Assembly: GCA_021811325.1 (NCBI GenBank)
Contig: JAJZPE010000009.1
Coordinates: 1-42,225 of the forward strand
DNA from: Bacillota bacterium
Lineage (GTDB): Bacteria; Bacillota; Sulfobacillia; JAJYWN01; JAJZPE01
Length of the DNA stretch: 42,225 bases
Reading direction: 5' to 3'
Made by a program: the position numbers and the translations under genes. Positions within the stretch are counted from its first letter, which is position 1. The number at the start of each line of letters is the position of its first letter. Of the stretch, positions 1-42,225 are shown in pieces. The notes under the pieces were generated by a model. The model was given only the letters and a program-made list of their open reading frames with translations, made no database searches and was not told where the DNA came from.

Positions 1-226
1 TTTCACCCCGACCCACGCCTCGTGGCTCAACCAGGTGGAATGCTGGTTCAGCATCCTGACCCGCCGCGCCATCAAGGGCGCCAGTTTCACCTCCCCCGAG
101 CAGGTGCGCGAAGCCATTGACCGTTTCGTCCAAACCCATAACCAGACCGCCGCGCCCTTCGAATGGCGCAAGCGGGAGGTCAAGCCTGTCGGCCTCAAGA
201 AACATTACGCGGATTTATGCAACTGA
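1..226 (+). mobile_element. IS630-type transposase, C-terminal fragment (5' part lies outside the window)
   Basis: Open frame from the window edge: FTPTHASWLNQVECWFSILTRRAIKGASFTSPEQVREAIDRFVQTHN, typical IS630/DDE C-terminus; probable element end ...tgagcac followed by TA at 231-232. Confidence 0.75.
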
Positions 227-254
227 GCACTAGACTGGCCACTGATAGGAAAGA

Positions 255-283
255 ACCCAGCACTTGAAGGTGCTGGGTTCCTG
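255..283 (-). terminator. Rho-independent terminator downstream of the ABC-F gene
   Basis: GAACCCAGCACcttcaaGTGCTGGGTTC followed by tttcc on the minus strand. Confidence 0.7.
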
Positions 284-313
284 ATGCGCTCCGGTCGGCA
301 TTCGGTACCCTTC

Positions 314-2272
314 TCACTTGGACTCCACCAGCTCGCTCCACCGCCGGTAGGCCTCGTCCAGCTCGACCATGAGCCGTTCGTAGCGGTGCATGGTGTCGCG
401 CACTTCGGCGCCGTCCCGCCGGTAGAAATCCGGCGCGCTGATAGCTTTGTCGAGGGTCTCCTTCTCTTTCTCCATGGCCAGGATGGACAGCTCGAGGTCT
501 TTCTGCTGGCGGTCGCGGCTCCCGCCACGGCCTGCGGACTGCGGGCCCGCGGCGCGATCGGACCTCCCCTTGGGTCCAGTCCGACCGCCGGCGGCGCCGG
601 TGGTCCCGGGCCGACCCGTGCCGGCGACCATGGAACGAGCCTCCCCGCCCAGCGCGCCCTGAGCCTGCCTTATCTTCTCCATCCGGTAGGCCGAGTAGTT
701 GCCACGGTACTGGGCGATGCGGCCGTTGTCGAACTCGAAGATCCGGGTGGCCAGCCGGTCGATGAAGTAGCGGTCGTGGCTGACGACGATAATCGTCCCA
801 GCGTAGTCCTTGAGGGCCTCTTCGAGGGCCTCCTTGGACTGCAGGTCGAGGTGGTTCGTGGGTTCGTCGAGGAGGAGCGTGTTGGCCTCGCCCATGACCA
901 GTTTGGCCAGGTAGAGACGGCTCCGCTCGCCCCCGCTGAGGGTGCCGACGACCTTGTTGACGTCATCGCCGCGGAAGAGGAAGCGCCCCAAGTAGTTGCG
1001 AGCCTCGGCCGGCAGCATGCCGCTGGCGGTCATGATCTCGTCGAGGATGGTCTTCTCGTCGTCGAGGTCGTCGATGTCCTGCGAGAAGTAGCCGACCTCG
1101 ACCCCGCCGCCGAAGGTGGCCCTGCCCCGGTCCGGCTCGACCAGGCCGAGGGCGATCTTCAGCAGCGTGGTCTTGCCGCAGCCGTTCTTCCCGATGAGGG
1201 CGACCCGGTCGCCGCGCATCACGGTGGCCTCGACGTCGCGGAAGAGCTCGCGCCCGGGGTAGGCCTTGCCCAGCCCGCGCAGCCTCAGGACCTCTCGCCC
1301 GCCCGTTTCGCCCGGGTTGAAGTGAAGCCTGAACGAGACCGGGGTGCGCGGCCGCCCCACCGGTTCCATCTTGGCCAGCCGCTTCTCGCGGCTCTTGGCC
1401 ATGGTCGCGCGGTTCCCGGCCTTGTACTTCCGGATGTAGGCCTTGAGATCGTCGATCTCTTCCTGCTGCCGCCGGAACTCCTCGGCCTGGCGGCGCCGGC
1501 GCTCCTCGCGCTGGGTCACGTAGGAGCTGAAGTTGCCGCTGTAGATGCAGACCCCGGTGTCGTCGAGTTCGATTATCTTCTGGGCGACGGCGTCCAGGAA
1601 GTAGCGGTCGTGGGAGACAATCAGGATGCCTCCGGGAAAGTCGGCCAGGTATTCCTCGAGCCATTCGGCCGCCTGGATGTCGAGGTGGTTGGTGGGCTCG
1701 TCGAGGAGCATGAGGTCCGGCCGGCCCAGGAGCATCCGGGCCAGGAAGGCCCGCGTCTTCTGGCCGCCCGAGAGGGCCTTCATCGGCAGGGACCCTTCCT
1801 CCGGCGAGAAGCCAAGGCCGCCGAGGGTCGCCTTGACCTCGGCCTCGTAGTCGTAGCCGCCGGCCGCCTCGAACTCGTGGGTCAGCCGCGTATAGCGGGC
1901 CATGACCTTCTCCAACCGGTCCGGGTCGGCGTTGACCTCGGGGCTGCTCATCTCGGCCTCGACCGTCCGGAGCTCGAGCTCCTTCAGCCGGAGCGGGTCG
2001 AAGACCCGCCCGACCTCGCCGGCCAGCGACCGCTCGGGGTCGAAGGTCGCCTCCTGCTCGAGGTAGCCGAGGCGAGTGCCATGGGCGATGGATATCTGCC
2101 CGCCGTCGGGCTCCTCCTGGCCCATGATCAGCCGCAGGAGCGTGGTCTTCCCCATCCCGTTCCGGCCGACCAGGCCGACCCGCTCGCCGCGGGCGATGGC
2201 GAAGCTGACATTATCGAGGACCCGCTGGGCCCCGTAATACTTGCTGACGTTGTTGATGGTCAGGATGGACAT
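314..2272 (-). CDS. ABC-F family ATPase (tandem ATPase domains)
   Basis: Two Walker A motifs (GRNGMGKTT, GKNGCGKTT) and two LSGGxxxR-type signatures; start MSILTINNVSKYYG preceded by ggggagg RBS; the 53-aa ORF extension is probably leader. Confidence 0.9.
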   Translation of the reverse strand: MSILTINNVSKYYGAQRVLDNVSFAIARGERVGLVGRNGMGKTTLLRLIMGQEEPDGGQISIAHGTRLGYLEQEATFDPERSLAGEVGRVFDPLRLKELELRTVEAEMSSPEVNADPDRLEKVMARYTRLTHEFEAAGGYDYEAEVKATLGGLGFSPEEGSLPMKALSGGQKTRAFLARMLLGRPDLMLLDEPTNHLDIQAAEWLEEYLADFPGGILIVSHDRYFLDAVAQKIIELDDTGVCIYSGNFSSYVTQREERRRRQAEEFRRQQEEIDDLKAYIRKYKAGNRATMAKSREKRLAKMEPVGRPRTPVSFRLHFNPGETGGREVLRLRGLGKAYPGRELFRDVEATVMRGDRVALIGKNGCGKTTLLKIALGLVEPDRGRATFGGGVEVGYFSQDIDDLDDEKTILDEIMTASGMLPAEARNYLGRFLFRGDDVNKVVGTLSGGERSRLYLAKLVMGEANTLLLDEPTNHLDLQSKEALEEALKDYAGTIIVVSHDRYFIDRLATRIFEFDNGRIAQYRGNYSAYRMEKIRQAQGALGGEARSMVAGTGRPGTTGAAGGRTGPKGRSDRAAGPQSAGRGGSRDRQQKDLELSILAMEKEKETLDKAISAPDFYRRDGAEVRDTMHRYERLMVELDEAYRRWSELVESK

Positions 2273-2279
2273 ACAAGAA

Positions 2280-2545
2280 ACCTCCCCGCTGGGCGGACTC
2301 GGCATCGCCGGGTCCAAACATGGGAGGTGGGCCTGCGACACATGAAGGCCACGGACAGGGTACGCCCGTGGCCTTGTGGCCTGGATACCTGTCGCCCAGC
2401 TCCCGTGCGATGCAACTGGCTTCGGCGGCAAAAGGGTAGACCGACCCCTTTAGCCTCGAAACCCTTTCTGCATCAGGCACGGACTGAGCGCCATCGTTGG
2501 TCTTCCTTTCAGCGGCCGCCCAGACGGGCGGCGACAAAGCTCCAT
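2280..2545 (-). promoter_or_regulatory. Long structured 5' leader of the ABC-F gene
   Basis: About 270 nt between a sigmaA-like promoter and the ATG; contains a perfect 10-bp hairpin AAGGCCACGG...CCGTGGCCTT and a hairpin sequestering the RBS. Confidence 0.55.
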
Positions 2546-2549
2546 TGGC

Positions 2550-2579
2550 ATTTTACCGTGGGGAGTCTCTTCCTGTCAA
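2550..2579 (-). promoter_or_regulatory. SigmaA-like promoter of the ABC-F gene
   Basis: TTGACA-18 bp-TAAAAT on the minus strand, just after the pheT stop. Confidence 0.6.
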
Positions 2580-2600
2580 GGCGTTCAGGCCCGCAGGCGT

Positions 2601-5135
2601 TCACCCCCGCAGCTTCGCTCCAAACCGTTTCGCCAACGCCGCCAGGATCCTCTCATGCACCGCGTTGACCTCGGCGTCGGTCAGGGTCCGGTCGGCCTGA
2701 TAGACCAGCGAGTAGGCCAGGCTGACGTGGCCCTCGGGCACCGGCGCGCCGGCGTAGCGGTCGAAAAGCCGCACCGAGCGAAGCAGTTCGCCGCCGGTCT
2801 CGCTGATGGCCGCGGTCACCTGCTCGGCCGGGACGTCCTCCCCGACGACCAGGGCCAGGTCCCGTTCGACCTGCGGGAAGGGCGGCAGCGCCCGGTAGGT
2901 CCGGGGCTTCGAGAGGGTCACGAAGCGCTCGAAGTTCAGTTCCAGGATGAGCGGACGGCCGGGCAGTTCATAGGCTTTGGCCACCTGCGGGTGCAGCTCG
3001 CCAAGCCAGCCCAGCGGCTGCTCGTCCGCGCCTGCACCGCCGTTGGCGCCATCGCCGCTCGGGCCGCCGTTCGCGGCGCCCTCCCCCGCCTCCGCTACGA
3101 TGGCCGCCTGCCGCGCCGGGTGCAGCGTCTCGAGGTTCGATGGGGCCAGTCGCGGCGGACGCAGCCCGAGCCCGTCGGCCAGCCGCTCGAGAAGACCCTT
3201 TAGGTAGAAGAAGTCGGCCTCCTCCTCCGGCCGGTTCCAGGTCTTCGGGGCGTACTTGCCGACCGCTCCGACGCACAGCATCAAGGGCTCCTCGAGGAGT
3301 TCGGTCAGGGGCCACTGCTTGGCCCAGTAGACTCGGTTGATCTCGAACAGGCCGAGGTCCGTCTGGCGGCGGTTCACGTTATAGGCCATCACCTCGAGCA
3401 TCTTCGGCACCAGCGAGCTGCGCAGGACGCTCTCCTCGACGGTCATCGGGTTGGCGATGGGGATGCCCCCGGGGATGGCCGCCGCCTGTTCGGGCGACAG
3501 CGTCGGCGGCGCCGGCCAGCGCGAGGCCCCATGGGCGAAGGGCGTCTGGCGCGAGTCGGTGAGGATCTCGTTCAGCCCCGCCCCGGCCAGGACGCGCCGC
3601 GCCCGCACCCGCCATTCCTCCAGAACCGGTTGGCCGCCGTGAGTGATGGCCCCCTGCGGCAGGGTCGTGGTAATCTCATCGTACCCGTAGAGCCGGGCGA
3701 CCTCCTCGATGAGGTCGGTCTCCTCGCTCACGTCCGGCCGCCGCGTGGGCACGGTCACGGTGAAGTGTTTGCGGCCCTCGGCCACCCCATCCGTCTCGAA
3801 GCCGAGGCGCCTGAAGTAGCGGGCCATGTCGACCACCGAGAGCTTCGTCCCGAGCAGGCTGTTGACCCGCTCCGGCCGCAGCCGGATGGTCACCGGCAGG
3901 AAGGGCCTCGCCCGGAACTCGGCCACGCCCGGGGCCACCACTCCGGCCTTCAATTCCTCGATGAGCATGGCGGCGCGGTCGGCGGCGGGCACGTTGCCGT
4001 TGGGGTCGAGCCCCTTCTCGAAGCGCGCCGAGGCCTCGGAGCGCAGCCCTAGGGCCCGCGACGTCCGCCGGATGCTCTGCCCGCTGAAGTTGGCCGACTC
4101 GAGGAGGATGTTCCGCGTCGTCGCGGTGACCTCGGAGTTCAGCCCGCCCATCACCCCGGCCAGGCCGAGGACCTTCTCCGGGTCGGTGATGCAGAGCATG
4201 TCCGGGTCCAGCCCGCGCTCCACCCCGTCCAGGGTGACCAGCTTCTCGCCCGGCCGCGCGCGCCGGACGATGACCCGGTGGTCGGCCACCTGGTCGTAGT
4301 CGAAGGCGTGGAGCGGCTGGCCGTACTCGACCATGACATAGTTGGTCACGTCGACGATGTTGTTGATGGGCCGGATGCCGGCCCGCTCGAGGCGGCGCCG
4401 GAGCCACTCGGGCGAGGGGCCGAGCCGGATGTCGCTGATGACCCGGGCCGCGTAGGCCGGGCACAGGTCGGGGTCGGAGACCTCGATCTTGACCAGGTCG
4501 ACGGCCCGTTTGATCCCTTCCTCGTTGACATAGACCCGCGGCGCCTGATACGGCCGGTCGAGGATGGCGGCGGCCTCGCGGGCCACGCCGATCATGCTCT
4601 GGCAGTGGGAGGCGTAGTTGATGGTCAGGTCGAGCTCGAGGACGTGGTCGTCGAGACCGAGGAGCGGCACCACATCCGCGCCAAGGGGCGCGTCGTCGGA
4701 GAGGATGAGGATGCCCTCGTCCTCGTCGTGGCCCTCGCCCTCGATCAGTTCGGTCCAGGCACAGAGCATGCCCCCGGAGGCCACCCCCCGGAGCTTGGAG
4801 CGTTCGATCTTCCGCCCGCCGGGCAACCGCGAGCCGTGCACGGCGACCGGGACCCGGCACCCGACGGTCAGGTTGGAGGCTCCGGTGACGACGGTCAGGG
4901 GCCGGCCGTCGGCCGCGGCCACGTCGACCGTGGTCACGAGCAGCCGGTCGGCCTGCGGGTGTTTTTCGATGGCCTTGACCTCGCCGACGACCACCCCGCG
5001 GACGCCTTGGTTCACCGGGATGACCTTCTCGACGGTCACCCCGCCCATGGTCAGCCGCCGGGCCAGTTCGTCGGGGGCGACGTCGCCGACGGGGACAAAT
5101 TCCTTGAGCCACTGGTAGGAAACGAGCATCGGCAT
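2601..5135 (-). CDS. pheT: Phenylalanyl-tRNA synthetase beta subunit
   Basis: MLVSYQWLKEFVP, tRNA-binding-like N-terminal domain, B3/B4 and ferredoxin-fold anticodon-binding C-terminus; follows pheS. Confidence 0.97.
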   Translation of the reverse strand: MPMLVSYQWLKEFVPVGDVAPDELARRLTMGGVTVEKVIPVNQGVRGVVVGEVKAIEKHPQADRLLVTTVDVAAADGRPLTVVTGASNLTVGCRVPVAVHGSRLPGGRKIERSKLRGVASGGMLCAWTELIEGEGHDEDEGILILSDDAPLGADVVPLLGLDDHVLELDLTINYASHCQSMIGVAREAAAILDRPYQAPRVYVNEEGIKRAVDLVKIEVSDPDLCPAYAARVISDIRLGPSPEWLRRRLERAGIRPINNIVDVTNYVMVEYGQPLHAFDYDQVADHRVIVRRARPGEKLVTLDGVERGLDPDMLCITDPEKVLGLAGVMGGLNSEVTATTRNILLESANFSGQSIRRTSRALGLRSEASARFEKGLDPNGNVPAADRAAMLIEELKAGVVAPGVAEFRARPFLPVTIRLRPERVNSLLGTKLSVVDMARYFRRLGFETDGVAEGRKHFTVTVPTRRPDVSEETDLIEEVARLYGYDEITTTLPQGAITHGGQPVLEEWRVRARRVLAGAGLNEILTDSRQTPFAHGASRWPAPPTLSPEQAAAIPGGIPIANPMTVEESVLRSSLVPKMLEVMAYNVNRRQTDLGLFEINRVYWAKQWPLTELLEEPLMLCVGAVGKYAPKTWNRPEEEADFFYLKGLLERLADGLGLRPPRLAPSNLETLHPARQAAIVAEAGEGAANGGPSGDGANGGAGADEQPLGWLGELHPQVAKAYELPGRPLILELNFERFVTLSKPRTYRALPPFPQVERDLALVVGEDVPAEQVTAAISETGGELLRSVRLFDRYAGAPVPEGHVSLAYSLVYQADRTLTDAEVNAVHERILAALAKRFGAKLRG

Positions 5136-5153
5136 CGACTCTTCCTCCCCGTC

Positions 5154-6185
5154 TCAGAACTGGCGCAAGAAGCGCACGTCGTTGGAGTAAAGGTGCCTCA
5201 GGTCCTCGATGCCGTACTTGCGCATGGTCATGCGCTCGACGCCGAAACCCCAGGCGAAACCGGAGACGACCTCGGGGTCGTAGCCGCCGGCGACGAGCAC
5301 GCGCGGATGGACCATCCCGGAGCCGCCGAGTTCGATCCAGCCGCTGCCCTTGCAGACGCGGCAGCCCGCACCGTCGCAGACCGGGCACGAGGTGTCCGTC
5401 TCCGCGCTCGGTTCGGTGAACGGGAAGTAGCTCGGACGGAGGCGGATACGGACGTTCTCGCCGAAGAGGCTGCGGGCCATGATGGTGAGCGTCCCCTTGA
5501 GGTCGCCCATGGTGATGTCGCGGTCGATGACCAACCCCTCGAGCTGGTAGAAGACCGAGCCGTGGGTCGGGTCGACCTCATCGCGGCGATAGACCTTGCC
5601 GATGGTGATGATCCGGACGGGCAGGCGCGGGGCCAGCTTCTCCATCGTCCGGACCTGCACCGGCGAGGTCTGGGTACGCAAGAGGATCTCCGGGGTGATG
5701 AAGAACGAGTCCTGCGTGTCGCGGGCGGGGTGGTCCTTGGGGATGTTAAGGGCCTCGAAGTTGTAGTAATCGGTCTCGACCTCGGGCCCATCGACGACCT
5801 GGAAGCCCAGGCCGACGAACATCGCCTTGATCTCCTCGATGACCTGCGACATCGGGTGCTCGGTCCCGCGCGGCAGCCAGGTCCCCGGCAGGGTCAGGTC
5901 GACCTTCTCGGCCCGCAGGCGGGCGTCGAGCTCCGCCGTCTCCAGGGCCGCCGTGCGGTCGGCCAGCCTGGCCTCGATGGCGTCGCGGGTGTCGTTGGCC
6001 AGTTGCCCGAGGGCCGGCCGCTCATCGGCCGGCACGGCGCCCATGCCGCGCAGGATGCCCGTCAGGGCCCCCTTCTTCCCGAGGTACTTGACCCGCAGCT
6101 CTTGCAGAGCGGCGGCCGTGGGCGTCGCTTCGATGGCCCGCATGGCCTCGTCCTTGACTCGTTTGAGTTCCTCTCGCATCCCCAT
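5154..6185 (-). CDS. pheS: Phenylalanyl-tRNA synthetase alpha subunit
   Basis: Class II aaRS motifs (HPMSQVIEEIKAMFVGLGF, FxxLEGLVIDRDITMGDLKGTL, SYFPFTEPSAE). Confidence 0.97.
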   Translation of the reverse strand: MGMREELKRVKDEAMRAIEATPTAAALQELRVKYLGKKGALTGILRGMGAVPADERPALGQLANDTRDAIEARLADRTAALETAELDARLRAEKVDLTLPGTWLPRGTEHPMSQVIEEIKAMFVGLGFQVVDGPEVETDYYNFEALNIPKDHPARDTQDSFFITPEILLRTQTSPVQVRTMEKLAPRLPVRIITIGKVYRRDEVDPTHGSVFYQLEGLVIDRDITMGDLKGTLTIMARSLFGENVRIRLRPSYFPFTEPSAETDTSCPVCDGAGCRVCKGSGWIELGGSGMVHPRVLVAGGYDPEVVSGFAWGFGVERMTMRKYGIEDLRHLYSNDVRFLRQF

Positions 6186-6249
6186 GCCTCCTCACTTGGC
6201 CGGGGGCCCGCAGCCCGCGGCCCCGCGGAAACACTATCGTCCGCAAAAG

Positions 6250-6525
6250 GGAAAGTCAAAAAACAAAGGACCTCCGTCCCTAGGACGGAAGCCCACGCTT
6301 CCGCAAACCACCTGGGTGGATACCGAATGATATCCCCTCCCTGTAACGGGGGAAACCGTCCGAGCCTACCAGGCCGCGACGCAGCCCTTCAACCCAGAAG
6401 CTCGGGGGCGAACTTCGACCGGACCACTCCTGGGGGCGCTCCCAGTCCACGGCGCCCCCTCCCTTTGAGGAGGGCTTTCGGCCTACTTCTCCCCGTCCTC
6501 GCCTTTGGCTACTTGGTATTTGACA
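6250..6525 (-). ncRNA. T-box leader upstream of pheS
   Basis: Minus strand reads gacggggagaagta at the 5' side, then AGGTGGTTTGCGGAAGC (T-box) and a terminator CCGTCCtagGGACGG + ggtcctttgtttttt; next to pheS. Confidence 0.85.
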
Positions 6526-6583
6526 CCTACGGGCGAACTCCTGCAGCTTGCCGAGCGATTTCGTTCACCGCCCGGCCTGTGCC

Positions 6584-6913
6584 TCATCTCCTGCAGTCCT
6601 TGGGCATCGAACTGGCGGGCTTCAGGTAGTTGGCCTTGGCCACCGCCAGCAACAGCTCGAGGGCTTCGAGGACCCGGTGGTCGGCGATGCCGTAATAGAC
6701 GTTTACTTCCTCGCGCCTGGCCGTGAGGATGCCCTTGGAACGCAAGAGACCAAGCTGAAACGAGATGTTGGCCTGCCTCGTGCGGGTCTTGGCGACGATG
6801 TCCGAGACCCGTAACTCCTGCCCGCTGCTCAACGCGCATAAGATCATCAGCCTGGTGGGATTGGTGAGCGCTTTCACGAGATCGGCGACGATGTCACAAT
6901 CACCCGGCTTCAT
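6584..6913 (-). CDS. ArsR-family winged-helix transcriptional regulator
   Basis: KALTNPTRLMILCALSSGQELRVSDIVAKTRTRQANISFQLGLLRSKGILTARREEVNVYYGIAD; start taken at MKPGDCD (ORF opens at 6955). Confidence 0.85.
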   Translation of the reverse strand: MKPGDCDIVADLVKALTNPTRLMILCALSSGQELRVSDIVAKTRTRQANISFQLGLLRSKGILTARREEVNVYYGIADHRVLEALELLLAVAKANYLKPASSMPKDCRR

Positions 6914-6969
6914 GCAAACACCTCCGAACCAGTCGTGGAGCCGATTCAACCCCACCCTGACCCCTTGTG

Positions 6970-7003
6970 ATCAACGATATCATCGATTCTCTCAGGCCGT
7001 CAA
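6970..7003 (-). promoter_or_regulatory. Promoter and putative operator of the arsR-type gene
   Basis: TTGACG-18-TATCGT; imperfect 18-bp inverted repeat ATCGATGATATCGTTGAT overlaps the -10. Confidence 0.5.
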
Positions 7004-7503
7004 ATGAACAGGTTGACGTTGGCCTCGTCCGCTTCCCCCAGGTAGGTCGCGACCCCGGCGTACTCCAGGCCGTCGATCAATTCCTCGCGCTTGAGGCCCA
7101 TCACGTCCATGGACATGGTGCAGGCGATCATCTTGATCCCCTGCTCCTTAGCGGTGGCGATCAGTTCCTCCATCGACGATACGTTCTGTTGCTTCATCAC
7201 CATCTTCATCATCATCGCGCCCATGCCGCCAAAGTTCATCTTAGACAAGCCAAGCCGGCCGGCGCCGCGGGGCATCATCCGGCCGAACATGCCCTGCAGA
7301 AAGCTCTTCTTGGCCTTGATCTTCTCACGCTTGCGCAGGATGTTCAGTCCCCAAAAAGTGAAGAACATGGTCACCTCGTCGCCCATGGCCGCCGCGCCGT
7401 TGGCGATGACGAAAGCCGCCATCGCCTTGTCGAGGTCGCCGCTGAACACGATGATCGTTTTCTTGGTCTTATCCAACCTACTCAATCTCCTTATTCGGCC
7501 CAT
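7000..7503 (-). CDS. DsrE/DsrF-like (DsrE2-type) sulfur-carrier family protein
   Basis: KKTIIVFSGDLDKAMAAFVIANGAAAMGDEVTMFFTFWGL ... MIACTMSMDVMGLKREEL. Confidence 0.85.
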   Translation of the reverse strand: MGRIRRLSRLDKTKKTIIVFSGDLDKAMAAFVIANGAAAMGDEVTMFFTFWGLNILRKREKIKAKKSFLQGMFGRMMPRGAGRLGLSKMNFGGMGAMMMKMVMKQQNVSSMEELIATAKEQGIKMIACTMSMDVMGLKREELIDGLEYAGVATYLGEADEANVNLFI

Positions 7504-8452
7504 ACGCCTGGCACAAGTAATGGGAGATATCCTGGAAACGCATGGCCTCCCCGGCCGCCTTCTGCAGGTTCACATAACAGATGGGGCACATCGTCACCCC
7601 ATCTCTAGCGGCCCGTTTTAGCTGATCCACCCTTTTTTGGGCGTTGGCCAGGGCCTTCTTGGGGTAGAGGGATTCCGCCGGACCGCCGCAGCACCAGGTG
7701 AACTTACCGGCGTCCTCCGGCTCCCTGACGGTCAGCCCCGCCTGACCGAGCAGCGCCCTGGGCTGGTCGATCACGTTCTCGTACCGGGCAAAGACGCAGG
7801 AATCGTGAATCGCCACCTCGCCGGCCAAGGTTTGCGTCGGTTTCCTCCCCTGCTCGGCCAGGACCTCCAGGTAGCTCTTCACCTGCAGGTCATAGCCCTC
7901 GATCATGGTCGGGTAGACCGAGCGCAGCATGTTGGTGGTGTGCGGGTCGACGGTGATGACCTTTTTCACCCCGTGCTTCTTCAGAACCCCGTAGACCTTG
8001 CGGGCGTGCTTTTCCAGGACCTCATCCACCCCCAGGTCGTAAATCAGCGCCCCGGAGTAGAGCTCCTTCTCATAGAGATAACCATAATCAATCCCCGCCT
8101 GCCGCAACAGCGTGGCCACGTTGACCAGGACCTGGTCATAGGCCGCCCGCACCTGGGCGGAAGGCCGGGCCATGAAGGCGGAGATGTTCACCACCCGGTT
8201 CACCTGTCGTCCGAGTCCGGTGAAGTTGGCCAGCCAGGAATCCCCGAGCTTCTCCTCGGCCCGGCTCATCTCCTCGATGTAGGGGATGAGCTGGAACATC
8301 AGCCCGGTGTAGAGCACGGTTTCCCCGCCGCGGGGTAGATTGAGGCCTTTGGCCCACCTGGTGGCGTTACGGGCGGTGATGGGCAGCACCGACCCGCGCT
8401 GGCGCAAGTTGTCGGCCAGGATGCCGATGGTATCGCCGATTGGTAGCGGCAT
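7478..8452 (-). CDS. HdrB-like Fe-S protein with one intact CCG cysteine set
   Basis: C-terminal DSC-X34-CC-X33-CPIC; the N-terminal CCG motif lacks its cysteine (VLYTGLMFQL). Confidence 0.8.
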   Translation of the reverse strand: MPLPIGDTIGILADNLRQRGSVLPITARNATRWAKGLNLPRGGETVLYTGLMFQLIPYIEEMSRAEEKLGDSWLANFTGLGRQVNRVVNISAFMARPSAQVRAAYDQVLVNVATLLRQAGIDYGYLYEKELYSGALIYDLGVDEVLEKHARKVYGVLKKHGVKKVITVDPHTTNMLRSVYPTMIEGYDLQVKSYLEVLAEQGRKPTQTLAGEVAIHDSCVFARYENVIDQPRALLGQAGLTVREPEDAGKFTWCCGGPAESLYPKKALANAQKRVDQLKRAARDGVTMCPICYVNLQKAAGEAMRFQDISHYLCQAYGPNKEIE

Positions 8453-8465
8453 GGGCGTTCGCTCC

Positions 8466-8768
8466 TTATAGCCTGAAGACTTGGCGGTTGATGAAGTGCC
8501 GCAGGGAGCGCACGTTTTCGGCGATGTGCACCCCCGCCGGGCAGTTCACCTCGCACACCTTGCACAAGAGGCAGGAATAGATGGTCTCGGTATTGACCTT
8601 CACCTGGTCTTCCATTCCCAACAGCACATAGCGGAACAACTTGCGGGGCAGCAGTTCGATGCCCATCGGGCAGACCGCGCTGCAGACCCCGCAGTTCATG
8701 CAGGCGGAGGCGTTGAACTCGTTGTTCTGCCGCACTACGTCCACCAGGTCAGGGTTCAAAAGGGCCAT
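8466..8768 (-). CDS. HdrC-like protein with two [4Fe-4S] motifs
   Basis: CMNCGVCSAVCP and CLLCKVCEVNCP. Confidence 0.85.
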   Translation of the reverse strand: MALLNPDLVDVVRQNNEFNASACMNCGVCSAVCPMGIELLPRKLFRYVLLGMEDQVKVNTETIYSCLLCKVCEVNCPAGVHIAENVRSLRHFINRQVFRL

Positions 8769-9016
8769 TACGCTCCCTCCCTCTCCACTACCTGGTACTG
8801 GTAGTGGCCCTCGTCGGTAACCTCTTTGACCTCCGCCACGTAGCCATACTTGCGCATGCCCATCACCCAGAACATCACTTCATGGGTCGGGTAGCCCAAG
8901 GCGGCGGCAATCTGCGGGATGGTCTGCGGCCCGGGCGCCAGGACCTTGAGGATCCGGTTACGCATCAGGTGTTCGTCGCGGATGATTTCCCGGACATCTC
9001 TGTTTGGCATGCTCAT
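8768..9016 (-). CDS. Small winged-helix-like protein embedded in the hdr operon
   Basis: 82 aa, LKVLAPGPQTIPQIAAALGYPTHEVMFWVMGMRKYGYVAEVKEV; start/stop overlaps with both neighbours. Confidence 0.65.
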   Translation of the reverse strand: MSMPNRDVREIIRDEHLMRNRILKVLAPGPQTIPQIAAALGYPTHEVMFWVMGMRKYGYVAEVKEVTDEGHYQYQVVEREGA

Positions 9017-10752
9017 TAGCCTATCTCCTTCAACAGGCCGTCGATCATCGCCTTGACCTGGGCGTCGGTGTAACCCTGCAGATCAATGGCGTCCCGCGGG
9101 CAGACCGGGACGCACCCGCCGCAGCCCTTGCAGACTGCCTCGTTGATCGCCGCCACGTCCTGGTCGTTGAGCCGGACCTTCTCAACCGCCCCGTAGGGGC
9201 AGGTCTCCTGGCACTTGCCGCACCAGGCGCACTGGTCCGGTTTGACCGTGGCCACCAGCGGTTCCAGTTCGGCGAAGCCCTTTTTCAGGATGCCGGCGCT
9301 CTGGGTTACCGCGGCCAGGGCCGAGGCCACGCTCTCGGCGGAGTTCTTGGGCCCCTGGCAGGCGCCGCAGATGTAGACGCCGTCGACCACGGTCTCCACC
9401 GGCCGCAGCTTGGGATGGATCTCGTTGAAGAACCTGTCCTTGCCCACCGGGAGTTTCAGCGTCTTGACCAGTTCCTCGTTGGACCGCGGGACCATGCCGG
9501 TGACCAGGACCACCAGGTCGGCCGGGATGGTCAGTTCCGTCCCCACGGTCAACTGGTCCGCCACCGTTACCGACAACTTGCCGCTATTCTCGTCCCTGGT
9601 CACCGCCGGCGGCGCGTCGTCGGCGAACTTGAGGAACAGTGAGCCCTCCTCCCGGGATTCTTTGTACAGCAGTTCATACTTGCCATAGGTGCGCATGTCC
9701 CGGTACAGGTGGTACTGGTGGACCTTGGCCCCCTTGGCCGCCACTGTCAGCGAGGCGTGCACCGCCGCGTTGCAGCAGTATCGGGAGCAGTACCGGTTGG
9801 CGTTGGGCAGGTCCGGTTTTTGCCGGCTGCCGACGCAGTAGATGTAGGCGATGTCTTTGACGGGCTTCCCTTTGTACACCAAAGGTCCGGTGGAGCTGTC
9901 GATCATCTTCTTGAACTCCGGCAGGGTGACCACCCCGTCCATCCCGTAGCCGTACTCGTCGGCTTCCGGCTGGTAGCTGTCAAAGCCGGTGGCCACGATG
10001 ATCGAACCCACCTCGACCGGGATGGTTTCCGCCGGCCGGCTGTTCACCCGGATGGTCGCCTGGTAGTTGCCGAAACTGCCCGACTTGCCGATCACCTCGG
10101 CGTTGGTGAACACGGTGACGTCGGGCCGCTTCTGGATTTCGCCCCAGAGGCTGGCAATCAGTTGCCGGCCGCCCTTCGCGTGAGGGTACATCCCTTCGAA
10201 CCCGGCCACCCAGCCCCCGATCTCCGGCTCCTTTTCCACCAGGACCGCGGCGAGGCCGATGTCAGACAGTCCCAAGGCGGCCCGCAGGCCGGCGATGCCG
10301 CCGCCGATGACCAGGGCCTTGGGCACCGTCTCCACCACGATGGGTTCCAGTGGCGTGCTCAGCCTGGTGTGGGCGATGCCGGCGCGGACCAACCTGATGG
10401 CCTTGCCCGTCGCCCCGGCCTTGTCGTCGGTGTGCGTCCAGGAGCACTGCTCGCGGATGTTCACCTGGGTGTACTGGTAGGGATTCAGGTCGGCCCGCTT
10501 GGCCGCCCCTCGGAAGGTGAAGGTGTGCAGCTTGGGGGAGCAAGAGGCGACCACCAGGCCGTCCAGGTTCTGCTCCTGGATGTCCTGCACCATTTCCTGC
10601 TGGGTGGCGTCGGAGCAGGTGAACATGGCCGTCTTGGCGACCACCACGCCCGGTTCGTCGCCGACCGCCGCCCGCACTTTCTCCACGTCCACGTAGTCGG
10701 AGATATTGCCGCCGCAGTGGCAGATGTACACGCCAATCCGTCTCTCGCTCAT
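9016..10752 (-). CDS. HdrA-like FAD and [4Fe-4S] protein
   Basis: RIGVYICHCGGNISDYVDV, ALVIGGGIAGLRAAL, CAWCGKCQETCP and CKGCGGCVPVCP. Confidence 0.92.
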   Translation of the reverse strand: MSERRIGVYICHCGGNISDYVDVEKVRAAVGDEPGVVVAKTAMFTCSDATQQEMVQDIQEQNLDGLVVASCSPKLHTFTFRGAAKRADLNPYQYTQVNIREQCSWTHTDDKAGATGKAIRLVRAGIAHTRLSTPLEPIVVETVPKALVIGGGIAGLRAALGLSDIGLAAVLVEKEPEIGGWVAGFEGMYPHAKGGRQLIASLWGEIQKRPDVTVFTNAEVIGKSGSFGNYQATIRVNSRPAETIPVEVGSIIVATGFDSYQPEADEYGYGMDGVVTLPEFKKMIDSSTGPLVYKGKPVKDIAYIYCVGSRQKPDLPNANRYCSRYCCNAAVHASLTVAAKGAKVHQYHLYRDMRTYGKYELLYKESREEGSLFLKFADDAPPAVTRDENSGKLSVTVADQLTVGTELTIPADLVVLVTGMVPRSNEELVKTLKLPVGKDRFFNEIHPKLRPVETVVDGVYICGACQGPKNSAESVASALAAVTQSAGILKKGFAELEPLVATVKPDQCAWCGKCQETCPYGAVEKVRLNDQDVAAINEAVCKGCGGCVPVCPRDAIDLQGYTDAQVKAMIDGLLKEIG

Positions 10753-13448
10753 GATGGCCGCCCCACCTTCTCCACGTAAGCTGCCGCCTGGGCGGCCGCC
10801 GCCCCGGCATGCAGGATGGAATCGGGGATATCCTTGGCCCCCGAGGCCGACCCGGCCACGTATACCCCGTCGATGCTGGTCCGGCCCGGGTTGAGGTCCT
10901 CGTCGACTTCCTCAACGTAGTAGTAATTGTCCAGCTTCAGTTGGCCGCCGGGGAACAGCTTCCCGGCCTCCAGGTTGGGCTGGATGCCCACCGCCAGCAC
11001 CACCAGGTCGTACTCGGCTTCATTGATTCGGCCACCATTGGCGATGTCCTCATAGTAAAGGAGCAGGTTGCCGTCTTCCTTCTCCTTGATCCTGGCCACC
11101 CGGCCCTTGACGAAATTGGCCCCCATCGCCTTGGCCTGTTCGTAGAACTCGTCGTAGCCCTTGTTGAAGGCCCGGATATCGATGTAGTGCACGGTCACAT
11201 CGGCCAGCGGCAGGGCGCCCATGATCAACTGGTTCTGCTTGATGGAGTACATGCAGCAGACCTTGGAGCACAGGGGGTTGTTCACCGTCTGGTCGCGGGA
11301 GCCGGTGCACAGGATGTAGGCGATGCGGTCCGGCACCTTGCCGTCCCCCGGTCGCAGCACGGTATTATAGGGCCGGGTAGGGGCCAGCAGCCGGTCCATC
11401 TGCATCCCGGTGATGACGTTCTTGAACCTGCCGTAGCCATACTGCGGCTTCAGGTCGGCCGGGAACAGCTTGAACCCGGTGGACACGATGACCGCCCCCA
11501 CCTCGGCCTCAACTTTCTGTTCCCGCATCTCCATTTTCACCGCGTCGGCCGGGCAGGTGGCGACACACTGGTGGCACTCGGAACAGACGCCACAGTCCAG
11601 GCAGCGACTGACGCTCACGAGGGCCTCCTCCTCGGTCAACGGGGGCTCGATCTCGGCAAAACCGCGCGGCTCAGCGCTCAGGGTCACGGGGTTGACCACC
11701 GGGTCGCGCCGGCTGTGGCTTCGCTGCCGCTGCAGCACCTCGGCCTTGTCCACCATCGGCAGTTTCGGATCAAACTCGGCCTCGTTCAGTTCCTTGCCCT
11801 GCAGCCAGCGGTCGATCATGAAGGCGGCCTTGCGGCCCCGGCCGGCGGCGGTGTTGATGAACGAGGCCCCGGAAACCACGTCCCCGGCGGCAAAGATGTA
11901 GGGAACACTGGTTTGCAGCGTAGCCGGGTCGACCTGGATGGTCCGGTTCTTGTTCACCTGCACCTGGCCGGCGAAAGCAGCGGTATCCGGGGTCATGCCG
12001 ACGGCCACGATCACCGCGTCGCAGTCCAGTCTTTCGGTAGTGGTCTCATCGTACTGCGGGCTGAACCGGTGGGCACTGTCAAACACCGCCGTGCAGCGCT
12101 TGAGCTCCACACCCTGGACCCGGCCCTGGCCCAGGAACTGCTTCACTCCCCAGGAGTTCAGCACGGTCACGCCCTCGGTTAGGGCTTCCTCTACTTCCCA
12201 GGCGTGGGCGGGCATGTCGGCCCTCGATTCCAGGCTGACCTGACGTACCGATCTGGCCCCCAACCGCCGGGCGCTACGGCTGGCGTCAATGGCCACGTTG
12301 CCGCCGCCGATGACGACCACATCCTTACCCTTCAGGTCGGTGGGGGTACCCAGTTTGACCGCTCGCAGAAAGTCAAGGGAGCTGACCACGCCCTGAAGCT
12401 CTTCCCCCGGCACGTTCAGTTTGGCGGCCCGCGGCGTGCCGGTGGCCACCAGGACAGCGTCGAAGCCCTGCTGCTTGAGTTCTTCCAGGTTTTCCACCCG
12501 GGTGTTGGTGGCGATCTCCACCCCCAGGGCGGTGACGTTACGGATGTCCTGATCGACCACCTCGGCCGGGAGCCGGTAGGCGGGGATGGCCAGGCGGAGC
12601 ATCCCGCCGGGCTGGGGCGCGGCTTCCAGGATCTTCACCTGGTGGCCCTGGAGGGCCAACTGCCAGGCCGCTGTCAGGCCGGCCGGCCCGGAGCCGACGA
12701 TGGCCACTTTCTTCCCGTTGGGGGCGGGGACTTTCACCTCCGCGCGTTCATGGTCACGGTAATGGGTATCGGCGACAAAGCGCTTCAACCGGCGGATGGG
12801 CAGGGGGCCTTCCAGGCCGCCCCGGGTACATTCCTCCTCGCAGGGGGCGAAGCAGGCCCGGCCCAAGCTGCCCACCAGGGGCGTGCTCTCCAGGACCAGG
12901 TTAAAGGCCTCTTCGTACTTCCCGCTACGGATCAGGGCCACGTAGCCGTGGGACTTGATCCCGGCGGGGCAAGTAAAGGTGCAGGGCGAGGTCCCGCCCC
13001 GCTCGATGACCGCCTTTTTTGGCACAGCCTGCGGGAAGGCGATGTAGGCCGCCCGCCGGGAGACCAAGTCGGCGTTGAACTGGTCGGGCACAGCCACGTT
13101 GCAGCCCATCTCGCATTGCCGGCAACCGGTGCACAGGGCTGGGTCGACGAAGGTCGGCTTGCGGCGGATCTTCACCTGGAACCGACCGTCCCCGTCGCGC
13201 CGGATTCCCTCCACCTCGGAGTAGGTAAGTACGGTGATGTTGGGGTGGTGGATGGTGGCGGCCATCTTGGGGGTGGAGATGCAGCTGGCGCAGTCCAGGG
13301 TGGGAAACACCTTGCTCAGGAGGATCATCTTCCCGCCCACGCTGGCCTCTTTTTCCACCAGCAGGACCTTGTAGCCCATGTCGCCCAGTTTCAGGGCGGA
13401 TTCCATACCCCCGATACCGCTGCCGACCACCAGCATGTCGTAGTTCAT
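10749..13448 (-). CDS. HdrA-like protein with internal GltD-like NAD(P)/FAD oxidoreductase domain
   Basis: N-term MLVVGSGIGGMESAL...TLDCASCISTPKM (HdrA), then CTFTCPAGI...KKVAIVGSGPAGLTAAWQLA...DVVVIGGGNVAIDASR (GltD), then CLDCGVCSECHQCVATCP and HdrA C-terminal half. Confidence 0.88.
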   Translation of the reverse strand: MNYDMLVVGSGIGGMESALKLGDMGYKVLLVEKEASVGGKMILLSKVFPTLDCASCISTPKMAATIHHPNITVLTYSEVEGIRRDGDGRFQVKIRRKPTFVDPALCTGCRQCEMGCNVAVPDQFNADLVSRRAAYIAFPQAVPKKAVIERGGTSPCTFTCPAGIKSHGYVALIRSGKYEEAFNLVLESTPLVGSLGRACFAPCEEECTRGGLEGPLPIRRLKRFVADTHYRDHERAEVKVPAPNGKKVAIVGSGPAGLTAAWQLALQGHQVKILEAAPQPGGMLRLAIPAYRLPAEVVDQDIRNVTALGVEIATNTRVENLEELKQQGFDAVLVATGTPRAAKLNVPGEELQGVVSSLDFLRAVKLGTPTDLKGKDVVVIGGGNVAIDASRSARRLGARSVRQVSLESRADMPAHAWEVEEALTEGVTVLNSWGVKQFLGQGRVQGVELKRCTAVFDSAHRFSPQYDETTTERLDCDAVIVAVGMTPDTAAFAGQVQVNKNRTIQVDPATLQTSVPYIFAAGDVVSGASFINTAAGRGRKAAFMIDRWLQGKELNEAEFDPKLPMVDKAEVLQRQRSHSRRDPVVNPVTLSAEPRGFAEIEPPLTEEEALVSVSRCLDCGVCSECHQCVATCPADAVKMEMREQKVEAEVGAVIVSTGFKLFPADLKPQYGYGRFKNVITGMQMDRLLAPTRPYNTVLRPGDGKVPDRIAYILCTGSRDQTVNNPLCSKVCCMYSIKQNQLIMGALPLADVTVHYIDIRAFNKGYDEFYEQAKAMGANFVKGRVARIKEKEDGNLLLYYEDIANGGRINEAEYDLVVLAVGIQPNLEAGKLFPGGQLKLDNYYYVEEVDEDLNPGRTSIDGVYVAGSASGAKDIPDSILHAGAAAAQAAAYVEKVGRPS

Positions 13449-13451
13449 TCT

Positions 13452-13880
13452 CTATCCCTTCCTGGCAGGTCCAAGTTTAGCCAGCGAGGTGGAAAACTCT
13501 CGCATGTAATTGGTGAACGGCTCGGCGCAAACCGAGCAGATTGCGGCCATCTTCAGTCGCTGCGGCTCATAGCCGCTCTGTTTCAACAACTCCTGCGCCT
13601 CGGCCACGATGTGAGAGGTGCGTTCCGAGCAGTCGGGCAACAAGGCGCATTCGTCCCCGTCGGCGGCGATGAACACCCCGTCGAAGCCCCGTTCTATGGC
13701 GTGCAGCACCCAGCCGGGCTTGAGGCCGCTGGTGCAGGGCACGCTGATAACCACCACGCCGGGTGAATAGTGCATGTGCGAACTCCCGGCCAGGTCAATG
13801 CCGGGGTCGGAGATGTTGTTGGTGGAGAAGGCCAGGATCTTGGGCACAAAACCCTGGCCTTCTTGAACCTGCGTAGTCAT
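13452..13880 (-). CDS. MvhD/FlpD-like hydrogenase iron-sulfur subunit
   Basis: FSTNNISDPGIDLAG...VVVISVPCTSGLKPGWVLHAIERGFDGVFIAADGDECALLPDCSERT. Confidence 0.8.
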   Translation of the reverse strand: MTTQVQEGQGFVPKILAFSTNNISDPGIDLAGSSHMHYSPGVVVISVPCTSGLKPGWVLHAIERGFDGVFIAADGDECALLPDCSERTSHIVAEAQELLKQSGYEPQRLKMAAICSVCAEPFTNYMREFSTSLAKLGPARKG

Positions 13881-14134
13881 TACTTCAGCCTCTTCACAAA
13901 TAACTTCCAGTAGCCGGCTTCTTCAACCACACCCAAGAACTCGTGACCCATCTTCTTGGACCAGGCCGGCAGGTCTTTCTGCGTACCGGTATCGGTGGCC
14001 ATGACCTCCATGATCTCACCCGGTTTCACTTCCACGATGCCTTTCTTGGCCGCCAGGATCGGTCCCGGGCAGGAGGTGCCCCTGGCGTCCACAACCTTCT
14101 GGGCCTTTATCGCTTTCAGCTCTTCCGGTGTCAT
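13880..14134 (-). CDS. TusA-family sulfur carrier protein
   Basis: VVDARGTSCPGPILAAKKGI with CPxP; aaggagg RBS 8 nt before ATG at 14134. Confidence 0.88.
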   Translation of the reverse strand: MTPEELKAIKAQKVVDARGTSCPGPILAAKKGIVEVKPGEIMEVMATDTGTQKDLPAWSKKMGHEFLGVVEEAGYWKLFVKRLK

Positions 14135-14206
14135 TTTCTTCTCCTCCTTGGATGGGCTGCAACCACTACAAAGAAAACAAGACATTTCAATATGTTGTTC
14201 CTCTCG

Positions 14207-14235
14207 ATTCTAAATCCTAACAGCCGATACGTCAA
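14207..14235 (-). promoter_or_regulatory. SigmaA-like promoter of the tusA-hdr-dsrE operon
   Basis: TTGACG-17 bp-TAGAAT; small dyad ACTTGTGAAAGT immediately upstream (14242-14253). Confidence 0.55.
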
Positions 14236-14397
14236 GTGAGTACTTTCACAAGTGACTTCTTTCCAAAGTCTGCGTCAGGCCTGGGGCCGCCAACTGAGGC
14301 CATAAAAAATTAACAGATTGACCGCCGCCCCGCAGGTGCGATGGCCAACCGCGGAACGCGTGAACCCACCCCGGAGGCACCGTCCAAGCCACCGCGA

Positions 14398-14432
14398 AGG
14401 GCCGTCCTTTTGCGGACGGCCCTTTTTGTCTT
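14398..14432 (+). terminator. Strong Rho-independent terminator with no visible upstream + strand gene
   Basis: GGGCCGTCCttttgcGGACGGCCCtttttgtc. Confidence 0.7.
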
Positions 14433-14540
14433 TCCGGCCTTCCCTTCGCCACATTCCTTCCCCGCATTCCATTCGTACGGTAGAGGGCTAGATGTGAACA
14501 CAGACCCAAAAGAAGACGCCTACAAAGCAGCCGCGTAAGC

Positions 14541-14582
14541 GGAAGCCCCCGACTTCACCGTTAGGGTGAAACGGGGGCTTCT
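14541..14582. repeat. Perfect palindromic hairpin, possibly an IS200/IS605-type end remnant
   Basis: GAAGCCCCCGacTTCACCgttaGGGTGAAaCGGGGGCTTC preceded by ccgcgtaagc. Confidence 0.4.
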
Positions 14583-14625
14583 AGCTTGGAACAAAGGAGT
14601 AAGCCTTACCCGAGTTCGACAGTCA

Positions 14626-15996
14626 CTAGTACTACTCCGTTAAGTGTCTGGCAGAATGACCGGCCTGCCGCAGGTCAGGCAGGAGCCAAGGCGGATCAGC
14701 AGTACCCGTTGCAGTTCTTTCTTGGCGCGTCGGAGGGTCCACCCAGAAGTTTTTTTTAGAGCGGAAGCCCTCCATCACCAGGAAGTCAAAGGCGGTCATC
14801 GCCAGGGTGACATGGTGATGCCAGCCGGCCCAGGAACGGCCCTCGAAGTGATCCAGTCCAAGATCGTCCTTCAGCTGCTGATAATTCTGCTCCACCCACC
14901 AGCGGATCTTGGCCCAGTACACCAGTTCTTGGAGCGGCGTGGATTCGGGCAGGTTGGAGAGCCAGAACTTCGTCGGCTCTGACGTGCCCGGCGGCCACTC
15001 GATCAGCAGCCATTCGACCGGTTCGGTCACCTTCCCACGCACATGCCCGTGCGATGGCTGCGCCCGGACCACGGCAAAGCGCCCCTCCATCGGGCCCTTG
15101 GTTCCTTCCCGCCAACGCACCTCCGCCCAGGCGTCCGCGGGAAGTGCCTTGGCTATTTCCAAGGCGTGTTCGGGCGATGCCAGGCGCTGTCGCGCGGGAG
15201 GACGACCCCGCCCGCGATAGGCCGGGAGAGGCTCTGAGGTCACCTGGTTGCGCCAGGTCCCCACATCACCCGTCACGCCGACCACATACCGCAACCCGCG
15301 CTCCCGCAGGCCGGCCCGGAAATCGGTGGTCACCCCATACCCGGCGTCGGCCACCACCACGGTCACCGGGATTCCCCATGACTTTGCGTGGTCGATCATC
15401 TCCAGGCCGATTTGCCATTTGCGTTTGAACGTGACGCCAGCGGGAATACCGGCCTTTCTCCGCCGCTCCGGGTCATCCACCCACTTCTCGGGAAGGTAGA
15501 GCTGGAAATCCAGCGGGAAACAACCTTCGTCCGTGGCGTAGTTGAGGCTCACCCCGATCTGGCAGTTGCCGACCTTGCCCAGGGTACCGGAATATTGGCG
15601 AGCCACGCCGACTGAATGGGCCCCCTTCTTCGGAAACCCCGTATCGTCGAGGATCCAAGCCGCCCGCGGGCTCGCCGCACGGATCATCTGCTCGGCCAAC
15701 ACCCGCCGTACCGGCATCCAATCCCAAGGGCTCTGGCTGACGAACTGCTGAAGGGCCTGTTCGTCCCCGCCGTAACGTTCGGCCATGCCGGCCGCCGTCT
15801 TTCTCCCTCCCTCCAACAGCAAACCCTGTACGTAGAACGCGCCCCACCGCCGCCGTTCCAACCGGCCAATCAGGGGCAGGATTGGTTCCAAGAAGCTCTC
15901 CAAACGGTCCCGGGCCTCTCGCAACGCTTTCTTGTCCATGCTCTCAACATAGCACACTTTTCCTCAATGTACAATCACTTAACGCAGTAGTACTAG
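14626..15996 (-). mobile_element. Intact IS701-type insertion sequence with CTAG target duplication
   Basis: IRs TACTACTCCGTTAAGTG / TACTACTGCGTTAAGTG (16/17) at 14630 and 15992, each flanked by CTAG. Confidence 0.88.
14632..15939 (-). CDS. IS701-type transposase
   Basis: AAWILDDTGFPKKGAHSVGVARQYSGTLGKVGNCQIGVSL; EQNYQQLKDDLGLDHFEGRSWAGWHHH; stop codon lies in the IR. Confidence 0.9.
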   Translation of the reverse strand: MDKKALREARDRLESFLEPILPLIGRLERRRWGAFYVQGLLLEGGRKTAAGMAERYGGDEQALQQFVSQSPWDWMPVRRVLAEQMIRAASPRAAWILDDTGFPKKGAHSVGVARQYSGTLGKVGNCQIGVSLNYATDEGCFPLDFQLYLPEKWVDDPERRRKAGIPAGVTFKRKWQIGLEMIDHAKSWGIPVTVVVADAGYGVTTDFRAGLRERGLRYVVGVTGDVGTWRNQVTSEPLPAYRGRGRPPARQRLASPEHALEIAKALPADAWAEVRWREGTKGPMEGRFAVVRAQPSHGHVRGKVTEPVEWLLIEWPPGTSEPTKFWLSNLPESTPLQELVYWAKIRWWVEQNYQQLKDDLGLDHFEGRSWAGWHHHVTLAMTAFDFLVMEGFRSKKNFWVDPPTRQERTATGTADPPWLLPDLRQAGHSARHLTE

Positions 15997-16158
15997 GCCT
16001 CCTTCGTTTAAGTCCACTGGTTTTTAGCCCGGCGTATGGTCTTGCCGGCGGCTGACCGGTGCCGGTGAGGTCTTTCCGAACGTCCGGCAAAAGGCTATAA
16101 TTACTTTACCAGGCTTGGTCCTGGGCTTTACGTGGGGAGTGGGAGGAGCAGGCCCGCA

Positions 16159-16962
16159 ATGGGGAACATCGATCACCGCGCCAAGGTCGACCGCGGCGCC
16201 ACGCCGGACACAACCGGAGCCACGCGCAACGTTACCGCAACCGGGCGTGCCCTGGGGGGACGAAAGGTCCTTGTGACTTCCGGACCTACCCGCGGCCCAA
16301 TTGACGCCGTCCGGTTCATCGGCAACAAGTCCACGGGGAAACTTGGGAGCGAAATCGCTTCCGAGGCCTTGCGACGCGGTGCTTCCGTGGTCTTTGTCTA
16401 TGGCAAGGACAGCCTCAGGCCCAGTGTGCCCCCGGAGGAAGCGGAGCGGTTCCGGGCGCGGGAGGTTGAGACGGTGGAGGACCTGGCGGCGGTAGCCCGA
16501 GAGGAACTGGAGTCGGGCCGGATCGACGTCGTCGTCCACGCCATGGCGGTCCTGGACTTTGCTCCCGCCGAATACCGCGACGAAAAGACCAAGTCCGACC
16601 GCGAAGAGTGGGTGATCCGGCTGGTCCGGACTCCCAAAGTCCTGGCCATGATAAAAGACTGGGACCCGGGGGTTTTCCTCGTCGGTTTCAAGCTCGAGTT
16701 TGACCGGACCCACGATGATCTCCTAGCCATCGGCCTTGACTCTCTGCGCCGCAACCGGGCTGATTTGGTGGTGGTGAACGATTTTACCACGGTGGAGAAA
16801 GGCGAACATGCCGCCTTCGTCGTTCATCCCGATGGCCGGTCGGAGGGACCTTTCGTAGGGAAAACAGCCATCGCCGCGGCTCTTCTCGACCGGGTTACCG
16901 CCGGCCTGGGGCAACTACGTACCGGATCAAGATGGAATAGGGGTGAGATGAGTGGACGATGA
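16159..16962 (+). CDS. coaB: CoaB-like phosphopantothenate--cysteine ligase domain protein (stand-alone)
   Basis: KVLVTSGPTRGPIDAVRFIGNKSTGKLGSEIASEALRRGA...FLVGFKLE...NRADLVVVNDF; start could be 16132. Confidence 0.7.
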   Translation: MGNIDHRAKVDRGATPDTTGATRNVTATGRALGGRKVLVTSGPTRGPIDAVRFIGNKSTGKLGSEIASEALRRGASVVFVYGKDSLRPSVPPEEAERFRAREVETVEDLAAVAREELESGRIDVVVHAMAVLDFAPAEYRDEKTKSDREEWVIRLVRTPKVLAMIKDWDPGVFLVGFKLEFDRTHDDLLAIGLDSLRRNRADLVVVNDFTTVEKGEHAAFVVHPDGRSEGPFVGKTAIAAALLDRVTAGLGQLRTGSRWNRGEMSGR

Positions 16963-17527
16963 CCAGCTGCCGCTTGCCGGGAAGAACATTCTGCTCGGGG
17001 TCACCGGGGGCATCGCCGCCTATAAGGCTGCCGGCCTCGCCAGCAGGCTTAAGCAAATGGGTGCCAACCTTGACGTGGTCATGACCAGGAACGCCACGGA
17101 GTTCATCGCCCCTCTGACCTTCCAGACCCTGGTCAAGAGCCAGGTCTTTGTGGACATGTGGGCTCCGGTGCGCGTCTGGGAAGTCGAGCACGTGGCCATG
17201 GCTGACCGCTGCCACCTGGCCCTCATCGCTCCGGCGACGGCCAACATCATCGGCAAGATCGCGGGCGGCATCGCCGACGACATGCTTTCCACCGTGATCA
17301 TGGCCATTAACCTGCGTTGCCCGGTGGTGATCGCCCCGGCAATGAATGTTAACATGTACGAGAACCCCATCGTCCAGGCGAACATCGCCAAGCTGACCGG
17401 GCTGGGCTACCGGTTCGTGGAGCCGGATATCGGGCGGCTGGCGGAGGGGTATGAAGGGAAGGGCCGCTTTCCGAAGGATGAGACTATCGTGGCGGAAGTC
17501 CAAACGGCATTGGGGCTGCGTGGCTAG
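16952..17527 (+). CDS. coaC: CoaC-like phosphopantothenoylcysteine decarboxylase (stand-alone flavoprotein)
   Basis: NILLGVTGGIAAYKAAGLASRLKQMGANLDVVMTRNATEFI...LIAPATANIIGKIAGGIADDMLSTV...PAMNVNMYENP. Confidence 0.85.
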   Translation: MDDDQLPLAGKNILLGVTGGIAAYKAAGLASRLKQMGANLDVVMTRNATEFIAPLTFQTLVKSQVFVDMWAPVRVWEVEHVAMADRCHLALIAPATANIIGKIAGGIADDMLSTVIMAINLRCPVVIAPAMNVNMYENPIVQANIAKLTGLGYRFVEPDIGRLAEGYEGKGRFPKDETIVAEVQTALGLRG

Positions 17528-17599
17528 CGCCGGCCACTCCCAACGTGCGAACGACTGGTCTTGCCCCGGTTTCGTAGACAGGTTTCGACTTGGGTTTTC

Positions 17600-18457
17600 T
17601 TACGCTGCCTTCTCTGCTGGAACCCGTTCTTCGTATTCCGTGGGGGACGAGTAACCGAGACCTGAGTGTAGCCGCTGGTGGTTGTAGAAGACCTCGATCC
17701 ACTCAAAGATCGCCTGTGTCGCCTCGGCCCGGCTCCGCCAGGTCCGCCCATCAATCAGCTCCGCCTTGAGCGTCGCGAAGAAGGTCTCCGCTACCGCGTT
17801 GTCAAGGCGTTCACCCTTCCGGCTCATCGAGGCGGTGATCCCGGCGCCGGCCAGGGCCACCCGGTAGGCCGCCGAGGTGTACTGGCAGCCGCGGTCGGTA
17901 TGGTGCACAAGCTCCCCCGGCCGGGGGCGACGACGACGGATGGCCATGTCCAGGGCACTCAGGGCCAGCTCCGCGCGCAGGTGGTCGGCCATCGACCAGC
18001 CCACAATCCGCCGCGTGTAGCAGTCCATGAGCGTCGCCAGGTACAACCAGCCCTCCTGGGTCGGCACATAGGTGATGTCGCCGAACCAGAGCCGGTCCGG
18101 AGCCTCGGCCACGAAGTTCTGGGCCACCAGGTTGGGGGCGACCGGCGCCCCGGGGTCGACGACCGTTGTCCGCACCCGGCGTCGTGACCGGCTGATGCCG
18201 ACAAGGTCGCTCGTCCGCATCAGCCGGGCGACCCGCTTCAGCGAGATGGCCACGCCTTCCATGGCAAGCTTGGCGCGCACCCTGGGCGTCCCGTAGGTCC
18301 CCCGGCTGGCTCGGTGGATGGAGCGGATGCGCTCTGTCAGGGCCGCGTCCTTCCGGGCCCTCTGGGACGGACCCCGCTTCCGCCAGGCGTAATACCCGGC
18401 CCGTGAAACCGTCAGCACCCGGCACATGAGCGAAACCGCATGATACGCCTTCTCCAC
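17600..18457 (-). pseudogene. IS3-family transposase orfB (DDE); coupled start likely at 18481 with in-frame TAG at codon 4
   Basis: YGTPRVRAKLAMEG...LWFGDITYVPTQEGWLYLATLMDCYTRRIVGWSM...FFATLKAELIDGRTWRSRAEATQAIFEWIEVFYNHQRLHSGLGYSSPTEYE. Confidence 0.75.
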
Positions 18458-18477
18458 CTCGATGAACCGCTACCGGC

Positions 18478-18786
18478 TCACCGGGTCTCGCTCTCCTTCG
18501 CGAAGAAGGCCGCGGCTTTTTTTAGGATCTCGCGCTCCTCGCGCAGCACTCTGATCTCCCGCCGTAGCCGCTGCAACTCCGCCTTTTCATCGGTGGTCAG
18601 ATCGCCCGGCCGCCCACGGCCGGCGTCCGTTTCCGCCTGACGAACCCAGTGCCGCAGCCCCTCGCTCGAGATTCCCAGTTCCCTCGCGACCTCGAGGATC
18701 GACTTACCGCTCGTCCTTACCAGCTCAACAGCCTGAGACCGGAACTCTGCGGGATACGGGGGATGGCTTCTTGGCATGGACCCCAC
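18478..18786 (-). CDS. IS3-family transposase orfA (HTH)
   Basis: YPAEFRSQAVELVRTSGKSILEVARELGISSEGLRHWVRQAE. Confidence 0.88.
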   Translation of the reverse strand: MGSMPRSHPPYPAEFRSQAVELVRTSGKSILEVARELGISSEGLRHWVRQAETDAGRGRPGDLTTDEKAELQRLRREIRVLREEREILKKAAAFFAKESETR

Positions 18787-18936
18787 CCTTTCCAGACTTC
18801 CCTACACCCCCAAGTGTAGGGTTGTCCACGAAAGTGGGTCAAGTCCACCACTCCGGAAAGTCACCTGCCGAGCTCCGTTAGCCTTCACCGGTCGTGTCGC
18901 CAAATTGTCGCCAAAATACCAGTATATGGCTAGACA

Positions 18937-18982
18937 AGAAGAAGGCGAGTCACAGACTCAGGTCTGTAGCTCGCCTTCTTCT
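18937..18982 (-). terminator. Long two-tier terminator-like hairpin downstream of the yqzL-like sORF
   Basis: AGAAGAAGGCGAGctACAGACctgaGTCTGTgaCTCGCCTTCTTCTtgtct on the minus strand. Confidence 0.6.
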
Positions 18983-18995
18983 CGCAGGCAGTGAT

Positions 18996-19079
18996 CTATG
19001 GTGTCGAGAACCTCTTGTAGAGCAGATAGGCGGTGATAGAGCCGGTGGTCTCAAAGATCTTCCAGAACAACTGGGCCAT
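18996..19079 (-). CDS. YqzL-like small protein (27 aa)
   Basis: Manual translation MAQLFWKIFETTGSITAYLLYKRFSTP*; resembles YqzL family; below the length cutoff of the ORF track. Confidence 0.5.
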   Translation of the reverse strand: MAQLFWKIFETTGSITAYLLYKRFSTP

Positions 19080-19166
19080 CAAGACCATTGCCTCACTACC
19101 CTTCCGCACCTTATGGCTCTGACGTCCACGATTATAACATGGCGCTGTTTGGGCTGGCAAGTTTCG

Positions 19167-20015
19167 TTATGTCAACCCTCGCTGACGGACCACCTCGTAG
19201 AGCAAGATTGACGCAGCTACTGCGGCATTCAGTGACTCCGTCGGGCCGGGCATGGCGATGGTCGCTTTCCGGTCAACCAGGGCCAGCCACTCCGGGGAGA
19301 CCCCGCTCCCCTCGTTGCCGACGATGATGGCCACGGGTCCGCGCAGGTTCAGGGATGAAAGCCGCTCGCCGCCGGCGGCGACGGCCGCGACCATGGTCAG
19401 GCCGGCCCGCTTGAGCTCCCGGGCGGTGGCCACCTGGTCGCGCGCTTCGGCGGCCGGGACCCGGAAAGCCGCGCCCATGCTTGCCCGGAGAACCTTGGGC
19501 TGGCGCATGGCCGCCGTGCCGGAGCCGGCGACCACCCCGCCGGCGCCGAAGGCCTCGGCGGAACGCAGGACCGTCCCGACGTTCCCCGGGTCCTGCACGG
19601 CGTCGAGGACGACGACCAAGGGCGGCCCGCCGGGGCCGGCCCTGGCGGCCAGATCGGCCACGTCGCCGGCGCCCTGGGCCGGGCCGGCGCCTTCGCCTGG
19701 CCCGCCCTCGCGGGCCACGGCGATAACCCCCTGCGGGGTCTCCGTCTCGGCCAGCTCGCTGAAGACCGCCGCCGGCACCTCGATCACGTCCACTCCAGAT
19801 CGTTCGAGACCGGCGAGGAGCGCGCCGAGCCGCTCGCCGCGATCGGCGCCCTCGGTCACCACGGCCGCCTCGAGCCTGACCCGCGCCCGCACGGCCTCTT
19901 CGACCAGCCGGACGCCTTCGACGAGGTAGCGGCTTTCCTTCTCCCGGCCGTGGGCGGTCTTCAGCTTGAAGAGCCCTTTGATGAAGGGGTTCTGCCGGCT
20001 CGCCAGGGAACGCAT
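19167..20015 (-). CDS. TrmH/SpoU-family RNA 2'-O-methyltransferase
   Basis: LDAVQDPGNVGTVLRSAEAFGAGGVV...VAIIVGNEGSGVS...IAMPGPTESLNAAVAASILLYEVVRQ. Confidence 0.92.
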   Translation of the reverse strand: MRSLASRQNPFIKGLFKLKTAHGREKESRYLVEGVRLVEEAVRARVRLEAAVVTEGADRGERLGALLAGLERSGVDVIEVPAAVFSELAETETPQGVIAVAREGGPGEGAGPAQGAGDVADLAARAGPGGPPLVVVLDAVQDPGNVGTVLRSAEAFGAGGVVAGSGTAAMRQPKVLRASMGAAFRVPAAEARDQVATARELKRAGLTMVAAVAAGGERLSSLNLRGPVAIIVGNEGSGVSPEWLALVDRKATIAMPGPTESLNAAVAASILLYEVVRQRGLT

Positions 20016-20081
20016 CCTCCCGGCCTCCTTCAACAAGAAAAGTTGCGCCGGAGGCACAACTTTCCGCTCGATTCTATGGTC

Positions 20082-20441
20082 CTAAGCCCCCAGGGCTTGC
20101 TTTGCCCGCGCGGCCAATTGGCCGAAGGCCCGCCCATCGTTGACCGCCAGGTCGGCCAGCATCTTCCGGTTGACCTCGACCCCGGCCTTCTTGAGCCCGT
20201 TGATCATCCGGCTGTAGGAAAGGCCGTTGGAACGGGCGGCGGCGTTGATCCGGGCGATCCAGAGCTTGCGGAAGTCGCCCTTCTTCTTGCGGCGATGCGC
20301 CCGCGCGTATGACAGCGCGTGCATGACGGTTTCGTTGGCCACTCGGAAGAGCTTCGATTTGGTGCCGCGGTAGCCGCGGGCCAGGTGGAGGATCTTCTTA
20401 TGGCGCCTCCGCGCCGTGACGCCTCTCTTAACTCTTGCCAT
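20082..20441 (-). CDS. rplT: Ribosomal protein L20
   Basis: [37 protein letters not shown]. Confidence 0.98.
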
Positions 20442-20503
20442 GGACTACACCTCCTGGAACCTTGGGTCCGCTTCAGGACCCCTCACTCAGCCTCGGGCCT
20501 GGA

Positions 20504-20701
20504 TTAACGGTAAGGCAAAAGCTTGCTGACCCGGCGCCGGTCGGCCGAACTGACCATGCCGTCCTGGCGCAGGCTGCGCTTCCTCTTGGCGCTCTTGACT
20601 TCGAGCTTGTGGCTCTTGTAGGCCTTGGTCCGCTTGACCCGGCCCGTCCCGGTCACCTTCATCCGCTTCGTGGCGCCCTTGTGAGTCTTCATCTTGGGCA
20701 T
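20504..20701 (-). CDS. rpmI: Ribosomal protein L35
   Basis: [31 protein letters not shown]. Confidence 0.97.
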
Positions 20702-20829
20702 ATCCCGACCTCCTGTCTTGAACCCGTTGCCTCAAACCCGTCCCGGCAGCGGCCCGCCCGGGCACACAGGTATCCTGCCGTGTCCACCGGCCCGCCGAAG
20801 GGTGCGACAGCACCAAAGCCCGCTCCCGG

Positions 20830-21357
20830 CTACTCCGCCTGTTGTTGAGCCTGCTTGGGAGCGAGGATCATGATCAGGTGGCGTCCCTCGAGATGCGCGT
20901 CCCGCTCGACGATGCAGAGGTCCGCGCAGTCCTCGACCATCCTTCTCAGGAGGGCCTGGCCGATGTCGGCGTGGACGATCTCGCGGCCGCGGAACATGAT
21001 CGTCGCCTTGACCTTGTCCCCCTCGCGGAGGAACTTCTGGGCGCTCCGGAGCCTGACCTGGAAGTCGTGCTCCTCGATGTTCGGCCGCATGCGGACTTCC
21101 TTCATCTCGAGGGTCTTCTGCTTCTTCTTGGTCTCCCGCTCACGCTTCGCCATCTCATACTTGAACCGGCCGTAGTCCAAGACCCGGCAAACGGGCGGCT
21201 TAGCGCTCGGCGCCACCTCGACTAAGTCCAGGTTCTGCTCAAAGGCCACGCGGATGGCCTCACGAAGCGGCATCACGCCCAACTTGTCGCCGTTGGCGTT
21301 GATGACCAGCACCTCGCGAGCCCGGATCTCGTCGTTGATCCTTAAGTCTTTGGCGAT
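20830..21357 (-). CDS. infC: Translation initiation factor IF-3 with probable AUC start
   Basis: Frame opens as (ATC) I-A-K-D-L-R-I-N-D-E-I-R-A-R-E-VLVINANGDKLG after GGAGG; ORF track starts internally at GTG 21312. Confidence 0.93.
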   Translation of the reverse strand: MAKDLRINDEIRAREVLVINANGDKLGVMPLREAIRVAFEQNLDLVEVAPSAKPPVCRVLDYGRFKYEMAKRERETKKKQKTLEMKEVRMRPNIEEHDFQVRLRSAQKFLREGDKVKATIMFRGREIVHADIGQALLRRMVEDCADLCIVERDAHLEGRHLIMILAPKQAQQQAE

Positions 21358-21388
21358 GACCCTTCACCTCCAGGATTTTGACACTCGC

Positions 21389-21566
21389 CAAAAAAGAAAA
21401 GCGGGTCCTTTGGAACCCGCTTCTTCCGCTCTCAGGCGGTGCTACACGCTGACCAGCTGACTTGGTCCGAGAACCCTCTGAGCAACCGGCCGTGGCCGGC
21501 GCTAGGGGGTGAGAAGCGGGTGCTTCTTCTTGATGGACAACCCGGCTATTCGGTTGAAACGTTCAC
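21389..21566 (-). promoter_or_regulatory. L20-type attenuator leader of infC-rpmI-rplT
   Basis: Long G/C-rich leader ending in terminator AAGCGGGTTccaaaGGACCCGCTTttcttttttggc before the infC RBS; matches the known operon arrangement. Confidence 0.75.
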
Positions 21567-21595
21567 AGTATAGCATGGAACCGCGCTGCAGACAA
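21567..21595 (-). promoter_or_regulatory. SigmaA-like promoter of infC operon
   Basis: TTGTCT-17-TATACT. Confidence 0.6.
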
Positions 21596-21662
21596 GGCTT
21601 TTTCCGGCGCGGGGCGATACTGGCCGCCCGGCCGGTGACTGCGACGGGATGTAAGTCAAGAA

Positions 21663-21690
21663 AATGAAAGCCCACTGGGGGCTTTCATCC
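21663..21690 (-). terminator. Terminator of the RRM-protein gene
   Basis: GAAAGCCCccagtGGGCTTTCattttcttgac. Confidence 0.7.
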
Positions 21691-21721
21691 TTGGTCGATG
21701 GTCTCTCTGATGGTGCAGCTC

Positions 21722-22018
21722 TTACCGGCGGCCGTAACCGCCGCGACCGCCGCGGTCGCCACCGCCGCCGCTCTCGCGAGGCTTAGCCTCGTTGACCGTG
21801 AGGGGCCGGCCGCCAAACATGAAACCGTTCAGGGCATCGATGGCCACCTGAGCCTGGTCATCTTCCACCTCGACGAAACCGAACCCGCGGGAACGACCGG
21901 TTTCCCGGTCAGTCACAACACGGGTCGAGATGACCTGGGCATGCTGCGCGAACACGCGGGACAGGTCATCCTCAGTGGCGGACCACGGCAGGTTGCCTAC
22001 ATACAGGGTCTTCGGCAC
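21722..22018 (-). CDS. RRM-domain RNA-binding protein with Gly/Arg-rich tail
   Basis: KTLYVGNLPWSATEDDLSRVF...RGFGFVEVEDD...GGGGDRGGRGGYGRR; GTG start after gggag. Confidence 0.92.
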   Translation of the reverse strand: MPKTLYVGNLPWSATEDDLSRVFAQHAQVISTRVVTDRETGRSRGFGFVEVEDDQAQVAIDALNGFMFGGRPLTVNEAKPRESGGGGDRGGRGGYGRR

Positions 22019-22118
22019 TCTTCGAAACACTCCCTTTGGATTGGATGTGCACGAGGGAGTCTCAACGGAACGGTCCCCGGGCAACCGGCCGAATCAACCT
22101 TCCCCTAGTTGCACGTCA

Positions 22119-22147
22119 ATTATAATCCAAAAACTAGAAAACATCAA
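22119..22147 (-). promoter_or_regulatory. SigmaA-like promoter of the RRM-protein gene
   Basis: TTGATG-17-TATAAT. Confidence 0.65.
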
Positions 22148-22653
22148 CTCCCCCCCGACGATTCGTCTTTTCGGCGGGAGGCGCGGCTGATTCCGCCCAT
22201 GGCGGCCAGGTAAAAAAGGACCACCGGAATGAAGAAATACAGCCACCAAGCAGCCTCAGAACCGCTGGTCCGCAACGAACCCGTCCGGGTCAGTTCGGAC
22301 AGGGCATAGAGGATGAAGCCGATCAGCCCCAGGACCGTCCGTCGCGCCCACCAGTGGGCCAGGGCGGTGGTCCCGAAGGCCAGGATGACCATCACGGGCA
22401 GGGTGACGAAGACCGAGCCTGCCCCGCCCACCAGGCTGACGAGGGCCATAACCACCAGCCAGACCAGGAGGGTGGCGGCCAGGGTCAGCGCCCCCCGCAG
22501 GGGCGGCGGGCCGGCGGGCCGGGGGCCCGTGGCCTTGGTGGCCCCGGCGCTCTTCCCCCCACGCCCGCGCCCGCGGCGACGCCGGTCGCGGCTGAGCATC
22601 GCTCGTCTGGACTCTTCGTTGCGACGCCGTTGCTCTCGGTTCATGGCGCTCAT
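22144..22653 (-). CDS. Small predicted membrane protein with basic N-terminus
   Basis: MNREQRRRNEESRRAMLSRDRRRRGRGRGG then hydrophobic segments. Confidence 0.6.
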   Translation of the reverse strand: MSAMNREQRRRNEESRRAMLSRDRRRRGRGRGGKSAGATKATGPRPAGPPPLRGALTLAATLLVWLVVMALVSLVGGAGSVFVTLPVMVILAFGTTALAHWWARRTVLGLIGFILYALSELTRTGSLRTSGSEAAWWLYFFIPVVLFYLAAMGGISRASRRKDESSGGS

Positions 22654-22657
22654 CGCG

Positions 22658-24589
22658 TCATACCTTCTCTTCGATTTCCTTCCTGGCCCTGTGCTTGAAC
22701 TCTTCGACCTTCACCGGACCGAGGTCGCCGGTCTCGCGGTGGCGGACGGAGACCGTCCCGGCCTCCACTTCCTTGTCCCCAACGACCAGCATGTAGGGCA
22801 CCTTCTCGACCTGGGCCTGGCGGATCTTGTAATTGACCTTCTCGTTCCGCGTGTCGACCTCGGCCCGCAGGCCCGCGGCCCGCAGCTCCTCGGCCACCCG
22901 CAGGGCGTATTCGTGATGGCGGTCGGTGATCGGCATGACCCGCGCCTGGACTGGCGACAGCCAGAGCGGGAAGGCCCCGGCATAGTGCTCGATGAGTCCG
23001 CCGACGAAGCGTTCCATCGACCCGAGGACCGTACGGTGGATCATCACCGGCCGGTGCGGGGCCCCGTCTTCCCCGACGTAGCTGATGTCGAAGCGCTCTG
23101 GCAGGTTGAAGTCGCACTGGATGGTCGGTCCCTGCCAGCCGCGGCCCAGGGCGTCCTTGACCTTGATGTCGATGGCCGGGCCGTAGAACTTGGCCTCGCC
23201 TTCGTCGACCTCGTAGGGGATGCCCAGCGCCGTCAGAGCCCCGACGAGGGCGCCCTCCGCCGCCTGCCATACTTCTTCAGACCCGGCGTACTTCTCCTTG
23301 TTGTTCGGGTCGCGGACGGAGAGTTTCACGTCGTAGTCCTTGTAGCCGAAGGACTTCATCATGAACCGGGCCAGGTCGACGACCCCCATGATCTCCTGCT
23401 GGAGCTGGTCCGGGCGGCAGAAGATGTGGGCGTCGTCCTGGGTGAAGCCGCGCACCCGGAGCAGGCCGTGGAGCACGCCCGAGCGCTCGTAGCGGTAGAC
23501 CGTGCCCAGTTCGGCCCAGCGCAGCGGGAGATCGCGGTAGCTGCGCATCTGTGACTTGAACATGAGGATGTGGAAGGGGCAGTTCATCGGCTTGAGGAGG
23601 TACTCGACCTCGTCGATGGGCATCGGCGAGTACATGTTCTCGCGGTACCAGCCCCAGTGGCCGCTGGTCTTCCACAGGTCGACCTTGGCGATGTGCGGCG
23701 AGTAGACGATGTCGTAGCCGCGCTTCCGGTGCTCCTCGCGCCAGAAGTTCTCGATCAACTCGCGGACATGGCCGCCCTTGGGGTGCCAGAAGATGAGCCC
23801 CGGGCCGGCGTCCTCGTGGATGGAGAAGATGTCGAGCTCCTTGCCCAGGCGCCGGTGGTCGCGCCGCTTCGCCTCCTCCAGCTTGTGGAGGTGCTCCTCG
23901 AGGTCCTTCTGGGAGTCGAAGGCCGTCCCGTAGATGCGCTGGAGCATCCGGTTGTGCTCGTCGCCGCGCCAGTAGGCCCCGGCCGCGCTGAGCAGCTTGA
24001 CCGCCTTGATCCGCCCCGTGGACGGGAGATGCGGCCCGGCGCACAGGTCGACGAAGCCGTCCTGCCGGTAAAGACTGATCGTCTCGCCCTCGGGCAACTC
24101 CTCGGCCAGCTCCACCTTGTACGGTTCGCCGGCCTTCTTGAAGAGGGCGACGGCGTCCTTGCGGCTGACTTCGGACCGCTCGAGGGGCAGGTTCTCCTGG
24201 ATGAGCTTCTTCATCTCGGCCTCGATGCGCTCGAGGTCTTCCGGGGTGAACGGCTTCTCGACGTCGAAGTCGTAGTAGAAGCCGTCCTCGATGGCCGGGC
24301 CGATGGTCAACCGGGCCTCGGGGAAGAGGCGCTTGACCGCCTGGGCCAGGACGTGGGCGGTCGTGTGGCGGTAGACCGCCTGGCCTTCCGGCGAGTCGAA
24401 GGTGACCAACTCGACCAGGGCGTCGCCGTCGATGGGCCGGTTCAAGTCGACCAGCCGTCCGTCGACCTTGGCCGCCAGGGCGTTCTTGGCCAGCTTCTGG
24501 CTCAGCGAAGCGGCGATCTCGCTCGGCTTGACCCCTTTCGGATACTCTCTCCTGGATCCGTCGGGAAGGGTGATCTGGATCTGGGCCAT
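22658..24589 (-). CDS. thrS: Threonyl-tRNA synthetase
   Basis: MAQIQITLPDGSRREYPKGV (TGS), HHTTAHVLAQA-like motif, class II motifs, C-terminal anticodon domain; aggagg RBS. Confidence 0.97.
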   Translation of the reverse strand: MAQIQITLPDGSRREYPKGVKPSEIAASLSQKLAKNALAAKVDGRLVDLNRPIDGDALVELVTFDSPEGQAVYRHTTAHVLAQAVKRLFPEARLTIGPAIEDGFYYDFDVEKPFTPEDLERIEAEMKKLIQENLPLERSEVSRKDAVALFKKAGEPYKVELAEELPEGETISLYRQDGFVDLCAGPHLPSTGRIKAVKLLSAAGAYWRGDEHNRMLQRIYGTAFDSQKDLEEHLHKLEEAKRRDHRRLGKELDIFSIHEDAGPGLIFWHPKGGHVRELIENFWREEHRKRGYDIVYSPHIAKVDLWKTSGHWGWYRENMYSPMPIDEVEYLLKPMNCPFHILMFKSQMRSYRDLPLRWAELGTVYRYERSGVLHGLLRVRGFTQDDAHIFCRPDQLQQEIMGVVDLARFMMKSFGYKDYDVKLSVRDPNNKEKYAGSEEVWQAAEGALVGALTALGIPYEVDEGEAKFYGPAIDIKVKDALGRGWQGPTIQCDFNLPERFDISYVGEDGAPHRPVMIHRTVLGSMERFVGGLIEHYAGAFPLWLSPVQARVMPITDRHHEYALRVAEELRAAGLRAEVDTRNEKVNYKIRQAQVEKVPYMLVVGDKEVEAGTVSVRHRETGDLGPVKVEEFKHRARKEIEEKV

Positions 24590-24619
24590 CGTGAGCCCTC
24601 CTTTGTCCGACGCGGTCCC

Positions 24620-24920
24620 GGGCGAGGGACGCAAAAAACCTCGTCCCGGCAGCAGGGACGAGGGGTCGGTTTCCTCGTGGTTCCACCCTGGTTGGCGGTC
24701 GCCGGCCGGCTGAGCCCCGGCCGAAATCCCGCCCACTCGAGAAGGCCTGTATCGCGGCCACGCGCCCGGCTTAGTCGGCCCGAAGGCCTTTCGCCGAGGG
24801 CTCCGGGGCGGTGTTCGGGCCGCTTCACCTCGAGGGGGCTCGCACCCCGGCACCGAAGCCGGGCCCCCATTCTCTGAGAGGTTCCGCCGCCTTACTCTCC
24901 CCGTCATTGCCTCGAAAAGT
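24620..24920 (-). ncRNA. T-box leader upstream of thrS
   Basis: Minus strand gacggggagagtaagg ... CAGGGTGGAACCACGAG and terminator CCTCGTCCCtgctgccGGGACGAGGtttttt. Confidence 0.92.
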
Positions 24921-24933
24921 AACTTTGTAGTTG

Positions 24934-24963
24934 ATTGTACCCTTTGCCACGCAAGTTTGTCAA
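24934..24963 (-). promoter_or_regulatory. SigmaA-like promoter of thrS
   Basis: TTGACA-18-TACAAT. Confidence 0.65.
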
Positions 24964-24985
24964 GCAAACGACGGTCGCTCAAAGG

Positions 24986-25588
24986 TCAGCGTCCCACGAA
25001 CGGCCAGAGGACAGCGGCCTGCCCCAGCCCCACGGCCAGTCCGAACAAGGCCCCCATGACCTGCAACCAACGGAGTTGCGGGCCGGCGATGCCCGCCACG
25101 AGGCTCTCGATCTCCTCCGGCGTCAGGGCCTTGACCCGTTCTTCGACCAGCTTCCCGAGGCCGAGGCCACCCTCGACCCGCTCGGCCAACTGGTCCAGGT
25201 AACGGGCGGTCAGGTTGCCGATCTCCCTCTCGGCTACCCGGCGGACGAGCCCGGCCACCGCTACCGCGGCCGCCGCCGGGACGATCCCGGGGATGAGCGC
25301 GCGCACCCTCGATTCCAGGGCGGCGGCCAGCGAGGCGGCTATCTCCCCGCGCAGCGCCGGGTCGACCAGCTGAGCGAAGAGGTCCGGCCTTGACAGGACC
25401 CGCTCCTCGACCAGACGCCCGAGGGCTTGGGCCACCGCTTCCTGATGGCCGGGGATGAGCCCCTGGACCCGCCAGCCGAAGAGGGGCACGCGCCACGGCC
25501 TGGCCGGCCAGAAGAGGGTCTTGATGGTGATGAAGACGGTCAGGGCGCCGAAGGTGGCCCCGAGGACCGGCAGAGCCAGCAGGACCAC
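24986..25588 (-). CDS. DUF445-family membrane protein
   Basis: FWPARPWRVPLFGWRVQGLIPGHQEAVAQALGRLVEERVLS; TM segments at both ends. Confidence 0.75.
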   Translation of the reverse strand: MVLLALPVLGATFGALTVFITIKTLFWPARPWRVPLFGWRVQGLIPGHQEAVAQALGRLVEERVLSRPDLFAQLVDPALRGEIAASLAAALESRVRALIPGIVPAAAAVAVAGLVRRVAEREIGNLTARYLDQLAERVEGGLGLGKLVEERVKALTPEEIESLVAGIAGPQLRWLQVMGALFGLAVGLGQAAVLWPFVGR

Positions 25589-25592
25589 GGCC

Positions 25593-26621
25593 TTACTCCG
25601 GCGGCACCGGGGTCTCGAAGACGGCGCCCTTCTCCCCGGTGAGGACGAAGAGCCGGCGGTCGTCGTCGGAGACCCGCAGGGCGGTGGGCCCGACCTCCGG
25701 CGGGAGGGTTCCGATGGCGGTCCGCTTGTTCCCGGCCATGTCCCACGCCCAGAGGATGACGGCGCGACGGCCCCGTGTCAGGTGGTAAAGTCTCCAGCCA
25801 TGCCCCGAAGGGATGGCTTCCGGCACGGCCAGCCTGTCGCGGTGGCCAAGAGACCTCCAGGCGACATCGTAGACATTGAGACGCCAAGGTCGGCCCCGGC
25901 TTATGGTCCAGACGCGGTTCCCCCGGGAGTTGACCCCAGCGGCCTTGACCCCCGCCGCCTTGGGGCCCAGCCCCACCTGGCCATCATCGAGGTCCCAGAT
26001 GGCCAGTCGCCCTTTGGACACGCCGAGCAGCTGAGTCCCGACCCCGCCCCAGAAGGCGTTGGTGAACGAAGACCCCGGAAGTAGAGAGAACCCGGCGGGA
26101 AACGGCCTGTCTTCCCACTGCCCGGTGGCTTGGCGGATGTGCAAGGCGTCTCCCGTGAACAGGGTGAGCCGGCCCTGCGGGTCCCAGCCCCCGCCGCGGG
26201 CCTTCCCGACGGCCCGTTCCGGGATGTCGTTGGTGTCCAGCGTCCGCCCAGCCGGGCCATACAGGCAGAGCAGCTGTTTACCGTCCTTGGTCGAAATCAC
26301 ATAGGCCAGGATGTTCCCGTCGGTCGACCAACCGATGATGCCGTCAAGCCTGGCCTTGGCGAGGACGAAGGTGGCCCCGCCGCGGCTCATGGCCAGCGAG
26401 GCCTGGGCGGCCCCCGGCTCGATGTAGCCGATGGCGGCCACCTCGTACCGCGAGTTCCAGAGGAACTCGGAAACGACGCCATCGACCCGGACCGGCGTCC
26501 TTGACCAGGCCGGGGCGGCGGGTGGCGACGCGGCCGGCGCGGGACCGGCGAGGCTCAGAAAAAGACCGAGGAGGGCGGTTGAAACGACAAACCTGACCTG
26601 ATTCGAGACTCTGTCCTTCAT
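25593..26621 (-). CDS. Secreted beta-propeller-like protein of unknown function
   Basis: Signal peptide-like N-terminus; repeated W/G/D blade-like segments. Confidence 0.6.
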   Translation of the reverse strand: MKDRVSNQVRFVVSTALLGLFLSLAGPAPAASPPAAPAWSRTPVRVDGVVSEFLWNSRYEVAAIGYIEPGAAQASLAMSRGGATFVLAKARLDGIIGWSTDGNILAYVISTKDGKQLLCLYGPAGRTLDTNDIPERAVGKARGGGWDPQGRLTLFTGDALHIRQATGQWEDRPFPAGFSLLPGSSFTNAFWGGVGTQLLGVSKGRLAIWDLDDGQVGLGPKAAGVKAAGVNSRGNRVWTISRGRPWRLNVYDVAWRSLGHRDRLAVPEAIPSGHGWRLYHLTRGRRAVILWAWDMAGNKRTAIGTLPPEVGPTALRVSDDDRRLFVLTGEKGAVFETPVPPE

Positions 26622-26679
26622 CCCGGGGACTCACCTTCCAGCTGATGGTGCGCCCTCATAGCATACCCAACAGCGAAAA

Positions 26680-26708
26680 AGCGCCGCCGGTCCGCCCGGC
26701 GGCGCTGT
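26680..26708 (-). terminator. Terminator downstream of ytxC
   Basis: GCGCCGCCGGGcggaCCGGCGGCGCtttttc. Confidence 0.8.
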
Positions 26709-26721
26709 GCTTCCAATGGAC

Positions 26722-27654
26722 TTATGGCCGCCACGATTTCCCCTTGACCTGGACCGGCTTCAACAGCCCATGCTCCTCGCACATCCGGCAGCCGTAGCAG
26801 AACTTGGCCCGGTCGCCAAAGACGTTCCTGATGGTCTCCAGGGTCTCATCGGTGCCTTTGGCTTTCCGGGTGTGCACGGTCAGGGTCTTCGGAGCAATTG
26901 TTATCAGTGCGCTGACCAGCAGGTCCTCGTAGTTGACTTCGCTCTCAATCATCTCCGCGACGAACCCCTCGAGATATTCGTTGTTGATCACGTTCTGCTG
27001 CGAATCCACCAGCTTGAAGGTGCCGTCTGGGCTGAGAAAGACGTGGACCAGGTCCAGCTTGGGCTCTTGAGCATCGACGAAGTACTTGAGGAGTCGGATG
27101 AACTCGTGGTACTCGCGCTCCAGGAGGAAGTCGTCGACCGCCTGGTCCACGGCGTCCTCGAGGTCAGCCACGTAGTCCCTCAGCCGGAAGGTGATGAACC
27201 CTTCAATGACGAGCTCCGAGTTGCCCCTCAGGTACTCGAGGAGCTTCTCCAGGACACGCCCCTTGCGGTTGATCTTATAGAGGACCTCGGCGTCCTTGCC
27301 GCCGATCTCGCCGGTCAGACCCCGCCGGGTGTAATCGTAAATGGCGTCCTGCTCCTGCTGGTTAAAATAGTAATAGTCCGCCCGGATCATCTTCCGGATG
27401 AGGTTCCGCTCCCACTCGTTGATGATCACATCGGAGAGGGCGTTGGCCACGTAGTGCTGGAAGGACTCGACCGCTTCAGGCCGGTTGAGCTTACGATGCT
27501 CGCCGAGCCGACAATCGAGGAAATGGAGGCTGCCACGGTCGGACTCGCTGATCGACACGTTCAGGCCCTCTTCCTCCAGGAAACGGAACTCTGAGGACAG
27601 CCGCTCCCGGATCGGTTCGACTTCTTCAGAGGTTCCGATGGCAAGGACTTCCAT
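26722..27654 (-). CDS. ytxC: YtxC-like sporulation protein
   Basis: NEWERNLIRKMIRADYYYFNQQEQDAIYDYTRR...EFIRLLKYFVDAQEPKLDLVHV; two genes upstream of thrS; ORF track extends artefactually to 27882. Confidence 0.75.
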   Translation of the reverse strand: MEVLAIGTSEEVEPIRERLSSEFRFLEEEGLNVSISESDRGSLHFLDCRLGEHRKLNRPEAVESFQHYVANALSDVIINEWERNLIRKMIRADYYYFNQQEQDAIYDYTRRGLTGEIGGKDAEVLYKINRKGRVLEKLLEYLRGNSELVIEGFITFRLRDYVADLEDAVDQAVDDFLLEREYHEFIRLLKYFVDAQEPKLDLVHVFLSPDGTFKLVDSQQNVINNEYLEGFVAEMIESEVNYEDLLVSALITIAPKTLTVHTRKAKGTDETLETIRNVFGDRAKFCYGCRMCEEHGLLKPVQVKGKSWRP

Positions 27655-27945
27655 GACCGATCGCGCTCCCTTCCGCTGTTCTATTATATGTGCCGCAAAC
27701 TGGCCGTATACGGTAGCGGGCTGGTCGGGTCTACCATTTTGCGGCCGGCGATGACCCACGAATAGCTGCGCTGACCGTCGCCGCCCGGCTGCCCGAGACC
27801 CCATTTTGCTGGTAAAGCCAGGGTGACGCGGGCCGTTCCAGCGGTCCCGCCCGCGCCGGCGTGGCGTGGTATTTCCTGGCAAAAACCGCCGTCGTCGCTC
27901 AGCGATTCCTGGCCCTGGGAACTCCGCGTCAGAGGCCGGGCAACG

Positions 27946-27976
27946 ATGAAAAGCCGCCCGTCGGGCGGCTTTTCAT
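27946..27976. terminator. Bidirectional terminator
   Basis: GAAAAGCCGCCcgtcGGGCGGCTTTTC. Confidence 0.75.
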
Positions 27977-28025
27977 GGCTATGCCTGGGTTGAGACGGCG
28001 CTATCGGACAGGCGGGGCCGACGGC

Positions 28026-28925
28026 TCAGAACGAGGTCAACTGGTCCAGTATGCCCCGCCGCTTGGCCAGGCGCTCGGCGCCGAAGAAGGCGGCGAAGGA
28101 GAGGACGCCAAAGACCACCGTGCTGAGCGCGAGCCAGTTGAGGATGGTCCCGTTGGACAGGCCGGCCAGCGCCTGGCTGTTGCCGTGGCCGAAGAGGCCG
28201 CGCTTCATGCCCTCGTTCCACCAGGTGAAGGGGACCCACCTGGCGACGGCCTGCACCCAGTGGGGCAGGATGTCGATCGGGAAGAGGAACCCGCAGGCGA
28301 GGTAGAACACACCGGCGGCGACCTCGGAGACCATCCCGGCCTGCCGGGCGGTGATCATCATCCAGCCCGCGAGGGCCAGGCCGAGCCCGGTGGCGCTGAT
28401 TATCCCCAGGGTGAAGGCGGTCAGGAAGTAGGGCCAGTCGATGGTCGCCCAGTACAACCGCAGCCCGAGGGCAAGCTTGCCGGCGGCCAGGAGGATGACG
28501 ATCGAGAGGGTCGTGACGAGGAACTTGGCCACGGCCCGCCCGAGCAGGTACCAGTAGAGGTGGGACGTGCCGATGTAGACATACCTAATCATCTCGTAGT
28601 GCTCGCGGTCCTCGTGGATGACCCAGGACATGCCGAAGAGGACGCCCCCGAGGTAGGTGAAGAGGGCGTTGCCCGTATAGATCTGGGCGAAGAGGTCCGT
28701 CTGGGTGTTCGTCCGAGTGGCCACGAGGTACATGACGACCACGATGAGGGCCCCGGAGAGCGGCCGGACGAGGGTGAAGACGCTGAAGGTGAAGAGGTCG
28801 GTCCAGTTGGATTCGATCTGCCAGCCGAGCCAGGCGGCCGGAGCGAAGGACCGCCAGGCCTCCCGGAACGATTGGCAGGGCCGGGGCCCCTCCTTCTTTT
28901 CGATGCTGACCTCACCTATTGCCAT
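28026..28925 (-). CDS. ABC-2 type transporter permease
   Basis: Multiple TM segments; overlaps second permease. Confidence 0.8.
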   Translation of the reverse strand: MAIGEVSIEKKEGPRPCQSFREAWRSFAPAAWLGWQIESNWTDLFTFSVFTLVRPLSGALIVVVMYLVATRTNTQTDLFAQIYTGNALFTYLGGVLFGMSWVIHEDREHYEMIRYVYIGTSHLYWYLLGRAVAKFLVTTLSIVILLAAGKLALGLRLYWATIDWPYFLTAFTLGIISATGLGLALAGWMMITARQAGMVSEVAAGVFYLACGFLFPIDILPHWVQAVARWVPFTWWNEGMKRGLFGHGNSQALAGLSNGTILNWLALSTVVFGVLSFAAFFGAERLAKRRGILDQLTSF

Positions 28926-29755
28926 TTAAGAGTCAACCTCCCCTGGCGCTTGGCCAGGTCTTCGAGGTACTTGAGGGCTTTCCAGGCGGCGAGCAGGGTG
29001 ATCGCGCCGCTGGCCGCGAGGCCGAGGACTTCCCAGCCCAGCGAGATAAAACCGATGCCCGGGTCGTCGAAGACGAGTTGCCGGAGGGCGTCCATCCCCA
29101 GAGTGAGCGGGATGACGCAGGCCGCCGCGGCGGTCCAGAAGCCCAGGGCCTTGACCGGGAAGTTGATCCCAGAGAGGAGGAAGACCGGCTCCTGGAAGAG
29201 GTTCGAGAGGTTCCAGGCGTCGCGCCCGTAGACGAGGAAGAGCGAGGCGGCCGTCATCCCGAGGCCATAGAGGGCCACGAGGGTCAACAGGAAGATGCCC
29301 AGGACCGCCAGCGGGTTCGCCACCTGGAACCTGACGCCGAAGATGAGGGCCCCCATGGCCACCGTGGCCACGGCGCGGACGGTCGTCTGGAAGATGCCGC
29401 CGAAAGACATCCCGAACAGGACGGCCATCGGCGAGATGGGCGCCAGCATATACAGCTCGAGGTGCCCGATCTCGCGCTCCCAATAGAACTGGGCGGCCAT
29501 CGACCAGAGGACGTTGAGCCAGTAGGCGGTCATCAGGGCGCCGAGGATGACGAAGCCGTCGTAGGCCCGCGGCGCGCCCATCGACCGGTACAGGTAGACG
29601 TAGGCGGCGATGTTGAAGAGGGGCATGAAGATATCCATGAGCAGCCAGGAAAGCTCGCGGTTGACCCCGATGACCCGGACGTAGGCCCGGCCCCAGGCGG
29701 CCCGGAGGTTGTTCCGCAGGGCCCGGGGGATGGTGTCAGTGGTTTCCGTTCTCAT
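28916..29755 (-). CDS. ABC-2 type transporter permease
   Basis: Multiple TM segments; NLFQEPVFLLSGINFPVKALGFW. Confidence 0.82.
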   Translation of the reverse strand: MRTETTDTIPRALRNNLRAAWGRAYVRVIGVNRELSWLLMDIFMPLFNIAAYVYLYRSMGAPRAYDGFVILGALMTAYWLNVLWSMAAQFYWEREIGHLELYMLAPISPMAVLFGMSFGGIFQTTVRAVATVAMGALIFGVRFQVANPLAVLGIFLLTLVALYGLGMTAASLFLVYGRDAWNLSNLFQEPVFLLSGINFPVKALGFWTAAAACVIPLTLGMDALRQLVFDDPGIGFISLGWEVLGLAASGAITLLAAWKALKYLEDLAKRQGRLTLKWQ

Positions 29756-30809
29756 CGAGTTTCCTCCCAACGATGGACAGGAACACGTCCTCGAGGGTCA
29801 CTTCCTTCTTGCGGAAGGCGAGGACCTTGGCCCCGCAATCGGCGACATAGCCGAGGAGCGGCTGGACGGCCCCATCTTCTTCGATGATCAAGGTGGCCTC
29901 GGCCTTCCCCGCGGCGGCTTCGGTCTGGAGGGCCGCCCGGCGGACGCCCGGTATGGCGGTAAGGCCGCTTTCGCTGACCCCCTCTCCGTTGGCCAGTTCC
30001 AGTTCGACGGCGCTGTCGCGGCCTAGGGAACGTTTGAGGCTGTCGGGCGAATCGCAGGCCAGGACGCGGCCGCTGTCGATGATGGCCACGCGGTCGCACA
30101 TCTCGTCGGCTTCGGCCATGTAGTGCGTGGTCAGAAGGACCGTGCGGTCGGGCCGGGCCTTGACCCAGTCCTTGACAAACTGCCGGATGGTCTTTGACAC
30201 ACTGACGTCGAGTCCCAGGGTCGGCTCGTCGAGGAAGAGCACCCGCGGGTCGCTGATGAAGCCACGGATGAAGTTCATCTTTTGCCGCATCCCCGTGGAC
30301 AGCTTGCTTATCTTCGTGTTGGCCTGGTCCTTGAAGCCGATGACCTCCATCAGTTCATCGATACGGCGCAGGGCCTCGCGCGAATCGAGCCCATAGAACT
30401 GCGAAAACATCCAGAGGGTCTCGCGGACCGTGAGCGCGCCGTAGCCGGAGTGCTCGCCGCCGGAGACCATGTTGATGAGCTTCTTGACCTGGCCGGGTTT
30501 CTCTTTCACGTCGTAGCCGCAGACCCAGGCCCGGCCGGTGGTCGGGTACATGAGGGTCGCGAGAATCTTGATGAGGGTGGTCTTCCCAGCCCCGTTCGGG
30601 CCTAGGAGGCCGAAGAGCTCGCCCTCCCGCACCTCGAGGTTGATGCCGTCTAGGGCCACGAAGTCCTGGGGCTTGGCCCGCTTATCGCCTTCCGCGCCCG
30701 CGGCGCCGCTTGCGCTGTTCGCGCCCTTCTTCTTGGCCTGGCTTTTGTCGCGGAAAGTGCGCCGAAGGTCCTCGGTCCGGATGGCCCATGTGGTTGTGGT
30801 GGCCGTCAT
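29736..30809 (-). CDS. ABC exporter ATPase (DrrA/CcmA-like)
   Basis: GPNGAGKTTLIKIL, LSTGMRQKMNFIRGFISDPRVLFLDEPTLGLD, TTHYMAEADEMCD. Confidence 0.93.
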   Translation of the reverse strand: MTATTTTWAIRTEDLRRTFRDKSQAKKKGANSASGAAGAEGDKRAKPQDFVALDGINLEVREGELFGLLGPNGAGKTTLIKILATLMYPTTGRAWVCGYDVKEKPGQVKKLINMVSGGEHSGYGALTVRETLWMFSQFYGLDSREALRRIDELMEVIGFKDQANTKISKLSTGMRQKMNFIRGFISDPRVLFLDEPTLGLDVSVSKTIRQFVKDWVKARPDRTVLLTTHYMAEADEMCDRVAIIDSGRVLACDSPDSLKRSLGRDSAVELELANGEGVSESGLTAIPGVRRAALQTEAAAGKAEATLIIEEDGAVQPLLGYVADCGAKVLAFRKKEVTLEDVFLSIVGRKLDENGNH

Positions 30810-30844
30810 AGTCGTTGGTCTTCTCCCCTTTCACCCGGCTCCCA

Positions 30845-30881
30845 AACAAAAACCCCGCGGGTCGCGCGACCCGTGGGGTTC
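30845..30881 (-). terminator. Terminator/attenuator-like hairpin in the ABC-2 exporter leader
   Basis: AACCCCACGGGTCgcGCGACCCGCGGGGTTtttgttt upstream of the ATPase start. Confidence 0.6.
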
Positions 30882-31092
30882 ATCAGCCTTTGTCGTCCTT
30901 GTGGACTACCGGTCAGTCATTACCGGAGGCAGAAGTGACCCAGGTTCACGTGATCCTGACAAACGGGCACAGTTGTCCCGCCCCGCTCCAGAGAGCGCCG
31001 CTCCGATGCTCCGGAACCGCAGGAAGCTCAAGATCATTTGAGTCACCCCCTTCTCCGATGGTCGCCCCCCACCGGGCGCACACAACGCCTAA

Positions 31093-31122
31093 ATCTTACC
31101 ACGAGCCCCAGGCACCCGTCAA
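31093..31122 (-). promoter_or_regulatory. SigmaA-like promoter of the ABC-2 exporter operon
   Basis: TTGACG-18-TAAGAT. Confidence 0.5.
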
Positions 31123-31128
31123 GCGCGC

Positions 31129-31176
31129 AAATTTGCTCAAGCCCGTAAATTTGCTCAAATGGGTCTGTTTCCTCAA
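31129..31176 (-). repeat. Three 18-bp-phased direct repeats upstream of the -35
   Basis: TTGAGCAAATTT (31140-31129), TTGAGCAAATTT (31158-31147), degenerate TTGAGGAAACAG (31176-31165). Confidence 0.65.
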
Positions 31177-31312
31177 TCCCGACAGCCAGAGCCATGCCCG
31201 ACCGTGCCAGCGTCATCAGGGCCAGCACCGCGAGGCCGCACAGCACCGCTGAAGAGCGCCTCATGCCGCACCTCCCGGCCGTCGTAATGGCCTGCCCGAA
31301 CGGGCGACACGG

Positions 31313-32311
31313 TCACCAATCCGGGTCCGAGAGGACCTCCTCGACGACCGCCGGATCGCCTTGTTCTAAGGCCACCAGCAACTTGAGCCGGGTCTTCTGG
31401 GCGTTTCGGTTACTGAAGAAGACCCCCCGCTCGCGCATGTCCTTCTCGCTCCCGGCGAAACCGTAGGTCCCCGTGAGGAGCGGCCCTTCCGGCACCCGGG
31501 TGCACATGACCACTTTGGTCCCCTGTCTCATGGCCTTGTCGACATAGGGCAAGGCCTTCTGCGGCACGTGGCCTCCCCCCACCGCCTCGAGGACGAGCCC
31601 GTCAGGCCGGGCGCCGATGACGGCCTCGAGGAACTCGGGTTCCGGGTCGATGGCCATCTTCACCATGGCCACCTTGTGGGTGATCGCCGTCACCGGCAGG
31701 GCCCGCCGCCGCCGCGGGCTCCTGGCGAAGGTCACGCGGTCTTCGAAAACGGCGCCGATGGGCCCGAACCCGGGCGAGCGGAACGTCTCGACGCTCTGGG
31801 TGTGGAACTTCGAGACCTCACTGGCGGCGTGGATGAGCCCGTTGAGGACGACGAGCACCCCGCGGTCCACGGCCTCGGGTGTGGCCGCCACTTTGACCGA
31901 CTGGTAGACGTTGGCCGGCCCGTCGGCGCCGGGCAGGGCCGAGTGACGCATGGCCCCGGTGACCACCACCGGCTTGCCCCTCCCCAGGTCGAGGTCGAGG
32001 AAGTACGCCGTCTCTTCGAGGGTGTCCGTGCCATGCGTGACGACGGCGCCGTGGACGCCAGGGTCGGCGAGGCGCTCGCGGATGCGCTCGGCCAGGGTCA
32101 TGAGGTGCTGAAAGGTGATGGAGGGACCGGGAAGGTTACAGACCTGCTCGTACTCGACCCTGGCGACCTGCGCGAGACCCGGGACGGCCCGGACCAGGTC
32201 GGCCGCGGTCAGGGCCGGCGTGGCTCCCCCGCCGCCCGGTCCCTGCCCGGGGGCGGAACTCATGGCGATAGTCCCTCCGGTGGCTAAGAGTACGACAGCC
32301 GCTTGGGTCAT
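31313..32311 (-). CDS. ansA: L-asparaginase (type I-like)
   Basis: VVLLATGGTIAM, GAVVTHGTDTLEETAYFLDL, VVTGAMR. Confidence 0.93.
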   Translation of the reverse strand: MTQAAVVLLATGGTIAMSSAPGQGPGGGGATPALTAADLVRAVPGLAQVARVEYEQVCNLPGPSITFQHLMTLAERIRERLADPGVHGAVVTHGTDTLEETAYFLDLDLGRGKPVVVTGAMRHSALPGADGPANVYQSVKVAATPEAVDRGVLVVLNGLIHAASEVSKFHTQSVETFRSPGFGPIGAVFEDRVTFARSPRRRRALPVTAITHKVAMVKMAIDPEPEFLEAVIGARPDGLVLEAVGGGHVPQKALPYVDKAMRQGTKVVMCTRVPEGPLLTGTYGFAGSEKDMRERGVFFSNRNAQKTRLKLLVALEQGDPAVVEEVLSDPDW

Positions 32312-32314
32312 TGG

Positions 32315-33520
32315 TCATCCTCCATTCAGTCCGGCGCTCTCCCCAACCCCCTCGGCCATTGACGCCAGCAGTCCGAGGACCTCCGTCAGGACGGCGGGGT
32401 CCGCAGCCAGGCCGCGCTCGTAGAAGAAAAGGCCGAAGTGCCCCACCTCGAAGCCCTCCAGGCCGACCCGTCCGAACCGGAGCAGCCCCGCCCGGACATC
32501 GGGACCGAGGATGACCGGCATGGCCGCCGGGTCCAGGGCCCTGACTTTGAACCGTTCGTCGAAAGCGGCGTCGCCGGAGGGCGTGTATCGGAAACCGGAC
32601 GGCGCGTCGTCGGCGTCGTAGATGGTCAGTCCCTTGAGTCCGCTCCTCAGGTGAACGGCGACTCTGGTGGCTTCCGTCACTCCGGACTTCAGCCCGGATG
32701 CGAAGGGCCGACGGACGGTCACCAGCAAGCCGCGGAAGCGCCCGATGACATAGGGGTAATGGCCGCCGGCCTTGAGGGCGAAGACGTCACCCGGGTACAG
32801 CCTCTCGAGCTCTCGGACCAGCCCCTGGCCGGCCTGCTCGGCCGGTTGGCCGATGACGGTCAGGCCTTGCGCATCGGCCAACGCCTTCAGCCCGCCGACG
32901 TACCTCGCGCGGTCGTTGCCGACCAGGTCGACGACGGTGACGATGGCCGCCAGAAGCAATCCCACGAGGCCGGGCCAGAGGACGGGCAGGGCGAGCAGGG
33001 TGACCACACCGATGACGCCCAGGACGACCGCGCCGATCAAGACCAGGCGCCTCGCCGGGGTCATCGCGCTGAGGAACCGCCGAATGCGCACCCCTCCGCT
33101 GGACGCCGCCCGTCGGGCCGGCCTCGCCCGGGCCGGCCTCGGGCCCCGCCGGTAAGCATCCCCCACGGTCGTGCCCCAAGGCCCCCCGATTGACCGGGCG
33201 TGACCGCCGGGAATGAACTCCCCCGCGTCGGGATAGATGATGGGCCGGTCGGGTCGCTCGGGCCGCTGGCGCCGCTCGGGCCGCTGGCGCCGCTCGGGCG
33301 GCTCCGGCCGGTTCCGGTCGGGAGCGCTCCCCTTGGCCGCGCGCCGGCCGCCCAAAATGGCCATCGCGCCCGCGCCGAACAGCACGAGCGACACCAGCAC
33401 CACAGCGACGGTGGCCGCCAGGGCCAGACGTTTCTCGGCCGGCGCCACCACAAAGGCCAGCCCCACCGCGACGAGGACCGCGGCGATCGACAGCCAGACC
33501 GATGCGGGCAAGCGCTTCAC
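32315..33520 (-). CDS. Membrane protein of unknown function with Arg/Pro-rich cytoplasmic linker
   Basis: TM segments; PERRQRPERRQRPERPDRP segment. Confidence 0.6.
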   Translation of the reverse strand: MKRLPASVWLSIAAVLVAVGLAFVVAPAEKRLALAATVAVVLVSLVLFGAGAMAILGGRRAAKGSAPDRNRPEPPERRQRPERRQRPERPDRPIIYPDAGEFIPGGHARSIGGPWGTTVGDAYRRGPRPARARPARRAASSGGVRIRRFLSAMTPARRLVLIGAVVLGVIGVVTLLALPVLWPGLVGLLLAAIVTVVDLVGNDRARYVGGLKALADAQGLTVIGQPAEQAGQGLVRELERLYPGDVFALKAGGHYPYVIGRFRGLLVTVRRPFASGLKSGVTEATRVAVHLRSGLKGLTIYDADDAPSGFRYTPSGDAAFDERFKVRALDPAAMPVILGPDVRAGLLRFGRVGLEGFEVGHFGLFFYERGLAADPAVLTEVLGLLASMAEGVGESAGLNGG

Positions 33521-33829
33521 ATCGGGTGCCTCCTCACGAGGTCGGCCGGAATCCTCTCATAACCGCTTTACTCCATCACGGGCTCATTCTCCTCCCATGC
33601 TTTGCCAAGTAACGGGCCTGCGTGGACGAGCCACCATATATTGGTCCCAGCGGCAGGAGATTAGCGCAATTGGCTGAATATGAACTTATCAGACTCATCG
33701 GCTGCATAACGGCCCAAAATCAGTCTCCTGACGAAAGGGGGGCTCACAACGAAAGACAGGCTACGGTCCAAGACGCTGTTCTGATCGCGGGTCTGAGGAT
33801 CAACTAGAGGGAGGTGCGGGTTTAACCTT

Positions 33830-34993
33830 ATGGGTAAGAGGAAATGGCTTGTTCTTTTGGTCATTGGTCTCCTGTTGGTGAGCACCGCGGCAGGCTGCGC
33901 GAAACCCAAGGTCATCAAGGTTGCCAGCGTCAGTCCTCTTTCGGGGTCGCAGTCATCGATGGGTGAGGCGATCAAGCTCGGGGTCCAGATGGCCGTCGAC
34001 GAGAACAAGGAGAAGTTCAAGAAACTCGGCTATGACCTGCAGTTCGTCCCGCAGGACGATCAGGCCGACCCCAAGGTCGGGGTGGCCGTGGCCGAGAAGC
34101 TCATTGCCGACAAGGACGTCCTCCTGGTGGTTGGTCACCTGAACTCGAACGTGGCCATCCCTTCGTCGGTGGTCTACGCCAAGGACAACTTAACCCAGGT
34201 CTCCCCGGCGAACACCAACCCGGCGGTCACCGACCGCAGGCTGCCCAACGTCAACCGCATCTGTGGCCGCGACGACTTCCAGGGCCCGTGGGGCGCGCGG
34301 TACGCCGCCGAGACCCTGAAGGCCAAGTCCGTCTTCATCATCCACGATAAGACCACCTACGGTCAGGGCGTGGCCGACGAGTTCCGCAAGAAGGCCGAGG
34401 CAATCGGGGTCAAGGTTCTCGGCTTCGAGGGCATCACCCCCGGAGAGGTCGACTTCAGCTCGGTTCTCAACCAGGCCAAGGTGAAGAAGCCGGACGTCAT
34501 ATATTACGGCGGGATGTACCCCGAAGCCGGCCAGCTGGTCAAGCAAGCTCGGGAAAAGAAGATCACGGCTTACTTCATGGGGGCCGACGGCCTAGACGAC
34601 AAGGGCCTGGTTGACATCGCCGGCAAGGACGCGGTCGGGGTGGTCTACACGACGGCCGCCGGCGATGTGACCAAGAGCGACGCCGGTAAGGCCTTCGCCG
34701 CCAAGTACAAGGCGAAGTTCGGCAAAGACATCGGCGCCTACTCGGCCTATGGCTATGACTCCACCAACATCGGTCTTCTGGCCATCGAGGCGGCGATCAA
34801 GGCCAACAACGGCAAGAAACCGGCCCGGCTCCAAGTCTCCACTGAAACCCGCAAGGTCCGGTACCAGGGCATCGTTGGACCGGTCTCCTTCGACGACAAG
34901 GGCGATAACCTGAGCGCGAAGATTTACATCTTCGAGATCAAGGAACAGAAATACCCAGGCACTCTCGTGGCGGAGCTGGCCGGGAAGCCATAA
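33830..34993 (+). CDS. livJ: Branched-chain amino acid ABC transporter substrate-binding lipoprotein
   Basis: Lipobox LLVSTAAGC; VASVSPLSGSQSSMGEAIKLGVQMAVDE; followed by livHMGF. Confidence 0.93.
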   Translation: MGKRKWLVLLVIGLLLVSTAAGCAKPKVIKVASVSPLSGSQSSMGEAIKLGVQMAVDENKEKFKKLGYDLQFVPQDDQADPKVGVAVAEKLIADKDVLLVVGHLNSNVAIPSSVVYAKDNLTQVSPANTNPAVTDRRLPNVNRICGRDDFQGPWGARYAAETLKAKSVFIIHDKTTYGQGVADEFRKKAEAIGVKVLGFEGITPGEVDFSSVLNQAKVKKPDVIYYGGMYPEAGQLVKQAREKKITAYFMGADGLDDKGLVDIAGKDAVGVVYTTAAGDVTKSDAGKAFAAKYKAKFGKDIGAYSAYGYDSTNIGLLAIEAAIKANNGKKPARLQVSTETRKVRYQGIVGPVSFDDKGDNLSAKIYIFEIKEQKYPGTLVAELAGKP

Positions 34994-35065
34994 ACAGGCG
35001 GCGGGCGGCGGGGGGCCGACCGATGGCCCCCCAGCCGCGCCCCCGGAAAGGACGAGAAGCGGTCA

Positions 35066-36022
35066 ATGCACGAATCCTTGGCTATGTTGCCGCAGGTCCT
35101 CATCGACGGCCTGACCCTGGGCTTCGTCTACGCTCTGGTCGCCCTTGGCTACACCATGGTTTACGGTGTCCTTGAGTTCATCAACTTCGCCCATAGCGAG
35201 ATCTTCATGATCGGGGCCTTCGCCGGGACCGAGGCCCTGCTCATCATGCAGTCCAGCGGGGTCCTGGCCAGCCTGCCGCCGTTCGTGGCCCTCATCATCG
35301 CCCTGCTCTTCGGAATGGCCATCGCGGGCCTCATCGCCGTCGGCATGGAGCGGATAGCCTACCGCCCCCTGCGCGGCGCGCCCCGGCTCGTCCCGCTCAT
35401 TTCGGCCATCGGCGTCTCGTTCTTCCTCCAGGACGCGGTCCGGCTCTTCGAGGGGCTGTGGCGCAACGCCTTCTACCTCAGCACGCCAGTCCTCTACCGC
35501 CAGACCTTGACCTTCTCGCGAGTCGACGTCCCGGTGAAGACCATCATCCTGGTGGCCACCTGCCTGGCCATCATGTTCGGCCTGCAAACCTTCGTCAACC
35601 GCACCAAGCTCGGGCGGGCCCTCCGGGCGGTGGCTCAGGACCAGGCGACGGCGAGCATCATGGGCGTCAACGTCAACTTCATCGTCACCCTGACCTTCCT
35701 CATCGGCGGGGCACTGGGTGGCGCGGCCGGTGTGCTGTTCGCCATGCAGTACACGCTGATCCACCCGTACGTCGGCTTCATCCTGGGGATCAAGGCCTTC
35801 ACGGCGGCCGTCTTCGGCGGCATCGGCAACATCGCCGGGGCCATGGTCGGCGGGGTCGTGCTCGGCCTGGTCGAATCATTGGGCTCGGCCTACCTTGGAA
35901 TCCTCACCCACGGCGCCTTCGGTGCCGAGTACAAGGACGTCTTCGCTTTCATCATCCTGATCCTCGTCCTAATCCTCAAACCCAGCGGGCTCCTCGGGGA
36001 GACCGTCCTTGAAAAGGCCTAG
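35066..36022 (+). CDS. livH: Branched-chain amino acid ABC permease
   Basis: LIDGLTLGFVYALVALGYTMVYGVLEFINFAHSEIFMIGAF. Confidence 0.95.
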   Translation: MHESLAMLPQVLIDGLTLGFVYALVALGYTMVYGVLEFINFAHSEIFMIGAFAGTEALLIMQSSGVLASLPPFVALIIALLFGMAIAGLIAVGMERIAYRPLRGAPRLVPLISAIGVSFFLQDAVRLFEGLWRNAFYLSTPVLYRQTLTFSRVDVPVKTIILVATCLAIMFGLQTFVNRTKLGRALRAVAQDQATASIMGVNVNFIVTLTFLIGGALGGAAGVLFAMQYTLIHPYVGFILGIKAFTAAVFGGIGNIAGAMVGGVVLGLVESLGSAYLGILTHGAFGAEYKDVFAFIILILVLILKPSGLLGETVLEKA

Positions 36023-36025
36023 GAG

Positions 36026-37351
36026 GTGACGGCTTTGAAGACACTGCTTGGCCGACTCGGCGGGGCTTGGAACAGGGTGGGAGACAGGCCACTGGCCGTC
36101 GCCGGCCTGATTGCCGCAACGACTGTCCTGGTGGCCGTCATCCCCCGCTCGGTCATTGCCTTCCTGCTCTTCATCGGATCGTTGCTCACGGTCTACTACT
36201 CCCGCCTCGAAGGCCGGTACAAGCTGGCCATCACCGTCCTCACCCTGGGCGTCGTCCTGCCGGGAATCGGCACGCTGAACCCGTACTACCTGGACGTCGC
36301 CATTCAGGTCGGCATCTACATGGCCCTGGCCCTGGGGCTGAACATCGTGGTCGGCTTCGCCGGCCTCCTCGACCTCGGCTACGTCGCCTTCTACGCCACG
36401 GGGGCCTATGTCTGGGCGATCTTCGGGTCCAAACAGGCGGCCAACTTCATTCACGGGGTCAACTTCCCCCTCAGCGGCGACTGGTTCTGGTTGTTCCTCT
36501 TCCTGGCCGTGGCGGCGGCGGCCACCGCCGGCATCCTCCTCGGCCTGCCCGTCCTCCGCCTCAAAGGCGACTACCTGGCCATCGTCACCCTCGGATTCGG
36601 AGAGATCATCCGCATCGTCCTGAACAACCTGGACAAACCGGTCAACATCACCAACGGCCCCAACGGCATAACCCCGATTCAATCGCCGGCCATCTTCGGC
36701 TACAAGCTCGGCAAGGGCATCCATTATTACTTCCTGGTCTTGTTGATCTTGCTGATCATCGTCGCCGTGGCCAAGCGGCTCGAGCGCTCGCGCATCGGCC
36801 GGGCCTGGGAGGCCATCCGCGAGGATGAGGTGGCCGCGGGGGCCATGGGCATTCCGGTCGTCCGGATGAAGCTCCTGGCCTTCGCCATGGGGGCTTCCTT
36901 CGCCGGGATCATGGGCGCCGTCTTCGCCTCCAAACAGACCTTCATCGACCCCAACAGCTTCTCGTTCATGGAGTCCATCGGCGTCCTGGCCATGGTCATC
37001 CTGGGCGGGATGGGCAGCATCCCCGGGGCGCTCATCGGGGCGACGTGCGTCGTCGTCCTGCAACTCCAGGTGCTGAAGTCCCTCTCCGACTGGTTCAGCC
37101 AGCTCCGCAACACGGGCGTCCTCAACCTACCGGCCCAACTGGAAATCGCCAAGTACGAGAAACTCGTCTTCGGGCTGGTCCTTATCGTGATGATGATCTA
37201 CCGGCCCACCGGGCTGATCCCGGCGGAACGCCGGAAGCATGAGCTGGAGCACGCCAGGGGTGAGGACGTCGAGGTCCCCGAGCCGACCGGGCCGGCGGCG
37301 CCCAGTGTTGGGACGGGCGTGCCGGGAGGTGACGGCCGTGGCCTTGCTTGA
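36026..37351 (+). CDS. livM: Branched-chain amino acid ABC permease
   Basis: GLNIVVGFAGLLDLGYVAFYATGAY; EDEVAAGAMGI. Confidence 0.94.
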   Translation: MTALKTLLGRLGGAWNRVGDRPLAVAGLIAATTVLVAVIPRSVIAFLLFIGSLLTVYYSRLEGRYKLAITVLTLGVVLPGIGTLNPYYLDVAIQVGIYMALALGLNIVVGFAGLLDLGYVAFYATGAYVWAIFGSKQAANFIHGVNFPLSGDWFWLFLFLAVAAAATAGILLGLPVLRLKGDYLAIVTLGFGEIIRIVLNNLDKPVNITNGPNGITPIQSPAIFGYKLGKGIHYYFLVLLILLIIVAVAKRLERSRIGRAWEAIREDEVAAGAMGIPVVRMKLLAFAMGASFAGIMGAVFASKQTFIDPNSFSFMESIGVLAMVILGGMGSIPGALIGATCVVVLQLQVLKSLSDWFSQLRNTGVLNLPAQLEIAKYEKLVFGLVLIVMMIYRPTGLIPAERRKHELEHARGEDVEVPEPTGPAAPSVGTGVPGGDGRGLA

Positions 37352-38135
37352 GGCGAAGAAGGTGACCAAGAAGTTCGGGGGCCTCACGGCCGTCAACGAA
37401 TTCGACTACGTGCTGGAAAAGGGGATCATCGCCAGCATCATCGGGCCCAACGGGGCCGGCAAGACGACCTTCTTCAACCTGGCCACCGGGATCAACCCGA
37501 TGACCTCGGGGGAATTGACTTTTGACGGGCATTCACTGCGCGGCCGGACCCCCGACCAGATCACCCACCTCGGGATCACCCGGACCTTCCAGAACATCCG
37601 GCTGTTCGCGTCGATGACCGCCGCCGAGAACGTCCTCGTGGGGATGCACGCCCGCCTCGTTTCGGGCCTCGTCGACGTGCTGATAAGCTCGCGGCGGATG
37701 GCCCGCGAAGAGAAGGAGTCCATCGGGAAGGCGGTCGAACTTCTGGCCTACTGCGGGCTCAAGGGGCGTGGCGACGAACTGGCCCGGAACCTGGCCTACG
37801 GCGACCAGCGCCGCTTGGAGATCGCCCGCGCCCTGGCCTCCCAGCCGAAGCTGCTCCTCCTGGACGAACCGACGGCCGGGATGAACCCCAAGGAAACAGA
37901 GTCGACGACGGCCCTCATCCGCCGGCTTCGCGACGAACTCGGAATAACCATCCTCCTCATCGAGCATCACATGCAGGTGGTCATGGGTATCTCCGAACGG
38001 GTCACCGTCCTCGACTACGGGGTCAAGATCGCCGAAGGCACTCCTCAGGAGGTCCAGCGCGACCCGAAGGTGATCGAGGCCTACCTTGGCCGTGGGGCCG
38101 CCAGTCAGGGGGTGAGCGCCGGTGGCACTGCTTGA
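37338..38135 (+). CDS. livG: Branched-chain amino acid ABC ATPase
   Basis: VTKKFGGLTAVNEFDYVLEKGIIASIIGPNGAGKTTFFN; GTG start after ggaggtg (ORF track starts at 37239). Confidence 0.95.
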   Translation: MALLEAKKVTKKFGGLTAVNEFDYVLEKGIIASIIGPNGAGKTTFFNLATGINPMTSGELTFDGHSLRGRTPDQITHLGITRTFQNIRLFASMTAAENVLVGMHARLVSGLVDVLISSRRMAREEKESIGKAVELLAYCGLKGRGDELARNLAYGDQRRLEIARALASQPKLLLLDEPTAGMNPKETESTTALIRRLRDELGITILLIEHHMQVVMGISERVTVLDYGVKIAEGTPQEVQRDPKVIEAYLGRGAASQGVSAGGTA

Positions 38136-38835
38136 ACTGCGTGACCTGCATACCTACTATGGGGTCATCCATGCGGTCAAGGGGCTCTCCCTGACCGTTG
38201 ACAAGGGCGAGATCGTCACCCTCATCGGCTCCAACGGAGCCGGCAAGTCGACCACCCTGAAGGCCATCTCCGGCCTCCTGAAGGCCCAGCAAGGGGAGAT
38301 CCACCTGGAGGGACGGCGCATCGACGGGCTTCCGCCGCATGTCATCGCCGGATACCGGGTGGGCCACGTCCCCGAGGGCCGGCGCATCTTCCCCCGCCTC
38401 ACCGTCCGCGAGAACCTCGAGATGGGGGCGTTCGTTTGCCCGACCCGGGCGGAGACCCACCAAGCCCTGGAACGGGCGACGGCCCTCTTCCCGCGGCTCA
38501 AGGAACGGCTCAACCAGAAGGGCGGCACGCTCTCCGGCGGCGAGCAACAAATGCTGGCCATCGGCCGGGCCCTGATGATGAACCCCAAGATCCTGCTCCT
38601 CGATGAGCCGTCGATGGGGCTCGCGCCGGTCCTGGTCGAGCAGATTTTCGACATCATCAAGCAGCTCAACCAGGCCGGAACGACCATCCTCCTGGTCGAG
38701 CAGAACGCGCACCAGGCCCTGCAGGTCGCCGGGCGCGGCTACGTCATTCAGACCGGGAGCATCGTCCTCGCCGACAAGGCCGACACGCTACGGCGGAACG
38801 AGATGGTCCGCCGGGTCTACCTCGGGGAGAACTGA
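38122..38835 (+). CDS. livF: Branched-chain amino acid ABC ATPase
   Basis: LELRDLHTYYGVIHAVKGLSLTVDKGEIVTLIGSNGAGKST; LSGGEQQMLAIGRALM. Confidence 0.95.
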   Translation: MALLELRDLHTYYGVIHAVKGLSLTVDKGEIVTLIGSNGAGKSTTLKAISGLLKAQQGEIHLEGRRIDGLPPHVIAGYRVGHVPEGRRIFPRLTVRENLEMGAFVCPTRAETHQALERATALFPRLKERLNQKGGTLSGGEQQMLAIGRALMMNPKILLLDEPSMGLAPVLVEQIFDIIKQLNQAGTTILLVEQNAHQALQVAGRGYVIQTGSIVLADKADTLRRNEMVRRVYLGEN

Positions 38836-38894
38836 GCGCCCGGGGGATTGCGGACGGCAACGACGGCGACGGACCAGGAACAGACGAAAAAAAG

Positions 38895-38940
38895 AAAGCC
38901 AGGTCCCGCGAATTCGCGTTGGACCTGGCTTTGCTCTTTG
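38895..38940. terminator. Terminator between liv operon and convergent nitrilase
   Basis: AAAGCCAGGTCCcgcgaattcgcgttGGACCTGGCTTTgctcttt. Confidence 0.8.
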
Positions 38941-38958
38941 TCTGACCGTCGGGGTGAC

Positions 38959-39936
38959 TCAGGCCCCGGCCTTTCGGGTGAACAACACGCTGTCCTTCTC
39001 CGCCCTGTTCACGATGAGCTGAAAGACGTCCGGTCTAGCGTAATGCCCGACCACGTCGAAGTCGAACCGGCTGGCGGCGATCTGATCAAGGTCCAGTTCC
39101 GCACGGAGGATGTCCTCGCGGCCGTAAACGGGCTCCACAATGTACTGGCCGAGAGGCCCCACGATGGCGCTCCCGCCACGGCACATCACCTCGGGAGCCG
39201 TCTTCAGTTCGTCGTAACAGGCCAGGTCGCTCGGGTATATGTCCTTGGTCACGAACTGGTTGCAGGCCAGGACGAAGCACCGGCCCTCGAGGGCGATGTG
39301 GCGAATGGTCGACTGCCACGTTTCGCGGGCGTCGGCCGTAGGGGCCAGATAGAGCTGCACCCCTTGGGCGTATATGGCCGTTCGCGCCAGGGGCATGTAG
39401 TTTTCCCAGCAAATCAAGCCGCCCATCTTGCCATACGGGGTATCGACGACGGTCAGGGTGCTCCCATCACCTTCCCCCCAGATCAGCCGCTCGGAAGCGG
39501 TCGGTTTGAGCTTGCGGTGCTTGCCCAGGAGCTCACCGTCGGGGCCGAAGTAGAGGATGGTGCAGTAGAGGGTGCCGCCGCCCAACTCACCGACCCTTTC
39601 GATGACCCCCACGGCGAGGAAAGCGCCGGCCTGGTGGGCGGCCTCGCCCAAGGCCTCCGTTGTGGCGCTGGGGACGACGACGCTGTTCCTCCAGTAGCGG
39701 AGCCAGTCGGCCCGTCCGGCCTCCGAACGGCTGCCGACGCTCGTGCCGAAGGTCAACCCCCGCGGGTAGCCCGGGATGAAGGCCTCCGGGAATAGGATGA
39801 CCTCGGCCCCCCCGGCGGCCGCCTGCTGGATAAGCGAGACTGCTTTCTCTGTCGAGGCTTCGCGGTCCATCAGCACCGACGCGGCTTGGACCACCGCCAC
39901 CTTGACCCGATTGCCGGCCGCAGCCAAACTCAACAC
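38959..39936 (-). CDS. Nitrilase-family carbon-nitrogen hydrolase
   Basis: Glu (FPEAFIPGYPRG), Lys (HRKLKPTASERLIWGEGDGS), Cys (GGLICWENYMPLAR) triad; start approximate (39927-39936), ORF-track N-terminus overlaps debris. Confidence 0.88.
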   Translation of the reverse strand: MLSLAAAGNRVKVAVVQAASVLMDREASTEKAVSLIQQAAAGGAEVILFPEAFIPGYPRGLTFGTSVGSRSEAGRADWLRYWRNSVVVPSATTEALGEAAHQAGAFLAVGVIERVGELGGGTLYCTILYFGPDGELLGKHRKLKPTASERLIWGEGDGSTLTVVDTPYGKMGGLICWENYMPLARTAIYAQGVQLYLAPTADARETWQSTIRHIALEGRCFVLACNQFVTKDIYPSDLACYDELKTAPEVMCRGGSAIVGPLGQYIVEPVYGREDILRAELDLDQIAASRFDFDVVGHYARPDVFQLIVNRAEKDSVLFTRKAGA

Positions 39937-40019
39937 CCCCCACTTGGGGATTCTTTGGGCCGAACGGCGGCACCTGCTCGGATACCGCTGGATTCTCGTT
40001 TCAGAGTCCCCCCCGTAGA

Positions 40020-40259
40020 GCATACCACCGACTTCGCGTAGCGTGGGAGGTCTGAGACGTCGTGATCCAACAGCGGCAGGTGTGACCGGAGCAGGCCGGT
40101 GAAACGGGACTCGATCTCCTTCAGGTAACTGGTCTGCAGCTTGGCCCGGGAGGCCAGGAAGCGATTGCCCTCGACGACCTCCGGTTGGATGCACTGGTTG
40201 ATGACCAGAGCCTGAACCGGGATGCCGAGCCGGCTCAAACCCTTGATGGCGCTACTGGC
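40020..40259 (-). pseudogene. ArsA/GET3-like ATPase C-terminal fragment
   Basis: AIKGLSRLGIPVQALVINQCIQPEVVEGNRFLASRAKLQTSYLKEIESRFTGLLRSHLPLLDHDVSDLPRYAKSV with no ATPase N-terminus. Confidence 0.6.
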
Positions 40260-40262
40260 CCA

Positions 40263-40418
40263 TTACTGGGTGATGAGTGGCCGTTTGATCTCCATCATCC
40301 ATAGCCCGTTGCTCCAGGTAGCCCCGGAGATGAGGTCGCCACGACCGCCGGTGGCCGGGCCGAGGATGCGTTCCGGCACAACCGCGTAGTCCTCTAGGGA
40401 GGCTGGCAGTACCAACCG
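40263..40418 (-). pseudogene. Heme-domain-like (ethylbenzene dehydrogenase-type) C-terminal fragment
   Basis: RLVLPASLEDYAVVPERILGPATGGRGDLISGATWSNGLWMMEIKRPLITQ*. Confidence 0.4.
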
Positions 40419-40420
40419 CT

Positions 40421-40560
40421 AGCCAATGGCAAAGGTGTCCGCCGCGAGGCGGAATCCGGAGAAAGCCGGAGGCAACGTCCCGGCCCGAGGAACACGAACC
40501 AGTCAGGCCAGATGCATTCGGGCGAGCGTGGCGGACGGCGGAAGTTCCTAGGCTACAGCA
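40421..40560 (+). mobile_element. Group II intron 5' (domain I) fragment, no reverse transcriptase
   Basis: ggcaaaggtgtccgccgcgaggcggaatccggagaaagccggaggcaacgtcccggcccgaggaacacgaacca resembles the conserved 5' region of bacterial group II introns. Confidence 0.6.
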
Positions 40561-40687
40561 TGTACTGAATCCATCTCACGCGGCTGCCCGCGTTCCTCTG
40601 CTACGCGGACAAAACGTAAACCAGAGCCCATAAGCAGGTTGACAATTGTTCTTTTGTGTGGTCTCATGTCTTCATGGGGGTGCGGTT

Positions 40688-41650
40688 ATGCGTGAGCGGC
40701 TTCTTAAGTCACTGCAGGACGGAAACTACGTTTCCGGACAGGCTCTCGCTGAATGCCTTGGCGTTAGCCGCGCAGCGGTCAACAAGGCGATCAATCAGCT
40801 AAGGGCAGACGGCTACGCAATCGACGCGGTGCCCAATCGCGGCTACCGCTTGCTCAGCCGGCCCGACCTGCTGACTGTCGCAGAAGCAGTGCCCTATCTT
40901 AGCACCGATGCGCTCGGACGGCATTGGCACCACGTCCGCGAGGCGGACTCCACGAACGCTCTGGCGCGCGAGCTGGCGGAAGCGGGCGCGCCGGATGGGC
41001 TGGTGGTCGTCGCTGAGACTCAGCGGGCCGGCCGGGGGCGCCTCGGGCGCGCCTGGTCGTCGCCGCGTGGAGGGATTTGGTTCTCGCTGCTGCTGCGCCC
41101 CAGACTGTTGCCGAGCGCCGCCGCCATGCTGACGCTGGGGGCGGCGGTGGCGGCTGCCGAGGCCACCGAGGCGGTGGCCGGGATAACGTGCGGCATTAAA
41201 TGGCCGAACGACCTGCTGGTGAACGGCCGCAAAGTCGCCGGTATCCTGACGGAGATGTCGGCCGAGCTCGATCAACTGAACTACATCGTGCTCGGCGTCG
41301 GGCTGAACGCCAACTTCGCGGCTGCGCTGCTCCCCGAGGGTTTATTGGTGCGGGCGACGACGCTCATCGAGGAGAAGGGCGAGAAGGTCTCGCGAGCCGC
41401 GTGGCTTGGCGCCTTCCTCAACCGCTGTGAGTTTTGGCGACGGCTGTTGGAGACTGGGGCGCGTCAGCGGCTGATCTCTGCTTGGCGCGGCCGGTCTGTC
41501 ACACTGGGGCAGTCGGTGACCGTCACCACGCCGACGGCGCGCTTCAGCGGCCGCGCGGTGGACATTGACTCCGACGGCGCGCTGGTGGTAGAGACTGAAG
41601 ACGGCGCGCGCGTCCGCGTCGCGGATGGCGATGTTACCCTGCGGGAGTAA
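40688..41650 (+). CDS. birA: BirA bifunctional biotin--protein ligase / repressor
   Basis: N-terminal HTH (GQALAECLGVSRAAVNKAINQLRADGY); ETQRAGRGRLGRAWSSPRGGIWFS; IKWPNDLLVNGRKVAGILTE. Confidence 0.95.
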   Translation: MRERLLKSLQDGNYVSGQALAECLGVSRAAVNKAINQLRADGYAIDAVPNRGYRLLSRPDLLTVAEAVPYLSTDALGRHWHHVREADSTNALARELAEAGAPDGLVVVAETQRAGRGRLGRAWSSPRGGIWFSLLLRPRLLPSAAAMLTLGAAVAAAEATEAVAGITCGIKWPNDLLVNGRKVAGILTEMSAELDQLNYIVLGVGLNANFAAALLPEGLLVRATTLIEEKGEKVSRAAWLGAFLNRCEFWRRLLETGARQRLISAWRGRSVTLGQSVTVTTPTARFSGRAVDIDSDGALVVETEDGARVRVADGDVTLRE

Positions 41651-41666
41651 AGGAGGTTCATTGCAG

Positions 41667-42218
41667 TTGAAGACACAACGCATTGCTTTAGTTGCTCTCT
41701 TTGCTGCCCTCACTGCAGTATGCGCCCAGATCACGGTGCCGCTGCCGCTCGTGCCGATCACGCTGCAGACGTTTGCTGTCATCATGTCCGGGCTGCTCCT
41801 CGGGCCCGGGCTGGGGGCCCTGACCCAGTTGGTCTACCTGTTGCTGGGGGCGGTCGGGCTGCCGGTGTTCGCCGGTTTTCACGCCGGGCCGGCCTCTCTC
41901 GTTGGGCCGAGCGGCGGCTACCTCTGGGGGTTTGTCGCGGCAGCGTTCATCGCCGGTCTCGTCAGCCGCGACCCCGAAGTCAGTCTCGGCCGTTTAACCG
42001 TAGCCGCACTGGCAGCGACGCTGGTCGTCTACGCTGTTGGCCTACCCTGGCTGGCTGCCGTCGCGCATCTGCCGTTTAGCGCAGCTATTGAGGTAGGCTT
42101 GGTGCCGTTTCTGCCGGGCGACGCGGCGAAGGTCGCCCTTACGATCTACCTCGCTTGGGCGCTCCGGCGGCGCGGCGTGGGCGGCCAGGCGCAAACCGGT
42201 AAACCCTCGGGGAGTTGA
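41667..42218 (+). CDS. bioY: BioY biotin transporter component
   Basis: ITVPLPLVPITLQTFAVIMSGLLLGPGLGALTQLVYLLLGAVGLPVFAGF; TTG start after aggagg. Confidence 0.92.
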   Translation: MKTQRIALVALFAALTAVCAQITVPLPLVPITLQTFAVIMSGLLLGPGLGALTQLVYLLLGAVGLPVFAGFHAGPASLVGPSGGYLWGFVAAAFIAGLVSRDPEVSLGRLTVAALAATLVVYAVGLPWLAAVAHLPFSAAIEVGLVPFLPGDAAKVALTIYLAWALRRRGVGGQAQTGKPSGS

Positions 42219-42225
42219 AACCGCA

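Follow-up and report, generated by a model that had tools for sequence, protein, structure and literature searches.

The 42,225-nucleotide stretch of Bacillota DNA analysed here (the window) raises the question of what an HdrA protein with a GltD-like NAD(P)/FAD oxidoreductase lodged in its interior might do. A first-pass annotation had described one gene as HdrA switching to a complete GltD-like module and then resuming, and had proposed a single-chain route from NAD(P)H to the HdrA flavin that could replace FlxAB or NfnB-type partners. The open reading frame is real, lies on the minus strand and encodes one chain containing every motif that annotation had quoted; its parts are as follows.

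10749..13448, minus: hdrA(III), 899 aa, HdrA with an inserted GltD/NfnB-like module (ORF, Pfam, structure matches and model)
13149..13448, minus: HdrA FAD domain, first half (~aa 1-100), conserved C53 and C56; matches HdrA 5odc_A/8rvu_a
12993..13148, minus: HdrA inserted ferredoxin domain, first half (C106, C109, C112, C116), with the AVPKKAVIE junction
11664..12992, minus: inserted GltD-like module (~aa 153-595), Fer4_20 cysteines C156/C160/C199/C203/C207, FAD and NAD(P) Rossmann folds
12207..12251, minus: nicotinamide-specificity segment (aa 400-414), S405-L406-E407 versus the YRR of NADP(H) enzymes (YRR rule, PMC7596348)
11529..11615, minus: ferredoxin domain, second half (C616, C619, C622, C625, C628, C632)
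10752..11528, minus: HdrA FAD domain, second half
11394-11396, minus: D685, at the E356 position
11238-11240, minus: K737, at the K409 position

Searches against solved structures bore out the HdrA-GltD-HdrA order: residues 5-150 and 614/618-891 matched HdrA chains in two parts that make up a single HdrA region (the counterparts in 5odc_A being 146-290 and 289-564), and the insert left between them, 153-628, matched NfnA, StnB, NfnL and GltD. Pfam placed Fer4_20 at 154-231 and Pyr_redox_2 at 246-536, and the module is complete: it has Fer4_20, both Rossmann folds and seven cysteines for clusters, and C616 and C619, on the C-terminal side, provide its RCxxC. AlphaFold2 gave a single confident model of the whole chain (pLDDT 90.9, pTM 0.85), which Foldseek aligned both with HdrA 8rvu_a, spanning the insert, at a target-based TM-score of 0.94, and with NfnABC 9bov_A. 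We excluded an assembly join, which the first-pass annotation had raised against itself, because the same insertion site recurs in many independent assemblies (~37 orthologues in other genomes); GC3 is also even across the three segments (0.88/0.85/0.88). By its architecture, a GltD domain inside the HdrA ferredoxin domain, the protein is a type III HdrA, and we therefore rejected a novel architecture, GltD-inserted HdrA having been published already from archaea, Moorella and Desulfobacterium (PMC12054007, PMC9430772, PMC2702500). The surroundings of the gene, tusA, mvhD, a second hdrA, a winged-helix gene, hdrC, hdrB and dsrE, had gone unmentioned in the earlier annotation.

13880..14185, minus: tusA, sulfur carrier, CPGP motif, C39 invariant in 24/24 (PF01206)
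13452..13880, minus: mvhD/FlpD with remodelled cysteines C49, C78, C84, C115 and C118 (PF02662)
9016..10752, minus: second hdrA, 578 aa, N-terminal HdrA domain and C-terminal dicluster ferredoxin, without the inserted ferredoxin
8768..9016, minus: winged-helix-like protein gene, 82 aa, kept in the cassette
8466..8768, minus: hdrC-like dicluster ferredoxin
7478..8452, minus: hdrB-like subunit with a single CCG domain (C219, C254, C255, C289, C292)
7000..7503, minus: dsrE-family sulfurtransferase, DsrE2/3-like, C128 (PF13686 1.5e-67; NF047629 below cutoff), a conserved neighbour
6584..6913, minus: ArsR-family regulator downstream of dsrE, a possible cassette member (PF01022 2.6e-9)

The gene order tusA-mvhD-hdrA(III)-hdrA-wHTH-hdrC-hdrB, usually with dsrE as the eighth gene, is conserved in at least five phyla (Bacillota, Chloroflexota, Actinomycetota, Acidobacteriota and the phylum of a Zixibacteria MAG), though sparsely within each. 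The second HdrA has its own gene, which shares 4 nt with hdrA(III), and long HdrL-type and Moorella-type HdrA proteins carry theirs in the same polypeptide (most long relatives being ~1100-1540 aa). tusA was present in the cassette at all 36 testable compact loci versus none of 10 long HdrL-type loci; dsrE lay nearby at 18/26 and at 10/12 further compact loci, some of the remainder being cut by contig ends, and was likewise not seen near the 10 long loci. No flxA/B-type NADH-oxidising gene was found among the window annotations or the conserved cassette neighbours, whereas in FlxABCD-HdrABC systems flxAB sits beside hdrABC. Although the fusion is known, this setting with sulfur carriers is, as far as we found, undescribed, no account of a tusA-mvhD-hdrA(III) cassette having turned up in the literature outside subscription papers (e.g., the 2021 HdrA(BC) module review, Appel et al.).

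The compact cassette HdrA(III) proteins form one monophyletic clade (SH-aLRT 100), in which all cysteines of the proposed electron wire are invariant, as they nearly are in the long homologues. The clade differs from the long HdrL-type proteins in its linked tusA and in three further respects. The bifurcation pair of HdrA is altered, the Lys at the K409 position being invariant and the Glu at the E356 position replaced by Asp in every compact member, versus Glu in all 33 long homologues and L097. The canonical FxCxxC and GC [2Fe-2S] cysteines of MvhD are lost in every aligned cassette MvhD, another invariant set standing instead, while they persist in 5odc_D and in 13/13 MvhD proteins from Hdr loci of the long or other types. 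HdrB has one CCG stretch (213-297), versus two in an HdrCB from a long-type locus and in two-site HdrB proteins. The same genome also has a separate HdrL-type gene, accompanied by MvhD and a MetF-related domain, which makes redundancy between the two unlikely.

These changes bear on the reading in which the complex works like Flx-Hdr or the Moorella enzyme, as an NADH dehydrogenase that bifurcates electrons: those of NADH would go partly to ferredoxin or some other low-potential carrier and partly to a disulfide bound at HdrB, with TusA and DsrE incidental. Membership of the HdrA family, the invariant K737, the presence of sulfate reducers and of CODH/ACS among the carriers, and the archaeal type III proteins, which have both key residues and for which bifurcation was proposed (PMC12054007), all suit it. 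We nevertheless consider it unlikely, given the Asp at E356, a second HdrA that has neither the Lys (His332 stands there) nor the Glu, an MvhD stripped of its canonical cysteines, a GltD insert that may block the ferredoxin site (PMC12054007) and a tusA/dsrE linkage specific to this clade. Good support for a single-chain path from NAD(P)H to HdrA, as proposed, comes from the cysteine inventory, the nicotinamide site, the model and homology to Moorella HdrA. A simple Flx/Nfn substitute did not hold up as well, since the tusA/dsrE setting, the Glu-to-Asp change and the remodelled MvhD point to sulfur-carrier chemistry instead.

The nicotinamide site of the window protein reads SLES where most relatives have YRR, a motif shown experimentally to confer NADP(H) use in DsrL/NfnB (PMC7596348), and NAD(H) use is therefore predicted. 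The GXGXXG/GXGXXA rule for NAD versus NADP sits poorly with this, the window motif being GGGNVA and the YRR position NAD-like; we set it aside because the YRR rule has been tested. Entry of NAD(H) through hdrA(III) is thus well supported, judging from homology and a published motif rule.

The hosts are metabolically varied, with or without dsrA, aprA, CODH/ACS or an oxidase, and include sulfate reducers, putative aerobes and other anaerobes. dsrA scored over cutoff in 5/15 cassette genomes and aprA in 11/32, ruling out dependence on sulfate reduction, and CdhC in 7/32 likewise rules out dependence on the Wood-Ljungdahl pathway. A haem-copper oxidase family match in 8/15 cassette genomes (G000 included), the TusA and DsrE partners known from sHdr clusters (PMC6067878), and an NAD-type site in lineages where dsrA was undetected, in keeping with the DsrL rule that sulfur oxidisers use NAD+ (PMC7596348), would fit an sHdr-like oxidation of TusA-bound sulfane sulfur towards sulfite, electrons passing directly to NAD(P)+ via the inserted module instead of a lipoate protein and dihydrolipoamide dehydrogenase. 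This seems less likely still than bifurcation: the cassette and its conserved neighbours contain no second hdrC/hdrB pair, lbpA or lipoate ligase, HdrB has one CCG, and five cassette genomes are dsrA-positive with the YRR form. The same metabolic variety, with ArsR-type genes near seven other loci, could instead suggest that NADH merely keeps TusA/DsrE or a small-molecule disulfide reduced, in thiol redox or maturation outside energy metabolism; this we regard as the least probable account, as so many-cofactor an enzyme would be costly for housekeeping and its distribution is sparse within phyla.

We favour, with a probability of roughly 0.55, an NAD(H)-linked oxidoreductase for TusA/DsrE-borne sulfur or disulfide, with type III HdrA as the point where NAD(H) connects to a soluble complex that also contains the second HdrA, HdrC, single-CCG HdrB and remodelled MvhD. 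NAD(H) would exchange electrons with the GltD-module FAD, from which they would pass through its [4Fe-4S] clusters and the two HdrA ferredoxin-loop clusters to the HdrA flavin, then, through the C-terminal ferredoxin of the second HdrA and through HdrC, to the noncubane HdrB cluster, where a persulfide or disulfide presented by TusA would be reduced, or oxidised in reverse, DsrE handing it on. We infer complex formation, the carrier-borne substrate and the direction of reaction; gene neighbourhood does not prove the substrate, and TusA might belong to other pathways or act in regulation. More tentatively, and with clearly less confidence, the cassette may represent a distinct kind of Hdr complex not described before, working as an NAD(P)(H):protein-persulfide (or trisulfide) oxidoreductase in which flavin bifurcation is perhaps lost or retuned, MvhD, rich in cysteines, has a docking or redox function towards TusA/DsrE and is not an electron inlet, and the port takes NAD or NADP according to host metabolism. 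On the favoured reading, one gene cluster would couple the NAD(P)H pool to both Hdr electron transfer and the relay of sulfur by TusA and DsrE. If it is true, NAD(P)H and carrier-bound sulfur are directly connected, and nature supplies a test case for the Glu/Lys rule by which HdrA proteins are called bifurcating.

Among known systems, the type III HdrA of ANME-1 and Bathyarchaeota, described in 2025 with NADH entry proposed, has the same GltD insertion in the ferredoxin domain, but is partnered by mvhADG or another hdrA, with no tusA or dsrE reported, and K409 and E356 were reported in all its members, though not as type-defining (PMC12054007); in the cassette a second polypeptide carries the N- and C-terminal HdrA domains. 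Moorella thermoacetica HdrA (162.8 kDa, HdrABC-MvhD-MetVF), a homologue for which NADH oxidation is reported, has a TrxR-like domain interrupted by GltD (PMC9430772), in a single chain that includes the second HdrA, with E and K in both halves and linkage to MetVF; in the cassette the two HdrA proteins come from overlapping genes, and the linkage is to tusA/dsrE. HdrL of Desulfobacterium autotrophicum (2009) shows the same architecture in a large single chain, some copies being selenoproteins and one locus being followed by dsrABC (PMC2702500). The sHdr complex shares genetic linkage to TusA and DsrE, but its layout, hdrC1B1A-hyp-hdrC2B2 with a lipoate-binding protein and no GltD insert (PMC6067878), differs. 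DsrL resembles hdrA(III) as a GltD/NfnB-like NAD(P)H port for sulfur enzymes with a YRR NAD/NADP switch, though it is a separate protein partnered by DsrAB and lacking HdrA (PMC7596348). The closest solved relatives of the inserted module are NfnABC/StnABC (9bov, 9n5u, 8oh5), where it belongs to transhydrogenase complexes and does not lie inside HdrA.

The ORF at 10749-13448 on the minus strand (hdrA(III), 899 aa) proved real, with the domain order described in the first-pass annotation: the start of the HdrA FAD domain, a complete GltD/NfnB-like module, a ferredoxin motif and the remainder of HdrA. The module splits the ferredoxin domain that is itself inserted in HdrA: that domain's first cluster motif precedes the module, and the second motif and the rest of the FAD domain follow it. 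A search of solved structures matched residues 5-150 and about 614-891 to a single continuous HdrA stretch, and aligned residues 153-628 with NfnA, StnB, NfnL and GltD. The predicted structure of the 899-residue chain was confident (pLDDT 90.9, pTM 0.85) and superposed on HdrA 8rvu_a (target TM 0.94) and on NfnABC. As GC3 is uniform along the gene, and the identical fusion with the identical junction is found in many other assemblies, an assembly join was ruled out; hdrA(III) is a real fusion. Two long antisense ORFs lie over it (10809-12182, plus strand, 457 aa; 12204-13766, plus strand, 520 aa), which are probably a high-GC3 effect.

The gene lies in a tight minus-strand operon of tusA, mvhD, hdrA(III), a second hdrA, a winged-helix-like gene, hdrC, hdrB, dsrE and an ArsR-type regulator, two members of which are the following:

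13452-13880, minus strand: mvhD, with FxCxxC and GC lost; C49, C78, C84, C115 and C118 are invariant in the clade
8768-9016, minus strand: winged-helix-like gene (82 aa) between hdrA and hdrC, with a 1-nt overlap with each; conserved in the cassette, Pfam matches weak only

The second hdrA supplies the N-terminal HdrA domain and C-terminal dicluster ferredoxin missing from hdrA(III), and therefore the overlapping pair looks like a split counterpart of the single HdrL chain. The window HdrB has one CCG domain only, and hdrC and hdrB are fused in several cassette loci. An IS701-family transposase gene (14632-15957, minus strand) adjoins tusA upstream, with an integrase/HTH transposase pair (rve, HTH_Tnp_1; 17600-18786, minus strand) farther out.

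The cassette is conserved across Bacillota, Chloroflexota, Actinomycetota, Acidobacteriota and the phylum of a Zixibacteria MAG. Compact forms, with no second HdrA in the same chain, occurred in 6/399, 9/301, 6/297, 10/149 and 7/119 genomes of five samples, counts that take in partial hits and, for the 6/297, the locus L097 described below. tusA was present at all 36 cassette loci whose contig extends far enough, and a dsrE-family gene was close by at 18 of 26 loci of the first set and 10 of 12 later ones. Ten loci of the long (HdrL/Moorella) type, with the second HdrA in the same chain, had mvhD and hdrC-like genes, or at minimum one of them; no match to tusA, dsrE or the winged-helix gene was found near any of these ten. 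Some cassettes have further sulfur genes nearby, identified by HMM as a rhodanese (L009:7121-8110) and an ArsR-rhodanese fusion (L016:2823-3602), and by reading there is an SQR-like flavoprotein near the cassette at L095:2604-3836.

In a tree of compact versus long proteins the compact ones form a single clade (SH-aLRT 100), of which L097 (genome G910) is the deepest row; it has Glu at the E356 position of the bifurcating HdrA flavin and an acidic NAD site, and is without cassette context (no downstream hdrA, no tusA). Every other compact protein has Asp at this position (D685 in the window) and K409 is retained (K737); Glu is found in 33/33 long proteins. In every second HdrA aligned (26/26) His occupies the Lys position, and the canonical MvhD cysteine set is kept in 13/13 MvhDs of long-type or other Hdr loci. 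The loss of Glu, the altered MvhD and a second HdrA lacking both residues argue against ordinary bifurcation, though with K737 retained the complex may still bifurcate.

The single-chain route from NAD(P)H to HdrA proposed in the first-pass annotation fits these data in that NAD(H) entry and an internal Fe-S wire are supported by homology; all cysteines of the presumed wire are invariant among compact proteins. The cassette Hdr proteins would form a complex in which HdrB would act on sulfur or disulfide carried by TusA/DsrE, either by NAD(P)H-driven reduction or by oxidation with NAD(P)+ as acceptor. The YRR motif binds the NADP phosphate in NfnB and DsrL-2, and enzymes without it favour NAD(H) (PMC7596348). 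The window nicotinamide site is S405-L406-E407; of the 36 cassette rows in the tree 11 share that acidic form and the other 25 carry YRR, and the tree places two switches between them. The YRR clade contains all five genomes positive for dsrA, and dsrA was over cutoff in none of the five acidic-form genomes tested; this split matches the DsrL trend, with few, related lineages behind it.

The host genome, a MAG-like assembly (2.79 Mb, 248 contigs), contains a CdhC match and COX1-family matches, and neither dsrA nor aprA exceeded the cutoff in it; the closest named match to its HdrA(III) by tblastn is in a Bacillota MAG (L009, 83%). It also has an HdrL-type gene, apparently split across contig ends (L047 on C187, L048 on C163); hdrC precedes it, and mvhD and a domain related to MetF (PF12225) come next. 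The CODH/ACS CdhC is on C187 as well. As this separate gene has its own mvhD and MetF-related domain, the cassette is probably no substitute for a Moorella-type system here.

The GltD-in-HdrA design was read correctly, but is already known. Type III HdrA was defined by GltD inserted in the ferredoxin domain, from nine archaeal sequences, with NADH entry proposed (PMC12054007), and in Moorella thermoacetica HdrA the TrxR domain is interrupted by GltD and NADH oxidation is reported (PMC9430772). Long relatives, most of them running to about 1100-1540 aa, were frequent in the 399-genome sample of the window's phylum, and compact ones were rare. The new part is the sulfur-relay-linked variant, which is widespread and, going by open papers, apparently undescribed.
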